A stretch of DNA of 64,000 bases from NCBI RefSeq assembly GCF_011758645.1, contig NZ_JAAMOZ010000001.1, forward strand, positions 620,001 to 684,000. The letters are read 5' to 3'. A model generated the notes under the pieces. The model was not told the origin of the DNA. It did no database searches and saw only the letters and a list, made by a program, of their open reading frames with translations. The translations under genes were made by a program, and so were the position numbers. The number at the start of each line of letters is the position of its first letter. Within the stretch, counting starts at the first letter, position 1. This stretch comes from Brooklawnia cerclae. Lineage in GTDB: Bacteria > Actinomycetota > Actinomycetes > Propionibacteriales > Propionibacteriaceae. Positions 1 to 64,000 of the stretch are shown piece after piece.

Positions 1-256
1 CCTGCTCCAGCCGGGCCACCGATGCGCCGGCGTCGGTCCACAAAGTGAGCACCATCGTCCGGACGCCGAGCGTGCCGTACGCGGTGAGGAACTTCCGTAC
101 ATAGGTGGGGTCATCCGCCGAGGCCGTCGGGGCGAAGCACACGAGTGGACTGCGCCGTCCGGTGAGCTCGACGAGGTATCGGTCCAGGTTGGTGGGTGCG
201 CCGTCGGGCGCCATGGAGAACCCGCCACCGCCCATGGTCACGATGTGCGTCGTCAT
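1..256 (-). CDS. Peptidase E-like protein (family S51), partial
   Basis: The gene starts at ATG 256 and runs off the left edge, so only about 85 N-terminal residues are visible. They open with a beta strand and a glycine-rich turn (TMGGGGFSM), then LVCFAPTAS. This is the layout of peptidase E and related class I glutamine amidotransferase-like proteins, which use a Ser-His-Glu type catalytic set; the nucleophile lies outside the window. The family cleaves Asp-X dipeptides, but many actinobacterial members have no tested substrate. It is divergent from purK with only 34 bases between the starts. GATGAT at 263-268 (reverse strand), 6 bases before the ATG, may be a -10 box for a leaderless mRNA. 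Confidence 0.75.
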   Translation of the reverse strand, partial: MTTHIVTMGGGGFSMAPDGAPTNLDRYLVELTGRRSPLVCFAPTASADDPTYVRKFLTAYGTLGVRTMVLTLWTDAGASVARLEQ

Positions 257-278
257 GAGTTCATCATCCCACGCCGCC

Positions 279-284
279 TATGCT
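279..284 (+). promoter_or_regulatory. -10 box of leaderless purK promoter
   Basis: TATGCT is followed by exactly 6 bases and then GTG 291, which places the transcription start on the start codon. Confidence 0.6.
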
Positions 285-290
285 GGGCGG

Positions 291-1466
291 GTGAGTCGTT
301 CCACCACCATCGGCGTGATCGGTGGCGGCCAGTTGGCGCGCATGATGTACGCCCCTGCGATCGCCCTCGATGTGAACCTGCGACTGCTGGCGGAGGGGCC
401 GGACGTCGGCGCCGCACGTGTCTTCAAGGACGTCACGGTCGGCGACTACACCGATGAGGCCATCGTGCGCGAGTTCGCGGCGGGCTGTGACGTCATCACC
501 TTCGACCATGAGCATGTGCCGACGAGGATCCTGCGGGGTCTCGTGGACGAGGGCCTGCTCGTCCGCCCGGGGCCCGAGGCACTGGAACACGCCCAGGACA
601 AGCTGCTGATGCGCGAGCGTCTCACCCGCACACTCGACGCGCCCGCCCCGGCATGGCGGCGGTGCCCCGACGAGGCCGCCCTGCGTGCCTTCGGTGACGA
701 GGTGGGCTGGCCGATCATCGCGAAGGCCAGTCGCGGCGGCTACGACGGCCACGGCGTCTGGAAGCTCGACGGCCCCCAGGACGCCGCGAAACCCTTCGCC
801 GAATCGCTCGACGCGTCCGCGGGTGAGACGGTGCAGATCATCGGTGAGGAGTTCGTCGACTTCGCCCGCGAACTGTCGGTCATCGTCGTCCGCTCCCCGT
901 CGGGCCAGGCCGTCGCCTACCCGGTCAGCGAGACCGTGCAGCGCGACGGGGTGTGCCGCGAGACGATCACCCCCGCCCCCGGGCTGCCGGACGAGCAGGC
1001 CGCTGCGATCACCAAACTCGGCCTCGACATCGCCGACGACCTGCGGGTGGTCGGCGTCCTGGCCGTTGAGCTCATGCAGCGCACAGACGGCTCGGTGGTG
1101 GTCAACGAGCTGGCGATGCGTCCCCACAACACCGGCCACTGGACGATCGACGGCGCCCGGACGAGTCAGTTCGAGAACCATCTGCGCGCTGTGCTCGACC
1201 TACCGCTGGGCGACCCGCGCCTGCGCGACGACTGGTGTGTCATGGTCAACGTGCTCGGCGGCACGGTCACCGACCTCACCAGCGAATTGCTGCACTGCTT
1301 CGCACGCGACCCCCGGCTGCGCGTCGAGTTCTACGGCAAGGGCGTGCGTCCGGGACGCAAGGTCGGTCACGTGGTGACCTACGGGGAGAATCTGGACGAT
1401 GTGCTCGGGCGTGCCCGGCACGCCGCGCGCTACTTGATGGGTGAGATCAGGGAGGGACAGTCATGA
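291..1466 (+). CDS. purK: N5-carboxyaminoimidazole ribonucleotide synthase
   Basis: PurK uses ATP and bicarbonate to convert AIR to N5-CAIR in purine synthesis, in the cytoplasm. The protein (391 aa) has the ATP-grasp layout: nucleotide-binding start [13 protein letters not shown], glycine-rich loop in [14 protein letters not shown], and the C-terminal [18 protein letters not shown] motif that binds ATP and metal. The start was set at GTG 291 because the homologous region begins there and a -10 box sits 6 bases upstream. The frame stays open for 62 more codons upstream, but that stretch runs antisense through the divergent peptidase gene. The stop overlaps the purE start (ATGA), so the two are translationally coupled and act in consecutive steps. 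Confidence 0.97.
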
Positions 1467-1972
1467 CCAGGCCGCCACTGGTGGGGATCGTCATGGGATC
1501 GGACTCGGACTGGCCGACGATGGAGCCGGCCGGGACGGCCCTGCTGGAGTTCGGCATCGGGTACGAGGCCGACGTGGTGTCGGCGCACCGGATGCCCGAG
1601 GAGATGGTCACCTACGGCCGGCAGGCCCACCACCGTGGTCTGCGTGTGATCATCGCGGGCGCCGGGGGAGCCGCCCATCTGCCCGGCATGCTGGCCGCGC
1701 TCACCCCACTGCCGGTCATCGGCGTGCCCGTGCCGCTCAAGCACCTGGACGGCATGGACTCGCTGTTGTCCATCGTCCAGATGCCCGGCGGGGTGCCGGT
1801 GGCGACGGTGGGCGTCGGCAACGCGCGCAACGCCGGTCTGCTGGCGGTTCGCATCCTGGCCAGCGGCGATCAGCGGCTGACCGAGCGCATGATCGCATTC
1901 CAGTCCGAACTGCGTGACCAGGCTCTGGCGAAGGGCGAGCGGGTCCGCCAGAACTCGCCGGGGCACGTGTAG
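1463..1972 (+). CDS. purE: N5-carboxyaminoimidazole ribonucleotide mutase
   Basis: Class I PurE (169 aa) moves the carboxylate of N5-CAIR to carbon 4 to give CAIR, the step after PurK. The N-terminal [13 protein letters not shown] motif and SAHRMPEEM carry the conserved substrate-binding Ser, Asp and His residues of the family, and [13 protein letters not shown] is the second signature. Length is normal. It overlaps purK by four bases and probably shares its leaderless transcript. Confidence 0.97.
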
Positions 1973-2162
1973 CCGCATACGTCCGCGCCGCGGCCGGTTC
2001 AGGCGGGCCGCGTGAAGCCCACCCGGCAGCTTGGCCGGCGATGCCGTCAGGTCTCAGGGAACGCTCGGGGTCGTCCGGGGGCATGCCCGGTTCGTCCGGC
2101 CGATTCCTTGGGATGCCCGGCCGGGCGGGGTTGGCTTGCCTTCTCGGACGAGGGAGGAAGCC

Positions 2163-2327
2163 GTGAAGGAGATCATCAAGTACGTGCTCGGCATCGCGAT
2201 CGTGATCCTGGTCTTCCGGGTCGGTGCGGCGATCCTGGGCGGGCTGTCGGGGAATCTGCTCGGCATCGTGGCCGTCGCGGTACTCGCCTGGCTCGTCATC
2301 CGCTCGGCACGAGTCCGGCACCGGTGA
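2163..2327 (+). CDS. Small two-helix membrane protein
   Basis: A 54-residue hypothetical protein. Two hydrophobic segments (YVLGIAIVILVFRVGAAIL and LLGIVAVAVLAWLVI) are joined by a short loop, and the tail is basic (RSARVRHR), so a two-helix hairpin in the membrane is likely. The GTG start at 2163 is chosen because AGGGAGG lies 5 bases upstream and the sequence before it lacks character. The frame is open further upstream from 2031. No family was recognised. It is separated from purE by 190 bases and meets the MFS gene tail to tail, so it is probably its own unit. Confidence 0.6.
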   Translation: MKEIIKYVLGIAIVILVFRVGAAILGGLSGNLLGIVAVAVLAWLVIRSARVRHR

Positions 2328-2360
2328 CACACAGGCCGGGCGCCGTGTCGGTCACCCGGC
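2321..2360. terminator. Possible bidirectional terminator stem
   Basis: GGTGACAC near 2325 and GTGTCGGTCACC near 2345 can pair imperfectly between the convergent small membrane protein and MFS genes. There is no T-run, so this is weak. Confidence 0.3.
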
Positions 2361-3584
2361 GTGACGTCCCGCGGGGAGGGCGACGACAGCCTGGACGCAG
2401 GCGAGGGCTCCCACGACGATGAGTACCGCGTCCCACCCGTCCGATTGCCCCAGCCAGCCCGCGACGGTCGGGCCGGCAGCCGCCATGAGATAGCCCAGGG
2501 ACTGGGCCATCCCCGCGAGGCGGGCCGTCTGCCGAGGCCCCTGCGAGCGCAGTCCGGGCAGTGCGAGCGCCACGACGATGGCCGATCCCTGGCTCAATCC
2601 CGTGATCACGATCCACAAGCCGAGCAACTGCGGCCGGGCGAGCAGACCGGCGACGCCGATGACCATGGCGATGCCGGTCACCGCGGCCGGCACACGATGG
2701 TCGGTGGTCTGCTGCATCCAGCGCGACACCACCAGCCCGGCGAGCACACCGACCGCCTGGAAGACGAGTAGATGTGCTCCCGCTCCGGCGTCGGAGACCC
2801 CGAGGTTGCGCTCGATGGTCGGCAGCCATGCGAGGAGCATGTAGAAGGTCGTCGACTGGAGCCCCATGAAAACCGCGACCGCCCAGGCGTCGGGGGAGCG
2901 CAGCAGATGTGCCCAGGCGGCTCGTCCGCCGCGTGAGCCGTCGTCCCGAGTCACGGTGAGAGGGGTTTCACCGAGGCGGCGCGACCGGCCGATCCAGACG
3001 GCGAGTGCCACGACCACCAGCGGAAGCGCAGCGGCGAGAGCGGGACGCCATCGCTGTCCGAGCGCGTCGCTCAGTGGGACGGCGATCCCGGAGGCCACCC
3101 CCGCCAGCCCCGTCATGACGGCGGAGTACACACCGGTCAGCCACGACATGGACGCCGAGTAGTCGCGCTTGATGAGGGCTGGGACGAGCACGTTGCCGAA
3201 CGCGATGGACGCCCCGATGAGCACCGTGCCGGTGTACAGGGACCCGACTCCCGGGGCCGAGCGGAGCAGGATGCCGACGGCCAGCGTCGAGAGGAAGACC
3301 GTGAACGTGCGCCCCATTCCCCAACGCCCGGACACCCAGCCGGCCAACGGCGACACGGTGGCGAACGCGAGGAGCGGCAGCGTCGTCAACAGACCCAGCG
3401 CCGGTGCGCTCAACCCGAGCTGCGCGCCGATCCGCGGTACGAGCGGGCTCACCCCCGACAGCGGGGTGCGCAGGCAGGCTGCCACCAGGAGCACGGGGAC
3501 GAGGCCGCCGGTGACGGCCCCGCCCTGTCCTGGGGCGGAGCCGTCACCCGTGGTGCGGCTCTCGCCGGTGGTGTCTGCGGGCAT
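2352..3584 (-). CDS. MFS transporter, CynX/NimT type
   Basis: A 410-residue major facilitator with about 12 hydrophobic segments. After a polar 27-residue N-terminus the first membrane segment reads LVPVLLVAACLRTPLSGVSPLVP. The arginine-rich start and the RTPLSGVSPLVP stretch are typical of the CynX/NimT branch, whose members were linked to cyanate uptake and 2-nitroimidazole export. The substrate here cannot be read from sequence. The gene stands alone on the minus strand, with rpmJ upstream on the same strand and a small membrane protein converging on it. Confidence 0.85.
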   Translation of the reverse strand: MPADTTGESRTTGDGSAPGQGGAVTGGLVPVLLVAACLRTPLSGVSPLVPRIGAQLGLSAPALGLLTTLPLLAFATVSPLAGWVSGRWGMGRTFTVFLSTLAVGILLRSAPGVGSLYTGTVLIGASIAFGNVLVPALIKRDYSASMSWLTGVYSAVMTGLAGVASGIAVPLSDALGQRWRPALAAALPLVVVALAVWIGRSRRLGETPLTVTRDDGSRGGRAAWAHLLRSPDAWAVAVFMGLQSTTFYMLLAWLPTIERNLGVSDAGAGAHLLVFQAVGVLAGLVVSRWMQQTTDHRVPAAVTGIAMVIGVAGLLARPQLLGLWIVITGLSQGSAIVVALALPGLRSQGPRQTARLAGMAQSLGYLMAAAGPTVAGWLGQSDGWDAVLIVVGALACVQAVVALPAGRHAG

Positions 3585-3652
3585 GCGCGGGCGCTCCTTT
3601 CGCGCGGGGAGACCTCAGGAGGCTAGCACCCCCGCTGGGAGCGGTGCCGCGG

Positions 3653-3775
3653 TCAGCCCTGCCGGGCCTTGAAACGCGGGTTGAGCTTGTTGATCACGTA
3701 AACCCGCCCGCGTCGCCGCACCACCTTGGAGCCGGGCTGCTGCTTGAGCGATCTCAACGACGAACGGACCTTCAT
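3653..3775 (-). CDS. rpmJ: Ribosomal protein L36, zinc-free paralogue
   Basis: A 40-residue protein of the large ribosomal subunit, too short for most ORF callers. It starts [19 protein letters not shown] and ends [12 protein letters not shown]. Normal L36 carries a zinc ribbon of three Cys and one His; here there is no cysteine, so this is the C-minus (YkgO-type) form. In many bacteria such paralogues are made under zinc starvation and replace the zinc-binding form, releasing zinc. GGAGG lies 5 bases before the ATG, inside the arm of a palindromic operator-like sequence (3781-3809). A zinc-binding L36 should exist elsewhere in the genome. Confidence 0.93.
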
Positions 3776-3780
3776 CACGC

Positions 3781-3809
3781 CTCCAATTGATAATAGTTAT
3801 CGATTGGAG
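3781..3809. promoter_or_regulatory. Zur-like operator of rpmJ
   Basis: A 29-base palindrome centred on 3795 with 12 of 14 arm positions matching. Its core TGATAATAGTTATCG fits the Fur/Zur 7-1-7 pattern (TGATAATNATTATCA) at 13 of 15 positions. It sits between a TATACT -10 box (3813 to 3808, minus strand) and the ribosome-binding site, so a bound repressor would cover the transcription start. The identity as Zur is inferred from the gene it controls. Confidence 0.72.
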
Positions 3810-3813
3810 TATA
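3808..3813 (-). promoter_or_regulatory. -10 box of rpmJ promoter
   Basis: TATACT on the minus strand, a near-perfect -10 box partly overlapping the Zur-like palindrome, about 33 bases before the rpmJ ATG. Confidence 0.6.
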
Positions 3814-3817
3814 GGCC

Positions 3818-5026
3818 TCAATCCGTCAGGGCCAAGGCCTGCTTGTAGGTCAAGCGGCCCTGGGTCTGCAGGAGCGCCCGCCGGTAGATGCGCTCGCCCA
3901 GCAGGACGGTGAGCACCGAGAAGGCGACGTTGATCAGCAGCGCGACGACGGGCTCCCACCAGGCCACCGTGCCCTGGACGAGACGCACCGGCATGAGGAC
4001 GCTGGAGGCGATCGGGACGAAGCTCAGCACCACCTGTGCCGTGCCGCTCGCCAGGAAGCCCGCCATGTACACGACCATGAGCACCCAGATCAGGGGCTGG
4101 CTGGTCTGCTGGAGGTCTTCCGAGCGCGTGCCCATCGCACCGGCCGCGGCCCATACGCAGGCCAGCGCCAGGAAGCCGGCGAGGAAGAACAGCAGGAACC
4201 ACCCGATCGCGCTGGAGAAGCTCGGCAGCATGTCCTTGAACGGGGTGAACCCGATGCCGATGAGTGCCGTGCCCAGCATGAGCACCATCTGCCCGAACGA
4301 CAGCAGCGTGTTTCCGATCACCTTGCCGGCCAGCAACTGGCGCACGGGTATCACCGACACGAGGATCTCGACGATGCGGGACTGCTTCTCCTCGATCACC
4401 GATTGGGCGATCTGCATGCCGTAGGTCATGGACGACATCAGGAACAGCACGGCGAAGGCGAGTCCGGCGATGTAGCCGATCACCCCCTGGGCCGCGTCCC
4501 CACCCAGGGTCTCGGAGTCGAAACCCATCGCCTGAGCCACATCGCCGGGCGAGGCGCCCGCCTCCTGCGCGAGCGCGGCGATCGTCTGGCTCGAGAGCAC
4601 CTGGCTGAAGTACTGCTCGAAGGTGGCGTCCGGGCTGGAGTCGTAGGTGAGTTGCCAGCGGCCGTCCACCTGATCGACGAACACATCGGCGTCGCCGTCG
4701 CGGACCAGGCTCTCGGCGGCATCGGCGGTGTCGACCGTCGTCAGGTCGACGCTGTAGCGGTCGTCGGCGGCGTGGGCGGCGTCCCCCACGGCCGCGGCCA
4801 TGGCGGCCGACTCGGGGGAGGTGACCACGACGTTCATCGTCTCGGGACGCGAGCTGAAGAAGACGCTGGCCGCCACGGCGAGGACGATCATCGCGAGGGT
4901 GGCGAACGTGCCGATGACGAATGCGCGATCGGTCAGCTTGACCATGACCTCGCGGATGGTCACCGTGAGCCACGGGGGCTGACGTTCCTGGTCGGGGGCC
5001 GTCCTCGTGGGTGCGTTGCTGGTCAT
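3818..5026 (-). CDS. ABC-2 type transporter permease (NatB-like)
   Basis: A 402-residue membrane component of an exporter. One hydrophobic segment near residues 36-57 is followed by a large extracytoplasmic region of about 120 residues, then a block of five to six membrane segments from about residue 180. This is the NatB/ABC-2 layout. The motif IEEKQSRIVEILVSVIPVRQLLAGKVIGN is characteristic of that family. The start at ATG 5026 overlaps the end of the ATPase gene, so the two form one complex. Family members export sodium, drugs or lipids; the substrate here is unknown. Confidence 0.9.
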   Translation of the reverse strand: MTSNAPTRTAPDQERQPPWLTVTIREVMVKLTDRAFVIGTFATLAMIVLAVAASVFFSSRPETMNVVVTSPESAAMAAAVGDAAHAADDRYSVDLTTVDTADAAESLVRDGDADVFVDQVDGRWQLTYDSSPDATFEQYFSQVLSSQTIAALAQEAGASPGDVAQAMGFDSETLGGDAAQGVIGYIAGLAFAVLFLMSSMTYGMQIAQSVIEEKQSRIVEILVSVIPVRQLLAGKVIGNTLLSFGQMVLMLGTALIGIGFTPFKDMLPSFSSAIGWFLLFFLAGFLALACVWAAAGAMGTRSEDLQQTSQPLIWVLMVVYMAGFLASGTAQVVLSFVPIASSVLMPVRLVQGTVAWWEPVVALLINVAFSVLTVLLGERIYRRALLQTQGRLTYKQALALTD

Positions 5027-5904
5027 GCTGTCACCTCTCGATAGATCTCAGACAGGGTCGGGCGGACGATGGCGAACTCGTGCACGCTCCCACGGCGCAA
5101 TGCCTCGGTGAGCAGGGCCTGCTCCGCGCCGGGACCCTGCAACTCGACCAGGGCCGTGGAGCCGTCGACGTCGTCCACGCGGACGTCGGGGAAATCGCGC
5201 ACCCACCCGGCGTCGCCGTCCACGACGAGGCGATGGCGCAGGCGTCCTCGCGATTCGAGCTCGTCCTTGGTGCCGTCCGCCACCATCCGGCCCTCGGACA
5301 GGATCACCAGCCCGTCGCACAGCCGGTCGATCAGGTCGAGCTGGTGGCTGCTGAACAGCACGGGCACACCGCGGGCGGCCCGTTCGGCGAGCAGCCCGGC
5401 CATCTGGTCGACGGCCTTCGGGTCCAGGCCGCTGAAGGGCTCGTCCAGGATCAGTGCGATCGGGTTCGCCATCACCGCGGCAGCGATCTGGACGCGCTGC
5501 TGGTTGCCCAGGCTGAGCTTCTCCAGCTTGTCCTTCAGGCGATCGCCGAGCCCGAACCGCTCCATGAGCGAGGTGGCCTCGGCACGTGCGGCGGCGGCCG
5601 TCATGCCCTTCAGCCGTGCGATGTAGATCAGCTGGTCGACGATGGCCTGCTTGGGATACAGGCCCCGCTCCTCCGGCATGTAGCCGAAGTGTGCGCGGTC
5701 CTCGCGGGTGATCGGGCGGCCGTTCCAGGTGACGGTGCCCCCGTCGGGTGCCAACAGCCCCATGATCATGCGCATGGTCGTGGTCTTGCCGGCGCCATTG
5801 CCGCCGACGAAACCGATCATCTGGCCGGTGGGCACGTCGAACGACACGTCGTCGACGGCTTTCAGTTGCCCGAACGTTCGGGTGAGGTGGGATACCTCGA
5901 GCAT
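5023..5904 (-). CDS. ABC transporter ATP-binding protein
   Basis: ATPase partner of the downstream ABC-2 permease (293 aa). Walker A GGNGAGKTT, signature LSLGNQQRVQIAA and Walker B ALILDEPFSGLDP are all intact. Start ATG 5904 is preceded by AAGGAGG at 6 bases and matches where the family begins (MLEVSHLTRTFG). The frame is open upstream to 6162, but that extension only translates a 21-base tandem repeat and is rejected. The pair lies downstream of a LuxR-type two-component system on the same strand, a common arrangement for envelope-stress-induced exporters. Confidence 0.93.
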   Translation of the reverse strand: MLEVSHLTRTFGQLKAVDDVSFDVPTGQMIGFVGGNGAGKTTTMRMIMGLLAPDGGTVTWNGRPITREDRAHFGYMPEERGLYPKQAIVDQLIYIARLKGMTAAAARAEATSLMERFGLGDRLKDKLEKLSLGNQQRVQIAAAVMANPIALILDEPFSGLDPKAVDQMAGLLAERAARGVPVLFSSHQLDLIDRLCDGLVILSEGRMVADGTKDELESRGRLRHRLVVDGDAGWVRDFPDVRVDDVDGSTALVELQGPGAEQALLTEALRRGSVHEFAIVRPTLSEIYREVTA

Positions 5905-6021
5905 CGATCGCCTCCTTGGTGGGATGCTCCCAGCCTGCCGGGCGCGCGCCGCGGGCGCATCGGCCACGCGACGGAGATCGGGAGTCCGTCGTTCGGGTGA
6001 GGCGGGGACGGGCCCTGCGAG

Positions 6022-6105
6022 CATCCGGTCCCTGAGCCTGCCCATCCGGTCCCCGAGCTTGTCCATCCGGTCCCTGAGCCTGTCCATCCGGTCTCTGAGC
6101 CTGTC
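6022..6105. repeat. Four tandem 21-bp repeats
   Basis: Four adjacent 21-base units, each starting CATCCGGTC and ending GAGC(C/T)TG(C/T)C, with 1-3 changes between units. The last runs into CTGAGCCTGTCGAAGGG, which resembles a short repeat common between genes of many high-GC bacteria (from memory, not checked). The array lies in the 227-base gap between the response regulator and the ABC ATPase. It is a multiple of three, so the spurious upstream extension of the ATPase frame shows a heptad (LRDRMDR). Confidence 0.85.
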
Positions 6106-6131
6106 GAAGGGCGACGGGCACCCGGCGTCGG

Positions 6132-6806
6132 TCAGCGGAGCAGGCCGCTGCGATAGGCCCACGCGACCGCCTGGACGCGGTCGCGCAGCCCGAGCTTGGT
6201 CAGGATGTTCGAGACGTGTGTCTTCACCGTGGCCTCGCCCACCACCAGTTCGGCAGCGATCTCCGCGTTCGACAGCCCGTACGCCATCTGGACGAGCACC
6301 TCGGTCTCACGCTCGGTGAGCTCGGCGCCGGCCGGGCCGGTGGGACGGCCCCGTGCGGAGGACGCCGGAACCGAGCCGGCGGGACGAGCCATCTGCGCGA
6401 TCACGCGCGTGGTCACCTCGGGCGACAGGAGAGCGTGGCCGCGGGCCACCGCGTGAACCGCCTCGACGAGCATCTCCGGCCCCGCGTTCTTGAGCAGGAA
6501 GCCCGAGGCTCCGGCGTCGAGCGCGTCGAACAGGTAGTCGTCCCGGTCGAAGGTGGTGAGGATGACCACACGGGTGGTCCGCGCCACCTGCCTGGTCGCC
6601 TCGATGCCGTCCATCCCCGGCATCTGCACGTCCATGAGCACGACGTCGGGCGCCAGCCGCGCGACCTGCTCGACGGCGTCCACGCCGTTACCCGCCTCGC
6701 CGACGACCTCCACGTCGTCGGACACCGACAGGATCATGCGGAACCCGGTGCGGACGAGTTGCTGGTCGTCCACCAACAGAACACGGATGGGTGCGGGTGC
6801 GGTCAC
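6132..6806 (-). CDS. LuxR-family response regulator
   Basis: NarL/LuxR-type regulator. The receiver domain has the acidic pocket in VLLVDDQQ, phospho-acceptor Asp in VVLMDVQMPGMDG, and conserved Thr/Ser and Lys near ILTTFDRD and GFLLKNAG. The C-terminal helix-turn-helix reads LTERETEVLVQMAYGLSNAEIA. GTG 6806 is preferred as start because the family begins just before IRVLLVDD. TTG 6818, with GGAGG 9 bases upstream and overlapping the kinase gene, is the alternative. It is the partner of the upstream kinase and may control the ABC exporter downstream. Confidence 0.93.
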   Translation of the reverse strand: MTAPAPIRVLLVDDQQLVRTGFRMILSVSDDVEVVGEAGNGVDAVEQVARLAPDVVLMDVQMPGMDGIEATRQVARTTRVVILTTFDRDDYLFDALDAGASGFLLKNAGPEMLVEAVHAVARGHALLSPEVTTRVIAQMARPAGSVPASSARGRPTGPAGAELTERETEVLVQMAYGLSNAEIAAELVVGEATVKTHVSNILTKLGLRDRVQAVAWAYRSGLLR

Positions 6807-6810
6807 ATCG

Positions 6811-8169
6811 TCAGGCAAGGGGGCAGTCCTCCGGCTCGTGCGCGAGCGGCAGGCGCACACGCACACGATAGCCGCCGGTCACCCTCGGCCCGATCTCGGC
6901 GGTTCCGCCGTGCGAGGCGACCCGCTCCCGGATGCCCATCTGGCCGAGCCCGGTGCCGCCGGTGCCCGGCAGGGAACGCCCGTCGTCGAGCACCTCGGCC
7001 TCCACCCAGCCCCCCGGGCGTCTCGTCCCGTGGGCGCGGATGACGACGCGGGCCTGCTGGGCCGTGGAATGCCGCTGCACGTTGGTGAGCGCCTCCTGGA
7101 CGATGCGGTAGAGCGAGAGCTGCAACGGCAGTGGGACGTGGGTGAGGGCCTCGGGCTCGTCGATCGCCTCGGTGTAGGCGATCCGTAGCCCGGAAGCCTC
7201 CGTGATCTGCGCGAACAGGGCAGGCAGTTCGGCCAGTGAGGGCTCCGGCGCACGGGAGGCCGGCTCGGCGTCCTCCGTGGCCCCGCGGAGGGCCCCGAGC
7301 AGGCCCCGCATCTCACGCACGGCGGTGCGCGAGGAGTCCTCGATGGTCGACAGCGCTTCCCGTGCCTGGTCGGGATGCTTGTCGAGCAGGGTCCGCGCCG
7401 CGCCGGCCTGGATACCCATCACCGACACGTGATGCGCGACGACGTCGTGGAGTTCCCGTGCGATGCGCAGCCTCTCGGCCGTCACCGCCCTGCGCTGCAA
7501 CTGGGCCGACTGCTCGGCGATGGTGGACGCCTGCTCGGCGAGGACGGCCTGGCTGCGGGCCTGCCACCAGGCGTTGCGCCCGAGCCAGATGGCGCCCACG
7601 ACGTAGAGGGTGTTGACGAGGAACGTGTCGAGCACCATCGACACGACCGGCGGCAGGATGCCAGGGCGCAGGTCCTCGTCCCCGGTCGCGACCGCTTCAC
7701 GCAACGAGTCGAGGGAACTGCCGACCGCGACGTCCCAGGCGACCCAGCCGAACATGGCGATCGTGATGGCGCCGAGGACGACGGCGCCGGCCCGCCGGTC
7801 GCGCGCCCAGGCGGCGGCCGAGTAGATCGCGAAGAAGCAGATGCCCTGGTAGAGCAGGGTGTATCCCACCTCGGGGATGAACGTGCAGGTCACGAAGAAA
7901 TGTGCGAAGGCGAGCGCGGCCACGGGGGTGGGCCAGACGCGTCGTGCCAGCAGCAGGAACGCGCCGGTGACGATGGCGAGGTATTCGACCCAGATCGGCC
8001 GGTCGGGCAGGAAGGCGCCGGTCACGGGCCGTTCCAGCTCCCGGTTGACGGCGATGATCAGGGCGAACGCCACCACGAGCACGACGTCGGCGCGCGTGAT
8101 CCGCTGCGGAGGGCGGACGAAGTCGTCGTCCGTGCCGAACCAGGTGGCGATCCGCTGCCCCAGGCGCAT
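6811..8169 (-). CDS. Sensor histidine kinase (HisKA_3)
   Basis: A 452-residue membrane kinase. Several hydrophobic segments lie between about residues 28 and 200 without a large outside domain, so it may sense the membrane itself. A short coiled region follows, then the dimerisation domain with phospho-acceptor His in ARELHDVVAHHVSVMG and an HATPase domain ending in GTGLGQMGIRERVASHGG. It starts 5 bases after the LCP gene and ends just before its response regulator. The membrane-only sensor next to an LCP gene and an ABC exporter suggests envelope stress, as inference. Confidence 0.93.
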   Translation of the reverse strand: MRLGQRIATWFGTDDDFVRPPQRITRADVVLVVAFALIIAVNRELERPVTGAFLPDRPIWVEYLAIVTGAFLLLARRVWPTPVAALAFAHFFVTCTFIPEVGYTLLYQGICFFAIYSAAAWARDRRAGAVVLGAITIAMFGWVAWDVAVGSSLDSLREAVATGDEDLRPGILPPVVSMVLDTFLVNTLYVVGAIWLGRNAWWQARSQAVLAEQASTIAEQSAQLQRRAVTAERLRIARELHDVVAHHVSVMGIQAGAARTLLDKHPDQAREALSTIEDSSRTAVREMRGLLGALRGATEDAEPASRAPEPSLAELPALFAQITEASGLRIAYTEAIDEPEALTHVPLPLQLSLYRIVQEALTNVQRHSTAQQARVVIRAHGTRRPGGWVEAEVLDDGRSLPGTGGTGLGQMGIRERVASHGGTAEIGPRVTGGYRVRVRLPLAHEPEDCPLA

Positions 8170-8174
8170 GACGA

Positions 8175-9572
8175 TCAGCTCGCGAACCGGCTGAGCTGGG
8201 ACGTGTCACCCTGCGAGATCTCGTCGAACATCGCCAGCGCGTCGTCGTGGTTCCACACCACCACCGACTGGCCGTCGTCGGTGACGCCCGCGGGATCCGA
8301 GATCGGGACGACCAGCGACAGGCCGTCGCCGCTGGAGACGTCGATGAGTGCGCGAGCCGCCCCGATGAGGTCGCCCGTGCCGGTCTCGTCTCCGCGGGTG
8401 AGCATGTCCTTCGCGGCCATGTTGATCCGCCAGTAGCGGAACGGGTTGAGGACGGTCGCCGGCGAGGCGACCTTGGATGCCACCTGACCCATGACCTCGC
8501 GCTGCCGCTTGGCGCGCCCGATGTCGCCCTCGGGGTCCTGGTAGCGCTGCCGGACGTAGCCGAGCGCGTTGGCCCCGTCGAGGGTCTGGCAACCCGCCGG
8601 GAGGTCGATGTTGGCGTACTCGTCCTGCATGGGGGCGTCGAGGCACACGTCGACGCCGCCGACCGCGTCCACGACGCTGGCGAAGCCTCCGAACCCGATC
8701 TCCAGGTAGCCGTCGAGCTGGACGCCGGTCGCCAGCTCGACGGTCTCGGTGAGCAGTGCGGGGCCGCCGTAGGCATAGGACGCGTTGAGCTTGCCCTGGC
8801 CGTAGCCGGGGATGCTGACATACGAGTCGCGGGGCAGGCTGACGAGCACCGACGGCCCGCTGATGGGGCGATAGAGCAGCATGATCGTGTCGGCGCGGGA
8901 CCCGGCCGCATCGCCGGTGCCCAGTTCCTCACGCTCCGCTTCGCTGAGACCTTCGCGGCTGTCGGTGCCGACGAGCAGCACGGCTGTGCCCGGCTGTGTA
9001 CTGGGCCGGTCGGTGGACTGCGACTCGTCCACGGTCTGCATGTGACCCGCGGCGTACAGCGGCACCCCGATGAGCCAGGCCAGCCAGGCGACCAGGAGGA
9101 TGACGACCAGCCTGAGCAGCCGCAGCGCCCGTCGTCCCCGGCGCTTCCGTGGCCTCGGTGAGGTGCGGGCCGCATCCCCGGCGCGGTCCCGTGGGTCGCG
9201 TGCAGCGGGTGGACGCCCGGCGGTGTTCCTCGCGTCGGCATGCCCGGCTCGGGACGCCGATTGCCTGGCCTCCGATGGGCGCGAGCCCGCCGAGCGAGCA
9301 CCCGACGTGCCCCGGTACCCCGGTTGCGCCCCTGATCGCGCCTGGTTCCCCTGTGCCTCGCGGCGCCCGGATCGGTCGCCGGCGCTCGTCCGCCCGATGC
9401 GGGCTGCCTGCTGCCCGGAGGCGGAATCGTCCGCGTACGGCTCGGTGGTGACCCGCGGCCTCGGCGACTGGGCGGGACGCGCGGTGCTGTCGTAGAGCCA
9501 GTCGAGATCGTCCTGGCGCTGCGAATCGCTCCTGACGTGACGGCGTTCATCCGGGCCGGGGCGCTCAGTCAT
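8175..9572 (-). CDS. LytR-CpsA-Psr (LCP) family protein
   Basis: LCP enzymes move undecaprenyl-linked glycopolymers onto peptidoglycan or arabinogalactan outside the membrane. This 465-residue protein has a basic, disordered cytoplasmic N-terminus (about 140 residues), one membrane segment (LRLVVILLVAWLAWLIGVPL) and then the LCP domain: LLVGTDSRE, RADTIMLL, VSLPRDSYV and the long YVRQRYQDPEGDIGRAKRQ motif with the conserved Arg and Asp residues. The start is ATG 9572; TACCCT sits 6 bases upstream, fitting a leaderless transcript. Gene order TIGR03089, LCP and then manC on the other strand is typical of actinobacteria. Confidence 0.93.
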   Translation of the reverse strand: MTERPGPDERRHVRSDSQRQDDLDWLYDSTARPAQSPRPRVTTEPYADDSASGQQAARIGRTSAGDRSGRREAQGNQARSGAQPGYRGTSGARSAGSRPSEARQSASRAGHADARNTAGRPPAARDPRDRAGDAARTSPRPRKRRGRRALRLLRLVVILLVAWLAWLIGVPLYAAGHMQTVDESQSTDRPSTQPGTAVLLVGTDSREGLSEAEREELGTGDAAGSRADTIMLLYRPISGPSVLVSLPRDSYVSIPGYGQGKLNASYAYGGPALLTETVELATGVQLDGYLEIGFGGFASVVDAVGGVDVCLDAPMQDEYANIDLPAGCQTLDGANALGYVRQRYQDPEGDIGRAKRQREVMGQVASKVASPATVLNPFRYWRINMAAKDMLTRGDETGTGDLIGAARALIDVSSGDGLSLVVPISDPAGVTDDGQSVVVWNHDDALAMFDEISQGDTSQLSRFAS

Positions 9573-9578
9573 GCCCAC

Positions 9579-9584
9579 AGGGTA
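9579..9584 (-). promoter_or_regulatory. -10 box of leaderless LCP promoter
   Basis: TACCCT on the minus strand, 6 bases before ATG 9572. Confidence 0.55.
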
Positions 9585-9614
9585 CTAGTGGGGAATGTGC
9601 GCCGGCCGGGTCTG

Positions 9615-10346
9615 CTACGGGCGTGTGGTGCGTTCCTGGCCCGCGATCCGCTCGACCTGCTCGTCGGTGCCGCCGACGGTCACGACGGCGGATCCCTGGC
9701 CCAGCAGGGGAGCGACGAGTCCCTCGACCACCGTGCGCCAGGGATCGAGGCCGGCTCGCAGCAGCCGGCGGTCGTCGGACGGCTCCACCTGGGCAAGGTC
9801 GTCCCACGAATGGCCGAGGTCGGTCTCGAAGCAGACGGGCCGGGTCGCGGGGACGCGCCAGTGCACGTCGGGCTGGCTCAGCACCTCGGCGTAGTCGGTC
9901 ACGCCCAGCGGTTTGCGGTCGAAGGGCCCACCCAGCGGGTGCAGCGAACAGGCCACGGTCTCGACGCCGGGCACCGGGTGCGGGTCCTCCGGGCCGACCA
10001 CGGCCGCGTCCAGCAGATCCGTGGACGCGAGTCCTTCCCGTGGCATGGCCACGACGCATCCGCCCAGTTGCCACGTGGCCATCGTCCAGACCAGTCCCAC
10101 CCAATGGCCGGGATTGGTGATGAGCACCGTGTTCGCGACGCGCGGGAACTCGTCGACGTCCATGGACACGAGCAGGTTGGCCGACTTGTCGACCCAGTTG
10201 GCGAAAGTACGGCCGGACAACTCGGTGCGCTGGCCGTGGTCGAGGTCGTACCAGGTGAGCAGAGGCGCGCTGCCTCCGTGGAGCACACGCTCCTCCAAGG
10301 CTTCCAGTACTCCCAACCCGAGGCGGGGGTTCAACGGGCGGATCAT
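9615..10346 (-). CDS. TIGR03089 family protein
   Basis: A 243-residue actinobacterial protein of unknown role, related to the N-terminal half of AMP-binding enzymes but without the phosphate-binding loop or adenylation motifs. The start ATG 10346 is chosen over an upstream GTG at 10400 because TACGAT lies exactly 6 bases before it. Its place between LCP and manC, divergent from manC, is conserved in actinobacteria. The function is not known and adenylating activity is unlikely. Confidence 0.82.
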   Translation of the reverse strand: MIRPLNPRLGLGVLEALEERVLHGGSAPLLTWYDLDHGQRTELSGRTFANWVDKSANLLVSMDVDEFPRVANTVLITNPGHWVGLVWTMATWQLGGCVVAMPREGLASTDLLDAAVVGPEDPHPVPGVETVACSLHPLGGPFDRKPLGVTDYAEVLSQPDVHWRVPATRPVCFETDLGHSWDDLAQVEPSDDRRLLRAGLDPWRTVVEGLVAPLLGQGSAVVTVGGTDEQVERIAGQERTTRP

Positions 10347-10352
10347 TCGCCC

Positions 10353-10358
10353 ATCGTA
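10353..10358 (-). promoter_or_regulatory. -10 box of leaderless TIGR03089 promoter
   Basis: TACGAT on the minus strand, 6 bases before ATG 10346. Confidence 0.6.
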
Positions 10359-10404
10359 GATGCAGGCGCCCGCATGTGCACACGGCTCTCGTAATGGCAC
10401 CGGC

Positions 10405-10410
10405 TAGATT
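10405..10410 (+). promoter_or_regulatory. -10 box of leaderless manC promoter
   Basis: TAGATT, then 6 bases, then GTG 10417. Back to back with the TIGR03089 promoter, whose -10 box is 46 bases away. Confidence 0.65.
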
Positions 10411-10416
10411 GTCGGT

Positions 10417-11493
10417 GTGCGTTACGTGGTGATCATGGCAGGTGGCTCGGGCAAGAGGCTGTGGCCCTTGTCGCGTCAGGGTGAGCCCAAGCAGTTGCTT
10501 CCCCTGTTCGAGGGGCGCAGCCTGCTGCAACTCGCCTGGGACAGGGTGTCGCGGGTCGTCGCGCCCGAACAGGTGCTGGTGTGCACGGGAGCCGACTACG
10601 CCGACGTCGTCCGCCGGCAGTTGCCGGAGCTGGCGCCGGAGAACCTGCTCGGTGAACCGGAGGGGCGTGACTCGCTCAACGCAGCGGCCTGGCCGGCCGC
10701 GGTGCTGGCCGCGCGCGACCCGGACGCGGTGGTGGCGATGGTGACCGCCGACCAGCTCATCTCACCGGTGGAGGTGTTCACCGAGGCATTGACCAACGGG
10801 TTCCGGCTCGCCGAGGACCGCCCTGACGTGCTGGTCACGTTCGGAGTCGTCCCGACGTCCCCGCACACCGGGTACGGATACCTCGCCCGCGGGCAGGACA
10901 TCGCGGGTTACGGCCGGGCGAGCGCGGTCGACGAGTTCCGCGAGAAGCCGGACGCCGCCACGGCGCAGGAGTACCTGGCCAGCGGGCGGTACTGGTGGAA
11001 CTCCGGCATGTTCGTCTGGCGTGCGCGCACCTTCCTCGACCAGCTCGCCGTGTTGCTGCCCGGCACCTATGCGAAGGTGCTGGAGCTCGCCGCCCGTCCC
11101 GAACTGCTGCCGGAGATCTACCCGACCCTGCTGAAGATCTCCGTCGACTACGCGGTCATGGAGCCGGTGTCCCGCGGCGAGGGGTCGGCACGGGTGGCCG
11201 CGATCGCCCTCGACATCACCTGGGCGGACGTCGGCAGCTTCGCCTCCCTGTGGGACGTGCTCGACCACGATGCCGACTGCAACGCACGGATGGGCACGAC
11301 GGTGGTGCGCGAGTCGAGCGGCAACCTGCTGGTCAACGCCACCGACGACAGCGTGCTCGCCGTGCTCGGCCTCGATGACGTGGTGGTGGTGCGCACCGAG
11401 TTCGCCACCCTGGTGGCGCCGCTGTCCGCGTCCCAACAGATCAAGACCCTGGTGGAGCAGGTCGCCGACGAGGCGGGCGCCGAGCTGGCCTGA
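10417..11493 (+). CDS. manC: Mannose-1-phosphate guanylyltransferase
   Basis: Makes GDP-mannose from mannose 1-phosphate and GTP, the donor for mannosylated lipids, glycans and proteins. The 358-residue protein carries the nucleotide-binding start MAGGSGKRLWPLSRQGEPKQ, FREKPDAATAQEYLASG, WNSGMFVW and SVDYAVMEP motifs. It is the short single-domain form without the C-terminal isomerase domain of type II enzymes. GTG 10417 is supported by a leaderless-type -10 box. No classic manB lies beside it; the HAD-type enzyme at 27048 could supply the mutase step. Confidence 0.95.
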   Translation: MRYVVIMAGGSGKRLWPLSRQGEPKQLLPLFEGRSLLQLAWDRVSRVVAPEQVLVCTGADYADVVRRQLPELAPENLLGEPEGRDSLNAAAWPAAVLAARDPDAVVAMVTADQLISPVEVFTEALTNGFRLAEDRPDVLVTFGVVPTSPHTGYGYLARGQDIAGYGRASAVDEFREKPDAATAQEYLASGRYWWNSGMFVWRARTFLDQLAVLLPGTYAKVLELAARPELLPEIYPTLLKISVDYAVMEPVSRGEGSARVAAIALDITWADVGSFASLWDVLDHDADCNARMGTTVVRESSGNLLVNATDDSVLAVLGLDDVVVVRTEFATLVAPLSASQQIKTLVEQVADEAGAELA

Positions 11494-11509
11494 GGACGGA
11501 GGAGGACGG

Positions 11510-12352
11510 ATGATCCAGTACGCCAAGGGACTGCGCGGGCCGGCCATGGTCGTCGTGCTCGTCGTGCTGTCGGTCTACGTGGGGCTGAGTGTCGGTCGTT
11601 TCGTCATGCTCACTACCGGAGGCAGCGCCGTCGCGGCGGCCGCCCAGGAGGCGGGCTCGTCGTCCCCATCGCTGGTGTGGGTCTTCCTCGCCGTCGCGCT
11701 GGCGCTGGCATGCCTGTTCATCGAGCCGCGGCCGCGCCGCTCGCGGAGACTCGTCACGGCCGCGGCGATCGTCATGATGATCGTCGCGGTGGACGCGCTG
11801 GTGTTCCTGGTGCTCGGCCTGCTCGGGCAGCTCACCGTCGGTGAGGCGCTGGGCGTGGTCGGGGGGGTCGTGGAGACCCTCGTCAAGGCCGCGTGTGCGG
11901 CGGTGCTGTGGCGTCTGCGTCCCGACAGCGCGGACGAGGCCGGCGTCCCCGGGGACGAGGGGAACGGGGCACGGCGCCGGGGGCCCGATCCGGTCTGGCG
12001 GGCCGAGGAGGCCGTCGGTCTGCAGTGGGCGCGTGCGGGGGACGCTGCCACCGGTGCCCCGGCGAGCAGTTCTGTGCCGCCGCCGGCGCTGCCCGAGGCT
12101 GTTCCCCCGCCCGCCCCTGTCAGACGGCAGCTGTGGTCGCGCGGTGGGATAGGCCCGGACGCACTGGCCGACGCCGAGCCACCGGTCGAGTCGTCCGGAC
12201 CGCCTGCGCGGGGTATGCCGTGGACGACGGCATCGGAGGCCGCCGACGGCTATCTGTCGCCCACCTCGGGGGAGGACGCGGGAGACGGTGGCGCGCCGCC
12301 GTCGCCGCGGCGGGAACCCCCCAAGTGGACTCCGATCACTCGCGCCGAGTGA
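11510..12352 (+). CDS. Hypothetical four-helix membrane protein
   Basis: A 280-residue protein that follows manC by 16 bases, with GGAGGAGG 3 bases before ATG 11510. The first half has four hydrophobic segments (around residues 12-35, 52-70, 83-105 and 112-132). The second half is low-complexity, rich in Pro, Ala, Glu and Gly, and probably a disordered cytoplasmic tail. No family was recognised. Close spacing to manC suggests co-transcription and a link to the envelope, as inference. Confidence 0.7.
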   Translation: MIQYAKGLRGPAMVVVLVVLSVYVGLSVGRFVMLTTGGSAVAAAAQEAGSSSPSLVWVFLAVALALACLFIEPRPRRSRRLVTAAAIVMMIVAVDALVFLVLGLLGQLTVGEALGVVGGVVETLVKAACAAVLWRLRPDSADEAGVPGDEGNGARRRGPDPVWRAEEAVGLQWARAGDAATGAPASSSVPPPALPEAVPPPAPVRRQLWSRGGIGPDALADAEPPVESSGPPARGMPWTTASEAADGYLSPTSGEDAGDGGAPPSPRREPPKWTPITRAE

Positions 12353-12375
12353 ACAGATACTTGCGTACCTGATCC

Positions 12376-12390
12376 ATCTGTTCAACAGAT
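12376..12390. promoter_or_regulatory. Perfect 7-1-7 palindrome upstream of whiB2
   Basis: ATCTGTTCAACAGAT is a perfect inverted repeat 20 bases before the whiB2 -35 box. A third half-site lies at 12353-12359, and ACAGATA(C/G)TTGCG is directly repeated at 12353 and 12385. The binding factor is unknown. Confidence 0.5.
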
Positions 12391-12409
12391 AGTTGCGACT
12401 TCTTTCAAT

Positions 12410-12439
12410 TTGACGCGCGGTTAACCACAGGCGTGTAAT
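12410..12439 (+). promoter_or_regulatory. whiB2 promoter
   Basis: TTGACG at 12410-12415 and TGTAAT at 12434-12439, with an 18-base spacer. The predicted start near 12446 gives a leader of about 120 bases. Confidence 0.65.
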
Positions 12440-12457
12440 TTCGTCCTTGTAAGTCAT

Positions 12458-12481
12458 GCGGCACCCGGTACCAGGTGCCGC
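12458..12481 (+). promoter_or_regulatory. Leader hairpin of whiB2
   Basis: A perfect 8-base stem (GCGGCACC / GGTGCCGC) with an 8-base loop lies about 12 bases into the predicted leader. It has no T-run, so it is more likely a stabilising or regulatory stem than a terminator. Confidence 0.5.
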
Positions 12482-12567
12482 GCAGGGGGATGACTTGTCC
12501 GGGCAAAACCTCAACAAACTCTGGACAGGGTCAGCAGTGAAAGTCGAGAGGAACGAGAGGAACAGGT

Positions 12568-12828
12568 ATGCAAGCATTCCTGGCGCTCGTCGACATCAGC
12601 GACGAAAGTGCCCTGGCGTGGCAGGAGCGGGCGCTGTGCGCCCAGACCGACCCGGAGGCGTTCTTCCCCGAGAAGGGAGGATCCACCCGTGAGGCCAAGC
12701 GAGTCTGCCAGAGCTGCGAAGTTCGGGCCGAGTGCCTTGAGTACGCACTGGCAAACGATGAACGTTTCGGCATCTGGGGTGGACTGTCGGAGCGTGAGCG
12801 TCGCAAGCTGAGGCGCAGGGCGGTCTGA
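12568..12828 (+). CDS. whiB: WhiB-family iron-sulfur regulator (WhiB2/WhmD type)
   Basis: WhiB proteins hold a [4Fe-4S] cluster and act with the principal sigma factor; the WhiB2 (WhmD/WhiB) branch controls septation and division. The 86-residue protein has the four cluster cysteines (ALCAQTD, then VCQSCEVRAEC), the GIWGG turn and the basic C-terminus ERRKLRRRAV. Sequence and neighbours (manC upstream; GT2 and DUF5719 downstream) match the WhiB2 branch. AGAGG lies 6-8 bases before ATG 12568. It is set apart by a 215-base upstream region with a clear promoter, a palindrome and a leader hairpin, unlike the many leaderless genes nearby. Confidence 0.95.
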   Translation: MQAFLALVDISDESALAWQERALCAQTDPEAFFPEKGGSTREAKRVCQSCEVRAECLEYALANDERFGIWGGLSERERRKLRRRAV

Positions 12829-12886
12829 GCCCGGGCTCGCGGACATGGCAAAGCCCGTCGGATCTGCCCTTCTTCGCTTCTGCAGG

Positions 12887-12892
12887 TAGTGT
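12887..12892 (+). promoter_or_regulatory. -10 box of leaderless GT2 promoter
   Basis: TAGTGT, then 7 bases, then GTG 12900. It favours GTG 12900 over GTG 12891 as the start, since the box overlaps the latter. Confidence 0.55.
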
Positions 12893-12899
12893 GCATGAG

Positions 12900-15800
12900 G
12901 TGACGGACCGGCCGAGTGACATGTGGGCCTGGGCCCACGAACGGCCCGACGAACCGCCCACACCGGTGGATGCCAGCGGAGTGCTGGCGGTGCTCGTCGC
13001 GCACAACGGTGACCAGTGGCTGCCCCGGACTCTTCTCGCCCTCGCACGCCTGGACGTGCGTCCCGGTGGCCTGATCGCGATGGACGCGGGTTCGCACGAC
13101 GGTACTCGGGAACTGCTCGAACGGGCTCGCGCGCAGCGCATCGTCGACGTCGTCCTCGACGGCGAGCCCGCCGAGGGTTTCGGAGCCAACGTCGACACGG
13201 CCGTGCGCGAGGCGGAGGCCCAGGGGTTCCGTCCGTCATGGCTGTGGCTGTTGCACGACGACTCGGCCCCCCGTCAGAGTTGCCTGTCGGAACTCCTCCG
13301 CGAGGCGACGCCCCCGGCCGAGGGTGAGGGACCCGCGATCCTCGTCCCCAAGCTCCTGCATCCCAAGCGCCGCAACCATCCCGATCAGATGAGCGCGGTC
13401 GGCGAGTCGATCGCGCGGTCGGGCATGCGCGTCCTGACGGTCGAGGCGGGCGACATCGATCAGCACCAGCAGGAGCCCGCTCCCGTGCTCGGCGCGTCGA
13501 CGGCGGGTCTGCTCATACGCATGGACGCCTGGCACGCGCTGGGCGGGCTGTCGCCCGAGATCCCCCTGTTCCGCGACGGCGTCGATCTCGGCTGGCGGGC
13601 CAACGCGCGGGGCCTGATCGTGCGAACCTGTCCGGCGGCGGCGCTGCGTCACATCGAGGCGGGACGCGTCGGGCTGCGCGACAGTACCATCGCGCCCGAT
13701 CCCCAGCGGGCCGACCGGCTTGCCGGCATGTCCGTGGTCACCATGCATGCCGAGAAGCCCGGACGCACCGTCAGCCGTCTGTGGCTGCAGTCGGTCGTCT
13801 CGTCGATCGGCTTTCTGCTGGGCAAGTCGCCGAGCCTCGCCGCGAGCAGGATGAAAGCCGCGTTCCAGTTGGTGGGCCGTCGCCGGATGCTCGTCGCCGC
13901 GAACGCGCGGGTGCGTGAGCAGAGCCAGGGTGAGGTGCCCGCGGGCCTGCTCCCGGACAGGTCGTGGGGCGTGCGGCGATTCTTCGACCGGACGGCCGGG
14001 GCGATCAGCGATCGGTACTACGACCTCGTCGACGAGGACGACGACGGCGGCCTCGACGAGCTGACGGGCGACGATTTCGCCGGCGGACCCCAGCGGACCA
14101 CTTTCTGGTCGCCCCCGATCATCGGAATGATCGTGATGCTGCTGGTCAGCGTGGTGGCGAGCCGCCATCTCATACGCTTCGGGTTCCTGCAGGGCTCCCA
14201 GCTCCTCGCCGCCCCACCGACCCTTCACGACGCCTGGGCCGCCTGGGCCCAGGCCGACGCGGGGATGGCGGGGTCGAACGCGCCGTGGCTCGCGTTCACG
14301 GCCCTGGGATCGACCCTGGCTCTCGGTCACCCCGACTGGTTCGCGTCCGTGCTCGTCCTCGGGGGGCCGGCTCTGGCGGGCTGGGCGGCGTTCTATTTCC
14401 TGCGCCCGATCACCGGCCACGGCTGGTGGACGCCGGTGCTCGCCTGCCTGTGGGGCACCCTGCTGCCGGTGGTGGGCGCCACATCCAGCGGTTCGATGGA
14501 CGCCGTGGTCGTCGCCGTATGCCTGCCGATCATGGGATCGGTGATGCGTCGTTGGATCGACGCGGACACGAAGGGCGCCGAGGGGTGGCGCCTGCCCGCC
14601 TCGCTCGCCCTGATCGGCACGGTGCTGGGGAGCTTCATGCCCCTCATGCTGGTGATCACCGGCGTCGTCGGCGTGTGGATGGCCGTGTGGCGCAGAGACG
14701 TCCGTGGTGGTCTCGTGGCGGTGCTCGGCCCGCTCCTGGTGCTGGGAGCCTGGGTGCCGCGGCTCCTGGACGACCCGGGCCGGCTGCTCGTCGGCAGCGA
14801 TCCGGCCAGCACATCGGCCGGTCTGGCGCCCAGCGGGCTGGACGTCCTCACCGGTTCCGCGCACGAGCCGGGAACCCCGATGGTCGTGGGGGCCGTGGTC
14901 GTGGCCGCCGTGTGGGCGGCGGGCATCGTCGGAGCGATCCGGTCGGACGCGATCCGTCCGGGAACGCGTCGCCTGCTGTACGTGGCGGTCGCGGCCGGCC
15001 CGCTCGCAGGTGTCGTCCTCAGCCGATTCGTGGTCTCCGTGGCCGGGGTCTCGGTGCGACCGGACCCGGTGCCGTGGGTGTTGCTCGGTCTGTTCGCCCT
15101 GCTCGTGCTCGCCGCTTTCGGTCTGGGCCGTCCCCCGGAGGTGTCGGTGGACGACGGCCCGGATGACGGGGGCTCGGGAGAGGCGACCCGGCGGCGGAAC
15201 CTGCTCGGGGCCGTGCTCGCGTTCGCCCTTGCCGTCGGCGCGGCGTGGTGGGTGATCGGGGGCACGTCCGAATTGGAACGGCACACCGAGACATTGCCCA
15301 CCTATGTCGTGGGCGTCGAGGCGTCCTCGCGTGCCACCCGGACCCTGATGATCGACCTCACGGGCGGGACCGCGCAGTTCAACGTGACCTCGGCCACCTC
15401 CCCGGAGTGGGGCACCGGTGAGTCCCCCGTGCTGTCCACCAGCGCCGAAGCCACACAGGAGATACTGCGATCGGCTCAGCAGTTCGCCCAGGGTCAGCCG
15501 TCGGACGATCTCGCGTCCCGGCTGGCACAACTCGGTATCGGGCACGTGTGGTTGCGCGGCGCGAGCACTCAGTCGGTGTCGAACCTGTCGTCGTCACCAT
15601 CGCTGGGGGTGGCTCAGTTGGACGACAGCACAGTGGTCTTCACCGTCACCACACAACCCAGCCGCATCATGCTGGCCGCCGGTGACACCGAGACCCCGAT
15701 CAGTGACATGACCGTCTCCGATCCGCGGGCCGGTGCGTTGATCGTGGCGAGCGAGCCGGCCGATCCCGATTGGCGGGCCTCGACCGGGGGACGGCAGCTG

Positions 15801-16016
15801 GAATCCGCGGACTCGGGCGACTGGCGTCAGGCCTGGGATGCGGACGGCCGCAGCGGTGAGTTGAGGGTCTGGATGCGCATGGATGTCGCGTCCGTCCTCT
15901 GGCTCGCGGGCGGCATCCTCCTTCTCATCGTCCTCGCCGCACCCACCGCGCAGAAGGTGAACGCCCCACGTCGAGCCCTGGCAGGCCAGGGGCGCAGGGG
16001 AGGTGCGCGCAGATGA
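12900..16016 (+). CDS. Large membrane-bound GT2 glycosyltransferase
   Basis: About 1038 residues. The N-terminal third is a cytoplasmic GT-A fold of family 2, with VLVAHNGDQWLPRTL, the sugar-nucleotide site MDAGSHDGTRE and the acidic LLHDDSAP motif. After an acidic linker (around residues 370-400) comes a membrane domain with about 12 hydrophobic segments, then an extracytoplasmic region of about 230 residues and a final membrane anchor before a basic tail. This layout is seen in actinobacterial envelope glycosyltransferases next to whiB2 and DUF5719. The transferred sugar is unknown. The next gene overlaps by ATGA. GTG 12891 is an alternative start. Confidence 0.9.
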   Translation: MTDRPSDMWAWAHERPDEPPTPVDASGVLAVLVAHNGDQWLPRTLLALARLDVRPGGLIAMDAGSHDGTRELLERARAQRIVDVVLDGEPAEGFGANVDTAVREAEAQGFRPSWLWLLHDDSAPRQSCLSELLREATPPAEGEGPAILVPKLLHPKRRNHPDQMSAVGESIARSGMRVLTVEAGDIDQHQQEPAPVLGASTAGLLIRMDAWHALGGLSPEIPLFRDGVDLGWRANARGLIVRTCPAAALRHIEAGRVGLRDSTIAPDPQRADRLAGMSVVTMHAEKPGRTVSRLWLQSVVSSIGFLLGKSPSLAASRMKAAFQLVGRRRMLVAANARVREQSQGEVPAGLLPDRSWGVRRFFDRTAGAISDRYYDLVDEDDDGGLDELTGDDFAGGPQRTTFWSPPIIGMIVMLLVSVVASRHLIRFGFLQGSQLLAAPPTLHDAWAAWAQADAGMAGSNAPWLAFTALGSTLALGHPDWFASVLVLGGPALAGWAAFYFLRPITGHGWWTPVLACLWGTLLPVVGATSSGSMDAVVVAVCLPIMGSVMRRWIDADTKGAEGWRLPASLALIGTVLGSFMPLMLVITGVVGVWMAVWRRDVRGGLVAVLGPLLVLGAWVPRLLDDPGRLLVGSDPASTSAGLAPSGLDVLTGSAHEPGTPMVVGAVVVAAVWAAGIVGAIRSDAIRPGTRRLLYVAVAAGPLAGVVLSRFVVSVAGVSVRPDPVPWVLLGLFALLVLAAFGLGRPPEVSVDDGPDDGGSGEATRRRNLLGAVLAFALAVGAAWWVIGGTSELERHTETLPTYVVGVEASSRATRTLMIDLTGGTAQFNVTSATSPEWGTGESPVLSTSAEATQEILRSAQQFAQGQPSDDLASRLAQLGIGHVWLRGASTQSVSNLSSSPSLGVAQLDDSTVVFTVTTQPSRIMLAAGDTETPISDMTVSDPRAGALIVASEPADPDWRASTGGRQLESADSGDWRQAWDADGRSGELRVWMRMDVASVLWLAGGILLLIVLAAPTAQKVNAPRRALAGQGRRGGARR

Positions 16017-17698
16017 GTCAGCGACCCCGGCGTGGGCTGCCGCCCGACGCCCCGAACGACCCGGTGGACAACGTGCCGGACGCCGAGACCACCGCCGTGC
16101 GAAGGGCGTTGCGGGACGAAGAACTCGCGGCCATGACGCCGCCCCCGGCGGCGCGGCGCCCCAGCCGGGCGGCTTCCGAGCCCGAGCCTGAGCCGACTGC
16201 GGCGGCCGAGCCCGAGCAGACAGCGCCCCGGAGAGGACGCCGGGCCGCAGCCGAGTCGGAACCCGCCGGAGCGGAGACCGTGGTGGTGGACTCCCACGCG
16301 TCGGCCGAGAAGTCCGCCTCGCGTACCAGAGGGCTGCGTGCGCCTCGATCACAGGGCGGCGCGAGCACGGCTCCTCCTCGTCCGGCTCTCACCGCAGTCG
16401 AGGCCAGGCGACGCCGTCTGGCGCTGGCGTTCGGCCTGTTCGGGCTGATCGCATGCCTGGGGATCGGCCTCGTCCCGGCCCAGCCGGCCCCCGTTCCTCA
16501 GACGGTGCCCCTGGTCACGGCCATCAGCCGTACGTGCCCGGTGTCGGACACCGGTCCGGCGACGCTGGTGGCGTCCTCGTCGGACGGCGACATCCGGTTG
16601 CGCGAGCTCGGGTCGACCGCTACGTCCACCCTCACCGGCCCGCTCAGCATCGGCGATCAGACGACGGCCACGATCCTCACCCCGACGTTGTCGGAGAGCA
16701 GTGTCGTGGGCGGCACCGTGATGTCGAGCGACACCCAGCAGTGGTACGGATCGTGCCGTTCGCCGCGCACCGATCAATACGTGCAACTGCCCGGGGGGGA
16801 CGGGGCGACCCTGCTCGTGATCAATCCGGAGTCCGAGGACGCCCTGATCGACATCACGTTGACAGGCCCCGACGGTGAGATCACCGGCGACAGCCTGCGC
16901 GGGGTGACGGTGCCGGCGAACTCGCAGCACGTCGTCGATCTGTCGGCGTACGCGGGCTCGGTCGACGCGGTCGGGGCGAGGGTCCGCACGAGCCTGGGAC
17001 GCGTCCTGGCCGTCGCGCAGGCCGTTCGCGACGACGGCGGCGACTTCGCCAGCAACACCATCCTCGGGCGCACAGTGGTGATCCCGGCCGTCCCGGAGGG
17101 CTCGGGCAGCACCCTTCTGCTGCTGTCGAACCCGGGCACCACGCGCAACGCGGTCTCGATCGAGGCCATCACCAGCGCGGGCAGGTATGCGCTTCCCGGA
17201 TACGAGAGCTATGCGCTCAATGCCCAGCGCACCGTGCAGGTCGACCTCACCTCCGCGTTGAACGGGGTTCCGGCGGCGCTGGTCATCACGGGTCGGGAGG
17301 ACTTCGCGGCGTCCTTGTTCGCGACGGCGGGGGGCGACTTCGCCGTCGTCCCCGGCGAACTGGACGAGCAGAGCGCGGCCGCGCAGGACCTGGTCGCGGT
17401 CGTCCCCGGTACCGGAACGTTGCAGATCACGAACTCCGGTGACGGCGAGGCGTTGGTGCGGGTCGATTGGGGTGAGGATCAGGCGCCGGCCGCTCGCACG
17501 GTGCTCGCAGGCTCGGTCGCCACGGTCGACATCCCCGACGGAGCGACCACGGTGCGGCTGACGTCCAACGGGCCTGTCTCCGGTGCGCTGCTCGTCCATT
17601 CGAGTTCGGGCTCGGGGCTGTCCGCGGTGCCACTGGAATACTCGGCACGTTCACAGGCGTGGATCCCGATCCAGCCCGAGGCGGGGATGGGCCGCTAG
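16013..17698 (+). CDS. DUF5719 family secreted or anchored protein
   Basis: A 561-residue protein. The first 120 residues are acidic and basic low-complexity sequence, followed by one membrane segment (LALAFGLFGLIACLGIGLV) and a large extracytoplasmic part of repeating beta-type modules rich in Thr, Ser, Val and Gly. This matches the actinobacterial DUF5719 family, found beside the GT2 gene in many genomes. It overlaps the GT2 gene by four bases, so the two products are made together. It probably assists assembly or export of the glycan, as inference; no enzyme motif was seen. Confidence 0.85.
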   Translation: MSQRPRRGLPPDAPNDPVDNVPDAETTAVRRALRDEELAAMTPPPAARRPSRAASEPEPEPTAAAEPEQTAPRRGRRAAAESEPAGAETVVVDSHASAEKSASRTRGLRAPRSQGGASTAPPRPALTAVEARRRRLALAFGLFGLIACLGIGLVPAQPAPVPQTVPLVTAISRTCPVSDTGPATLVASSSDGDIRLRELGSTATSTLTGPLSIGDQTTATILTPTLSESSVVGGTVMSSDTQQWYGSCRSPRTDQYVQLPGGDGATLLVINPESEDALIDITLTGPDGEITGDSLRGVTVPANSQHVVDLSAYAGSVDAVGARVRTSLGRVLAVAQAVRDDGGDFASNTILGRTVVIPAVPEGSGSTLLLLSNPGTTRNAVSIEAITSAGRYALPGYESYALNAQRTVQVDLTSALNGVPAALVITGREDFAASLFATAGGDFAVVPGELDEQSAAAQDLVAVVPGTGTLQITNSGDGEALVRVDWGEDQAPAARTVLAGSVATVDIPDGATTVRLTSNGPVSGALLVHSSSGSGLSAVPLEYSARSQAWIPIQPEAGMGR

Positions 17699-17776
17699 GA
17701 CCTGTCGGCAGTAACTGGGCCTTGACAAGTGTGATCGATGCTCCGCGTGCAGAGATGAGTGAGATGCGGGCGGGCC

Positions 17777-17816
17777 TCACAGGTGACTCACAGGCGCCTC
17801 AAAGTTACAGCAAAGT
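17777..17816 (+). promoter_or_regulatory. PhoP-like array of four 11-bp direct repeats
   Basis: Heptamers TCACAGG (17777), TCACAGG (17788), TCAAAGT (17799) and GCAAAGT (17810) repeat every 11 bases. The best match is the PhoP box known from mycobacteria (TCACAGC, 4 bases, TCACAGC); Streptomyces PHO boxes also have an 11-base period. The array ends 9 bases before TTGAAT (17826-17831), a possible -10 box, so it would overlap the -35 region as an activator site does. It lies 59 bases before the DUF4956 gene. Confidence 0.6.
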
Positions 17817-17874
17817 GACCAGAAATTGAATGAAAGGAGTCAAGCCGGAGAAGAACACGTAAGGAGACGGCCCC

Positions 17875-18516
17875 ATGGACTCCCTCATCATGATCGTCAT
17901 CGACGAGGTGGCAATCACGATCCTGGCCCTCGGCATCTATTTCACCCGGCATCGTCGCCGCGATCTGGTCGTCGCCTTCCTCGGCGTCAACACGGGAGTG
18001 CTGGCCGTCGCCTCCGTGCTCGGCTCGGTCGACGTGGGGATCGGGCTCGGAATGGGGCTGTTCGGAGTCCTGTCCATCATCCGCCTGCGGTCTTCGGAGA
18101 TCGAACAGCACGAGGTCGCCTACTACTTCTCGGCCTTGTCCATCGGCCTGATCGCCGGGCTCGGCACCGGCTGGGTCGCCATCGCACTCATCGGGCTCGT
18201 CCTGGTGGTCATGTTCATCGGTGACCACCCCTCACTGCTTTCCCGCTACCGCGAACATGTGGTGAACGTCGACGAGGCGATCACGGACGAGCAGGAGTTG
18301 CGCGAGCGCGTCGAGCAGATCGTCGGTGGCCGGGTGCGGTCGATGACGGTGCAACGGCTCGATCTGGTCAACGACACCACCCTCGTGCGGGTCTGCTATC
18401 AGACGGGAACCGGGAAGAGCCGGTCCCCGCAGGCGGTCCACACCGACAGCGCCGGCATACACGCGTTGACCGGCGCCGCGCGCGACGGCGCGGTCCGGGT
18501 CGAGGTGCGATCATGA
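17875..18516 (+). CDS. DUF4956 membrane protein
   Basis: A 213-residue protein with four hydrophobic segments in the first 125 residues, then a soluble C-terminal domain of about 90 residues. The MGLFGVLSIIRLRSSEI stretch between helices is the family hallmark. DUF4956 has no known biochemistry but is repeatedly found beside VTC-domain proteins, as here. AAGGAG lies 7 bases before ATG 17875. Its stop overlaps the VTC gene start. A role as membrane partner of the VTC protein is inferred. Confidence 0.88.
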   Translation: MDSLIMIVIDEVAITILALGIYFTRHRRRDLVVAFLGVNTGVLAVASVLGSVDVGIGLGMGLFGVLSIIRLRSSEIEQHEVAYYFSALSIGLIAGLGTGWVAIALIGLVLVVMFIGDHPSLLSRYREHVVNVDEAITDEQELRERVEQIVGGRVRSMTVQRLDLVNDTTLVRVCYQTGTGKSRSPQAVHTDSAGIHALTGAARDGAVRVEVRS

Positions 18517-19280
18517 GCGGCGGCATGGCGGGCAGCCTCGCCCGGTACGGCTCGGTCACTCTCGACGAGGTCGTCGGCGGGGCATCGCTGCTCACCCGGG
18601 TGGACCGCAAGTACATGATGTGGCGCGACGAGGCCGAGCGCCTCCTTGCAGGGTTGCCGACCGGGTTCCGCGTGCTGGAGACCGACGGGCAGCGTCTGTC
18701 GACCTACGAGTCGGTCTACTTCGACACCCCCGATCTGCTGAGCTTCCGCCTCGCGGCTCGCAGCCGTCCGCGGCGGTTCAAGCTGCGGACGCGCGCCTAC
18801 CTCGACGCGGACGCCGCCTACCTGGAGGTCAAGACCAGGAGCACACGGCGCGTGACCGTCAAGGAACGCATGTGTTACGGGATCGACGAGCGCCATGAAC
18901 TGACCCCCCTGGGCCGCCAGTACGCGGTCGGCACGCTCGCCGGGGCCGGAGTGGAAACCGCGCGGGTGGGCGTCCTCGAACCCGTGGTGACCACGCGATA
19001 CCGCAGGGGGACGCTGTTGCAGCCCGACGGCTTGAGCCGTGCGACGGTCGACATCGACCTGTCCTGGCAGGACGCGGACGCCGGGACGCTCACGCTCGGC
19101 GACGTGGCGATCATCGAGACCAAGTCGGGCGGGCACGCGTCTGCCCTCGACCGGGTCCTGTGGGCGCACGGATACCGGCCCGAGTCGTTCAGCAAGTACG
19201 CGACGGGTCTGGCCGCCCTGCACCCCGGGCTCCCATCGAACAAGTGGCACCGGCCTCTGACTACCTATTTCACGCGCTGA
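18513..19280 (+). CDS. VTC-domain (polyphosphate polymerase-like) protein
   Basis: A 255-residue cytoplasmic protein of the VTC/CYTH tunnel fold. In yeast Vtc4 this domain makes polyphosphate from ATP. Basic and acidic residues expected to line the tunnel are visible in TRVDRKYMM, SVYFDTPDLLSF, RRFKLRTRAYLD, AYLEVKTR, VTTRYRR, ATVDIDL and AIIETKS. The conserved EVK and ETKS glutamates for metal and the RR/KxR basics for phosphate are present. Bacterial members are mostly untested, so the product could be polyphosphate or another triphosphate-derived compound. It overlaps DUF4956 by ATGA. Confidence 0.87.
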   Translation: MSGGMAGSLARYGSVTLDEVVGGASLLTRVDRKYMMWRDEAERLLAGLPTGFRVLETDGQRLSTYESVYFDTPDLLSFRLAARSRPRRFKLRTRAYLDADAAYLEVKTRSTRRVTVKERMCYGIDERHELTPLGRQYAVGTLAGAGVETARVGVLEPVVTTRYRRGTLLQPDGLSRATVDIDLSWQDADAGTLTLGDVAIIETKSGGHASALDRVLWAHGYRPESFSKYATGLAALHPGLPSNKWHRPLTTYFTR

Positions 19281-19298
19281 CCCACGACAAGGACCCCC

Positions 19299-21050
19299 AT
19301 GAACAAGCGACTGATCCTCCCGGCGTTCCTCGCGGCCGTCGTACTCGGCATCACCGGGTGCACCACCGAGACCACCTCGACGGACCCGTCGCCGAGCACG
19401 AGCACGTCCTCGGCGTCCAGTTCCGCGACCTCCTCGGCCACCGCGTCGGCGGACTCCGACCTGAGCGCTGCCGCCGTGCTGGCGGACGACGCCGACGCGA
19501 CGGTGGTCAACGACGACGAGTGGTCGTCCGAGGGCGCCACCGGCATCACCCTGTCGGGCTCCACGGCGTCGGCGGACGGCGAGGGAGTGACGGTGGACGG
19601 CTCGACCGTCACGATCACCGCCGCCGGCGTCTACCGGCTCAGCGGGACGCTGGCCGGCCGGGTCGTCGTCTCGGCCCCGGACGACGCGCTGGTCGTCCTC
19701 ATCCTCGACGGGGCGACGATCACCAGCGACGACTCGCCGGCCATCGAGGTCGTCTCCGCGGACGATGCGGTCGTCGCATTGGCGGATGGCACGCAGAACT
19801 CCTTGTCGGACGCGCAATCGTATGACGACAGCACGCAGGCCAACGCGGCTCTCTACGCCGACGTCGACCTCACTATCACCGGAACCGGAGCCCTGACCGT
19901 GTCGGGCAACGGGAACGACGGCATCACCAGCACGGACGACCTCGTCGTCCTGTCGGGCACCATCACCGTCGACGCCGCCGACGACGGCCTTCGCGGGAAG
20001 GACTCCGTGACGATCCGGGGCGGTACCCTCACGGTGACCAGCGGTGGTGACGGCATCAAGTCCGATCAGGACGAGGACGCGACCGCGGGCTACGTGTTGA
20101 TCACCGGCGGAACGCTGACCGTCGAGGCCGGCGGGGACGGCATCACCGGCGAGACCGACGTGGTGATCACCGGGGGACAGTTCCACGTCGTGACCGGGTC
20201 GGGCCACCAGACGCAGCCTTCCGAGGACGTCTCGACCAAGGGCGTCAAGGCCGGCGTCGCGCTCGTGATCGAGGGCGGCACCCTGGACGTCGATTCCTCC
20301 GACGACGCCGTGCACACCAACGGGTCGGCGCGGATCGCCGGGGGAACCCTCACCCTCGCCAGCGGTGACGACGCCGTCCACGCGGACGCCGCGCTGATCG
20401 TCGACGGTGGGGACATCACGGTGAGCGAGGCCGTCGAGGGCCTGGAGGGTGTCGACATCTCGATCACGAACGGGACGATCAGCCTCACGACGAGCGACGA
20501 CGGCATCAACGCCGCGGGCAACACCACGACGACCGGGATGGGTGGCGGCATGGGCGACACGGGCGAGACGCTGACGATCTCGGGTGGAACGGTCACGGTG
20601 GACGCCCAGGGTGACGGCCTGGACTCCAACGGCAGCCTGACGATCCAGGGCGGCACCGTCGTCGTCCACGGCCCCACCGCGAGCGACAACTCGGCGCTGG
20701 ACGCCAACGGCACCCTCGCGATCGACGGAGGGACGGTCATCGCCCTCGGCAGCGCGGGCATGGCGGAGTCCCCGGACTCCTCGTCCGCCCAGGGCTGGGT
20801 GATGGCGCAGGCCTCCGGCTCAGCGGGTTCGACCGTGCGGATCCAGGACGCGGACGGCACCGTGCTCGGCGAGTTCACCTCGTCGAAGGCGTTCTCGATG
20901 GTGGTCTACTCGTCCGGCGCCGTGGTCAGCGGGGACCAGTACACGATCAGCGTCGACGGGAGCACCACCACCGCGACGGCCGGCCAGTCCGCCGGAGGCA
21001 TGGGCGGCGGGGGCGGCATGGGCGGCGGCCCGGGCGGCCGCAACGGCTGA
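19299..21050 (+). CDS. Beta-helix lipoprotein, carbohydrate-binding domain (DUF4353)
   Basis: A 583-residue protein starting 18 bases after the VTC gene. The signal peptide ends in a lipobox (GITGC), so it should be lipid-anchored on the outside of the membrane. A Ser/Thr/Pro/Ala-rich spacer of about 40 residues follows, then about 20 short repeats of the type GGTLTV-x(3-5)-GDDGI that predict a right-handed beta-helix. Acidic Asp-Asp pairs at the turns could bind calcium or sugar. The C-terminus is a glycine-methionine tail (GGMGGGGGMGGG). The context suggests a surface partner for whatever DUF4956 and the VTC protein make. Confidence 0.85.
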   Translation: MNKRLILPAFLAAVVLGITGCTTETTSTDPSPSTSTSSASSSATSSATASADSDLSAAAVLADDADATVVNDDEWSSEGATGITLSGSTASADGEGVTVDGSTVTITAAGVYRLSGTLAGRVVVSAPDDALVVLILDGATITSDDSPAIEVVSADDAVVALADGTQNSLSDAQSYDDSTQANAALYADVDLTITGTGALTVSGNGNDGITSTDDLVVLSGTITVDAADDGLRGKDSVTIRGGTLTVTSGGDGIKSDQDEDATAGYVLITGGTLTVEAGGDGITGETDVVITGGQFHVVTGSGHQTQPSEDVSTKGVKAGVALVIEGGTLDVDSSDDAVHTNGSARIAGGTLTLASGDDAVHADAALIVDGGDITVSEAVEGLEGVDISITNGTISLTTSDDGINAAGNTTTTGMGGGMGDTGETLTISGGTVTVDAQGDGLDSNGSLTIQGGTVVVHGPTASDNSALDANGTLAIDGGTVIALGSAGMAESPDSSSAQGWVMAQASGSAGSTVRIQDADGTVLGEFTSSKAFSMVVYSSGAVVSGDQYTISVDGSTTTATAGQSAGGMGGGGGMGGGPGGRNG

Positions 21051-21084
21051 TGTTCCCCGGACGAGTGCGTGGTGGCGGATCGGC

Positions 21085-21191
21085 GTGACCAGGTTCCTTG
21101 AAATAGCGCATCTCCCGATAGCCGGCCTGCGTTACCCGTAGTCGTGGGCTTTCCGTCGGTTCTCGTCCGAAATTTGAAGGAACGTGGTCAC
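21085..21191. repeat. 107-bp element with 20-bp imperfect inverted ends
   Basis: GTGACCAGGTTCCTTGAAAT at 21085-21104 is inverted at 21172-21191 with 18 of 20 positions matching, and 67 bases lie between. It sits in the 169-base space between two convergent genes. No target duplication is evident. It may be a MITE-like remnant or a long-range stem acting as a terminator. Confidence 0.6.
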
Positions 21192-21219
21192 CAGGTCTGC
21201 GATGCTCACCCCGATAGAA

Positions 21220-21711
21220 CTAGAGCACCTGGGCGCACGCCAGGGTGAGATACCGATGGTCGTGGTAGAGCAGCGGGCTCGCCTCCGGGCCCGGTACGAC
21301 GTCGAGCACCTCCGCGGCGATGAGCCGCGAGGCACCCACCTCGACGATCTCCAGGGGACGAGCACGCAGTGCCGCCGGAGCCGATGGCAGGTGGGGCTCA
21401 CCTGTGGGCAGCCGCCGCCACCCCTGCTCCGGCACGAACCGCGGCCCGTCCGGACGCGCGAAGGCGTCCGCGATGTCCCTGTGCTGTTCGCCGAGCAGGT
21501 GGATGAGGAAAGTGCGAGCGTGGAGGATGCCTCCGGCTGAGCCGCCGTCCCGCATCACAGAGAACGACAGCGCCGGCGGATCGGTGCTCAGCGAGGCGAT
21601 GCTGGACGCTGTGAGGCCCACCGGCCCGCGTTCGGTGGTCGCGGTGATGAGGCCCACCGCAGCCGGATGAGTGCGGAAGGCGGTTGTGAAGTCCTCGATG
21701 AGCCTGCTCAT
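21220..21711 (-). CDS. Flavin reductase family protein
   Basis: A 163-residue FMN-binding split-barrel protein of the DIM6/NTAB family. It shows the usual strand order: AVGLITATTERGPVGLTASSIASLSTDPP, FSVMRDGGSAGGI, FLIHLLGEQH, and a C-terminal HDHRYLTL. Such proteins pass electrons from NAD(P)H to FMN or hold FMN for a partner oxidoreductase. ATG 21711 is chosen because the family begins just before the first strand; the frame is open further upstream. It lies 79 bases downstream of the DmsA-like fusion on the same strand, so it may feed it electrons (inference). Confidence 0.87.
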   Translation of the reverse strand: MSRLIEDFTTAFRTHPAAVGLITATTERGPVGLTASSIASLSTDPPALSFSVMRDGGSAGGILHARTFLIHLLGEQHRDIADAFARPDGPRFVPEQGWRRLPTGEPHLPSAPAALRARPLEIVEVGASRLIAAEVLDVVPGPEASPLLYHDHRYLTLACAQVL

Positions 21712-21790
21712 GTGGGTCGTGTTGTCCTGTCCTCGATCGTCGGCTGGAGAAGTCCTCGAAGCCGGGTGAGCCCGAGGCGAGCAGCCGCCG

Positions 21791-24700
21791 TCACGTCGGC
21801 GACATCGCCGGCTCCGTCTGCGGCACATGCCTGCGCACGTCCACGAGGCTGGAATGCTGGGGGTTGCCCTTCGCCAGCGGGGTGGGGCGCTGTGTGGTCA
21901 GCATGTTGATGTTTCCCCGGATGTCCGCGCCGCCGGGCCCGGGCCGGAACCACGCACCCTGCGCCAGCCCGACGACGCCCCGCGCGATGCGATCGGTCAC
22001 CCGGGCACGCACGACGACGCGTCCTCGATCGTTGAAGACATCCACCTCGTCCTCGTCGGCGATGCCGAGGCTCTCGGCGTCCAGCGTGTGGATCCACAGC
22101 CGGTGGGGCTCGAAGCGCTCCAAGCGCTCACTCGTGTCGAGCGTGGAGTGGGTGCGCCGCTTGGTGTGCCAGCCGACGAGCTGAAACGGGTAGCTGGCTG
22201 TCCGCGGACCGTCCTGGGGGCCCTCGAAGCTCGGCACGTACTTGGGTATCGCCGGGATGTCAGCGGGCTGGTGGAGCTCGAAGAGTGCGGGCGAGAAGAT
22301 CTCGATCCGGCCGGACGGCGTGGGGAACCGATGATGCTCGGGGTCGGTGATCTGGTCGCGGAAGGCGATGAAGGGTTCTCCGTCGGGGTACTTGAACAGC
22401 CCCGCCCGCCGGAACTCCTGGAACGGGGGAAGGTCGGGCTCCGCGGCCCTGGTCGCCTCGTAGGTCTCCTCCAGCCGGCCCACCAGGTTCTTCCCGCCGT
22501 GGGTGAACTCGTCGCGGAGGCCGAGCCGCTCAGCGAGGTCGGCGAGCCAGTCGTACTCGAAGCGTGCCTCGAACAGCGGTGCGACGGTGCGGTTGTTCGA
22601 GATGAGGTAGTCGCCGAACTGCCAGGGGGTGCCGATGTTGTCGGTCTCGAACAGCGAGGTGCCGGGCAGGACGATGTCGCTGAACAGCGCGCTCGGGGTC
22701 ATGAACAGGTCGGAGGTGACGATGAACTCGCAGGCGGTCTCGTCCCTGAGGATCCGCGTCGTCTCGTTGACGTCGGAGTGCTGGTTGACCAGGGTGTTCC
22801 CGGCGAGGTTGATGATGAGCTTGATGTCGGCGTCGAGGTGATCGACGCCCTGGAGCCCGTCGTCCCGCCTGGTCATCGTGGTGCCGTCGGTGATCGCCTT
22901 CGTCCACAGGAAGACCGGGATCCGGCCCGGGTAGGGGTTCGGGACCAGGCCCACGTTCGCCGGTCTGGCGTGTGCCCGGATACCGCCGACGCCGGATGCG
23001 GCCCCGCCCGGTATGCCGATGTTGCCGGTGAGGCCCGGCAGCACACAGATGGAGCGCACCGTCTGCTCCCCGTTCCCGGTGCGTTGGGGCCCCAGCCCTT
23101 GCAGCAGTGCGGCGGGTTTCGTGGTGGCGTACAGCCTGGCCAGCCAGCGGATGGTCTCGGCGGGCACGCCGGTGATCGGCTCGGCCCACTGCGGCGTCTT
23201 GGCGATGCCGTCTCGTTTCCCGAACACGTAGCTCAGGTAGTCCTCTTCGTCCTCGTAGCCCTCGGGCATGTGGGCGGCGTCGAACCCGAGGCAGTGGGCG
23301 TCCATGAACTCCTGATCGTGGAGGCCCTCGCGGACGATGGTGTGGGCCATCGCGTCCACGAGCGCGCTGTCGGTCGTCGGCCTGATCGCGATCCAGTGAT
23401 CGGCCAGTTCCTGAGCCGTGTCGCTGAGCCGGGGGTCGACGGCGACGATCATGGTGCCGTTGCGCTTGGCGCGGCGCAGCCAATCGGCGGTCTGTGTGCC
23501 GAAGCCCGTCTCGACGGGGTTGTGGCCCCACAGGACGATCAGCTTGGAGTTCACGAAGTCGTCCGGGCTGTTGCCGGTCATCCCGGTGCCGTAGGTGTAC
23601 TTCGTCGCGTGGGCGGTGCAGGCGGAACTGTAGCTGTTGTAGGAGTCGAGGTAGCCGCCGTCGAGCGCGAGGAGCCCTTTGGCCATGACGTTTCCCCTGG
23701 CCACGGAGTTGATACCCGACGCATAGTGCACGAAGCGGGCGGTGGGGCCGTAGCGCTGCCTCACGCGGCGCAGCTGGAAGGCGATGGTGTCGAGGGCCTC
23801 GTCCCACGAGATCCGCTCGAACCTGCCGTCGCCGCGGGGGCCGACCCTCCTGAGCGGGTGGCGCAGTCGCTGACCCACCAGGAACGTGTTGTGGTACTCG
23901 AAGTCGATGGCGATGTTGCGCAGCGGCACGCCGTCGGTCGAGCGGTCGCCCGGGCCGATGCCCAGGACGCAACCGTTGCGCGTCTCGACGGCGATCGGGT
24001 TGCGGAATCCGCCGTTGCCCAGCCCACACGCCACGGTCGTCGTGGGTTCGTCGGACCATCCGGTCAGGGGGACGAAGCCCTCCGGGTCGGACGCGTCCGT
24101 ATGGCCGCCGGCGATCGTCGTCCCGGACATCTCGGACGCGACAGCCTCCACGACGCCGGCGATCACCTGGGACAGGGCCTGGTAGGCCGGTGACGAGGCA
24201 TGGTGGGCGAGCGCGGCGGCGAACAAAGAGGTGAAGGGGAGAAGATGGTCGCGGACGAAGGGCTCGGCCCCCGGATCGGTCATGTGCCGGGCGACGAACA
24301 GAGCTTCGAAGCCCCAGTGGTCACCGGGTTGCCGGTAGGCAGGATCCGGCGCGAGACCAAGGGCACCGTAGTCACGCAGGACTGTTTCGGTGCGATGAGA
24401 GAGCAGCCGCGGGGCGTCGTCCCCGTCGGTGAGATAGCACGACTCCCACAGTTCCAGGGAGGGGAACGACGTGCCGAAGAACAGTCGGTCGTGTTCGCGG
24501 CGGGCGGCCTGCTCGTCGTCCAGCAGCTCGCGGGCAGCCTGCTCGATCGTCACGGGACGCGAGGCCGGGCCGGCCAGGTCGAGCGAGTCCACCAGGGCGA
24601 GCCAGGTCTGGGGGTCGAAGGGACGAAGCGTGAGTCGCCCGAGAAGCCCGAGCGCGGTGGCCTGCGAGGGCATGATGTGGCGGGCTCCCGTCTGCCTCAC
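21791..24700 (-). CDS. TorD-like chaperone fused to DmsA-like molybdopterin reductase
   Basis: A 969-residue protein. Residues ~15-190 resemble the TorD/DmsD maturation chaperones (HDRLFFGTSFPSLELWESCY; YRQPGDHWGFEALF). From ~215 on it aligns with DmsA: RVGPRGDGRFERISWDEA, YTYGTGMTGNSPDDF, LAGNTLVNQHS and TTQRPTPLAKGNP. The expected Mo ligand serine is kept (~S358). The [4Fe-4S] region is degenerate: only C225 of four cysteines remains, with N229 and N234 in the next positions, and the fourth site is gone. There is no Tat signal, so it should be cytoplasmic. No DmsB or DmsC lies nearby. GTG 24700 overlaps the DUF1684 stop; ATG 24673 is an alternative. It probably reduces a sulfoxide or N-oxide. 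Confidence 0.88.
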   Translation of the reverse strand: MRQTGARHIMPSQATALGLLGRLTLRPFDPQTWLALVDSLDLAGPASRPVTIEQAARELLDDEQAARREHDRLFFGTSFPSLELWESCYLTDGDDAPRLLSHRTETVLRDYGALGLAPDPAYRQPGDHWGFEALFVARHMTDPGAEPFVRDHLLPFTSLFAAALAHHASSPAYQALSQVIAGVVEAVASEMSGTTIAGGHTDASDPEGFVPLTGWSDEPTTTVACGLGNGGFRNPIAVETRNGCVLGIGPGDRSTDGVPLRNIAIDFEYHNTFLVGQRLRHPLRRVGPRGDGRFERISWDEALDTIAFQLRRVRQRYGPTARFVHYASGINSVARGNVMAKGLLALDGGYLDSYNSYSSACTAHATKYTYGTGMTGNSPDDFVNSKLIVLWGHNPVETGFGTQTADWLRRAKRNGTMIVAVDPRLSDTAQELADHWIAIRPTTDSALVDAMAHTIVREGLHDQEFMDAHCLGFDAAHMPEGYEDEEDYLSYVFGKRDGIAKTPQWAEPITGVPAETIRWLARLYATTKPAALLQGLGPQRTGNGEQTVRSICVLPGLTGNIGIPGGAASGVGGIRAHARPANVGLVPNPYPGRIPVFLWTKAITDGTTMTRRDDGLQGVDHLDADIKLIINLAGNTLVNQHSDVNETTRILRDETACEFIVTSDLFMTPSALFSDIVLPGTSLFETDNIGTPWQFGDYLISNNRTVAPLFEARFEYDWLADLAERLGLRDEFTHGGKNLVGRLEETYEATRAAEPDLPPFQEFRRAGLFKYPDGEPFIAFRDQITDPEHHRFPTPSGRIEIFSPALFELHQPADIPAIPKYVPSFEGPQDGPRTASYPFQLVGWHTKRRTHSTLDTSERLERFEPHRLWIHTLDAESLGIADEDEVDVFNDRGRVVVRARVTDRIARGVVGLAQGAWFRPGPGGADIRGNINMLTTQRPTPLAKGNPQHSSLVDVRRHVPQTEPAMSPT

Positions 24701-25590
24701 AGCGCCGGGGCGTCGGCGAGGGCGGACGCCGCGTCCTTCCGATATGTCTGCAGGCGGTCGACGCGGACCGGCGGAGTCTTCTCGCCGGCGGTGACGGGAA
24801 CGTCCAGCCGGTTGCCGGCAGGCGCGAGCGGGCAGGTCACGTAGTTGGTCACCGCGCAGGGGAAACTGATCGCCCGGTTGAAGTCGAGAGCGGTCAGCGA
24901 GGCGAGTGCGTCGGCCGACAGGTCGATGAACCGTCCGGCGCCGTAGGTCTCATGGCCGTTGGTGGCGTCGGTGAAGTGGACGATGCCCCGGACACGGCCG
25001 TCCGCGCCGACCTCGCCCGACACGTCGAACTCGTGGGGCTGTCCCGCGATGTCGGCCGTCAGAGTGCCGACGATCGTGCTGGTCTCCAGCACCCCGTGTT
25101 CGACGGTGGGCGCAAGGACGGGCACGCCGGGTGCGCTGTCGAAGCGCGCGGGCCGTACCCATGCGGGATCGAAGGGGAACACCGGCACGTCGGGGAGTTG
25201 TCTGCGGGCCGATTCCTTCGGATCCCGCACGCGGATCCCGTGGATCGCCTCACCGAGACTGTCGACGCGCGAGAGCACCTCGAGCCTGAGATCGCCCGCG
25301 AGAAGCCGGCTGCTGCGCCCCTGCCCCGCGTCCTGCCCGTGCTCGTCGAGGACGACCGTCGCCTCGGTGACGGGCTTCCCGTCGACCGTGATCGTCTCGG
25401 CGCCGTCGTCGGGCACGTAGGTGATGATGCCCTCCACCAGCACCCAGGAGCCGGGCACGTTCGCGATCCGTAGCGGGGTTCCCTCGTCGAGCCAGTCCAG
25501 GCTGACGAGCGACAACCAGCCGTACGGGCTGTTGAGCCGCCGTACTCGGGCCTCATGCCATTCCCGCCATTGCTGCTCGGTCGTGGTCAT
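24697..25590 (-). CDS. DUF1684 protein
   Basis: A 297-residue cytoplasmic protein of the DUF1684 family. It starts with WHEARVRRLNSPYGWLSLVSLDWL, the family's opening, and ends with the conserved TYGAGRFIDL, LDFNRAISFPCAVTNYVTCPLAPAGNRL block. The Cys and Pro-rich NPxC-type motif is conserved and might bind a metal or substrate, but no reaction is known. ATG 25590 has AGGAAGG upstream. Its stop overlaps the start of the molybdoenzyme (GTGA), so it is the first gene of a three-gene operon and may act on the same substrate. Confidence 0.85.
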   Translation of the reverse strand: MTTTEQQWREWHEARVRRLNSPYGWLSLVSLDWLDEGTPLRIANVPGSWVLVEGIITYVPDDGAETITVDGKPVTEATVVLDEHGQDAGQGRSSRLLAGDLRLEVLSRVDSLGEAIHGIRVRDPKESARRQLPDVPVFPFDPAWVRPARFDSAPGVPVLAPTVEHGVLETSTIVGTLTADIAGQPHEFDVSGEVGADGRVRGIVHFTDATNGHETYGAGRFIDLSADALASLTALDFNRAISFPCAVTNYVTCPLAPAGNRLDVPVTAGEKTPPVRVDRLQTYRKDAASALADAPAL

Positions 25591-26129
25591 CGGCCCGCCT
25601 TCCTGAGGTGCCCGCCTGGTGCGGACATGTGTTGATGACGATTCTGCCCCCAAGCCGAGGTGAAACCGAGTTCTCCGGGAACCCGGTCCCGGACAGTGGG
25701 GGATGCGGGACGTCCCCCACCGTTCGCGCCAGGTCCCTGGGCACGAACGGCAGGGGAATCCCGGTTGGATCAGGGCCTTGCGCGGACGCCCGTCCTGGGC
25801 AGTTCGCCGTGGAGTCCCACAGTGCCCCTGGGTGAGATCCTGCGGCGTGGTCGACGCGGTCCTGATGCGATCCGGCGTACTGGTTCCCCCGAGCAGTACG
25901 TCTTCCCTGCGGCCCGGCCATTCGCCGGTGCCTTGTCGCGCACCGTGCGGTCCGGGTCGCGACCGCTTCCATCGTGCGGTCATTAGCACGGATGCGGAGG
26001 GTGATGCGGCGTTTTTCACCCTCGGTTTCACCCTCACGACCCGAGACGGGTCGGCGGTGGCGGCTGCTGTGGCGCGCCGATCCGGTCACAAGGCTCGGCA
26101 ATTTGCTGCAGACAAGCGAGGACTATGCG
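25591..26129. other. 540-bp stretch without a recognisable gene
   Basis: No convincing coding frame on either strand. A perfect 8-bp stem (GTGGGGGA / TCCCCCAC, 9-base loop) sits at 25696-25720, about 105 bases upstream of DUF1684. A second stem pairs GAGGGTGA at 25997-26004 with TCACCCTC at 26016-26023; that arm is duplicated at 26028-26035. The second stem may end the transcript of the metallopeptidase-family gene on the minus strand. The promoter of the DUF1684 operon must lie here, but no clear box was found. Confidence 0.5.
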
Positions 26130-26567
26130 TCAGAAGTCGTCGTCCACGTCCGGGTCGATGTCGTGCATGGACCGGCCCGTCAACGCGGCCAGCTGCTCCA
26201 CGAGGGTGACGTGCACGAGGTCGCGCAGATCGGCCCGGTCGGAGGCGCGCCGCTCGAGGGGGCGCCGGAAGATCACGATGCGTCCCGGGTGATCGGGCGT
26301 CGCCTCCAGCGCTGCGGCCAGCGGCACCCGGTCGAGCGCGGCCCAGTCGAAACCGGAACTGGGGACGTCCTCCACACCGATGTCGACGCCCACGAGCGCT
26401 TCCGGGCAGGTCTCCATCAGCCGTTGGACCGATGCGGTCATACACTCGAGGAAATACTCGGCTGCCGTGCTGCGTCCGGGAAATCGCATGGGGTGTCCGG
26501 TGAACCGGTTCGGCAGTGCCAGCGGGCCGCGAACCCCGCGTCCATGGCGATCCCTGCGGTGCGGCAT
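26130..26567 (-). CDS. Metallopeptidase-family protein without HEXXH
   Basis: A 145-residue actinobacterial protein of the small zincin-like family that neighbours DUF3499. The N-terminus is basic (MPHRRDRHGRGVRGPLALP), followed by GVDIGVEDVPSSG and a RIVIFRRPLE strand as in the family. The helix where active members carry an HEIAHHFG-type zinc site reads VEQLAALTG, so all zinc ligands are replaced and hydrolase activity is unlikely. ATG 26567 is supported by TAGAGT 7 bases upstream; the longer open frame to 27782 is antisense to real genes. Confidence 0.8.
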   Translation of the reverse strand: MPHRRDRHGRGVRGPLALPNRFTGHPMRFPGRSTAAEYFLECMTASVQRLMETCPEALVGVDIGVEDVPSSGFDWAALDRVPLAAALEATPDHPGRIVIFRRPLERRASDRADLRDLVHVTLVEQLAALTGRSMHDIDPDVDDDF

Positions 26568-26574
26568 GCCCCAG

Positions 26575-26580
26575 ACTCTA
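26575..26580 (-). promoter_or_regulatory. -10 box of leaderless metallopeptidase-family promoter
   Basis: TAGAGT on the minus strand, 7 bases before ATG 26567. Confidence 0.6.
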
Positions 26581-26644
26581 ATGCGGTGGTCGAGACACGG
26601 TGACCGCAGCCGCTCCAAAGATGGGGTGGCCGAGGTTGGCGGAT

Positions 26645-26650
26645 TAGCCT
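26645..26650 (+). promoter_or_regulatory. -10 box of leaderless DUF3499 promoter
   Basis: TAGCCT, then 7 bases, then GTG 26658. Confidence 0.55.
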
Positions 26651-26657
26651 TTGGAGG

Positions 26658-27038
26658 GTGATGAACAGGTACTGCTCGCGTAGCGGGTGTTCCAATCGTG
26701 CGGCCGCGACGCTCACGTACGTGTACGCCGATTCGACCGCGGTGCTCGGCCCTCTGGCGATGCAGGCGACGCCGGGCTGCTACGACCTGTGCGCCACGCA
26801 TGCCGCGTCGATGACCGCGCCACGCGGGTGGGAGGTCATCCGTCTGTCGGAGCCCGAACCCGGCCCGCCCGAACCGGACGAGGACGACCTGTTGGCCCTG
26901 GCGAACGCCGTGCGCGAGATCGGCTTCGCCGACGCTCCGCCGTCGACCCGGGGGCCCGATCCCGCGTCCGTGGTCGAACTCGGCCGTCGCGGGCACCTCC
27001 GGGTCATCGCGGACGCTGCCCGCGAACGCATCGACTAG
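26658..27038 (+). CDS. DUF3499 protein
   Basis: A 126-residue actinobacterial protein. Near the N-terminus CSRSGC and, about 30 residues later, CYDLCATH form a likely zinc ribbon; the rest is acidic and flexible with a short basic helix at the end (RRGHLRVIADAARERID). Function unknown. GTG 26658 or the ATG right after it is the start. The gene opens the DUF3499, HAD, Trm112, SIS, ahcY series that is conserved in actinobacteria near mannose-phosphate genes. Confidence 0.85.
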   Translation: MMNRYCSRSGCSNRAAATLTYVYADSTAVLGPLAMQATPGCYDLCATHAASMTAPRGWEVIRLSEPEPGPPEPDEDDLLALANAVREIGFADAPPSTRGPDPASVVELGRRGHLRVIADAARERID

Positions 27039-27041
27039 GCT
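27036..27041 (+). promoter_or_regulatory. -10 box of leaderless HAD gene promoter
   Basis: TAGGCT, then 6 bases, then GTG 27048. Confidence 0.55.
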
Positions 27042-27047
27042 GGCCGG

Positions 27048-27854
27048 GTGACCCAGGCTGTTATTCAGGAGATCGACGGTCTCCTCCCCGGGCAGATCCG
27101 GATCGTCGCCTTTGATCTGGACGACACCCTCGCGCCGTCCAAGTCGCCGCTGTCGTCCCAGATGGCACGTGTGCTCGCCGACCTGCTCGCCGTGCGCTCC
27201 GTGTGCATCATCTCGGGCGGGCGCTTCGAGCAGTTCGCCACACAGGTGTTGCGGCGCCTTCCGGACGACGCCGACCTGTCCGAACTGCATCTGATGCCCA
27301 CCTGCGGTACGCGCTATCTGCGCCATGTCGACGGTGAGTGGCAGCAGGTGTACGCGCACGACCTGCCGGACGACCGGAAGGCCGCCGCGATCGAGGCCCT
27401 TGAACGCCAGGCTCGCGCACTGGGGCTGTGGGAGCCGGACGATCGGGTCGCCGGGCCCCGCATCGAGGACCGCGGTTCCCAGATCACCTACTCCGCGCTG
27501 GGCCAGCGTGCCGCCGTGGACGACAAGAAGCGCTGGGACCCCGACGGTGGCAAGCGTGAACGGCTCCGGGCTGCTGTCGCCGCCGAACTGCCCGACCTCG
27601 AGGTACGCTCCGGCGGCTCGACCTCCATCGACATCACCGCCAAGGGCATCGACAAGGCCTACGGGATCGCCGCGCTGGCGAAGCAGACCGGAATCGGCCT
27701 CGACGAGATGCTGTTCGTCGGCGATCGCTTGATGCCCGGGGGAAACGACTACCCGGTGGCCGAGCTCGGCGTGCGCTGCCATGCGGTCGAAGGCCCCGAG
27801 CAGACCGTGGCCTTCCTGGGCCGGCTCATCCCGCTACTCGCACAGCACGACTGA
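27048..27854 (+). CDS. HAD-IIB hydrolase, phosphomannomutase-like
   Basis: A 268-residue haloacid dehalogenase enzyme. Motif I is FDLDDTLAPSKSPL (nucleophile and acid Asp residues), motif II CIISGG, motif III Lys in TAKGIDKAYG, motif IV FVGDRLMPGGNDYP. The cap holds EDRGSQITYSALGQRA and SGGSTSIDI, as in eukaryotic-type phosphomannomutases and their bacterial relatives. It may isomerise mannose 6-phosphate to mannose 1-phosphate for manC, or simply dephosphorylate a sugar phosphate. The start is GTG 27048 after a leaderless-type -10 box. Confidence 0.85.
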   Translation: MTQAVIQEIDGLLPGQIRIVAFDLDDTLAPSKSPLSSQMARVLADLLAVRSVCIISGGRFEQFATQVLRRLPDDADLSELHLMPTCGTRYLRHVDGEWQQVYAHDLPDDRKAAAIEALERQARALGLWEPDDRVAGPRIEDRGSQITYSALGQRAAVDDKKRWDPDGGKRERLRAAVAAELPDLEVRSGGSTSIDITAKGIDKAYGIAALAKQTGIGLDEMLFVGDRLMPGGNDYPVAELGVRCHAVEGPEQTVAFLGRLIPLLAQHD

Positions 27855-27863
27855 GGAGGATCC

Positions 27864-28067
27864 ATGAGCGACCAGGAGGGTGTCGACGAACTCGGCCTCA
27901 CGAGCAAGTTCTTGGAGATCGCGGCCTGTCCGGCCTGCCACTCCGGCTTCGCCGTCGACTACGAGGCCTCCGAGCTGGTGTGTGTGAATGCCGAGTGCGG
28001 GCTCGCCTATCCGGTGACCGAAGGCATCCCCGTGCTGCTCGTCGACCAGGCCCGGCGTCCCGACTGA
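27864..28067 (+). CDS. Trm112 family protein
   Basis: A 67-residue zinc-ribbon protein with CPAC and, after about 20 residues, CVNAEC, followed by the conserved GLAYPVTEGIPVLL end. Family members stabilise methyltransferases in eukaryotes; bacterial ones often stand beside mannose or lipid-sugar genes and have no proven role. GAGGAGG lies 4 bases before ATG 27864. It follows the HAD gene by 9 bases and precedes the SIS gene by 13, so all three are co-transcribed. Confidence 0.92.
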   Translation: MSDQEGVDELGLTSKFLEIAACPACHSGFAVDYEASELVCVNAECGLAYPVTEGIPVLLVDQARRPD

Positions 28068-28080
28068 GGCAGGAGCGGCG

Positions 28081-29109
28081 ATGATCCCCGAGTTCGACGA
28101 CACGCGCCTGGACGATCCCGAGGTGCTCGCGTCCCACGACGAACAGCTCCGGCAACTCGCGGGCACGGGTGCGCGGATCCGTATCGAGGCCGCCGACGCC
28201 GATCTGGCGGCGGGGGCCACGGACGTCAAACCGCGCGGCGTGGTGGTGGTCGGCGCCGAGGCCCGGCTGGTGAGGGCGGTGCTGGAGCCCGTCTGCCCGG
28301 TGCCGCTGGTGGCCTGGTCGCTGCCGGGTCTGCCCGGCTGGGTGGGAGCCCTCGACCTGGTCGTCGTCCTGGCCAGCAGGCAGGACGACTCGTCGTCCGC
28401 GCTGTTGGCCACGGTCGCCCAGGCGGCCCGCCGGGGATGTCTGCTGCTCGTCGCCGCACCCGCCGGTTCGGCCGTGGCCGATGCCGCGTCGTCGCGCACC
28501 ACGCTCCTCGTCCCCACCCGCACCGGGGACGTGATGGCCGCGGCGGTCGTGGTGTGCTCGTTGCTCAACCGGCTGGGGCTGGCCCCCGAGGTGAATCCCG
28601 AGCACGCCGCCGAGGCGGCCGACATGGTTGCCGAGGTGTCGAGTCCTCATCGCGACCTGTCGTCCAACCCCGCCAAGGACCTCGCCTGCGGGCTGGGGGA
28701 CGCAGATCCGCTCGTGTGGGGCGGCAGCGTCCTGGCCGCCAGGGCCGCCCGCCGCATCGCGGAGGCGCTTCGCCTGCACTCGGGACGCCACGCGCTGTCC
28801 GCGGACGCGGGAGAGATGGCGCAGGTGATGCGGCACGTGCGACCGCGTGATCCCTTCGCTGACCCGTTCACCGACGACGTGCAGCGTCGCCCGGCGCTCG
28901 TGCTGCTGGACGATCAGACCAGCGACGTGGCGGCCGGGCAGACATCGGAGCTCAGGAGCCTCGCCGAGGCGAAGAGCGTGCGGGTGTGTGAACTCGAGGC
29001 CGGTTCCGGCACGGAGGTCGACCGCTACGTGACCCTGCTCATGCAGGGGCTCTACGGGGCCACCTACCTGGGCATCGGACTCGGCACGGACGAGGGAGCC
29101 CGCCCCTGA
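28081..29109 (+). CDS. SIS-domain protein (TobH-like, phosphosugar isomerase-like)
   Basis: A 342-residue protein related to bifunctional phosphoglucose/phosphomannose isomerases. The first sugar-isomerase fold is visible as VVVVGAEARLV, LDLVVVLASRQDDSSS, CLLLVAAPAGS; the NPAKDLACGLGDADPLVWGGSVLAARAARRIAEAL stretch matches the linker and second fold of the TobH group. In mycobacteria the equivalent gene lies between the mannose mutase and manA. Catalytic Glu/His residues of true isomerases are hard to place, so activity is uncertain. It belongs to the operon started by the HAD gene. Confidence 0.8.
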   Translation: MIPEFDDTRLDDPEVLASHDEQLRQLAGTGARIRIEAADADLAAGATDVKPRGVVVVGAEARLVRAVLEPVCPVPLVAWSLPGLPGWVGALDLVVVLASRQDDSSSALLATVAQAARRGCLLLVAAPAGSAVADAASSRTTLLVPTRTGDVMAAAVVVCSLLNRLGLAPEVNPEHAAEAADMVAEVSSPHRDLSSNPAKDLACGLGDADPLVWGGSVLAARAARRIAEALRLHSGRHALSADAGEMAQVMRHVRPRDPFADPFTDDVQRRPALVLLDDQTSDVAAGQTSELRSLAEAKSVRVCELEAGSGTEVDRYVTLLMQGLYGATYLGIGLGTDEGARP

Positions 29110-29114
29110 GCGGG

Positions 29115-29120
29115 TAGGCT
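29115..29120 (+). promoter_or_regulatory. -10 box of leaderless ahcY promoter
   Basis: TAGGCT, then 7 bases, then ATG 29128. A leaderless start leaves no room for a SAH riboswitch. Confidence 0.6.
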
Positions 29121-29127
29121 TCCCGGC

Positions 29128-30543
29128 ATGGATTTCCGCGTCGCTGACCTGGGCCTGGCCGATTTCGGCCGCCGGGAGATCACCCTTGCCGAACACGAGA
29201 TGCCGGGCCTCATGGCCATGCGGGAGCGCTACGGGGCGTCCAAACCGCTGACCGGCGCGCGGATCAGCGGCTCCCTGCACATGACCGTCCAGACCGCGGT
29301 GCTCATCGAGACGCTGATCGCCCTCGGCGCCCAGGTGCGATGGGCGTCCTGCAACATCTACTCGACGCAGGACCATGCGGCCGCCGCGATCGCCGTCGGG
29401 CCCGACGGGTCACCGGACGACCCCCGGGGCGTCCCGGTGTTCGCCTGGAAGGGGGAGACCCTGCCCGAGTACTGGGAATGCACGACCGAGATCTTCCGCT
29501 GGCCGGGTGATGAGTTGCCCACGATGATCCTGGACGACGGCGGGGACGCGACCCTGCTGGTGCACAAGGGCGCCGAGTTCGGCGACGCCGTGCCGCAGGC
29601 GGGCCCCGGCGACTCCGCCGAGTACGGGGTGGTGCTCGACCGGCTGCGCGCGACCACCGACATCGACTGGGAGGCGATCGCGAGCAGCCTGCTCGGCGTC
29701 ACCGAGGAGACCACGACGGGAGCCCACAGGCTGCACCAGATGGCCCGCGAGGGCACGCTGCGCTTCCCCGCGATCAACGTGAACGACTCGGTCACCAAGT
29801 CGAAGTTCGACAACAAGTACGGCTGCCGCCACTCGCTGATCGACGGCATCAACCGCGCGACCGACGTCCTCATCGGCGGCAAGACCGCGGTCGTCTGCGG
29901 CTACGGCGACGTCGGTAAGGGCTGCGCCGAGTCGCTGCGCGGCCAGGGGGCCCGGGTGCTGGTCACCGAGATCGACCCGATCTGCGCGCTCCAGGCCGCC
30001 ATGGACGGCTTCCAGGTCGTCCGACTCGATGATGTGGTTGGCACCGCCGACATCTTCGTGACGGCGACCGGTTGCTGCGACGTCATCACGGCCGAGCAGG
30101 TGAGCCGGATGAAGCATCAGGCGATCATCGGCAACATCGGGCACTTCGACAACGAGATCGACATGGCCGGGTTGGCGGCGTGGCCGGGTGTGCGCTGCGA
30201 GGAGATCAAGCCTCAGGTCGACCTGTGGCGCTTCGAGGACGGGCATGGGGTGATCGTCCTGTCGGGCGGGCGCCTGCTGAACCTGGGGAACGCCACCGGC
30301 CACCCGAGCTTCGTCATGAGCAACTCCTTCACCAACCAGGTGCTGGCCCAGATCGAACTGTTCACCAACCACGACGCTTTTCCGGTGGGTGTGCACGTCC
30401 TGCCGAAGAGGCTGGACGAGCAGGTCGCGCGCCTGCATCTCGAGGCCCTCGGCGTGCACCTGTCGACGCTCACCGATCGACAGGCGGACTATCTGGGGGT
30501 GCCGGTCGACGGCCCGTACAAGGCCGACGATTATCGCTACTGA
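29128..30543 (+). CDS. ahcY: S-adenosylhomocysteine hydrolase
   Basis: Splits S-adenosylhomocysteine to adenosine and homocysteine, relieving product inhibition of methyltransferases. The 471-residue cytoplasmic enzyme has all hallmarks: [30 protein letters not shown], the [14 protein letters not shown] signature, the NAD loop [27 protein letters not shown], and the C-terminal KADDYRY whose Lys and Tyr reach into the neighbouring subunit. Length is normal for the actinobacterial form. Confidence 0.98.
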
Positions 30544-30645
30544 GGGTTCGGCGCTATCAAAACGATATGCGGTTGTAACGCGATTGTGACTCCGTGAATG
30601 CGGATCAAAGGCGGGCTGTCATCCGCTGATGCTTGAATGTCCGTC

Positions 30646-31050
30646 ATGGACATCATCACCATCGCGGAGGCTGCCTCCCTTCTGGGCGTCAGCGACGACA
30701 CGGTGCGGCGTCTCGTGGATGCGGGCACGTTGCCCCACAGCCGGGATACGAGTGGACGCAAGGTCATCCCCGGCGACGCGCTGGCGCACTATGCGGCCAG
30801 CAAGCCCGCAGCCCCGGACGAGACGTTCGGGGGCAGGGTCTCGGCCCGTAATCGCCTCGTCGGACTGGTGACCGAGGTGAAGGTCGACGAGGTCATGGGT
30901 CAGGTGGAACTACGCTGCGGGCCCTTCACCATCACCTCGCTCATCAGCGCCGACTCCGTCCGCGAAATGGGATTGGAGCCTGGCAGCGTCGCTGTCGCTG
31001 TCATCAAATCAACCAACGTCATTATCGAAACCCAGGAGGCCCCCCGATGA
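30646..31050 (+). CDS. HTH-TOBE molybdate-responsive regulator
   Basis: About 134 residues. The N-terminal 50 form an excisionase/MerR-like winged helix (ITIAEAASLLGVSDDTVRRLVDAGTLPHSR); the C-terminal 65 form a TOBE (Mop) molybdate-binding domain (RNRLVGLVTEVKVDEVMGQVEL, VIKSTNVIIET). This mirrors ModE in purpose but with a different DNA-binding part. ATG 30646 is preferred; ATG 30637 is possible. The stop overlaps the modA start, so it heads the mod operon and probably represses it when molybdate is plentiful. No convincing operator was found in the 100 bases upstream. Confidence 0.87.
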   Translation: MDIITIAEAASLLGVSDDTVRRLVDAGTLPHSRDTSGRKVIPGDALAHYAASKPAAPDETFGGRVSARNRLVGLVTEVKVDEVMGQVELRCGPFTITSLISADSVREMGLEPGSVAVAVIKSTNVIIETQEAPR

Positions 31051-31856
31051 AACGCCTTGCCGCCGCCGCACTTCTCCTCACGCTTTCCCTGACAGCCTGC
31101 GGGCAGTCGGGTGATTCCTCCACAAGCAGTTCGTCGTCGGGTGCCTCCGCGTCGTCGAGCGCGGCCGGCGATCTCTCGGGCTCCATCACCGTCTACGCGG
31201 CGGCCTCTTTGCAGAAGACCTTCACCGAGTTGGGCGACGACCTCATGGCCGCGAACCCCGACCTCGACGTCGAGTTCGTCTTCGCCGGGTCGAGCGACCT
31301 CGTGTCACAGCTGCAGTCGGGAGCCCCCGGTGACGTCTTCGCCAGTGCGGACGAGAAGAACATGACCAAGGCCACCGACGCCGCCCTCATCGACGGCGAC
31401 CCGGTTCCCTTCGTCACAAATCACCTGACCATCGTCACCGCCCCCGGCAACCCGCACGGCATCGCGAGCCTCGCCGATCTGGCCAACCCCGATCTCAAGG
31501 TGGTCATCTGCGCGGAACAGGTGCCGTGCGGGTCGGCGACCAAGTCGGTGACCGAGCTCGCGGGTGTCACCCTGACACCGGTCAGCGAGGAGAACGCGGT
31601 GACCGGCGTGCTGACCAAGGTCACCAGTGGTGAGGCGGACGCCGGCCTGGTCTACGGGACCGACGCGAAGGGTGCGGGTGACGAGGTCACGGCCGTCGAT
31701 TTCGACGAGGCCGCCGAGGTGACCAACGTGTACCCGATCGGCCTGCTCAAGAGCACCACGAACGCCGAGGGCGCCCAGGCGTTCATCGACCTGGTGCTGT
31801 CCGAGGCCGGCAAGAGCGTCTTCGACGAGGCGGGCTTTGGCCCTGCGGAAGGCTGA
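31047..31856 (+). CDS. modA: Molybdate ABC transporter substrate-binding lipoprotein
   Basis: Binds molybdate (and tungstate) outside the membrane. The 269-residue protein has a lipoprotein signal peptide (lipobox LTAC), a Ser-rich linker and the ModA fold: [51 protein letters not shown] and GLVYGTDA, the segments that hold the oxyanion. It overlaps the regulator by four bases. It is followed by the permease and ATPase genes, giving a complete importer. Confidence 0.95.
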
Positions 31857-32634
31857 CACGCGGGCGGGGGTGCCGGGCTGGCTCGTCGCCCCCGCCGTCG
31901 TGGCGGCTGCGTTCATCCTGATTCCCATCGTCAGCTTGGTGCCCAGCGTCGACTGGGGCAACTTCGTGGGTCTGGTGACCTCGGAGTCGTCCCGGGCGGC
32001 GTTGGTCCTGAGCCTGGAGACCGCGTTGGCGACGACGATCCTGTGCCTGGTGGTCGGCGTTCCCCTGGCGGTCGTGCTCGCACGGCTCGAGTTCCGGGGA
32101 CGCAGGGCGCTGCGGACCGCGGTACTGCTGCCCCTCGTCCTGCCGCCCGTGGTCGGCGGCATCGCGCTGCTCCAGGCATTCGGCCGTCGCGGCCTGCTCG
32201 GCCGCTATCTCGACCCGCTGGGCATCCAGATCGCCTTCACGACAGTCGCGGTCGTCATGTCGCAGATGTTCGTGTCGCTGCCGTTCCTGGTGATCAGCCT
32301 GGAGGGGGCGCTGCGATCGTCCGAACGTGATCTGGAGACGATGGCTGCGACGCTGGGGGCCAACCCGACCAGGGTTTTCACCCGCGTGGTGATGCCGTCG
32401 GTGGCCCCGTCGCTCGCGTCCGGGGCGGTGCTCGCGTTCGCGCGTGCGCTGGGGGAGTTCGGCGCCACGCTCACCTTCGCCGGCAGCCTTCAGGGCCGGA
32501 CGAGGACGTTGCCGCTCGAGATCTATCTGCAACGCGAGGTCGACCCGGATGCCGCGGTGGCCTTGTCGTTGGTGCTCGTCGTGGTCGCCGCAGCGGTGGT
32601 GGCCTCCGTCTACGGTCGAGAGCTCAGCCGATGA
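31837..32634 (+). CDS. modB: Molybdate ABC transporter permease
   Basis: A 265-residue membrane protein with six hydrophobic segments and the EAA loop [23 protein letters not shown] that docks on the ATPase. [15 protein letters not shown] is the typical end motif of ModB. The frame starts at TTG 31837, 20 bases inside the modA gene, with GAGG upstream; GTG 31868 is a less likely start. The stop overlaps the modC start. Confidence 0.94.
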
Positions 32635-33731
32635 GCGGATTGCGTGTCGCCGGCCGCGTCGACGAGCGTGACGTGGACGCCGAGCTGATCGTTCCGCAGG
32701 GACGCGTCTTGGCGGTGATCGGCCCGAATGGCGCCGGCAAGTCGACCATGCTTCAGGTCGCCTCTGGGCTCTTGTTGCCCGATGCCGGGCGCGTTGAACT
32801 GGACGGCAGGGTGCTGACCGATGTCGAAGCGGGAATCCAGGTGCCGGTGCACCGCAGGCGAATCGGCCTGCTCGCGCAGTCGGGTCTGCTGTTCCGGCAC
32901 CTGTCTGTGCTCGACAATGTCGCTTTCGGCCCGCGCAGCCAGGGCGCGTCTCGTCACTCGGCCCGGACGACGGCCCTGGAATGGCTGGAGCGTGTCGGTG
33001 TCGCCGAGCTCGCGCCCCGGCCTTCCCGGGAACTGTCAGGAGGCCAGGCCCAGCGGGTCGCCCTGGCGCGAACCCTCGCGGCATCCCCTGACGCGCTGCT
33101 GCTGGACGAGCCGACATCGGCCCTCGACGTGCGTGTCGCTGCGGGGCTGCGCCAGGTGCTGACCGAGGCGACGCGCGGTCTGACGACGATCCTGGTGAGC
33201 CATGATCTGCTCGACATCGTCTCGCTCGCCGACGAGGTGGCCGTCATCGAGAACGGACGCGTCGTGGAGCAGGGCGAGACCGCTCGGGTGCTCGGACGCC
33301 CGACGTCGTCGTTCGCGGCCGGGCTGGCCGGGGTGAACCTCGTGCGGGGACGCCTGGACGGCACGGACGCGCTGATCGGCGAGGGGCTGCACATCCACGG
33401 GATTCCCGAGGACGAACCCGCCGGGGACGAAGTCCTCGCGGTCATCCGGCCGTCCTCGATCGTCGTCTCGCTGTCGCGCCCGGAGTCCAGCGCCCGCAAC
33501 GTGTGGCAGGGCCAGGTCAACGTCCTGGAGCCGCTTCCGCACGGCATCCGGGTGCGTGCCGACGTGGGGCAACTCGAACTGGCCGCGGACATCACCACGG
33601 CGTCGGCTGCGGAACTGAAACTCGCGCCCGGCACGCGGGTGTGGCTGTCGGTGAAGGCTCAGGAAGTGGCGATCAGTGGTGTCTCGGCGCATTCGGCGCC
33701 GAGTTCCGGAGTCACAGCATCCGGCGCATGA
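32631..33731 (+). CDS. modC: Molybdate ABC transporter ATP-binding protein
   Basis: A 366-residue ATPase. Walker [10 protein letters not shown], signature [15 protein letters not shown], Walker [16 protein letters not shown] and the switch His in LVSHDLLD are intact. From about residue 290 a C-terminal TOBE domain ([20 protein letters not shown]) can sense molybdate. ATG 32631 overlaps modB by ATGA. It meets the GNAT gene tail to tail, with the last 20 bases shared. Confidence 0.95.
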
Positions 33732-34287
33732 GGACGCGGGGGAAGCCACCGGCGACCGCGCCGGTGGCCACCGCGAACGTGAACCCCGCTTTCTCGAACA
33801 CACCCCTGGTGCCCACGAACGCCATGGTGAGATTCACCTTCTGGCCACCGTTGTCGACGGGGTAGCCCTCGACGGCGGGCGCGCCGTGTGCACGTGCGAA
33901 CTCGACCGCCCCGGTGAGCAGGGGATGCGATATGCCCCTGCCGCGGTATCCCGGGCGCACCCGCATGCACCAGACCGACCACACGTCGCGGTCGTCGACG
34001 TGGGGGATCAGCCGCGAGCGGGCGATGGGTAGCTCCGCCCTCGGAGCCACCGCGGCCCACCCGACGACGTCATCGCCGTCGTATGCCAGCACGCCCGGGG
34101 GAACGGGTTGCCGGGTGAGATCCTCGACGTAGTCGCGGCGGTCGCGTCCACGCAGCGAGTTGTTCGTCCGGGAGTCGATACGGTGGCTGAGGCACCAGCA
34201 GACCGTCGCGTCCGGTCGCTTGGGGCCGAGCATCGTCTCGACGTCGGGAAACCGGTCGTGGTCGGCCGGCCGCACCTCGATCGCCAT
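33712..34287 (-). CDS. GNAT family N-acetyltransferase
   Basis: A 191-residue acetyltransferase-like protein. The acetyl-CoA loop VRPGYRGRGISHPLL follows the strand VWSVWCM, and YPVDNGG and GVFEKAGF complete the fold. The family includes predicted acetyltransferases with an N-terminal CWCLSHR motif; the substrate is unknown. GAGGGAG lies 6 bases before ATG 34287. It is probably followed by no gene on its strand, since it converges with modC. Confidence 0.85.
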   Translation of the reverse strand: MAIEVRPADHDRFPDVETMLGPKRPDATVCWCLSHRIDSRTNNSLRGRDRRDYVEDLTRQPVPPGVLAYDGDDVVGWAAVAPRAELPIARSRLIPHVDDRDVWSVWCMRVRPGYRGRGISHPLLTGAVEFARAHGAPAVEGYPVDNGGQKVNLTMAFVGTRGVFEKAGFTFAVATGAVAGGFPRVLMRRML

Positions 34288-34312
34288 CGATGTCTCCCTC
34301 GTCGGGGCGGTC

Positions 34313-34576
34313 CTACTTGTCGGAGCCCTTGTCCTTGCCGGGCTTCATCGACTCCCAGATCTCCTTGCAGGTCGGGCAGACCGGGTACTTGTCGGGGTTG
34401 CGGTGCGGCACCCACACCTTGCCGCACAGGGCGACGACCGGGGTGCCCATCACGAGGGCCTCGGTGAGCTTGGCCTTCGGCACGTAGTGGCTGAAGCGCT
34501 CCTCGTCACCTTCCTCGTAGCGCTCTTCCGTGCGCTCGCGAGTGATCGTCTGCGAACCAGGGGCCAACTGCGTCAT
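34313..34576 (-). CDS. DUF3039 zinc-ribbon protein
   Basis: An 87-residue actinobacterial protein of unknown function. ALCGKVWVPHRNPDKYPVCPTCKEIWE carries CxxxW and CPxC motifs expected to bind one zinc; the C-terminus is Lys-rich. ATG 34576 is chosen over an upstream GTG since the family begins there; CACACT lies 6 bases before it, a weak leaderless-type -10 box. It ends 25 bases before the GNAT start, so the two could be one unit. Confidence 0.88.
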   Translation of the reverse strand: MTQLAPGSQTITRERTEERYEEGDEERFSHYVPKAKLTEALVMGTPVVALCGKVWVPHRNPDKYPVCPTCKEIWESMKPGKDKGSDK

Positions 34577-34604
34577 GCACCAAGTGTGACACGCCCACAT
34601 GGCT

Positions 34605-34645
34605 TGGTGGCAGAGGCTTCGCTCTGGGCGATGCCCCCGCCACCA
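34605..34645 (-). terminator. Stem-loop downstream of the aldo/keto reductase
   Basis: TGGTGGC (34605-34611) pairs with GCCACCA (34639-34645), with an inner AGAG / CTCT stem. It lies in the 81-base gap after the reductase stop. There is no T-run. Confidence 0.35.
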
Positions 34646-34657
34646 CACCGTCCACGG

Positions 34658-35635
34658 TCAGCGGTTGTACGCGGGCATCGAACCCTTGAGCGGATCGGTC
34701 GCGGCACTCACTGCCCGGACGAGATCGTCGGGTAGCGGACCTTTCCCGATGGAGGCGATGTTGGACATCACGTGTTCCACCTTGTCGCCTCCGAGGAGGA
34801 GGGAACCGACACCTGGCTGGGAAACGAGCCAGCGCAGTCCGAGCTCCGGCAGCGGTGTTCCCGCCTCGTCCGCGATGGCGGCGATGCGGTCGACAGAGCC
34901 GAGCACTTCGGGAGTCCAGTACCGCTTCCGATACATGTCGGCCAGGACCGAACCGGAGAAGCGGGTCGGTGCGCCGGAGCTGGACGGGGGCGCGACCAAC
35001 AGGCCTCCGGCCAGCGGGTTGTAGCACATGGTGACGATGTCGTGGGCCGAGGCGAACTCGAGCCATTCGTCCTCGAGCCGCCGAGCGACGAGGTTGTAGA
35101 CGTTCTGACCGATGATCGGGCGTGGGGCTCCGAACTCGCGCGCCAGATATTCGATGTCGGCCACCTGCCAGGCGGCGAAGTTGGAGACGCCGAGTGCTTT
35201 GAACTTCCCCTCCCGGTGCAGTTGGGCGATCGTCTCCATCGTCCTGGTCAGCGGTGTCCGGCGGTCGGGCTGGTGCAGGTAGTAGATGTCGACGTAGTCG
35301 ACTCCGAGCCTGCGTAGCGATCCGTCCAGGCAGGCGCGTATCGACTCCGGGGCGAGCGGGGGCCTGCCCTGATCGTCCGGGTGCGGCATGCCGACCTTGG
35401 TGGCCAGGACGATCTCGGAGCGGTGTGCGGACACCAGCGGGGCGATGATCTCCTCGGTGGTTCCTTTGGCGTAGCCGTTTGCGCAATCCACGCCGGTCAC
35501 GCCGGCCTCCAGTGCGGCTTCGAAGATCTGTGCGGCCGTGGTGGCATCGGCCGTGTCGCCGAAGGACATCGTGCCCAGCACCAGCCGTGACAGGGGGACA
35601 TCGACGTCGGCGATGACGATCGGTTCATTCAGCAT
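34658..35635 (-). CDS. Aldo/keto reductase
   Basis: A 325-residue NADPH-dependent (beta/alpha)8 barrel enzyme. The catalytic set is visible: Asp in GVTGVDCANGYA, the usual catalytic Tyr within NGYAKG, Lys in IVLATKVG and His in VDIYYLHQPD; GVSNFAAWQ is the family signature. ATG 35635 has AGGAGG 9 bases upstream. It is divergent from the DUF1537 kinase, and the space between holds phased TGCGCA-type motifs, so it is probably part of the same acid-sugar pathway, converting a sugar or its aldehyde. Confidence 0.92.
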   Translation of the reverse strand: MLNEPIVIADVDVPLSRLVLGTMSFGDTADATTAAQIFEAALEAGVTGVDCANGYAKGTTEEIIAPLVSAHRSEIVLATKVGMPHPDDQGRPPLAPESIRACLDGSLRRLGVDYVDIYYLHQPDRRTPLTRTMETIAQLHREGKFKALGVSNFAAWQVADIEYLAREFGAPRPIIGQNVYNLVARRLEDEWLEFASAHDIVTMCYNPLAGGLLVAPPSSSGAPTRFSGSVLADMYRKRYWTPEVLGSVDRIAAIADEAGTPLPELGLRWLVSQPGVGSLLLGGDKVEHVMSNIASIGKGPLPDDLVRAVSAATDPLKGSMPAYNR

Positions 35636-35671
35636 TGTGTTCTTCCTCCTTGCCCACATGGTTCCAGACAT

Positions 35672-35707
35672 GCGCATTGTGCGCAACAATTGGCATGAAT
35701 TGCGCGA
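35672..35707. promoter_or_regulatory. Candidate DeoR operator, phased TGCGCA motifs
   Basis: TGCGCA (35672), TGCGCA (35681), TGGCAT (35692) and TGCGCG (35702) start at intervals of 9, 11 and 10 bases. They lie between the divergent aldo/keto reductase and kinase genes. A similar array precedes the Nramp-like gene. Assignment to the DeoR protein at 37953 is inferred. Confidence 0.5.
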
Positions 35708-35766
35708 ATCTGGCATAGTTGAGGCAGTGGTCGCGCTGTTGGGATCGCGCCGACAGGGGGTGGAGC

Positions 35767-36912
35767 ATGAGCGTCGGACACAGGGATGTGGTGGTCATCG
35801 CGGACGACTTGTCCGGTGCCTGCGAGGCTGCAGCGGCGCTCGGGGGCTTGCCGGTCCATGTGGACGCAGGCATGGGCGGTCGCGCGCCGAGCCGGGCTGT
35901 GAGTCTCGGATCTCGCGAACTGCCTGCCGGTGTGCATCTCGCGAGGTTACGAGCCGAGCTCGATCGTGTCGACGACGAGGCGATCGTCTTCGTCAAGACC
36001 GACTCGATCCTTCGTGGCCCGCTGGTGCCGACACTGTCGCTGCTCGTCGGGACGGGGCGACCGGTCCTCTACTCACCTTCGCTGCCAGAACAGGGGCGCC
36101 GGATCGTCTCCGGGGTGCTCCAGGTGGACGGCATCCCGCTCCACGAGACCGGTCTGTGGGCTCGTGAACGCGACAAGGTGCCGCGTTCCGTCGACGATCT
36201 CCTCGCGCAGGTTCCGCATCGGATCGTCGACGGCCCGCTCCGCCAGGACGCGCTGGTGCCCGGCATGGTGACGGTGTGCGAACTGACCGACAACGAGCGT
36301 CCCGAAGACGCGGCTGCCATGGCCGTGGAGCGCGGTGCGATCCTGGTCGGCGCCTCAGCATTGTGCCGGGCTTTGGTGCCTTTTCGGCGTCCTTACCAGA
36401 AGCCGCTCGTCGCGGTCGGAGGTCCACCGGGGGTGACCGTGGTCGTCGGCAGTGCGGCGCTGTCCGCTCGTAGGCAGGTGAGTCGGCTCGCGGACGATCG
36501 GCGAGCCGGGTTGTACGTCCTCGGGTTCGGAGACGCGGAGCCGCCGAAGCGCCCGGTCGGGACGGGGATCGTGGTCGTGACGCTGGACGCGGGCGACCCT
36601 GTTGCCGGTCGCGAGCTTGACCCGCGCATCGGCACCACGCTGCTGGAGCAGTTGTGCCGGTGGTTGGGTGACGACGCCTCCGATCTGGTGATCATCGGAG
36701 GCGAGACGGCCGCGGCGGTCCTGGCGAGTCTGCGTGTGCGACGGCTCGACGTCATTCGCGAGATCGAGCCGGGAGCGGTCCTGAGCGTTGCCGGCGAACG
36801 GTTGGTCGTCACTCGTCCCGGCTCTTTCGGAGGCGATGCCTCGCTTGTTCATCTGGTCGATGCCCTGGATTCGGCCAGGTCCTCGGTAGCGAAAGGAAAC
36901 AACCATGTCTGA
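35767..36912 (+). CDS. Four-carbon acid sugar kinase (DUF1537)
   Basis: DUF1537 kinases phosphorylate threonate, erythronate or related acid sugars at carbon 4. The 381-residue protein has the N-terminal substrate domain start VVVIADDLSGACEAA, the KTDSILRG motif, and the C-terminal ATP-binding end with VIIGGETAAAVL and VTRPGSFGGDASL. The next gene, pdxA2, overlaps by 8 bases and would oxidise the phosphorylated product. The pairing of DUF1537 with PdxA2 is the known D-threonate/D-erythronate route. ATG 35767 follows a GGGGGTGGAGC site. Confidence 0.92.
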   Translation: MSVGHRDVVVIADDLSGACEAAAALGGLPVHVDAGMGGRAPSRAVSLGSRELPAGVHLARLRAELDRVDDEAIVFVKTDSILRGPLVPTLSLLVGTGRPVLYSPSLPEQGRRIVSGVLQVDGIPLHETGLWARERDKVPRSVDDLLAQVPHRIVDGPLRQDALVPGMVTVCELTDNERPEDAAAMAVERGAILVGASALCRALVPFRRPYQKPLVAVGGPPGVTVVVGSAALSARRQVSRLADDRRAGLYVLGFGDAEPPKRPVGTGIVVVTLDAGDPVAGRELDPRIGTTLLEQLCRWLGDDASDLVIIGGETAAAVLASLRVRRLDVIREIEPGAVLSVAGERLVVTRPGSFGGDASLVHLVDALDSARSSVAKGNNHV

Positions 36913-37912
36913 TGAATTGCCAGCGCTCCCTGTCGTCGCCGTGACGATGGGGGACGGGGCCGGCGTGGGCCCCGAGGTCGTCGTCGCCGCCGTGACGCGG
37001 CCGGAGGTCCTCGGGATGTGCGTGCCCGTGGTCATCGGCGACGCCGGACGCCTGGAGAAGGCTGCCGGGATCATGGGGGTCGACGCGACGATCCAGCGGG
37101 TCGAGCGTGTCAGCGAGGCCGTCAACGCTCCTGGGCGCATCAATGTGATCGACCTCGGGCTGCTGCCCGGTGATCTGCCCTGGGGCCAGCTCAGTGCTGT
37201 CGCCGGGGACGCGGCGTTCCAGTACGTCCGGGTGGCCGCCGATCTCGCGGTCAAGGGAGAGGTGGACGCGATCTGCACCGCGCCGCTCAACAAAGAGGCA
37301 CTCCACATGGGTGGGCATCCGTATCCCGGGCATACGGAGATGCTCGCCGACCTCACGGGTACCCCCGAGGTGTCGATGATGCTCACAACTTCCAAACTGC
37401 GCGTCATCCACGTGACCACACACATCGGTCTGGTGGATGCGGTGGCCAGGATCGAGCCGGGACTGGTCGAGCGCGTCATCCGCCGGGGGAACGAGGCGCT
37501 GGTCCGAGCGGGCATCGACCATCCTCATATCGGGGTGTGTGCCATCAATCCGCACGCGGGGGAGGGCGGGCTCTTCGGTCATGGGGAGGAGGAGTCGAAG
37601 ATCGTCCCGGCCATCGAGGTCGTGCGCGCCGCAGGGTTGGACGTCGACGGCCCGCTGCCTGCGGACACCGCGTTCTACCTCGCCGGGCGCGGCGACTACG
37701 ACCTCATCGTGGCCATGTATCACGACCAGGGGCATGCTCCCGTCAAGGTGCTGGGCATCGAGGACGGTGTGAACGTGACTGTCGGACTCCCGGTGATCCG
37801 TACCTCGGTGGACCACGGAACCGCTTTCGACATCGCGGGAAAGGGCGTTGTCAGGTTCGAGAGCATGGTTGAGGCTCTTCGTCAGGCGGTGTCGCTCGCG
37901 CGTCGCCGGTGA
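36905..37912 (+). CDS. pdxA2: PdxA2-type 4-phosphoerythronate/threonate dehydrogenase
   Basis: A 335-residue member of the PdxA family. It oxidises and decarboxylates a 4-phospho acid sugar to dihydroxyacetone phosphate and CO2 in the characterised DUF1537 pathways. Motifs: VTMGDGAGVGPEV, CTAPLNKEALH, YPGHTEMLADLTGT, and the metal-binding His residues in HVTTHIGL and YHDQGHAPVK. It is co-transcribed with the kinase. A role in vitamin B6 synthesis is unlikely in this setting. Confidence 0.92.
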   Translation: MSDELPALPVVAVTMGDGAGVGPEVVVAAVTRPEVLGMCVPVVIGDAGRLEKAAGIMGVDATIQRVERVSEAVNAPGRINVIDLGLLPGDLPWGQLSAVAGDAAFQYVRVAADLAVKGEVDAICTAPLNKEALHMGGHPYPGHTEMLADLTGTPEVSMMLTTSKLRVIHVTTHIGLVDAVARIEPGLVERVIRRGNEALVRAGIDHPHIGVCAINPHAGEGGLFGHGEEESKIVPAIEVVRAAGLDVDGPLPADTAFYLAGRGDYDLIVAMYHDQGHAPVKVLGIEDGVNVTVGLPVIRTSVDHGTAFDIAGKGVVRFESMVEALRQAVSLARRR

Positions 37913-37921
37913 GCCGCCCCG

Positions 37922-37927
37922 TAGATT
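37922..37927 (+). promoter_or_regulatory. -10 box upstream of the DeoR gene
   Basis: TAGATT, 25 bases before the DeoR ATG, which has its own GGAAGGAG site. This suggests an internal promoter giving the regulator a basal supply. Confidence 0.4.
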
Positions 37928-37952
37928 GGTCGGGGTTCGGAAGGAGCACACC

Positions 37953-38732
37953 ATGAGGGCCGCGCAACGCCGGGAAGAGATACTCCACCTCGCGAAGTCG
38001 GGTGGCCCTACGAGTGTGGACGATCTGGCGGTGTTCTTCGACGTGACGGCGTCCACGATTCGTCGCGACCTGGCCAGGCTCAGTGCTGAGGGACAGTTGG
38101 CGAGGACGTACGGCGGGGCGATGGCCGTGCATCCGCGGGAACAGCCTCTGGATGAGCGCGCCCAGGAGTCCCATGCAGCGAAGGTCGCCATCGGGAAGTG
38201 GGCTGCCACCGCCGTGCAGGAGGAGGACAGCGTCTTGCTGGACGCGGGCACGACGACCGCTGAACTCGCCCGCGCCCTCAGGAGTCATCGGCGGCTGACC
38301 GTGGCCACGACCGGTCTGACGCCGCTGGCGGCCATCTCGGGTGTCGAAGGCATCGAGGTGATCTGCCTCGGCGGTCAGTTGCGCGAAATGAGCCAGGGCT
38401 TCGTCGGGCCGCTCACCGAGGCGGCGCTCGAGACGATGACCTTCGACGTGGTCTTCCTGGGGGCCGACGGCGTCACGCCCGAGCGCGGGATCTGTGAGGC
38501 GAGCCTGGTGCAGACCCGACTCAAGGAACTGATGTGGAGGAGCAGCACGCGAACGTATGTGCTTGCCGACTCAGGAAAGCTCGGCCAGGAGCCGTTCCAC
38601 GCATGGGTACGGATGCCTCGTCGGTGGACGCTCGTCACCGACGACGGGGCTTCTGATGCGCAGGTGGGAGCATTCGCCCGGCGAGGCGTCGAGGTCGTCG
38701 TGGTTGGCCCCGCCGGTGATCAGGTGAACTGA
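37953..38732 (+). CDS. DeoR-family transcriptional regulator
   Basis: A 259-residue repressor. The N-terminal helix-turn-helix (RREEILHLAKSGG, VDDLAVFFDVTASTIRRDLARLSAEGQLARTYGGA) is followed by the DeoR sensor domain with DAGTTTAELARALR, the phosphosugar-binding segment, and FLGADGVTPERGI. The inducer is probably a phosphorylated intermediate of the pathway. AAGGAG lies 6-7 bases before ATG 37953. It sits in the middle of the cluster it is presumed to control. Confidence 0.93.
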   Translation: MRAAQRREEILHLAKSGGPTSVDDLAVFFDVTASTIRRDLARLSAEGQLARTYGGAMAVHPREQPLDERAQESHAAKVAIGKWAATAVQEEDSVLLDAGTTTAELARALRSHRRLTVATTGLTPLAAISGVEGIEVICLGGQLREMSQGFVGPLTEAALETMTFDVVFLGADGVTPERGICEASLVQTRLKELMWRSSTRTYVLADSGKLGQEPFHAWVRMPRRWTLVTDDGASDAQVGAFARRGVEVVVVGPAGDQVN

Positions 38733-38736
38733 AATA

Positions 38737-38753
38737 CTGCGCGCTGCGCGCAG
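38737..38753 (+). terminator. Short GC stem after the DeoR gene
   Basis: CTGCGCG and CGCGCAG pair perfectly around a CTG loop, 4 bases after the stop. Without a T-run it could be a weak terminator or another DeoR site. Confidence 0.4.
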
Positions 38754-38779
38754 CTGTGCCGCGTTGTCGGGCCAACTAT

Positions 38780-38815
38780 TGCGCAAATAATGCACATGGT
38801 GTGTAATGGTGCGTG
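38780..38815. promoter_or_regulatory. Candidate DeoR operator before the Nramp-like gene
   Basis: TGCGCA (38780), TGCACA (38791), TGTGTA (38800) and TGCGTG (38810) start at intervals of 11, 9 and 10 bases, mirroring the array at 35672-35707. Confidence 0.5.
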
Positions 38816-38847
38816 CATCGCGCAAGGATGCCTGATGGAAGGACTCA

Positions 38848-40269
38848 ATGATGAGTACGACGACGGTCAGTCCCGTGTCCACACAACAGCCAACAGACTT
38901 GTACGCACTCGATCCGGCTGAGGCGAAGACCGCTCCGGTCACCATGAAGGAGCGCTGGCGTTTCCTCGGGCCCGGCATGATCATGTCTGCCGCCGTCATC
39001 GGGTCGGGGGAACTGATCACGACCACGACCATGGGCGCCCGGGTGGGCTTCGCCCTCCTGTGGCTCATCGTCGTGTCCACCCTGGTCAAGGTCTGGGTGC
39101 AGATGGAACTGGCCACCTACACCATTCTCAACGGCGTTCCGGCCATGCAGGCATACGCCCGGGTGCCCTTCAGAATCGGCAAGGCGAGTTGGATCAACGT
39201 GCTGTGGATCCTCATGGACTTCGCCAAGATGTTCCAGCGCGGCGGCATCATCGGCGGAACTGTCTCTGCGTTCTCGATCATGCTTCCGGTCGTCGGCGAG
39301 CCGCTCGGCCATAGTTCCCTGGTGTTCTGGACGATCGTTATCCTGGTGGTTACCGTCACCCTGAATGTCCTGAACAAGTACAAGCTGCTGGAGAACGTGG
39401 CCTTCTGGATGGTGGTTGTCTTCACCTTGACAACGGTCGGGCTGGCCGCCTCCCTGTCGGCGACGAAGTTCGCCTTCGGAATCGGCGATATCGCAGGCGG
39501 GTTCAGTTTCGACATCCCCGCGGGTGCCGTGGGAATCGCGGTCGCAGTCTTCGGCCTGACGGGCGTGGGCGCCGACGAGATGACCACGTACACCTATTGG
39601 TGCATGGAGAAGGGATATGCGCGGTGGACAGGCCCTGACGACGGCTCGGAGGAGCGCGCGAAGCGCGCGGAGGGCTGGATCAAGGTCATGCGGCTGGACA
39701 TCCTGGTGTCGTGGGTGATCTGCACGCTGTGCACCTTGTCCTTCTACACGATGGGTGCTGCGGTCCTGCATCCCCAGGGGCTCAACCCGAGCGGCAACGA
39801 CGTCATCCTCACTCTCTCCCACATGTACAGTGACGTGCTCGGACCGGCCGGCTACTACATCTTCCTCGTCGGCGCCATCGGTGTCCTGTGGTCGACGTTC
39901 ATCGCGTCGACCGCATCGGTCCCGCGGCTGTGGGCGAACAACCTGGCGACCTTCGGGGTGTTTCATTGGCACAATGTCGGATTCCGGGTGAAGCTGATCC
40001 GGATATTCACTATCGTCATGCCGATCATCTGGGCGTCGACCTATCTGGGCCTCAAGGCTCCGGTCGCCATGGTCATGGTCGGCGGCATCGGCGGCGCGGT
40101 GTTCCTCGCGGCGGTGGTCGTCGCGGTCTGGTACCTGCGTACGACGGGGGTGCCGAAGCGGTTCAAGTCGAACCGGTTCCTCAACGCCATGCTGATCATC
40201 AGTTCCACGGCAATCGCTGCCTTGTCGGTGATCTCGCTGCTCGAAGCTTTCGGGATCTCGGTGGCATGA
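38848..40269 (+). CDS. Nramp-fold transporter lacking metal motifs
   Basis: A 473-residue membrane protein with about 11 hydrophobic segments and clear Nramp/LeuT-fold likeness (GPGMIMSAAVIGSGEL; FGLTGVGADEMTTYTYW). In metal-transporting Nramps the first helix carries DPGN and the sixth MPHN. Here these read GSGE (residues 52-55) and about ADEM, so the ligands are lost. With its position between an acid-sugar regulator and two catabolic enzymes, uptake of the acid sugar is the likely role (inference). ATG 38848 or the next ATG follows GGAAGGA. The stop overlaps the dehydrogenase start. Confidence 0.8.
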   Translation: MMSTTTVSPVSTQQPTDLYALDPAEAKTAPVTMKERWRFLGPGMIMSAAVIGSGELITTTTMGARVGFALLWLIVVSTLVKVWVQMELATYTILNGVPAMQAYARVPFRIGKASWINVLWILMDFAKMFQRGGIIGGTVSAFSIMLPVVGEPLGHSSLVFWTIVILVVTVTLNVLNKYKLLENVAFWMVVVFTLTTVGLAASLSATKFAFGIGDIAGGFSFDIPAGAVGIAVAVFGLTGVGADEMTTYTYWCMEKGYARWTGPDDGSEERAKRAEGWIKVMRLDILVSWVICTLCTLSFYTMGAAVLHPQGLNPSGNDVILTLSHMYSDVLGPAGYYIFLVGAIGVLWSTFIASTASVPRLWANNLATFGVFHWHNVGFRVKLIRIFTIVMPIIWASTYLGLKAPVAMVMVGGIGGAVFLAAVVVAVWYLRTTGVPKRFKSNRFLNAMLIISSTAIAALSVISLLEAFGISVA

Positions 40270-41231
40270 CGATGTACGAGGTGCTAATCCTTTCACCGAG
40301 TTTCAGCCAATGGTCCGATCGTCCGCTGCGGACTCTCAGAGAAGCGGGGGTCAGCGTGCGATACCCCGAAGCGTCCTCACCGCTCTCGTCGCGGCAGGTG
40401 CGCGAGGAACTCGGGGGCGCGGACGCCGTCATCGTCGCTCTGGATGAGTTGGACGCCGCCGCCATCTCCGCAGGACGGAATCTGAAGGTCATCGCCAAGC
40501 ACGGGGTCGGAGTCGACAACATCGATGTCGGCAGAGCGGCGCTGGGCGGGATCACGGTCGTGAACGCCCCGGGCATGAACAGCACGGCTGTGGCGGACCT
40601 CGTCATGGGTCTCCTGCTCGCCCTTCAACGGAAGATCGTCGACGCCCACAACTCCTTGCTGGAGGGCCGATGGGAGAGATTCCATGGCCCGGAACTGGTC
40701 GACCGGACGATGGCGATCCTGGGATTCGGCCGCATAGGCCATGAGGTGGCGAAACGAGCCCACGGGTTCGGTATGAGGGTGATCGCCTACGATCCGTTTC
40801 TTGCACCGGCGGAGTTCGAGCGTGCAGGCGTCGAGCGCTGTGAGGAAATCGATGCCGCTCTCGCCGAGGCGGATGTGGTCACGCTTCACCTGCCCAGTAC
40901 GGGCACCGGCCCCTTGCTCGGCGGCGAGGCCATCGGGAGGATGAAACCCGGGGCGGTGCTCGTGAATGCCGCCAGGGGTGATCTGGTCGACGAGGACGCG
41001 GTTGTGGCCGCGTTGCGCGACGGCGCACTCGCCGGATACGCGGCGGACGCTTTCGCCGTCGAACCCCCAGTGGGTCGCCCGCTGCTGACGGCGCCCAATG
41101 TCGTGTTCACGCCGCACATAGGTGCGTTCACCGACCACGCGAACGAACTCATGGGCATGTCCGTGGTCGAGGACATCCTGGCTGTCTTGTCGGGACGGGC
41201 GCCCCGGCATCCGGTGATCATCAAGGACTGA
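40266..41231 (+). CDS. D-isomer 2-hydroxyacid dehydrogenase
   Basis: A 321-residue NAD-dependent enzyme. The dinucleotide loop is MAILGFGRIGHEVAKR; the catalytic Arg lies in NAARGDLVDEDA, the Glu in FAVEPP and the His in FTPHIGAFT. IAKHGVGVDNIDV is the usual N-terminal signature of the phosphoglycerate dehydrogenase-like branch. ATG 40266 overlaps the transporter by ATGA. It would oxidise or reduce a 2-hydroxy (or 2-keto) acid that arises from the imported acid sugar. Confidence 0.92.
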   Translation: MTMYEVLILSPSFSQWSDRPLRTLREAGVSVRYPEASSPLSSRQVREELGGADAVIVALDELDAAAISAGRNLKVIAKHGVGVDNIDVGRAALGGITVVNAPGMNSTAVADLVMGLLLALQRKIVDAHNSLLEGRWERFHGPELVDRTMAILGFGRIGHEVAKRAHGFGMRVIAYDPFLAPAEFERAGVERCEEIDAALAEADVVTLHLPSTGTGPLLGGEAIGRMKPGAVLVNAARGDLVDEDAVVAALRDGALAGYAADAFAVEPPVGRPLLTAPNVVFTPHIGAFTDHANELMGMSVVEDILAVLSGRAPRHPVIIKD

Positions 41232-41244
41232 GGAGGAACTGTAC

Positions 41245-42144
41245 ATGGAGGCCAGCGGGATCCGGGGCATCATTCCGGCGATGGTAACGCCTTTCAATGA
41301 GGACGAGTCGATCAACGAAACTGAACTGCGAGCGCATGCGCGACGAATGGTCGCGGCCGGGGCACACGGTGTGTTCGCAGGTGGCACGAACGGCGAGTTC
41401 TATGCGATGACCGATCAGGAACGAACGCGCGTGCTGGAGATCGTCATCGATGAGGTCGGCGAAGCCGTTCCGGTCTATGCGGGTACCGGAGGCGTCACGA
41501 CGTCGCAGGCGATCTCGCTGTCGAAGGGTGCGCAAGCCGCAGGAGCATCGGCGATATCGGTCATCACCCCGTACTTCGCTGCTGCTTCCCAACAGGAACT
41601 CATCAGGCATTTCACAGCTGTGGCCGATGCCGTGACGCTCCCGGTCATCTGCTACAACATCCCCGCTCGCACAGGTAATGTCATCGCCCCTGCCACGCTG
41701 GAGAAGCTGGCCGAGGTGCCGAACATCGTGGGGGTCAAGGACTCGTCCGGGAACTTCGACAACCTGCTGCAGTATCTGGCCTGCGTCGCGGGCCGCGACT
41801 TCGCAGTCCTGTGCGGAAGCGACTCGCTGATCCTGTGGGCTCTGTTGGCCGGTGCGGCTGGTTCCATCACGGGGGTGGCGAACGTCTACCCCGAGACGAT
41901 GGTGGGGATCTACGAGGCTTGGAGGAGCGGGGACATCGCTCATGCCAAGCAGTTGCAGGACTCCATCCGCGCGTTCCGGAGTGTCTTTCGACACGGTAAT
42001 CCCAACACTGTCGTGAAGCTCGCGACGAACCTTCTCGGGCGCCCGGTGGGGCTCTGCCGCGCACCCTTCAACTCCTTGTCCGAGACCGGGCTGGAGGAAC
42101 TGCGCAGCGTGCTCGCGGAGGGTGCCGTCAACGGTATGAAGTAG
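41245..42144 (+). CDS. Dihydrodipicolinate synthase-family aldolase
   Basis: A 299-residue class I aldolase/synthase of the DapA/NanA fold. The Schiff-base Lys is in IVGVKDSSGN, the Tyr in ICYNIPARTG, and GTNGEFYAM replaces the GTTGE of true DapA. Members of this family in sugar operons cleave or dehydrate 2-keto-3-deoxy acids to pyruvate and an aldehyde. AGGAGGA lies 6-9 bases before ATG 41245. It ends the seven-gene cluster. Lysine synthesis is unlikely as its job. Confidence 0.9.
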   Translation: MEASGIRGIIPAMVTPFNEDESINETELRAHARRMVAAGAHGVFAGGTNGEFYAMTDQERTRVLEIVIDEVGEAVPVYAGTGGVTTSQAISLSKGAQAAGASAISVITPYFAAASQQELIRHFTAVADAVTLPVICYNIPARTGNVIAPATLEKLAEVPNIVGVKDSSGNFDNLLQYLACVAGRDFAVLCGSDSLILWALLAGAAGSITGVANVYPETMVGIYEAWRSGDIAHAKQLQDSIRAFRSVFRHGNPNTVVKLATNLLGRPVGLCRAPFNSLSETGLEELRSVLAEGAVNGMK

Positions 42145-42190
42145 GACGTGCGCCCCGGGCCCGGCTTGACTGCCGTGCCAGACTGGTTCG

Positions 42191-43576
42191 GTGACCCAGC
42201 CCGACGCCGCCCCCGCACCCGAGCGGGGCGGCCGGAGCACGGCCCTCACCATCGCATTGCTCGGCGGCGCCTGTGTGACCGCTTTCGAGGCTTACGGGAC
42301 GCTCACCGCGATGCCTGCCGCAGCCGAGGATCTCGGCAGCCTCGAGCTCTATGCCTGGGCGTTCACGGCCTTCCTGATGGCCCAGGTGCTGGCCATCGTC
42401 CTGGCGGGACGGTGGGTCGACCGGATGGGGCCCGTCATTCCCCTCGGCGTCGGGTCAGGCATCTTCGTACTCGGGCTCGTGGCTGCGGGGGCCGCTCCCA
42501 GCATGGAGTGGCTGCTGGCCGCGAGGTTCCTGCAGGGCTTCGGCGGCGGGGCGCTGAACCTGTCCTTCATGGTCGTTGTCGCCCAGGCCTACGGCGCCCG
42601 CGAGCGGGCGAGCCTCATGAGCGTCCTGTCGTTCTGCTGGGTGCTGCCGAGTTTCATCGGCCCTCCGGTGTCGGCATGGATCACCACCCAGTTCAGCTGG
42701 CACTGGGTGTTCTGGGGTGTGGCGCCGGTCATGGTCGTCATCATGCTCATCGGTTACGCGCCGCTTCGTGAGCTCAACGCACGTCACATCCAACCGGAGG
42801 CGCCGACCGACCCGGTCCCCGTATGGGCAGCAGTCGCGGGTGCCGTCGGCGCCGCTCTCATCCAGTTGGCCGGTCAGCGGCTCGACTGGCTCGGGCTGAT
42901 CGCAGGGGTGTGCGGCGTCGTGGCTCTGCTGGCCGGGCTACCGCGGCTCATGCCGAGCGGGTTCATCCGCTTCGCCACGGGACTGCCCTCGGTGATGGCG
43001 GCTCGTGGTCTGGCATGTGGCGCCTTCTTCGCCTCCGAGAGCTTCGCGCCCCTGCTGCTCACCGACGTCTACGCGTTCGACCTGAGCCAGGCCGGCCTGT
43101 TCCTGGCGCTGGGAGCCACCGGGTGGACGATCGGATCGGTGGTCCAGGCACAACGCTGGCTCCGGCTGCGCCGCGATCAGATCATCGCCCTGGGTGCGGT
43201 CGCCGTGGGTGCCGGCGCCGGGATCATGGGTCTGGGTGCGTGGCTCACCCTGCACTGGATCGTCACGGCCGTCGGTTTCACGACCGCAGGGCTCGGCATG
43301 GGCCTTCTGGTGAGCAGCACCTCCCTGGCGAACATGCAGGTCAGCGAGCCACACCAGATCGGGCGCAACACCTCGTCCCTGCAGGTGGCAGAAGGTCTGG
43401 GCAACAGTGTGGTCACCGGCATCGCGGGCTCGATCTTCGCGGCGCTGCACACGCGCCTGGACGCGTCCGGTACCTTCACACCGATCTACCTGATGACCGC
43501 GCTGATGGGTGCCCTGGCGTTCGTCATGGCCCTGCGCGTCGGCCCGGTGCGCAACGAGTCAGCTGGAGTCGGCTGA
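42191..43576 (+). CDS. MFS transporter
   Basis: A 461-residue major facilitator with 12-14 hydrophobic segments. The loop between helices 2 and 3 reads GRWVDRMGPVIPLGVG and LLAARFLQGFGGGAL is the fourth-helix motif; both are typical of multidrug efflux carriers. GTG 42191 is the start; CAGACT 6 bases upstream is a weak leaderless-type -10 box, so it may not belong to the acid-sugar operon 46 bases upstream. The substrate is unknown. It converges with the kinase gene with 8 bases between stops. Confidence 0.87.
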   Translation: MTQPDAAPAPERGGRSTALTIALLGGACVTAFEAYGTLTAMPAAAEDLGSLELYAWAFTAFLMAQVLAIVLAGRWVDRMGPVIPLGVGSGIFVLGLVAAGAAPSMEWLLAARFLQGFGGGALNLSFMVVVAQAYGARERASLMSVLSFCWVLPSFIGPPVSAWITTQFSWHWVFWGVAPVMVVIMLIGYAPLRELNARHIQPEAPTDPVPVWAAVAGAVGAALIQLAGQRLDWLGLIAGVCGVVALLAGLPRLMPSGFIRFATGLPSVMAARGLACGAFFASESFAPLLLTDVYAFDLSQAGLFLALGATGWTIGSVVQAQRWLRLRRDQIIALGAVAVGAGAGIMGLGAWLTLHWIVTAVGFTTAGLGMGLLVSSTSLANMQVSEPHQIGRNTSSLQVAEGLGNSVVTGIAGSIFAALHTRLDASGTFTPIYLMTALMGALAFVMALRVGPVRNESAGVG

Positions 43577-43584
43577 GCCGGCGG

Positions 43585-44814
43585 TCAGGTCAGGTACCTG
43601 ATCGTCAGGACCAGCGCGAGCAGGAAGACGGCCGTCAACCCGATCCCGACCGCGACGTAGAAGCTGACCGGCCGCCGTTCCTTCGGCTCGGCCACGGTGT
43701 ACTTGCCTTCGCCGAGGTACTTGTCGAGCATCTGCTGGGGGGTCTCGTCCCGGGGGACGACCGAACTCGTCCGGCCCAGCGAGTAGTAGCTGCCCGCCGA
43801 GGACGGGGAGGGCGGCACCATCGAACCCCAGCCGGTGCCGGGCGGCGCGATCGGGGGTGGGGCCGAACGCCATGACAACGCCTCGGGTGAGCCGCCGGAC
43901 AGAGGGGGTGGGGCCAGGGGCCTCGTCCCCCCGAACGGGGCCCAGGACGCACCGGTGGCAGTCACGTCCATTCCCTCGGGACGAGGCGCATAGGTGTCGC
44001 CGCCCGGCAGCACGTCGGCGATGGCGTCGAAGACGGTGGCGAGTTCCAGTGCCGACTGCGGCCGTTGCTGTGGATCGGGGGACAGGGCCATCGCCATGAC
44101 CTCGTCCAGCACCGGGGGTGCCCCCAGCGTGTCGGCGATCGGTGTGACCCCCACGGACCAGTCGCGGACGAGCAGGTCGTTGAGCGTCTTGATGGGGAAC
44201 GGCGGATGCCCGGTGAGCAGGGAATAGGCCACCGCTGCCAGCGAGTAGACGTCGACCCGCTGGTCGAGCCACCCTCCGGTCGCCTGCTCGTAGGCCATGT
44301 AGGCCGGGGTGCCGGCCGTCATCGTCCCCTCCTGGGGCTCGGTCAACGACTTGGCCACGCCGAGGTCGGCCAGCATCACCCGTACCCCCTGCTTCGAGTA
44401 CTGCAGCAGGATGTTCCCGGGCGTGATGTCGCGGTGGATGACGTTGTGACGGTGAAGCACCTCGACCCCGCGGGCGGCCTCGGCGGTGAGCCGGAGGGCA
44501 CGCCCGGGGGCGGTCGGCTGACGCCGCAACTGCTCCAGCGAGCCCGCGTCGGCGTAGTCCATGACGAAGTAGGGCTGGTCGCCGGCCGTCGTCCCGATGT
44601 CGTGCACGGGGACGATGCGCTCGTCGTGGAACCGGCGCAGCAGCCTCGCCTCGGCCAGGAATCTGTTGCGGACGTCCGGATTCGCCGACCAGTTCTCGGC
44701 CAGCACCTTGATCGCGACGGGCACGTCGAGGATGGGGTCGCGGCCCTTGAAGACGGTCGCGAAGGAGCCCACGCCGATGCGCGCCCCCACCTGATACCGA
44801 CCGATCGTCTCCAT
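43585..44814 (-). CDS. Membrane-anchored Ser/Thr protein kinase
   Basis: A 409-residue kinase. The catalytic domain spans residues ~5-265: loop GVGSFATVFKG, Lys in VAIKVL, HRDITPGN catalytic loop, ADLGVAK in place of DFG, and GTPAYMAYEQ where the usual APE is AYE. A Pro/Ser/Gly-rich linker of about 100 residues leads to one membrane helix at the very end (FYVAVGIGLTAVFLLALVLTI) with only about four residues outside, so there is no sensor domain. ATG 44814 is preferred (CATGAT 7 bases before it); ATG 44826 is possible. Confidence 0.9.
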   Translation of the reverse strand: METIGRYQVGARIGVGSFATVFKGRDPILDVPVAIKVLAENWSANPDVRNRFLAEARLLRRFHDERIVPVHDIGTTAGDQPYFVMDYADAGSLEQLRRQPTAPGRALRLTAEAARGVEVLHRHNVIHRDITPGNILLQYSKQGVRVMLADLGVAKSLTEPQEGTMTAGTPAYMAYEQATGGWLDQRVDVYSLAAVAYSLLTGHPPFPIKTLNDLLVRDWSVGVTPIADTLGAPPVLDEVMAMALSPDPQQRPQSALELATVFDAIADVLPGGDTYAPRPEGMDVTATGASWAPFGGTRPLAPPPLSGGSPEALSWRSAPPPIAPPGTGWGSMVPPSPSSAGSYYSLGRTSSVVPRDETPQQMLDKYLGEGKYTVAEPKERRPVSFYVAVGIGLTAVFLLALVLTIRYLT

Positions 44815-44927
44815 CACGCCAATCATGGACAATCTTCGCAGCCGGGGCCAGTCGGTGCCCACCATGGACGACTCTCGGACGCATCCGTGCGACCGACCGC
44901 TGCCGAGCGCTGTGGAATGCTGGTCGT

Positions 44928-45458
44928 ATGACTCCGAGTGCTCCGACGACGCCGACGGGTGCGCCGGCCCCACCGATGAACCCGCCGCTCGCCTCGTGGT
45001 GGCCCAGGGTCCGGGCAGCCGTCATGGACGCCGTGCCGGCGGTGCTTGGCCTCGGAGTGGTGGGGCTCTTCTTCTACGACAGCCTGCTCGACGGGCTGCG
45101 CCTGTGGCGCAACGCCGGCAGCACGAACCTGTTCTCGTCCCAGTTCGGTCTGCTCCGCCCGACGCTGACGGTGGCCGCGATCACGGTGGCATGCGTCCTG
45201 CTGGTGACCAGCATCCTGGTGACATGGAAGGGCGGGACGCTGGGCATGCTCACGGTGGGGCTGAGAGTCGTCCCCACCGGCAGGCCATGGGCGGGGCGCG
45301 TCCCGTTCCGGACGGCCTTCGTGCGCACGCTCGCCTACGTGATCGCGTGCCTGATCCCGGTGCTGGCGCTCATAGGTCTCGTGCTCGTCATCGTGATGCC
45401 GCGGCGCCAGGCCGTCCACGATCTCGTCGCGCGCACCCAGGTGATCACCGTCTGGTGA
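44928..45458 (+). CDS. RDD family membrane protein
   Basis: A 176-residue protein: a Pro/Thr-rich cytoplasmic N-terminus and three to four hydrophobic segments. The RDD signature is represented by RVRAAVMDAVPAVL at the first helix, and KGGTLGMLTVGLRVV plus RRQAVHDLVARTQVI are the other conserved blocks. RDD proteins are of unclear function; some transport sodium. AATGCT lies 6 bases before ATG 44928, pointing to a leaderless message. It is divergent from the kinase and followed by a second RDD gene with a matching promoter. Confidence 0.85.
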   Translation: MTPSAPTTPTGAPAPPMNPPLASWWPRVRAAVMDAVPAVLGLGVVGLFFYDSLLDGLRLWRNAGSTNLFSSQFGLLRPTLTVAAITVACVLLVTSILVTWKGGTLGMLTVGLRVVPTGRPWAGRVPFRTAFVRTLAYVIACLIPVLALIGLVLVIVMPRRQAVHDLVARTQVITVW

Positions 45459-45506
45459 CCCGCCTGCGATGCGCGTGCGACACGGCCGTGTGGAATGCTG
45501 GATGCC

Positions 45507-46211
45507 GTGAGCTACCCTGACCAGTCCCCGCAGACGCAACCGATGGCCGGTTGGTACCCGGATCCCGCCGTCCCCGGTCAGGAACGATATTGGGACGGCA
45601 GGGCGTGGACCTACCACGTGCGGGCGATTCCGCAGCCGATGCCGGTGGGCCCGCAGACCGGATACCGTCCCGGGCCCCTCTACGGCCCCGCGACCGCCGA
45701 CGGGGTGCCGCTCGCCGGCTGGTGGTCGCGGGTGGCGGCGCTGCTCATCGACAGCCTCGTCGTGGGCGTGATCGCCGGCATCGTCACGATCCCGTTCACC
45801 TCCAACCTGGTCACGGGATTCGAGGCATGGTTCGACGACGCGATGCGTGCGGCGAACAGCGGGGGCGTCATGCCCGACTACACCGACTCGAGCTACGGCA
45901 TCATGCGGCCCTACTGGGCGATCTACCTGATCAGCCTGGCACTCCAGTTCTGCTACTCGGTCTCGCTGCAGGTGCTGAAGGGCGGCACCCTGGGTATGCT
46001 CGCGCTCGGGCTGCGCGTCGTCCCCCTGGAACGCGGCCAGGAACACCGCGGGCTGGCACTCGGCACGAGCCTGCTGCGCAACGCGGCCTACGCGGTGCTG
46101 TCCGCGATCAACATCGTCGTCCTCGTCAACTATCTCGCACCGCTGTTCAACCGCAGGCGCCAGACCTTCCACGACATGATCGCCAGGACTCAGGTCGTTC
46201 GGATCCGTTGA
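45507..46211 (+). CDS. RDD family membrane protein with DUF2510 domain
   Basis: A 234-residue protein. The N-terminal DUF2510 module (AGWYPDPAVPGQERYWDGRAWT) is an actinobacterial domain usually found before membrane segments. The RDD part has SRVAALLIDSLVVGV, KGGTLGMLALGLRVVPLERG and RRRQTFHDMIARTQVV, parallel to its upstream neighbour, with 3-4 membrane helices. GTG 45507 is preferred since AATGCT lies 7 bases upstream; ATG 45495 would overlap that box. Likely a paralogue of the gene before it. Confidence 0.87.
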   Translation: MSYPDQSPQTQPMAGWYPDPAVPGQERYWDGRAWTYHVRAIPQPMPVGPQTGYRPGPLYGPATADGVPLAGWWSRVAALLIDSLVVGVIAGIVTIPFTSNLVTGFEAWFDDAMRAANSGGVMPDYTDSSYGIMRPYWAIYLISLALQFCYSVSLQVLKGGTLGMLALGLRVVPLERGQEHRGLALGTSLLRNAAYAVLSAINIVVLVNYLAPLFNRRRQTFHDMIARTQVVRIR

Positions 46212-46228
46212 TCCCTCACTTGGGGCGA

Positions 46229-46234
46229 TAGGGT
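46229..46234 (+). promoter_or_regulatory. -10 box upstream of malQ
   Basis: TAGGGT, about 38 bases before the malQ ATG. A short leader with its own GAAGGAA ribosome site follows. Confidence 0.4.
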
Positions 46235-46272
46235 TGGGCTGGTCATCGTGAGCAGCTCGAGAAGGAACCCGC

Positions 46273-48441
46273 ATGGCAGTTCAGACGTCGCTGGCCGCCC
46301 TTGCCGACATGCTCGGAGTGGCCACCGAGTTCTGGGACTGGAAAGGCACCCACACCGTCGTCTCGGAGGACACGATCGTCCGTGTGCTCAAGGCGATGGG
46401 GGTGGACGCGTCCACTCCCGAGAAGGTGGCCGACGCGATCGCCGAGGTGCAGCTGAAACCCTGGCGCCGGAGCCTGCCACCCGTGGTGGTCGTCCCGGTG
46501 GGCACGCAGACCCACGTCGAGGCCCACATCGTCCATGGGCATCCCGCGGAGGTGCGCCTTCGCCTGGAGACCGGCGAGGTGCGCTACCTGGGACAACGCG
46601 AACACCTGGTCCCGCCACGCGAGGTGGACGGTGTGCTCACGGGGGAGGCCAGCTTCCAGATTCCCGCGGATCTGCCGACCGGGTACCACAGGCTGGAACT
46701 GGTCTCGGACGATCGCCAGGCCGACTCCACCCTCATCGTGACCCCGCGGCACCTCGGCATGCCCCAGCGGCTCGGCAGCCGGCGCCTGTGGGGCTACGGC
46801 GCCCAGCTGTACAGCGTCCGGTCGCGGCATTCGTGGGGAATCGGCGACCTGTGCGACCTGTCTGACCTCGTCGTGTGGTCGGCCACCCAGCAATATGCCC
46901 ACTACGTGCTCATCAACCCCCTGCACGCCGCCCAGCCGGTCGCACCGATGGACGTGTCTCCCTACCTGCCCAGCTCACGGCTGTTCCTCAACCCCATGTA
47001 CATCCGCCCCGAGGCCGTGGGCGAGTACGCGGTGGTCGATCAGCAGGTCCGTGACCGGATCGCCGACCTGCGGGCGAACCTGACCGAGCAGCTGGCAGGG
47101 GAGGAGTACCTGCAGCGGGACGCCGCCTGGGCCGCCAAGCGCGAGGCCCTGCGGCTCGTCTTCGCCGCGGGACTGCGTCCCGCCAGGTGGATGGCCTTCG
47201 ACGACTTCCGGCGCAGACAGGGACGGCGGCTGCGCGACTTCGCCACCTGGTGCGCGTTGTGCGAGCACTACGGCAACGACTGGCGTGAGTGGGACGAGGC
47301 GCTCCAGCGGCCCAGTTCGCCGGAGGTCGACCGCCTGCACACCGAGCTGATCGACGACGTCACGTTCCACGAATGGTTGCAGTGGGTCGCCTGGGACCAG
47401 CTGAGCGATGCGCAACAGGCGGCGAGGGACGCGGGCATGCCGGTCGGTGTCGTCACCGACCTCGCGGTCGGGGTGAGCGGGGCATCCGCCGACACCTGGA
47501 TGATGCGCGATCTGTATGCGCAGGGCATCGTCGTGGGGGCTCCGCCCGATGCCTACAACCAGGTGGGGCAGGACTGGGGCCAGCCGCCGTGGCGTCCCGA
47601 CCGTCTCGCCGACACCGCCTACGCCCCCTTCCGGAGCATGCTGCAAAGCGCCCTCGGGCATGCGGGCGGCGTGCGGATCGACCACATCCTCGGCATGTTC
47701 CGGCTCTGGTGGATCCCGGAGGGCACGACCCCGCGCGACGGCACCTACGTGCGGTACGACCACGACGCGCTGATCGGCATCATCATGCTCGAGGCGCAGC
47801 GGGCCGACGCCTTCGTCATCGGGGAGGATCTCGGCACCGTCGAGCCGTGGGTGCGGGGTTACCTGGCCGAGCGCGGAATCCTCGGCACCTCCGTGCTGTG
47901 GTTCGAGTACGGGGACGACGGCCAGCCCGTTCCCCCGGAGAACTGGCGGGAGGCCGCGATGGGGTCGGTGGTCACCCATGACCTGCCGCCGTCCGCGGGG
48001 TTCCTCGCCAAGGACCACGTGAAGCTGCGGGGATCGCTCGGGCTGCTGACCGAATCGCTCGACGAGGAGATGGCCCAGGCCGACCGTGAGCTCGCCATGT
48101 GGTCGCAGCGCCTGCGCGAGCGGGGGCTCCTGGCCGACGACGGCGACGACCCGGTCGAGACCGAGGTGCTCGGGCTGTACCGGTATCTGATGTCGACGCG
48201 CGCGCGAGTGCTCAACGTCGCGCTCGTGGACGCGGTGGGCGATCGTCGCGTCCAGAACCAGCCCGGCACCTGGAAGCAGTACCCGAACTGGCAGATCCCG
48301 TTGTCGGGCCCCGACGGCCGCCCGGTGCTGCTGGAGGAGATCTACCAGCTGGAGCGTCCCATGAGGCTGGCGGCGGTGATGAACGGGTTCAGCAGGGCAC
48401 CGGGCCCGTGGCGTCCACCGAGGCGCGGCACCCGGGCCTGA
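46273..48441 (+). CDS. malQ: 4-alpha-glucanotransferase (amylomaltase)
   Basis: Moves alpha-1,4-glucan chains between maltodextrins in the cytoplasm. The 722-residue protein is the long GH77 form: an N-terminal beta-rich extension of about 150 residues precedes the barrel. Catalytic motifs are GGVRIDHILGMFRLWWIPEG (nucleophile Asp), VIGEDLGTVEPWV (acid/base Glu) and VVTHDLPP. GAAGGAA lies 6 bases before ATG 46273. It stands alone, with the nicotinamidase gene converging on it. Confidence 0.96.
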   Translation: MAVQTSLAALADMLGVATEFWDWKGTHTVVSEDTIVRVLKAMGVDASTPEKVADAIAEVQLKPWRRSLPPVVVVPVGTQTHVEAHIVHGHPAEVRLRLETGEVRYLGQREHLVPPREVDGVLTGEASFQIPADLPTGYHRLELVSDDRQADSTLIVTPRHLGMPQRLGSRRLWGYGAQLYSVRSRHSWGIGDLCDLSDLVVWSATQQYAHYVLINPLHAAQPVAPMDVSPYLPSSRLFLNPMYIRPEAVGEYAVVDQQVRDRIADLRANLTEQLAGEEYLQRDAAWAAKREALRLVFAAGLRPARWMAFDDFRRRQGRRLRDFATWCALCEHYGNDWREWDEALQRPSSPEVDRLHTELIDDVTFHEWLQWVAWDQLSDAQQAARDAGMPVGVVTDLAVGVSGASADTWMMRDLYAQGIVVGAPPDAYNQVGQDWGQPPWRPDRLADTAYAPFRSMLQSALGHAGGVRIDHILGMFRLWWIPEGTTPRDGTYVRYDHDALIGIIMLEAQRADAFVIGEDLGTVEPWVRGYLAERGILGTSVLWFEYGDDGQPVPPENWREAAMGSVVTHDLPPSAGFLAKDHVKLRGSLGLLTESLDEEMAQADRELAMWSQRLRERGLLADDGDDPVETEVLGLYRYLMSTRARVLNVALVDAVGDRRVQNQPGTWKQYPNWQIPLSGPDGRPVLLEEIYQLERPMRLAAVMNGFSRAPGPWRPPRRGTRA

Positions 48442-48468
48442 CGGGCGAGTAGCCGTGGGGGCGAGGCC

Positions 48469-49053
48469 TCACAGTGTGACCTGGATCCCGGCGTTCTGTA
48501 ACTCCTCGACCACCTGGGGCACCCGCGTGGGGTCGACCGCGGCCGACAGCCCGAGCATCACGGTCGTGTGGTAGCCGTGGCCGGACGCGTCCAGCGCGGT
48601 GGCCCGGACGCAGTGGTCGGTGGCCAGCCCGCAGACGTCCACCTGGCCGACGCCGTGCCTGGTCAGCCATTCGTCCAGCGGGACCCCGCCGGCCTCGCCG
48701 CCGACGGTTCCCTCGAAACCCGAGTAGGCGGCGGTGAACGCGCCCTTGTCGAAGACCGCGTCGAAGGTGGTGTCGTGCAACGCGGGGTTCAACTCGGCGC
48801 CGGGGGTGCCGACGACGCAATGGGGTGGCCAGGAGTCGACGTAGTCGGGTGTGTCCGAGAAATGCGATCCCGGCGAGACGTGGTGGTCGCGCGTGGCGAC
48901 GACGTAGTCGTAGCCGTGAGCCCGGGCGAGATCGGAGTCGGGGCCGAGCCACTCGGCGATGGCCGAGGCGACTGCGTTGCCGCCCCGGACGGCCAGCGAG
49001 CCCCCCTCGCAGAAGTCGTTCTGGACGTCGACGACAATGAGTGCGGAAGTCAT
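48469..49053 (-). CDS. pncA: Nicotinamidase (isochorismatase family)
   Basis: Converts nicotinamide to nicotinate. The 194-residue enzyme shows the catalytic Asp in ALIVVDVQNDFCEGGSL, the Lys in FDKGAFTAAYSGFEG and the Cys in VCGLATDHCVRATALDA, with the metal-binding Asp/His set in TRDHHVSPGSHF. ATG 49053 is the family start; the longer frame upstream is read through pncB. It lies 7 bases after pncB, which uses its product, so the two form an NAD salvage operon. Confidence 0.95.
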   Translation of the reverse strand: MTSALIVVDVQNDFCEGGSLAVRGGNAVASAIAEWLGPDSDLARAHGYDYVVATRDHHVSPGSHFSDTPDYVDSWPPHCVVGTPGAELNPALHDTTFDAVFDKGAFTAAYSGFEGTVGGEAGGVPLDEWLTRHGVGQVDVCGLATDHCVRATALDASGHGYHTTVMLGLSAAVDPTRVPQVVEELQNAGIQVTL

Positions 49054-49060
49054 GGGTGCC

Positions 49061-50416
49061 TCACAGGTTGGCCGGCGGTTTGCCCGCCACGTACACGTTG
49101 TCGACGGGGCGGCCGGTCTCGTCCACGAAGACGGTCGGGATGGCCTGCTCCGCCCTGCTGATCTTGCGCCCGGGCAGCGGCAGTTCCGCGATCGCCCGCT
49201 CGTGACGCGCCCGCGCCTCGCTGAGGGGCTCGGTACCGACGATCTGGCCGTCGCGCACGAGATCGACCATGACCATGCGGTCGTTGCTGTCGGAGCGCGG
49301 GGTGACACCCACGCCGATCACCTCGGCCGTGGCGATGCCGTCGTCCCCGATCTCGCGCAGGACGAACTTCTGCCCGCCGATCGTCGACTTGTCCTTCGAC
49401 TTCTTCGACACGGGCGATTGTGGGGCCGACCTGTCGTCCGAGTCGGCCCGGCTGACCATCTTGTAGACCATGCCGCAGGTCGGATGCCCGGACCCCGTCA
49501 CGACGGACGTGCCGACCCCGAACCCGTCGACCGGTGCGCCGCGCAGGGCCGCGATCTGGTATTCGTCCAGGTCGTTGGTGACGATGATGCGCGTGCTGGT
49601 CGCCCCGAGCGAGTCAAGAAGCTTGCGGACGCGCCGTACCTCGGTCGACAGGTCACCGGAGTCGATGCGGATGGCGCCCAGACGACCCTCGGTGAGGCGC
49701 ACGGCCGTGCGGATCGCCTCGTCCACGTCGTAGGTGTCGACGAGCAACGTCGTCGATTCGCCCTGTGCGGCGAGCTGCGCCCGGAACGCCTCCTCCTCGG
49801 TGTCGAACAGCATGGTGAAGGCATGGGCCGCCGTGCCGCTCACGGGGATGCCCCAGCTGCGTCCGGCCTCCAGACACGCGCTGGAGCCGAATCCGGCGAT
49901 CCACGCCGCTCGTGCCGAGGCGACCGACGCCTGCTCGTGGGTGCGGCGCCCGCCCATCTCGATGATGGGGCGCCCCTCGGCGGCCAGGGTCATGCGCGAG
50001 GCGGCCGAGGCCACCGCGGAGTCATGGTTGAAGATCGACAGCAGCAGCGTCTCCAACAGCACGACCTCGGCGAAGCTGCCCTCCACGACCATGATCGGGG
50101 ACCCGGAGAAGAACAGATCGCCCTCGGCGTAGCCGCGGATGTTCCCGCTGAACCGGTAGTCGGCGAGCCAGGCACCGAGTTCGGGGTCCGTGATGCCGTT
50201 GGCGCGCAGGAAGGCGAGCTCCTCGTCCCCGAAACGGAAGGCGCGCAGGGCCTCCAGGGCGCGTCCCGTGCCTGCCACGACGCCGTAGCTGCGACCCGGG
50301 GGGAGACGGCGGGGGAACAGTTCGAAGGTGCACCTGCGGAAGGCTGTCCCGGCATGCATGGCGGCCTTGATCATGGTCAGCTCGTACATGTCGGTCAGCA
50401 GAGCCGTTGACGTCAT
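49061..50416 (-). CDS. pncB: Nicotinate phosphoribosyltransferase
   Basis: Joins nicotinate to PRPP to give nicotinate mononucleotide in NAD salvage. The 451-residue protein has TDMYELTMIKAAMHAGTA at the start, FSGNIRGYAEGDLFF, the phosphate-site IRIDSGDLSTEVRRVR and GFGVGTSVVTG. It contains a Lys/Ser/Asp-rich insert near residues 325-345 (SPVSKKSKDKSTIGGQKF) also common in actinobacterial forms. ATG 50416 is preceded by TAGGCT at 7 bases, so the message is probably leaderless; the upstream GTG 50464 is rejected. Confidence 0.96.
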   Translation of the reverse strand: MTSTALLTDMYELTMIKAAMHAGTAFRRCTFELFPRRLPPGRSYGVVAGTGRALEALRAFRFGDEELAFLRANGITDPELGAWLADYRFSGNIRGYAEGDLFFSGSPIMVVEGSFAEVVLLETLLLSIFNHDSAVASAASRMTLAAEGRPIIEMGGRRTHEQASVASARAAWIAGFGSSACLEAGRSWGIPVSGTAAHAFTMLFDTEEEAFRAQLAAQGESTTLLVDTYDVDEAIRTAVRLTEGRLGAIRIDSGDLSTEVRRVRKLLDSLGATSTRIIVTNDLDEYQIAALRGAPVDGFGVGTSVVTGSGHPTCGMVYKMVSRADSDDRSAPQSPVSKKSKDKSTIGGQKFVLREIGDDGIATAEVIGVGVTPRSDSNDRMVMVDLVRDGQIVGTEPLSEARARHERAIAELPLPGRKISRAEQAIPTVFVDETGRPVDNVYVAGKPPANL

Positions 50417-50423
50417 GTGCGCA

Positions 50424-50429
50424 AGCCTA
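50424..50429 (-). promoter_or_regulatory. -10 box of leaderless pncB promoter
   Basis: TAGGCT on the minus strand, 7 bases before ATG 50416. Confidence 0.6.
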
Positions 50430-50484
50430 GGCCCAACTCGACGCTGGCGTCGGGTCGCTTGCACGCGTGCGCCACAATGGGCTC

Positions 50485-50796
50485 ATGGCCAGCGAACCGA
50501 TTTCCGTGCATCCTGCGGGCGGCACGGCCATCGACGATCGGCCTGCCCAGGACGCGCTGACCAGCAAGCCCTGGGTGACGATCGTGTGGGACGATCCGGT
50601 CAACCTGATGAGCTATGTCACACACGTCTTCAGCACGTATTTCAACTATCCGCGGTCGCGTGCCGAGCGCCTGATGATGCAGGTGCACATGGAGGGCCGT
50701 GCGGTCGTCAGCTCCGGGGGGCGAGAGGCGATGGAACGCGATGTACAGGCGATGCACGGCTATGGGCTGTGGGCGACCCTGGAACAGGCGGGTTGA
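50485..50796 (+). CDS. clpS: ClpS adaptor protein
   Basis: Delivers N-degron proteins to the ClpCP protease. The 103-residue protein has a flexible N-terminus and the ClpS core WVTIVWDDPVNLMSYVTHVF, with Asp-Asp and Met residues of the N-end pocket, then the MMQVHMEGRAVV helix region. ATG 50485 is supported by CACAAT 6 bases upstream (leaderless type). It is divergent from pncB and followed by DUF2017 and murI, a conserved actinobacterial order. Confidence 0.95.
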   Translation: MASEPISVHPAGGTAIDDRPAQDALTSKPWVTIVWDDPVNLMSYVTHVFSTYFNYPRSRAERLMMQVHMEGRAVVSSGGREAMERDVQAMHGYGLWATLEQAG

Positions 50797-50801
50797 TCGC
50801 G

Positions 50802-51404
50802 GTGCGAGCGTTCCGCCGGCATCGGGCCATGGTCTCGTGCGAGTTCGAGGAGGCCGAGGTCGAGCTTCTGCGAGGGCTCCTCGGACAGTTGGTCGAGTTG
50901 CTGCTGGACGATGCGGGCGGGCACTTCGGCCCCGGTACACAACGGGTCGCTCCGCTGCCCGACGATGACGACATCTTCGCCCGTCTCGAGCACGAGATGA
51001 CCGGTGACAACCAGGACATCGGCGATGTCGCCCCGCACCTGGATCCCGTCCTGCAGAGGCTGTTCCCCGATGCCTACCCGGGCGATCCGGTGGCCAGTCA
51101 TGAGTTTCACCGTTTCACCCAGACCGCCCAGCGCGACGACAAGGTCGTCGCGGCGCAGGTGGTCATGGCCGATCTGGACCAGTGCGACTCGGGACACTGC
51201 GTCGTGCCCGACGACCACACGGATGCGTGGCTGAAGAGCCTCACGAACGTGCGCCTCGCCCTGGCCGTGCGTCTCGGCATCGAGTGCGCGGAGGACGCGG
51301 AGGATCTGTCGGAGCTGCCGGACGACAACCCGCGCACCTGGGTGTTCTCGATCTACGAGTGGTTGGGCTGGGTGCAGGAGTCGCTGCTCGCGGCCCGGGA
51401 CTGA
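50802..51404 (+). CDS. DUF2017 protein
   Basis: A 200-residue, mainly helical acidic protein of the actinobacterial DUF2017 family, always found after clpS. No catalytic motif was recognised. The start is GTG 802 bases into the 50 kb region (50802); TTG 50793 overlapping the clpS stop is possible. The C-terminus ends WVFSIYEWLGWVQESLL, a conserved amphipathic helix. Co-transcription with clpS suggests a role in regulated proteolysis (inference only). Confidence 0.87.
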   Translation: MRAFRRHRAMVSCEFEEAEVELLRGLLGQLVELLLDDAGGHFGPGTQRVAPLPDDDDIFARLEHEMTGDNQDIGDVAPHLDPVLQRLFPDAYPGDPVASHEFHRFTQTAQRDDKVVAAQVVMADLDQCDSGHCVVPDDHTDAWLKSLTNVRLALAVRLGIECAEDAEDLSELPDDNPRTWVFSIYEWLGWVQESLLAARD

Positions 51405-51439
51405 CCCCGCGCGTTCGGGCCGGGTCTCGGCGTCGGGGC

Positions 51440-51445
51440 TACAGT
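51440..51445 (+). promoter_or_regulatory. -10 box of leaderless murI promoter
   Basis: TACAGT, then 6 bases, then GTG 51452. Confidence 0.6.
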
Positions 51446-51451
51446 TGGCGC

Positions 51452-52294
51452 GTGACTCATGCGTCCCAGCCTCCCGAGGCGAACGTCGATGCCCCGATCG
51501 GTATCTTCGACTCCGGGTTCGGCGGCCTCACGGTCGCCCGAGCGATCGTCGACCTGCTGCCGAACGAGGACGTCGTCTACCTGGGCGACACCGCGCGTGC
51601 CCCGTACGGGCCCCGACCGATCGCCGACGTGCGGCGGTACACGCTGGAGGGGCTCGACTGGCTGGTCGACCAGGGTGTGAAGGCCTTGGTCATCGCGTGC
51701 AACACCGGGTCGTCCGCCGCATTGCGCGATGCCCGGGAGCGCTACTCGCTGCCGATCGTCGAGGTGATCCTGCCGGCGGCACGCAAGGCTGCCGCGATCA
51801 CGCGCGACAGGCAGGTCGGGGTCATCTGCACGCAGGCCACCGCGACGTCGCGCAGCTACAACGACGCGATGGCGGTCTCGGGGGTGAGCCTGCTGACCCG
51901 CGTCTGCCCGCGCTTCGTGGAGTTCGTCGAACAGGGCGTCACGTCGGGGGACGAGTTGATGGCCGTCGCGGACTCCTACCTCCGGCCGCTGCGTGAGCGC
52001 GGCGTCGACACGCTCATCCTGGGTTGCACGCACTACCCGCTGCTGTCGGGGGTCATCAGCTATCTCATGGGCGAGGACGTGACGCTGGTCAGCAGCGCGG
52101 ACGAATGCGCCCGCGCTGCTTTCGCGATGCTCACGAGGCTGGAACTGCTGCGCGGTGACGCGCACGAGGCGACCCGTGCGTTCGTCACCACCGGTAACCC
52201 CGAACGCTTCGAGGGCCTGGGCCGCCGCCTCATGGGCGGGTTCGTCAGCGGCGTCCAGCAGGTGCGGTTGACCAGGACTCCCACTCCGGCCTGA
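51452..52294 (+). CDS. murI: Glutamate racemase
   Basis: Makes D-glutamate for peptidoglycan. The 280-residue enzyme carries both catalytic cysteines, in VIACNTGSSAA and LGCTHYPLL, with IFDSGFGGLTV at the start and YLGDTARAPYG as the substrate loop. The Thr after the first Cys is kept. GTG 51452 is chosen by the leaderless-type -10 box; the frame runs open upstream inside DUF2017. In related genomes rph and rdgB follow soon after; here the lactate genes intervene. Confidence 0.96.
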   Translation: MTHASQPPEANVDAPIGIFDSGFGGLTVARAIVDLLPNEDVVYLGDTARAPYGPRPIADVRRYTLEGLDWLVDQGVKALVIACNTGSSAALRDARERYSLPIVEVILPAARKAAAITRDRQVGVICTQATATSRSYNDAMAVSGVSLLTRVCPRFVEFVEQGVTSGDELMAVADSYLRPLRERGVDTLILGCTHYPLLSGVISYLMGEDVTLVSSADECARAAFAMLTRLELLRGDAHEATRAFVTTGNPERFEGLGRRLMGGFVSGVQQVRLTRTPTPA

Positions 52295-52305
52295 CGGCCG
52301 GTGAC

Positions 52306-52347
52306 CCGGTGGGCGCCACGTGCCAATCCTGTCGTGGCACCCACCGG
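52306..52347. terminator. Bidirectional terminator-like hairpin, murI/dld
   Basis: Fifteen-base arms at 52306-52320 (CCGGTGGGCGCCACG) and 52333-52347 pair with one mismatch around a 12-base loop. It lies between convergent genes. There is no T-run, as usual for high-GC terminators. Confidence 0.7.
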
Positions 52348-52364
52348 ATGTCTTGATCGCGCCC

Positions 52365-55220
52365 TCAGGCGTGCACCGTCGCGCGCTGGCCCGCGGTCGC
52401 CCGGTCGGCGACGACCTCGAGCACATGCACGTACGTCTTGCCCGTGGCACGCGTCATACCGATCTCGCAGGTGCGGTTGCACGAGAGATACAGCTGGGCG
52501 TCCAGTTTGGCCACTGAGGCGGCCTCGTCCCGCGTCGAACTCGCGGTGAGTTCGGGGTGCAGCAGGCCGCGGTCACCGGCGAAAGCGCAGCAGCGCAGCC
52601 CGTCGGGGACGACGACCTGGTCGGCCACGAGCCCGGCCAGCATGATGAGCGCCTCGTTGACGCCCATCCGGGTGCTGGAGCACGTCGGGTGGACGACGGC
52701 GAGCCGGTCCTTGTGCAACTCGGGCAGCCGTGGGGCGACGAACTCGGCGGCCCACGTGGTGGCGTCGATCACCCGGATGTCGTCGACGCCGGCCTTGTGG
52801 AGTGCGATCGCGGTTCCTTCGGAGCAGCTGACGTTGTCGCAGATCACCGGGAGCCGGCCATTGTCGCTCGCCCGTCCCAGCACCTCGGCCAGACGGTGGC
52901 CCATGATGTCGCCGCCCTTGTGCAGGCCCTTGGACTTCCAGGGGGTCGCGCAACACAGCCCGCCGATGCCCTCGGGCACCTCGACCTGGTAGCCGACGAG
53001 GTCCGCGAGCTTCAGCACGGCCTCCCGGACGCCCGAGCCGTGCTCGTAGCCGGTGCCGAACATCGATCCGACGCAGGCGGGCATGAAGACGGCCTGCGGT
53101 GTTGCGGCGGGGCGCGGTTTGCGGATGGGTCCGCCACCGGGGAGCTCTGCCGACAACGTCGGGATCACGTCCTTGCTGCCGATCGCTCTGGCTGCGCCCA
53201 GCACCCCGCGGACGAGCGGGTTCGGCACGTGGTCGACGACGGTCATGCCCGCCGAGGCGATGTGTAGGACGCCGGACCAGTGCTCGGCGGCGAACGCCCA
53301 TCCGGAGTCCAGTGCACCCGGCGCGCGCTCGGCGCGCAGGTCGCGGATGAGGTCACCGGTGTTGATCTTCACCGGGCAGGCCGTCTGGCACATCCCGTCG
53401 ACAGCACAGGTCTGGACGACCGAGTAGGTCTCCTGCTCGTACAACTGCTTGGCGAGTTCCTGATCGCCGGACGCCTGCGCCGCCGCGATGGCACGCTGCA
53501 CGACGATGCGCTGGCGTGGTGTCGTCGTCAGATGCTGGCTCGGGCAGACGGGCTCGCAGTAGCCGCACTCGACACAGTCGTCGATCACCGGGCGCACCGG
53601 GACGGTCTTCTTGATGTTCTTCAGGTGGAGCTTCGGGTCCTCGGTGAGCACGGCCCCCGGGTTGAGGCTGACCGTGGGATCACACGCCCGCTTCACCTGC
53701 CACATGGCGTCGTAGAGCTCGTCGCCGTACTGGCGGTGGACGAAAGGCGCCATGATGCGTCCGGTGCCGTGTTCGGCCTTGAGGGTGCCCTGCTTGCCGA
53801 GCACGAGCTGCACCATGTCCTCGGTGAAGTCCTCGTAGCGCTTCATCGACTCGGGGCCGGCGAAGTCCTCGGTGACCAGGAAGTGGATGTTGCCGTTCTT
53901 CGCATGGCCGAAGATGACGGCGTCCTTGTAGTGGTGGCGGTCGAACAGCACCTGCAACTCGCTGCAGACGTTGCCGAGACGCTCCATGGGCACCGCGATG
54001 TCCTCGAGCAGCGCCGCCGTGCCCTTGGGCCGGTTGCGGGCCACCTTCGTGTACAGGCCTTGGCGCATCGTCCACATCTCCGTGCGCCGCTTCGGGTCCT
54101 GGGTCATCTCGGGATCCGAGTAGAGGTCGAAGTCGCCGAAGTGTGCCAGGCCCTCCTTCGACCTCTCGGCGAGTTCCTCGTCGGTGTCGCCCTGGTACTC
54201 GACGAGCAGGGACGCCTGCCCCTTGACCTCCATGCCCTTCGGCAGCACCGACTCGGCTTCCTTGCCCATGGCGAGGATGGCCGCGGAGTCGACGAGCTCG
54301 ACCACGTCGGCGCCGCTGTTGACCAGCGTGGGCAGCGCGTCCGTCGCGGCGTCGAGCGAGTTGAACAGGAGGAAGCCCGTGGCGGTCTTGGGATGCACGG
54401 GCACGGTGCGGAAGTATGCCTCGGCGATGAAGCCGAGCGTGCCCTCGCTGCCGACCAGCAGGTGCTCGAGGATCTTCACGGGCTGGTCGAAGTCGACGAA
54501 CGAGTTCATGCCGTAGCCCATGGTGTTCTTGATCGCCCAGCGGCGCTCGATGTCGGCGCGCATCTCGGGACGGCGCAACTGGTCGCGCAGGGTCTCGAGC
54601 ACCTCGACCAGCGCGGGCTCGTCGGCACGCAGCCTGGCGTCCGCGTCCGGCGCCCCGGTGTCGACCACGGTCCCGCTGGGCAGGACGACGGTCATCGACT
54701 CGATCGTCCGGTAGGTGTTCGCGGTGGTGCCGCAGGTCATGCCGGACGAGTTGTTGGCGATCATCCCACCGATGGTGCAGGCGATCTCGCTGGCGGGGTC
54801 GGGGCCGAGCTTGGTGCGATGGCGTGCCAGCTGCGCGTTCACCTGGCGGACCGTCGCGCCGGGCTGGACGCGGACGCGGGCGCCGTTGTCGAGCACCTCG
54901 ATGTCGCGGAAGTGGCGGCGCACGTCCAGGGTCAATCCCTCGGACAGCGCTTGCCCGGACAGGCTGCTTCCGCCTGCCCGCATCGTCAGGGGCCAGCCCG
55001 CGTTGACGGCGATGGCCATGGCCGTCGCCACCTGGGCTGCCGTGCGCGGCCGGGCCAGTGCCTGCGGCGTCGCGAGGTAGTGGGACGCGTCGATGGCGAC
55101 GGCGACCCGGTCGAGCACCCGGGTGGTCACCTCGACGTCGTCCCCCAGGGCCCGGGCGAGTCGCTCGACGACATCGGTCCGTACGTCGGATATGGCTGCG
55201 CGCGAACTGAGGACGGTCAT
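52365..55220 (-). CDS. dld: FAD/Fe-S D-lactate dehydrogenase (Dld type)
   Basis: A 951-residue flavoprotein. The N-terminal half is an FAD-binding PCMH domain (TMRAGGSSLSGQALSEGL; GGMIANNSSGM) plus the FAD-oxidase C domain with HAKNGNIHFLV and EHGTGRI. It is followed by two ferredoxin-like clusters (CVECGYCEPVCPS; CAVDGMCQTACPV) and two CCG-type Cys motifs (GLCCATPWK; RCCAFAGDRG). This is the layout of the GlcD/Dld-type enzyme that passes electrons to the quinone pool. ATG 55220 overlaps the regulator stop (ATGA). With LutABC present, this one probably handles D-lactate. Confidence 0.9.
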   Translation of the reverse strand: MTVLSSRAAISDVRTDVVERLARALGDDVEVTTRVLDRVAVAIDASHYLATPQALARPRTAAQVATAMAIAVNAGWPLTMRAGGSSLSGQALSEGLTLDVRRHFRDIEVLDNGARVRVQPGATVRQVNAQLARHRTKLGPDPASEIACTIGGMIANNSSGMTCGTTANTYRTIESMTVVLPSGTVVDTGAPDADARLRADEPALVEVLETLRDQLRRPEMRADIERRWAIKNTMGYGMNSFVDFDQPVKILEHLLVGSEGTLGFIAEAYFRTVPVHPKTATGFLLFNSLDAATDALPTLVNSGADVVELVDSAAILAMGKEAESVLPKGMEVKGQASLLVEYQGDTDEELAERSKEGLAHFGDFDLYSDPEMTQDPKRRTEMWTMRQGLYTKVARNRPKGTAALLEDIAVPMERLGNVCSELQVLFDRHHYKDAVIFGHAKNGNIHFLVTEDFAGPESMKRYEDFTEDMVQLVLGKQGTLKAEHGTGRIMAPFVHRQYGDELYDAMWQVKRACDPTVSLNPGAVLTEDPKLHLKNIKKTVPVRPVIDDCVECGYCEPVCPSQHLTTTPRQRIVVQRAIAAAQASGDQELAKQLYEQETYSVVQTCAVDGMCQTACPVKINTGDLIRDLRAERAPGALDSGWAFAAEHWSGVLHIASAGMTVVDHVPNPLVRGVLGAARAIGSKDVIPTLSAELPGGGPIRKPRPAATPQAVFMPACVGSMFGTGYEHGSGVREAVLKLADLVGYQVEVPEGIGGLCCATPWKSKGLHKGGDIMGHRLAEVLGRASDNGRLPVICDNVSCSEGTAIALHKAGVDDIRVIDATTWAAEFVAPRLPELHKDRLAVVHPTCSSTRMGVNEALIMLAGLVADQVVVPDGLRCCAFAGDRGLLHPELTASSTRDEAASVAKLDAQLYLSCNRTCEIGMTRATGKTYVHVLEVVADRATAGQRATVHA

Positions 55221-56059
55221 GTGTGGTCTCCATTCGACGGTGAACGAGAACCGCTGGCCCGAGTGGGCCGCGCTGATTGGTTAGACCATACAACTCTGGC
55301 GGATACCCCGCCAGACTCGGGTGCGGTCTCGCCTGAGTTGGGTGCTACTGGTGTATCACGTGCCGCCTTGCCCTCCATGGGCAGGATGGCATAAGCCGTC
55401 CGGATGTGTTCCTCGATGAGGTCGGCAGCGCGGGCCTCGTCGCCTTGCGCGATCGCCTCGAAGACGCGCCGGTGCTGGCGGATGAGGTCGCGGCGGAAGG
55501 CCTGCCAGTCGTCCATGTGCTCGCTGGCGATGTGGATGGGCCGGGCCAGGGACTCGCGTACCGCCGAGGTCAGTACGGTCACCATCTCGTTGTCGGCGAT
55601 CTCCGCGATGGTGATGTGGTAGGCGGTGTCGAGCCCGTTGAACTCGTCCAGTTCCATGTGGGGAGCCTCCATCCGCGCCAGCATGTCGCCTAGCCTGGCC
55701 AGGCTCTCGGCGTCCGCGTGCCTGGCCGCGAGCTGCACGTTGAACCGCTCCAGCATGACGCGGGCCTCGACGACCTCGTCCACGGGGAACTCGGAGAGGG
55801 CCACGTGCATGCGCAGGAGTTTGCGCAGGGCGCGCTCGTGCTGGCCGGTGATCCGGTTGCCGCTCCCCGGGCCCGCGCCGACCCGCGAGGTCACCAGTCC
55901 TTGCGCCGCCAGCGTGCGGATGGCCTCGCGGACGGCGGTTCTGCTCACCCCGAGCTGGGCCGCGAGTTCGCGCTCGGGCGGCAGGGACGAGCCCACGGTG
56001 AGCTCGCCGGCGAGAATCTGCCGCTCGATGTGGCGCAGGACCACCTCGTATGCCTTCAC
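55217..56059 (-). CDS. FadR/GntR-family regulator (LldR-like)
   Basis: A 280-residue regulator. The winged helix reads LPPERELAAQLGVSRTAVREAIRTLAAQGLV; the C-terminal FCD domain has the metal-binding Asp and His residues in DTAYHITIAE, RQHRRVFEAI and EEHIRTAY. An unusual tail of about 50 residues after the FCD domain is rich in Ser, Arg and Pro. Its DNA includes an operator-like site and an 8-bp stem, so the tail may exist mainly to carry the dld control region. It is divergent from lldP and likely represses both units in the absence of lactate. Confidence 0.92.
   Translation of the reverse strand: MKAYEVVLRHIERQILAGELTVGSSLPPERELAAQLGVSRTAVREAIRTLAAQGLVTSRVGAGPGSGNRITGQHERALRKLLRMHVALSEFPVDEVVEARVMLERFNVQLAARHADAESLARLGDMLARMEAPHMELDEFNGLDTAYHITIAEIADNEMVTVLTSAVRESLARPIHIASEHMDDWQAFRRDLIRQHRRVFEAIAQGDEARAADLIEEHIRTAYAILPMEGKAARDTPVAPNSGETAPESGGVSARVVWSNQSARPTRASGSRSPSNGDHT
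55278..55288. promoter_or_regulatory. FadR-type operator before dld
   Basis: TGGTTAGACCA matches the TGGTNNNACCA pattern of FadR/PdhR/LldR sites perfectly. It lies in the 3' end of the regulator gene, 58 bases before the dld ATG. Confidence 0.6.
55295..55315 (-). promoter_or_regulatory. Perfect stem-loop within the regulator 3' end
   Basis: TCTGGCGG and CCGCCAGA pair fully around a 5-base loop, directly beside the 55278 operator and about 75 bases before dld. It could set the dld/regulator ratio by attenuation or RNA processing. Confidence 0.4.
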
Positions 56060-56139
56060 TCATCACTCCCTCGGGACGTGCGGCGCCGCCCGGCCTTATC
56101 GGCGCCCATTTCGTTGACATCAGACTATGCCTGCACCTT

Positions 56140-56150
56140 TGGTCGGACCC
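56140..56150. promoter_or_regulatory. FadR-type operator, imperfect
   Basis: TGGTCGGACCC fits TGGTNNNACCA at all but the last base. It is 81 bases before the regulator start, suiting autoregulation. Confidence 0.4.
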
Positions 56151-56249
56151 CTCCCCCCGCTGCGCCGACGCCCGGTGATAACCTCGCCGCAGCTGGCCGC
56201 TATTACCGGCTTGACTCGGCCACGAGTCGACCAAGGGCCTGCGCCGCCC

Positions 56250-56279
56250 TTGACAATGGTCTGACCACAGGTCAACGAT
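56250..56279 (+). promoter_or_regulatory. lldP promoter with embedded operator
   Basis: TTGACA at 56250-56255 and AACGAT at 56274-56279 (18-base spacer). The perfect operator TGGTCTGACCA (56257-56267) fills the spacer, so a bound FadR-type repressor would block polymerase. Confidence 0.65.
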
Positions 56280-56319
56280 GGTCTGCGTCAGCCATCCTGC
56301 GAACAATGGAGTTTCCTCG

Positions 56320-58011
56320 ATGCAATTCCAACCCGACATTGCGCCGATCAACGGTAACCTCACGCTTTCGGCCCTCGTAGCTCTTCTTCCCCTGCTCACG
56401 ATCTTCTTCACCCTGGGCGTGCTGCGTTGGAAGGCCCACTGGGCCGGTCTGACCGCACTCGCCGTGGCGATCCTGGTGGCGATCTTCGCGTTCCAGATGC
56501 CCGCCGGTCTCGCGGTCCTTTCCGCCACCGAGGGTGCGGCCTTCGGCATCGTCCCGATCACCTGGATCGTGCTGTGCGCGATCTGGATGTACGAGTTGAC
56601 CGTCGAATCCGGTCACTTCGAAGACCTCCGGTCGACCTTCCACGCCATCTCGGCCGATCCCCGCATCCTCGCGATCCTGATCGCCTTCTGCTTCGGCGGC
56701 CTCATGGAGGCCCTGGCAGGGTTCGGCGCGCCGGTGACCATCACCGGCGTCATGCTGATGTCGATCGGCTACCCGCCGCTGCGTGCGGCGATCACCGTGT
56801 TGCTGGCCAACACGGCACCTGTCGCGTTCGGCGCGATCGCGACCCCGATCATCACCGCGGGCAACCTGACCCACATCCCCTATCAGCAGGTGGGTGCCTA
56901 CGTCGGCCATCAGACCCCGCTGCTCGCGTGGTTCGTTCCGCTCCTGCTCGTCCTGATCGTGGACGGCGTGCGCGGTCTCAAGGAGGTGTGGCCGGCGGCG
57001 CTGACCATCGGCGTCGCGTTCGCCCTGGCCCAGTGGATCAGCTCCACCTGGCTGTCGGTCGAGCTCACCGACATCATCGCCTCGCTGGTCGGCCTGGCCG
57101 CCGGTGTCATCATGATGAGGTTCTGGAAGCCCAAGGGCACGCAAGAAGCTGTCGAGCGGCTCACGGCGATGAAGACCAAGGAGGCCGAGGACGGCTATCA
57201 CAGCACGACCGAGGTCGAGGTCAAGGAGGTTCAGACGGTCACCGGTGCGAAGGTCTGGATGGCGCTGTTCCCCTACGCCCTGGTCATCGTGATCTTCTCG
57301 GTCGCCAAGCTCGTCCCCGCGGTCAAGAACTGGCTGGCGTCCACGGACGTCAAGATCAACTGGCCGGGTATGTGGGACGGCGACCAGGCGCTGATCCTCA
57401 CGAACGCCGGTGCCGCCAACAGCTCGACCATCTACAACTTCCAGTGGCTGAGCAATCCCGGCACCCTGCTGCTGATCACGGGTGTCATCGTGGGACTCGT
57501 CTACCGCATGAGCCCGTCGTTGATGGCGCGTGTGTTCGGGCGCCAGGTGTACAAGCTGCGCTGGACCTTCCTGACCATCGGTTCGGTGCTGGCGCTGGCC
57601 TACGTGATGAACCTGTCGGGCCAGACCATCACCGTCGGCACGTGGATCGCCGGCGCCGGTGCGGCCTTCGCCTTCCTGTCGCCCATCCTGGGCTGGATCG
57701 GCACCGCTGTGACCGGCTCCGACACATCGGCCAACGCGTTGTTCTCGACCCTGCAGCAGACCGCCGCCCAGAACATCGGCATCGATCCGACCCTGCTCGT
57801 CTCGGCCAACACCGCTGGTGGCGTGGTCGGCAAGATGATCAGTCCGCAGAACCTCGCGATCGCCGCGACTGCCGTCGGTCTGGTCGGCAAGGAGTCGGAC
57901 ATCCTCAGGAAGTCGGTCTGGTGGAGTCTCGGCCTGCTGGCCGTGTTGTGCCTGTTGGTCGGGCTCCAGTCGACGCCTGTGCTCTCGTGGATGTTGCCGG
58001 TGTTCAAGTGA
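56320..58011 (+). CDS. lldP: L-lactate permease
   Basis: A 563-residue LctP/LldP permease with about 13 hydrophobic segments. Family blocks seen are LAGFGAPVTITGVML, AFGAIATPI, GAAFAFLSPILGWIGTAVTGSDTSANALF, LLVSANTAGGVVGKMISPQN. ATG 56320 (MQFQPDIAPINGN) is preferred over ATG 56278, because the latter lies inside the predicted -10 box; GGAG is found 8 bases upstream. It heads the lldP-lutABC operon. Confidence 0.95.
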   Translation: MQFQPDIAPINGNLTLSALVALLPLLTIFFTLGVLRWKAHWAGLTALAVAILVAIFAFQMPAGLAVLSATEGAAFGIVPITWIVLCAIWMYELTVESGHFEDLRSTFHAISADPRILAILIAFCFGGLMEALAGFGAPVTITGVMLMSIGYPPLRAAITVLLANTAPVAFGAIATPIITAGNLTHIPYQQVGAYVGHQTPLLAWFVPLLLVLIVDGVRGLKEVWPAALTIGVAFALAQWISSTWLSVELTDIIASLVGLAAGVIMMRFWKPKGTQEAVERLTAMKTKEAEDGYHSTTEVEVKEVQTVTGAKVWMALFPYALVIVIFSVAKLVPAVKNWLASTDVKINWPGMWDGDQALILTNAGAANSSTIYNFQWLSNPGTLLLITGVIVGLVYRMSPSLMARVFGRQVYKLRWTFLTIGSVLALAYVMNLSGQTITVGTWIAGAGAAFAFLSPILGWIGTAVTGSDTSANALFSTLQQTAAQNIGIDPTLLVSANTAGGVVGKMISPQNLAIAATAVGLVGKESDILRKSVWWSLGLLAVLCLLVGLQSTPVLSWMLPVFK

Positions 58012-58040
58012 CCCGGTGAAACCGGACTGGAGGAGGACCC

Positions 58041-58826
58041 ATGACCATCACCGCACCATCAGCGGCCACCGCACGGCCGGGGGCGGGTATGAAGGTCGCG
58101 TTGTTCGCCACCTGCGCCAACGATGTGATGTTCCCGCAGACGCCGATCGCGACCGTGAAGCTGCTCGAACGCCTCGGCTGTCGCGTCGAGTTCCCGATGG
58201 AACAGACATGCTGCGGGCAGATCTTCGCCAACACGGGCTATTTCGACGAGGCCGTCGGGTCGGTGAAGACCTTCCTGCGGGCGTTCGAGCGGTACGAGTA
58301 CATCGTGGGGCCGTCCGGATCCTGCGTCGGAGCCGTCCGGCACCAGCATGAGATGCTGGCCCGCCGGGCGGCCGGCGACAGGGTCGGCGATCGGGTGGCA
58401 GCCGTCGCGTCGCGCACCTATGACGTCAGCGAGTTCCTCGTCGACGTGCTCGGCGTGACCGACGTGGGGGCCTACTTCCCGCACCGGGTCACCTATCACC
58501 CGTCGTGTCACTCGGTGCGCATCGCCAAGGTGGGCGACAAGCCCTACCAGTTGCTCAAGGCAGTGCGAGGGCTCGATCTCATCGAGTTGCCGAACGCGGA
58601 GCAGTGCTGCGGCATGGGCGGCACGTTCTCGCTGAAGAATCCCGATGTTTCCACCGCGATGGCCGGCGACAAGGCGCGCAACGTCGCCTCCACGGGGGCC
58701 GAGTACCTGTGCGCGGGCGACAACCTGTGCCTGCTCAACATCTCGGGTGTGCTGAATCGGACGAAGGCGGGCGTCAAGCCCATCCATCTCGTCGAGATCC
58801 TCGCCCACTCGGAAGGGGACAACTGA
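58041..58826 (+). CDS. lutA: Lactate utilisation protein A, (Fe-S)-binding
   Basis: LutABC oxidises L-lactate to pyruvate. LutA (261 aa) has two CCG domains: EQTCCGQIFANTGY and EQCCGMGGTFSLKNPDV, plus the HPSCHSVR segment, which hold an iron-sulfur site of the heterodisulfide reductase type. ATG 58041 or M17 (MKVALFATCAND) may be used; GGAGGAGG lies upstream of the first. Its stop overlaps lutB (TGATG). Confidence 0.94.
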   Translation: MTITAPSAATARPGAGMKVALFATCANDVMFPQTPIATVKLLERLGCRVEFPMEQTCCGQIFANTGYFDEAVGSVKTFLRAFERYEYIVGPSGSCVGAVRHQHEMLARRAAGDRVGDRVAAVASRTYDVSEFLVDVLGVTDVGAYFPHRVTYHPSCHSVRIAKVGDKPYQLLKAVRGLDLIELPNAEQCCGMGGTFSLKNPDVSTAMAGDKARNVASTGAEYLCAGDNLCLLNISGVLNRTKAGVKPIHLVEILAHSEGDN

Positions 58827-60331
58827 TGGGAACCGAACTGGAACGCCTGACCCCCGCACCGCCCGAGGGGGATCTGCTCGACTCCCCGCGCTTCCCGCAG
58901 GCCGCGAAGACCGAGTTGGCCAATCACCAGCAGAGGACGAACCTTCGCCACGCCACCACCACCATCCGCAACAAGCGGGCCCGCGTGGTGGGGGAGCTGT
59001 CGAACTGGCAGGACCTCAGGGATGCGGGCGAGGCGATCAAGACGCGGGTCGGGCGGCATCTGGACGAGTACCTGCTGCAGTTCGAGGAGAACTTCACCAA
59101 GGCGGGTGGCCACGTCCACTGGGCGCGGGACGCCGAGGAGGCCAACCGCATCGTCGTGGCGCTGGTCAAGGACACCGGCCAGGAGGAGATCGTCAAGGTC
59201 AAGTCGATGGTCACCCAGGAGATCGACATGAACGAGGCCCTCGAGGCCGAGGGCATCGCCGCCTGGGAGACCGACCTGGCCGAACTGATCGTCCAACTGG
59301 GCCACGACCGCCCCAGCCACATCGTGGTGCCGGCCCTGCACCGCAACCGGTCGGAAGTGCGTGAGATCTTCCTCAAGGAGATGGGACGCTACGGCACCCC
59401 GCCTCCGGACGATCTCGACGACCAGCCGAAGAACCTGGCAGGTGCGGCCCGCGTCCATCTGCGCGAGAAGTTCATGCGGGCGAAGACCTCGACGTCGGGC
59501 GCGAATTTCGCGATCGCCGAGACCGGGTCGCTCGTGGTGGTGGAGTCGGAGGGCAACGGCCGCATGTGCCTGACGCTGCCGGACACCCTGATCTCGGTCG
59601 TGGGCATCGAGAAGATCCTGCCCACGTTCGACGACCTGGAGGTGTTCCTCCAGTTGCTGCCGCGTAGTTCCACCGGCGAGCGGATGAACCCCTACACCAG
59701 CGTCTGGACCGGGACGACCGACGGCGACGGCCCGAAGAACGTGCATGTCGTCCTCGTCGACAATGGTCGTACCAATGTGCTGGCCGATCCCGAGGGACGC
59801 GCGGCGCTGAGGTGCATCCGCTGCTCGGCGTGCCTCAACATCTGCCCGGTGTACGAGCGGGTCGGCGGGCACGCCTACGGCTCGGTGTACCCGGGCCCGA
59901 TCGGGGCCATCCTCAACCCGCAGCTGCGGGGCACGGACTCCGAGATCGACCGGTCGCTTCCCTTCGCGTCCAGCCTGTGCGGAGCCTGCAACGAGGTCTG
60001 CCCGGTGAAGATCCCGATCTCCGACCTGCTGGTGCACGAGAGGCACAAGGTCGTGGAGGCCAAGAAGAAGGATCCGCCGCACATCCCCCACACCGCCGAG
60101 CCCCAGATCATGGCCGCAGCAGCGTGGGTGATGGACGACCACCGGCACCTCGAACTGGCAGGCAAGGGCTCGGAGTTGGGCTCCAGGGTGCTGGGTGGGC
60201 TGCTCGGGTGGAAGAAGATCGGCCCGTTGCCGCCCCCGTTGTCGCGATGGACCGACGCCAGGGACGTGCCGATGCTGCCGGAGCAGACCTTCCGCGACTG
60301 GTGGAAGCAGAATCGGGAGACGAAGAAGTGA
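58826..60331 (+). CDS. lutB: Lactate utilisation protein B, Fe-S protein
   Basis: A 501-residue protein. The N-terminal LUD domain (VKSMVTQEIDMNEALEAEGI; FAIAETGSLVVVE) is followed by two [4Fe-4S] motifs, CIRCSACLNICPVYE and CGACNEVCPVKI, and a C-terminal DUF3390-type region that ends FRDWWKQN. It forms the electron-carrying core of the complex with LutA and LutC. ATG 58826 overlaps lutA by one base and lutC begins inside its stop. Confidence 0.95.
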   Translation: MGTELERLTPAPPEGDLLDSPRFPQAAKTELANHQQRTNLRHATTTIRNKRARVVGELSNWQDLRDAGEAIKTRVGRHLDEYLLQFEENFTKAGGHVHWARDAEEANRIVVALVKDTGQEEIVKVKSMVTQEIDMNEALEAEGIAAWETDLAELIVQLGHDRPSHIVVPALHRNRSEVREIFLKEMGRYGTPPPDDLDDQPKNLAGAARVHLREKFMRAKTSTSGANFAIAETGSLVVVESEGNGRMCLTLPDTLISVVGIEKILPTFDDLEVFLQLLPRSSTGERMNPYTSVWTGTTDGDGPKNVHVVLVDNGRTNVLADPEGRAALRCIRCSACLNICPVYERVGGHAYGSVYPGPIGAILNPQLRGTDSEIDRSLPFASSLCGACNEVCPVKIPISDLLVHERHKVVEAKKKDPPHIPHTAEPQIMAAAAWVMDDHRHLELAGKGSELGSRVLGGLLGWKKIGPLPPPLSRWTDARDVPMLPEQTFRDWWKQNRETKK

Positions 60332-60987
60332 GCGCCAGGGAAGTCATCCTCGCCAGGATCCGCAGTTCGCTGACCGATGTGCCCGTGGGCGTGGCTCCCG
60401 AGCGCGATGTGCCGGTGGCCTGGAAGTACGCGCAAGCCGTCGATGTCGGCGATGTGCTGGGTTCCTTCGCCCAGCGTGTGGCCGACTACAAAGCCACCGT
60501 GGTGCGCTGTGCGGCCTCGGAGGTTCCCGACGAGATCGCGAAGGCTCTCACGACCCTCGGCGTCAGGTCGGTGGTCGTCCCCACGGGTCTGGAGGAGTCG
60601 TGGAAGGACGCTGTGACGAAGGCAGGAGCGCATGTCGTCGTCGACTCCGAGGAGCACCGCCTGAGTCACAAGGAGCTCAACGACACGGGCGCGGTGCTGA
60701 CCGCGGCCGCCGTCGGTGCGGCACAGACGGGCACCATCGTTCTCGATCATTCGGCTGACCAGGGGCGTCGCGCGCTCTCGCTGGTGCCCGACGTGCACGT
60801 GTGCATCGTCCGGGCCGACCAGGTGGTCTCCGGGGTGCCCGAGGCGGTCGCACGCCTCAAGGCATCGGTGCAGGCCGGCCAGCCGCTGACCTGGATCAGC
60901 GGCCCGAGCGCGACGAGCGACATCGAACTCAGCCGAGTCGAGGGCGTCCACGGACCGCGGACGCTGTACGTGATCATCGCCGAATAG
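60328..60987 (+). CDS. lutC: Lactate utilisation protein C
   Basis: A 219-residue LUD-domain protein, the third subunit of the LutABC lactate oxidase system. Conserved blocks are [47 protein letters not shown] and the end [29 protein letters not shown] 60328 overlaps the lutB stop (GTGA). A strong hairpin follows 13 bases after the stop, closing the operon. Confidence 0.95.
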
Positions 60988-61000
60988 CGATCCGCGGGGT

Positions 61001-61033
61001 GAGGGGCGAGCAGTCGGGTGCTCGCCCCTCGTT
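61001..61033 (+). terminator. Strong terminator of lldP-lutABC
   Basis: A perfect 12-base stem, GAGGGGCGAGCA (61001-61012) with its complement (61019-61030), and a GTCGGG loop, followed by GTTCCT. Confidence 0.88.
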
Positions 61034-61080
61034 CCTGCGCGTGGTACCGGGTGGGTGCGACGAATGTCAGTGGTTCGGAG

Positions 61081-61086
61081 TAGCTT
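61081..61086 (+). promoter_or_regulatory. -10 box of leaderless rph promoter
   Basis: TAGCTT, then 7 bases, then GTG 61094. Confidence 0.6.
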
Positions 61087-61093
61087 TGGGAGA

Positions 61094-61837
61094 GTGTCTG
61101 AACCCGTAAGAATCGATGGCCGCGGCGTGGATGAACTGCGCCCCGTCACCTTTACTCGCAACTGGCTCGATCACGCCGAAGGCTCGGTGCTGGTCGAGTT
61201 CGGTCGCACTCGCGTGCTCGTCGCCGCATCCGTGACCGAAGGCGTGCCGCGCTGGCGCAAGGGATCCGGGCTCGGCTGGGTGACCAGCGAGTACGACATG
61301 CTGCCGCGGGCCACGAACACCCGTAACGACCGCGATGCCCGCAAGGGACGCGTCGGGGGACGCACGCATGAGATCAGCCGCCTGATCGGCCGCTCGCTGC
61401 GCGGCATCATCGACTACTCGGCGCTCGGCGAGAACACGATCGTCATCGACTGCGATGTGTTGCAGGCCGACGGCGGGACGCGGACCGCGTCCATCACGGG
61501 CGCCTATCTTGCCTTGTCGGACGCTGTCGCATGGCTTCGGGGGCGAGGTCTGCTCGCGGGCGAGCCGCTCCTCGGGTCGGTCGCCGCGATCAGTGTGGGC
61601 ATCGTCGGGGGTGTTCCGATGCTCGACCTGTGCTACGAGGAGGACTCGACCGCCGAGGTCGACATGAACATCGTGTGCTCGGGCACGGGGGATTTCATCG
61701 AAGTCCAGGGAACGGCCGAGGGCAAGCCCTTCGATCGCGACCTGCTGAACCAACTCCTCGACCTCGGCCAAGCCGGTTGTGCGGAGTTGACCGGGCTGCA
61801 GGCCGCAGCCCTGCATGGGGAAGTGCAGAAACAATGA
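61094..61837 (+). CDS. rph: Ribonuclease PH
   Basis: A phosphate-dependent 3' exonuclease that trims tRNA ends. The 247-residue protein has the RNase PH fold: [51 protein letters not shown] and [23 protein letters not shown], with the catalytic Asp near [20 protein letters not shown] 61094 is set by the leaderless-type -10 box. Its stop overlaps rdgB. Confidence 0.97.
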
Positions 61838-62544
61838 CTGTTCAGGTACTCCTTGCGACGAACAATGTGAAGAAACTCGGGGAGATGCGCCGCATCCTCG
61901 CCGAGCAGGGCCTCGACATCGAGGTCAAGTCGCTGGACGACTTCCCGGCCTATCCGGAGCCCGTCGAGACCGAATGGACCTTCGAGGGCAACGCGCTCCT
62001 CAAGGCGCGTGCCGGCACGGAGCACACGGGCCTGCCCACTCTCGCCGACGATTCCGGCCTGTGCGTGGACGCGCTCAACCAGATGCCCGGCGTCCGCTCG
62101 TCGCGTTGGGCCGGGCCGGCGCACGAGGACGTCGCGAACCTCGAACTGGTGCTGCGGCAGATCGACGACGTGCCGAAGAACCGCCGCACCGCCCGGTTCG
62201 TTTCGGTGATGGCGCTCGTCCTGCCCGACGGCCGCGAGTTCACGACCCGCGGCGAGATGCCCGGACGCATCGCCTTGGCCTCGAAGGGGGCACGTGGTTT
62301 CGGCTATGACCCGATCTTCGTCGCGTTCGAGCAGCCGGAGCGTCCGGGGTGTGATCGTCCTCGCACGAATGCCGAGCTCACCCCCGAGGAGAAGGACGCC
62401 ATCAGCCACCGCGGGCGTGCCGTGCGGGCCATGGTGCCCATTCTCCTGGAGGCATTCGGCGACGACGCACGTCTCGTCCTGGACGAACCGGACGACGACG
62501 CCCTCGATCCAGCCCAGCCCGAGGTGATTGCGAGGAACGCGTGA
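61834..62544 (+). CDS. rdgB: Non-canonical purine NTP pyrophosphatase
   Basis: Hydrolyses dITP, XTP and ITP to keep damaged purines out of DNA and RNA. The 236-residue protein starts [13 protein letters not shown], and has [35 protein letters not shown] and HRGRAVRAM. The C-terminus carries an acidic extension of about 25 residues ([10 protein letters not shown]) beyond the usual end. ATG 61834 overlaps rph (ATGA) and its stop overlaps thyA (GTGA). Confidence 0.96.
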
Positions 62545-63356
62545 GGCAGTATCTCGACCTGTTGCGCCATGTGCTCGACCACGGCGTCCACAAGGACGAC
62601 CGTACGGGCACGGGGACGACGAGCGTGTTCGGCCATCAGATGCGCTTCGACCTGTCGGAGGGCTTTCCCCTGCTCACCACGAAGAAGGTCTTCACCCGTG
62701 GCGTCTTCGGGGAACTGCTGTGGTTCCTCAAGGGTTCGACGAACACCGCCTGGCTGGTCGAGAACAACATCCACATCTGGGACGAGTGGGCGGACGAGCA
62801 CGGAGACCTGGGGCCGATCTACGGCTACCAGTGGCGCAGCTGGCCCACCCCCGACGGGGGACACACCGACCAGATCGCCGCGGTGATCGATGCCATCAAG
62901 CGCAATCCGAACTCACGCCGGCACGTGGTGTCGGCCTGGAACGTCGCGGAGATTCCGCAGATGGCGTTGCCGCCGTGCCACGCCTTCTTCCAGTTCTACG
63001 TCGCCCCGCCCGCCGAGGGCAGGCAACGGGGACGCCTGAGCTGCCAGATGTACCAGCGCTCGGCCGACCTGTTCCTCGGGGTGCCGTTCAACATCGCGTC
63101 CTACGCCACGTTGACGCACATGGTCGCCCAGGTCTGCGATCTCGACGTCGGCGACTTCGTGCACACGCTCGGTGACGCCCATATCTACGACAACCACCTC
63201 GACCAGGTGCATGAACAGCTGACGCGTGAGCCACGCGCGCTGCCCAGGCTCTGGCTGAACCCCGAGGTGCACGACATCGACGGCTTCACGCTCGACGACA
63301 TCCGTGTGGAAGGCTACGACCCGCACCCGGCCATCAAGGCACCCATCGCCGTCTGA
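62541..63356 (+). CDS. thyA: Thymidylate synthase
   Basis: Makes dTMP from dUMP using methylenetetrahydrofolate. The 271-residue protein has [29 protein letters not shown], the catalytic Cys in [35 protein letters not shown], and ends with the conserved APIAV. GTG 62541 overlaps the rdgB stop. The dihydrofolate it produces is recycled by the next gene product. Confidence 0.98.
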
Positions 63357-63382
63357 CCGACGGCACCAGACGAGGAGGCCGG

Positions 63383-63880
63383 ATGCCGGTTGTCGCCATC
63401 GCTGTCGTGGCCCGCAACGGGGTGATCGGTGACGGTCACGACCAGCCCTTCAAGTTTCGCGAGGACTGGGCGCGGTTCAAGCGCGTGACCATGGGGCATC
63501 CGCTGATCATGGGGCGGCCGACCCACGAGGCAATGGGGCTGCTGCCCGGACGGACGAGCGTCGTGCTGACCCGTCACCCCGAGGGGCTCACGTTCCCCCG
63601 CGCCGAGGACGGGAAGCCGCGCGGATACGCGGTGTCGTCCATCGAGCAGGCCCTGGAAGTGGCGCGCGGTCTGGACGACACGGTCTTCATCGCCGGCGGC
63701 GGGCAGGTCTACCGGCTCGCCTGGCCCCACGTCGACGAACTCGACCTGACGCGGGTGCACCAGGACGCGGCCGGCGATGTGGTGTTCCCCGACGTCGATC
63801 CGGGGGGGTGGCTCGAGGTGGCTCGCGAGCCGCACGAGCAGTTCGATTTCGTCCGCTACCAAAGGAGGAGCGCCCGATGA
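63383..63880 (+). CDS. folA: Dihydrofolate reductase
   Basis: Reduces dihydrofolate to tetrahydrofolate with NADPH, restoring the cofactor used by ThyA 26 bases upstream. The 165-residue protein has VAIAVVARNGVIGDG, FREDWARFKRVTMGHPLIMGRPTHEAM, FIAGGGQVYRLAWP and DLTRVHQD. The acidic substrate-binding position (Glu/Asp in the first helix) is taken by the FREDW stretch. GAGGAGG lies 4 bases before ATG 63383. Its stop overlaps the next gene. Confidence 0.96.
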   Translation: MPVVAIAVVARNGVIGDGHDQPFKFREDWARFKRVTMGHPLIMGRPTHEAMGLLPGRTSVVLTRHPEGLTFPRAEDGKPRGYAVSSIEQALEVARGLDDTVFIAGGGQVYRLAWPHVDELDLTRVHQDAAGDVVFPDVDPGGWLEVAREPHEQFDFVRYQRRSAR

Positions 63881-64000
63881 TCCGCAACCTTGCCATCGGC
63901 GACACCGTCGCCTTCACCAAGACGCTCGGCGAGTCCGACGTCTACCTGTTCGCCGGCATCACAGGGGATCTGTCGCCCAACCATGTCAACGAGGAGTACG
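63877..64000 (+). CDS. MaoC-like hydratase, partial
   Basis: Only the first 41 residues are in the window. AIGDTVAFTKTLGESDVYLFAGITGDLSPNHVNEEY matches the start of MaoC/PhaJ-type (R)-specific enoyl-CoA hydratases; the hot-dog fold's catalytic Asp and His lie in GDLSPNHVN. AAAGGAGG lies 8-9 bases before ATG 63877, which overlaps the folA stop by ATGA. The function in this operon cannot be judged from the fragment. Confidence 0.8.
   Translation, partial: MIRNLAIGDTVAFTKTLGESDVYLFAGITGDLSPNHVNEEY

Follow-up and report, generated by a model that had tools for sequence, protein, structure and literature searches.

The Mo enzymes of the DmsA/YnfE/YnfF type (TIGR02166; DMSO/selenate reductase complex A subunit) carry the cluster cysteines C2, C3 and C4 as well as a Tat leader and adjoin DmsB and DmsC, and the chaperones of the TorD/DmsD/NarJ group (PF02613; redox enzyme maturation proteins) act in trans. 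DorA and BisC have no FS0, and in these enzymes a soluble donor or a cytochrome passes electrons directly to Mo. NarJ is among the parts fused in NarX, a protein of the nitrate reductase lineage that resembles the one described here in being a Mo-reductase with several parts in one chain. This mycobacterial "fused nitrate reductase" is described as uniting several Nar parts in a single chain, with unclear function (PMC7759655). A published survey of the NarJ-type chaperones uses neither "fused" nor "fusion" in its main text (PMC4464133), and no TorD-fused molybdoenzyme appears in the titles and abstract starts of the matches listed from the open-licence PMC literature.

Within a 64,000-nucleotide stretch of the Brooklawnia cerclae genome (the window), we analyzed a gene in whose product a TorD/DmsD-type chaperone is followed, after a linker, by a DmsA-type Mo enzyme (Table 1). 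Its reading frame contains no internal stops, and its GTG overlaps the stop of the upstream DUF1684 gene by 4 bases. Compared with DmsA/YnfE/YnfF, the catalytic part is alike over its whole length and has the Ser ligand; unlike them, the fusion is devoid of C2–C4, of a Tat leader and of adjoining DmsB/DmsC, and its TorD, covalently joined to the enzyme, stands in cis. At a probability of roughly 0.6, we favor a cytosolic, single-chain Mo-bisMGD reductase of the DmsA lineage and S/N-oxide type, which would have a built-in chaperone, no FS0 and a soluble donor.

Table 1. Features of the fusion locus in window coordinates.
Feature	Coordinates	Strand	Description
TorD-DmsA fusion CDS	21791..24700	-	969 aa; GTG start; alternative ATG at residue 10
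TorD/DmsD-type chaperone domain	24131..24661	-	Residues ~14-190; PF02613, PDB profile matches, Foldseek, alignment
Variable linker	24041..24130	-	Residues 191-220; occupies the place of the Tat leader; dN/dS 0.96, no twin-Arg motif
Former Fe-S loop domain	23840..24040	-	Residues 221-287; C225 kept; N229, N234 and I263 replace cluster cysteines
Mo-bisMGD catalytic and dinucleotide-binding domains	21830..23839	-	Residues 288-957; PF00384, PF01568, TIGR02166
Ser358	23627..23629	-	Aligned with the Mo-ligand serine of DMSO reductase; alignments with DMSO reductase chains and DmsA
DUF1684 CDS	24697..25590	-	297 aa; PF07920, scanned on a shorter stretch from 25560
Flavin-reductase-like CDS	21220..21711	-	163 aa; PF01613; 79 bases after the fusion

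A second copy of the fusion, a protein of 953 aa with 66% identity and the same cysteine replacements, is encoded on another contig (contig C4) of this genome, which is 98.49% complete in 6 contigs. One TGA was flagged at the end of the genome-search match to copy 2, and the annotated 953-aa ORF is open. An assembly error or frameshift was rejected as the source of the fusion because the copy on the other contig shares its architecture. An internal start at residue 191, which would yield the TorD part and the enzyme as two proteins, is highly improbable: an ATG lies in frame at this position with GGAGG ~14 bases upstream, but the alignment gives this Met no counterpart in copy 2, and TorD and enzyme share one frame in both copies.

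The likeness of the N-terminal region to TorD/DmsD, originally predicted for residues ~15–190, was borne out by profile matches together with a PxDH motif, which alignment places at residues 125–128. Pfam PF02613 (TorD/NarJ) matched residues 59–142 of the window protein with 39.9 bits, and copy 2 with 47.3 bits, both above the curated cut-off of 22.2. Over the chaperone region, an N-terminal profile built from the two copies matched DmsD (1s9u, E 2.6e-6; 3u41, 3cw0 and 3efp, E 1.9e-4) and TorD (1n1c, E 2.9e-4). The AlphaFold model of residues 1–225 is all-helical and of low confidence (pLDDT 49.4); chains of YcdY, DmsD and NarJ filled ranks 1–7 of a Foldseek search with it (best E 4.8e-3, none at or below 0.001). 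The full-length model was unusable (pLDDT 36.8). A scan of residues 1–330 of the window protein for the Tat leader motif RRx[FLIVM][LIVMFA] found none, and the N-terminus is the TorD domain itself, in agreement with the predicted lack of a Tat signal; the one match in copy 2, at residue 109, is a chance match within its TorD domain. A TorD scan of viral contigs gave no match.

The remainder of the protein was expected to be DmsA-like and to keep the Mo-ligand serine, and both features were recovered. PF00384 and PF01568 matched at residues 278–725 and 839–950, respectively, Ser358 occupies the ligand position in the alignments, and the DmsA family model TIGR02166 scored 783 bits in the window protein, barely above the cut-off of 777.7, and 805.7 bits in copy 2. 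Neither fusion reached the cut-off of 1017.55 for the DorA/TorA/BisC model TIGR00509 (371.6 bits in the window protein and 332.2 in copy 2). Judging by sequence and neighborhood alone, the fusion nonetheless has the BisC/DorA-type trait of a single subunit with no FS0 ligands, and the working proposed for it is that of this family: one subunit, Mo-bisMGD and no FS0. The closest functional parallel is BisC, which is reported to act in the cytosol on Met-S-sulfoxide in its free form (PMC7402097).

The loop that once held the cluster has lost three of its four cysteines, as the original prediction stated. The placement of C1 and C2 is ambiguous by one residue and hinges on a one-residue insertion: in placement A, which is that of the original prediction and is favored by the CGLNNGGFRNP of copy 2, C225 is C1 and N229 stands at C2, while in placement B (MAFFT columns) N229 is aligned with the Asn preceding C2, and C225 lies one position ahead of C1. 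C2, C3 and C4 are non-Cys under either placement, with N234 at C3 and I263 at C4. In an alignment of 65 DmsA-type rows, the C3 column holds 61 Cys, 2 Asn (both fusions), 1 Thr and 1 His, and the C4 column 63 Cys and 2 Ile (both fusions); Asn/Ile at C3/C4 was found only in the window's pair. The position two after C4 is Arg or Lys in 63 of the 65 rows and Ile in both fusions. By pattern and reading, C2–C4 are retained in 61/66 rows, a set that is not independent (some enterobacterial rows are nearly identical, and copy 2 appears in duplicate) and that leaves out identical loop segments, matches starting past residue 300 and too-short stretches. The other five are L147, with His at C3, L128, whose start lies after the motif, and three rows of the window's two genes. 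A Bacillota row left out as too short (L156, from G1457) begins after C1–C3 and keeps C4 alone; the three frames of 470 bases read nearby contain no NCGGRC. The Fe4S4 domain PF04879 matched neither fusion (no match up to E 1 in the window protein, none in copy 2) and matched 4/4 DmsA-type controls scanned (L154, L092, L093 and L094).

It appears quite improbable that C225 and C244, together with non-Cys ligands such as Asn, still bind an Fe-S cluster or another metal. Both cysteines are kept in the two copies, the C244 column being Cys in the two fusions only among the aligned rows, and a comparison of the copies shows as much conservation in the loop domain as in the catalytic part. Against this reading stand the replacement of C2, C3 and C4 together, the change of the Arg two after C4 to Ile in both fusions and the failure of PF04879 to match either copy. 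The pair C225 and C244 leaves room for a metal or a disulfide.

Selection was gauged by pairwise dN/dS between copy 1 and copy 2, calculated with our own Nei–Gojobori script. The value was 0.46 for TorD (175 codons), 0.96 for the linker (28 codons), 0.25 for the former cluster domain (67 codons) and 0.27 for the catalytic part (669 codons). The cysteine-poor domain is thus constrained as strongly as the catalytic part, while the linker is hardly constrained. In the whole genome, both PF02613 matches are the two fusions, and PF00384 matches three frames, namely the two fusions and one that is NuoG-like as read from its sequence and neighbors; MoaC, a MoaA-type radical-SAM protein and a MobA-type protein are also encoded. 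The absence of DmsB/DmsC nearby and the presence of the architecture in few other genomes could be taken to mean that the enzyme is silent or in decay, its partners having been lost once it had been transferred into this lineage. This is very improbable given two open copies, dN/dS of 0.25–0.46 over the three folded parts and the presence of Moco genes in a genome where the NuoG-like gene is the only PF00384 match found besides the fusions. Because the second copy shares the fusion and the losses and dN/dS is low outside the linker, the gene is judged not to be decaying. The second copy, the sole genomic TorD matches and the selection pattern strengthen the fusion architecture, and the observation of a chaperone–enzyme fusion with lost cluster cysteines is confirmed.

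We then considered how widely the fusion occurs. With the window's N-terminal 332 residues as query, a joined TorD and enzyme match was found in the organism's own genome only, among 198 family and 396 phylum genomes (both E <= 1e-8) and among 391 order and 394 class genomes (1e-14 for each). The genome samples are partly shared, and diverged fusions could have been missed because of the stringent thresholds and the output form. No plasmid record of 110 covered 80% of this query, and one of 1247 covered 80% of the whole protein; the top plasmid record, from Rhodovastum, encodes DmsA, DmsB, DmsC and DmsD as separate genes. A degenerate-pattern scan of 84,980 species genomes, which used two peptide patterns and is no census, returned one relative, the TorD of an Oscillospiraceae MAG (L032), which shares the FPSLELWESC motif. 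It is a possible further fusion: its frame reaches the contig end, and a search of this MAG did not turn up the remainder. TorD and enzyme in one frame were absent from 245 genomes of one Bacillota order and from 35 loci checked for hidden fusions, mostly picked for long Mo-enzyme frames, and were present in 1/309 genomes of a Bacillota phylum sample. This genome, G1411, encodes a 1025-aa ORF (L154:5495-8572) with PF02613, PF04879, PF00384 and PF01568 in the same domain order, the catalytic part being 52.8% identical. Unlike the window's fusion, it retains C2–C4 and PF04879 and is followed by a 4Fe-4S dicluster (DmsB-like) gene. The fusion alone is therefore not peculiar to this organism; what is peculiar to the window's pair in the examined rows is the fusion combined with replaced cluster cysteines.

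The catalytic part of the fusions is 53.8% identical to L155, about as close as to the G1411 fusion, and 40.5–41.5% identical to four DmsA rows of the same family. Vertical origin from the family's own DmsA was rejected, as a clade with these four rows gave an AU p of 0.00013. Since that clade is rejected and catalytic identity is higher elsewhere, the fusion gene is probably foreign to its family. A first tree placed the fusions beside alphaproteobacterial DmsA (95/98); after Bacillota rows were added, this sisterhood was gone and the fusions lay in an unresolved eight-row fork (86/95). A clade of the window's fusions with the G1411 fusion was not rejected (AU p 0.441). The window's TorD is nearest to that of L032 (33% over 131 aa), and the TorD of G1411 is closer to free-standing TorDs than to the window's. 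These data allow for either one fusion event or two, and the differing TorD relatives lean toward two separate ones. The tree sets the cluster loss in the DmsA lineage apart from that of DorA/TorA/BisC as a separate event.

The predicted absence of DmsB/DmsC held for the neighborhoods of both copies, where neither gene was found. At copy 2, the strand order is hydantoinase A, hydantoinase B, DUF1684, a solute-binding protein, two permeases, ABC ATPases and then the fusion, followed on the same strand by an amidase and DUF1684; a LysR gene lies upstream of the locus on the opposite strand. Downstream are AroM, GH127, an M24 peptidase, an alpha/beta-hydrolase and a second ABC transporter, with a weak Asp/Glu-racemase match (28.7 bits, under the cut-off of 31). 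The placement of copy 2 in this transporter/hydantoinase/amidase island suggests a catabolic role. Farther from copy 2, thioredoxin and thioredoxin-reductase genes adjoin parA/parB and are probably ordinary origin-region genes. The flavin reductase adjoins copy 1 only, leaving DUF1684 as the sole candidate donor at both loci. All three DUF1684 proteins at the two loci have only two Cys each, forming Cx7C (C245 and C253 in the one encoded directly upstream of the window's fusion). A Haloferax DUF1684 protein is reported to be strongly induced by hypochlorite and was grouped with thiol-relay proteins for its Cx7C (PMC9426492).

Based on these findings, we propose a plausible mechanism. A DmsA-lineage enzyme would have taken a TorD-type chaperone into its chain and given up FS0. 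The TorD domain, which occupies the position of a Tat leader, would keep the apo-enzyme ready to receive its cofactor, and no export would be involved. In the absence of FS0 and DmsB/DmsC, a soluble donor would then reduce the Mo center directly, as in the cluster-free DorA/BisC, and the candidates are the Cx7C dithiol protein DUF1684 (both loci) and the flavin reductase or reduced flavin (this locus). The reaction is most likely the reduction of an S-oxide, an N-oxide or a comparable small molecule that the cell imports; no gene at the loci identifies the substrate. The location of the enzyme, the absence of a cluster from the protein, chaperoning in cis, the donor and the substrate are what we infer from sequence, and the words "self-maturing", "cytoplasmic", "cluster-free" and "different electron route" in the original prediction likewise express what the architecture of the fusion would imply.

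Some enzymes of the DMSO family carry out no net electron transfer, and losing the relay is therefore no proof of a reductase. A non-redox or internally redox-balanced catabolic Mo enzyme (hydratase, transhydroxylase or dehydroxylase-like), for which a relay would be superfluous, is decidedly unlikely. Such an enzyme would suit the hydantoinase, amidase and transporter genes around copy 2, where no donor enzyme adjoins except DUF1684, and the window protein has acetylene hydratase and pyrogallol hydroxytransferase among its PDB matches; however, the family that it matches is that of DmsA-type reductases with a Ser ligand, and a flavin reductase follows copy 1. Within the reductase reading that we prefer, a dithiol relay might replace Fe-S, running from the Cx7C of DUF1684 through C225/C244 to Mo with TorD as a permanent part; this version is tentative and on balance unlikely. 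If true, it would make the fusion a thiol-fed enzyme of the DMSO reductase family and a documented route from cluster to cluster-free, on which the G1411 fusion might mark an intermediate stage.

The fusion offers a natural test of whether a TorD-type chaperone must leave its client, which it cannot do here unless cut off, and of what lets a cluster-carrying DMSO-family enzyme work without its cluster. As each TorD domain found in the genome is covalently attached to such a Mo enzyme, and no further enzymes of this kind were found there, the system is a clean one for both questions. If electrons do come from a dithiol protein or from reduced flavin, this would constitute a new feeding route for the superfamily and may serve soluble, oxygen-tolerant biocatalysis.

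Residue 244 of the fusion in the window lies inside the former cluster domain, and a column count over 65 aligned DmsA-type rows placed a cysteine at this position in the two B. cerclae fusions only. The TorD-DmsA fusion of G1411 (Bacillota) retains C2-C4 of the [4Fe-4S] cluster cysteines; downstream lies a gene for a 4Fe-4S dicluster protein, and the genes beyond it seem unrelated. In the DmsA-type ORF of G1457, also Bacillota, the frame begins only past the positions of C1-C3. This ORF is followed by a 4Fe-4S ORF and a membrane-anchor-like ORF, with two ORFs judged by eye to be MttB-type methyltransferase-like on its other side. The motif FPSLELWESC is common to the TorD part of the window fusion and a TorD-family frame of an Oscillospiraceae MAG, which is still open where its contig ends; upstream are ORFs that by eye appear MoeA-like and MobA-like.

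Coordinates of the features discussed
Feature	Location	Strand	Source
TorD-family frame	L032:3172-3903	+	Oscillospiraceae MAG
TorD-DmsA fusion, 1025 aa	L154:5495-8572	+	Bacillota genome G1411
DmsA-type ORF, 738 aa	L156:6355-8571	+	Bacillota genome G1457
DUF4956, VTC-domain and Cthe_2159 genes	window 17875-21050	+	
Residue 244 codon (Cys)	within fusion CDS, window 21791-24700		
Surroundings of copy 2 (loci L033 and L034)	G000:C4:176000-213005		

In the window, the DUF4956, VTC-domain and Cthe_2159 genes form a consecutive row immediately past the flavin reductase. Around copy 2, the second fusion of this genome, lies an island with genes for LysR, hydantoinase A/B, a three-part ABC transporter, an amidase, two DUF1684 proteins, AroM, a weak racemase match, an M24 peptidase and a second ABC transporter; parA/parB are nearby. 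This island looks catabolic.
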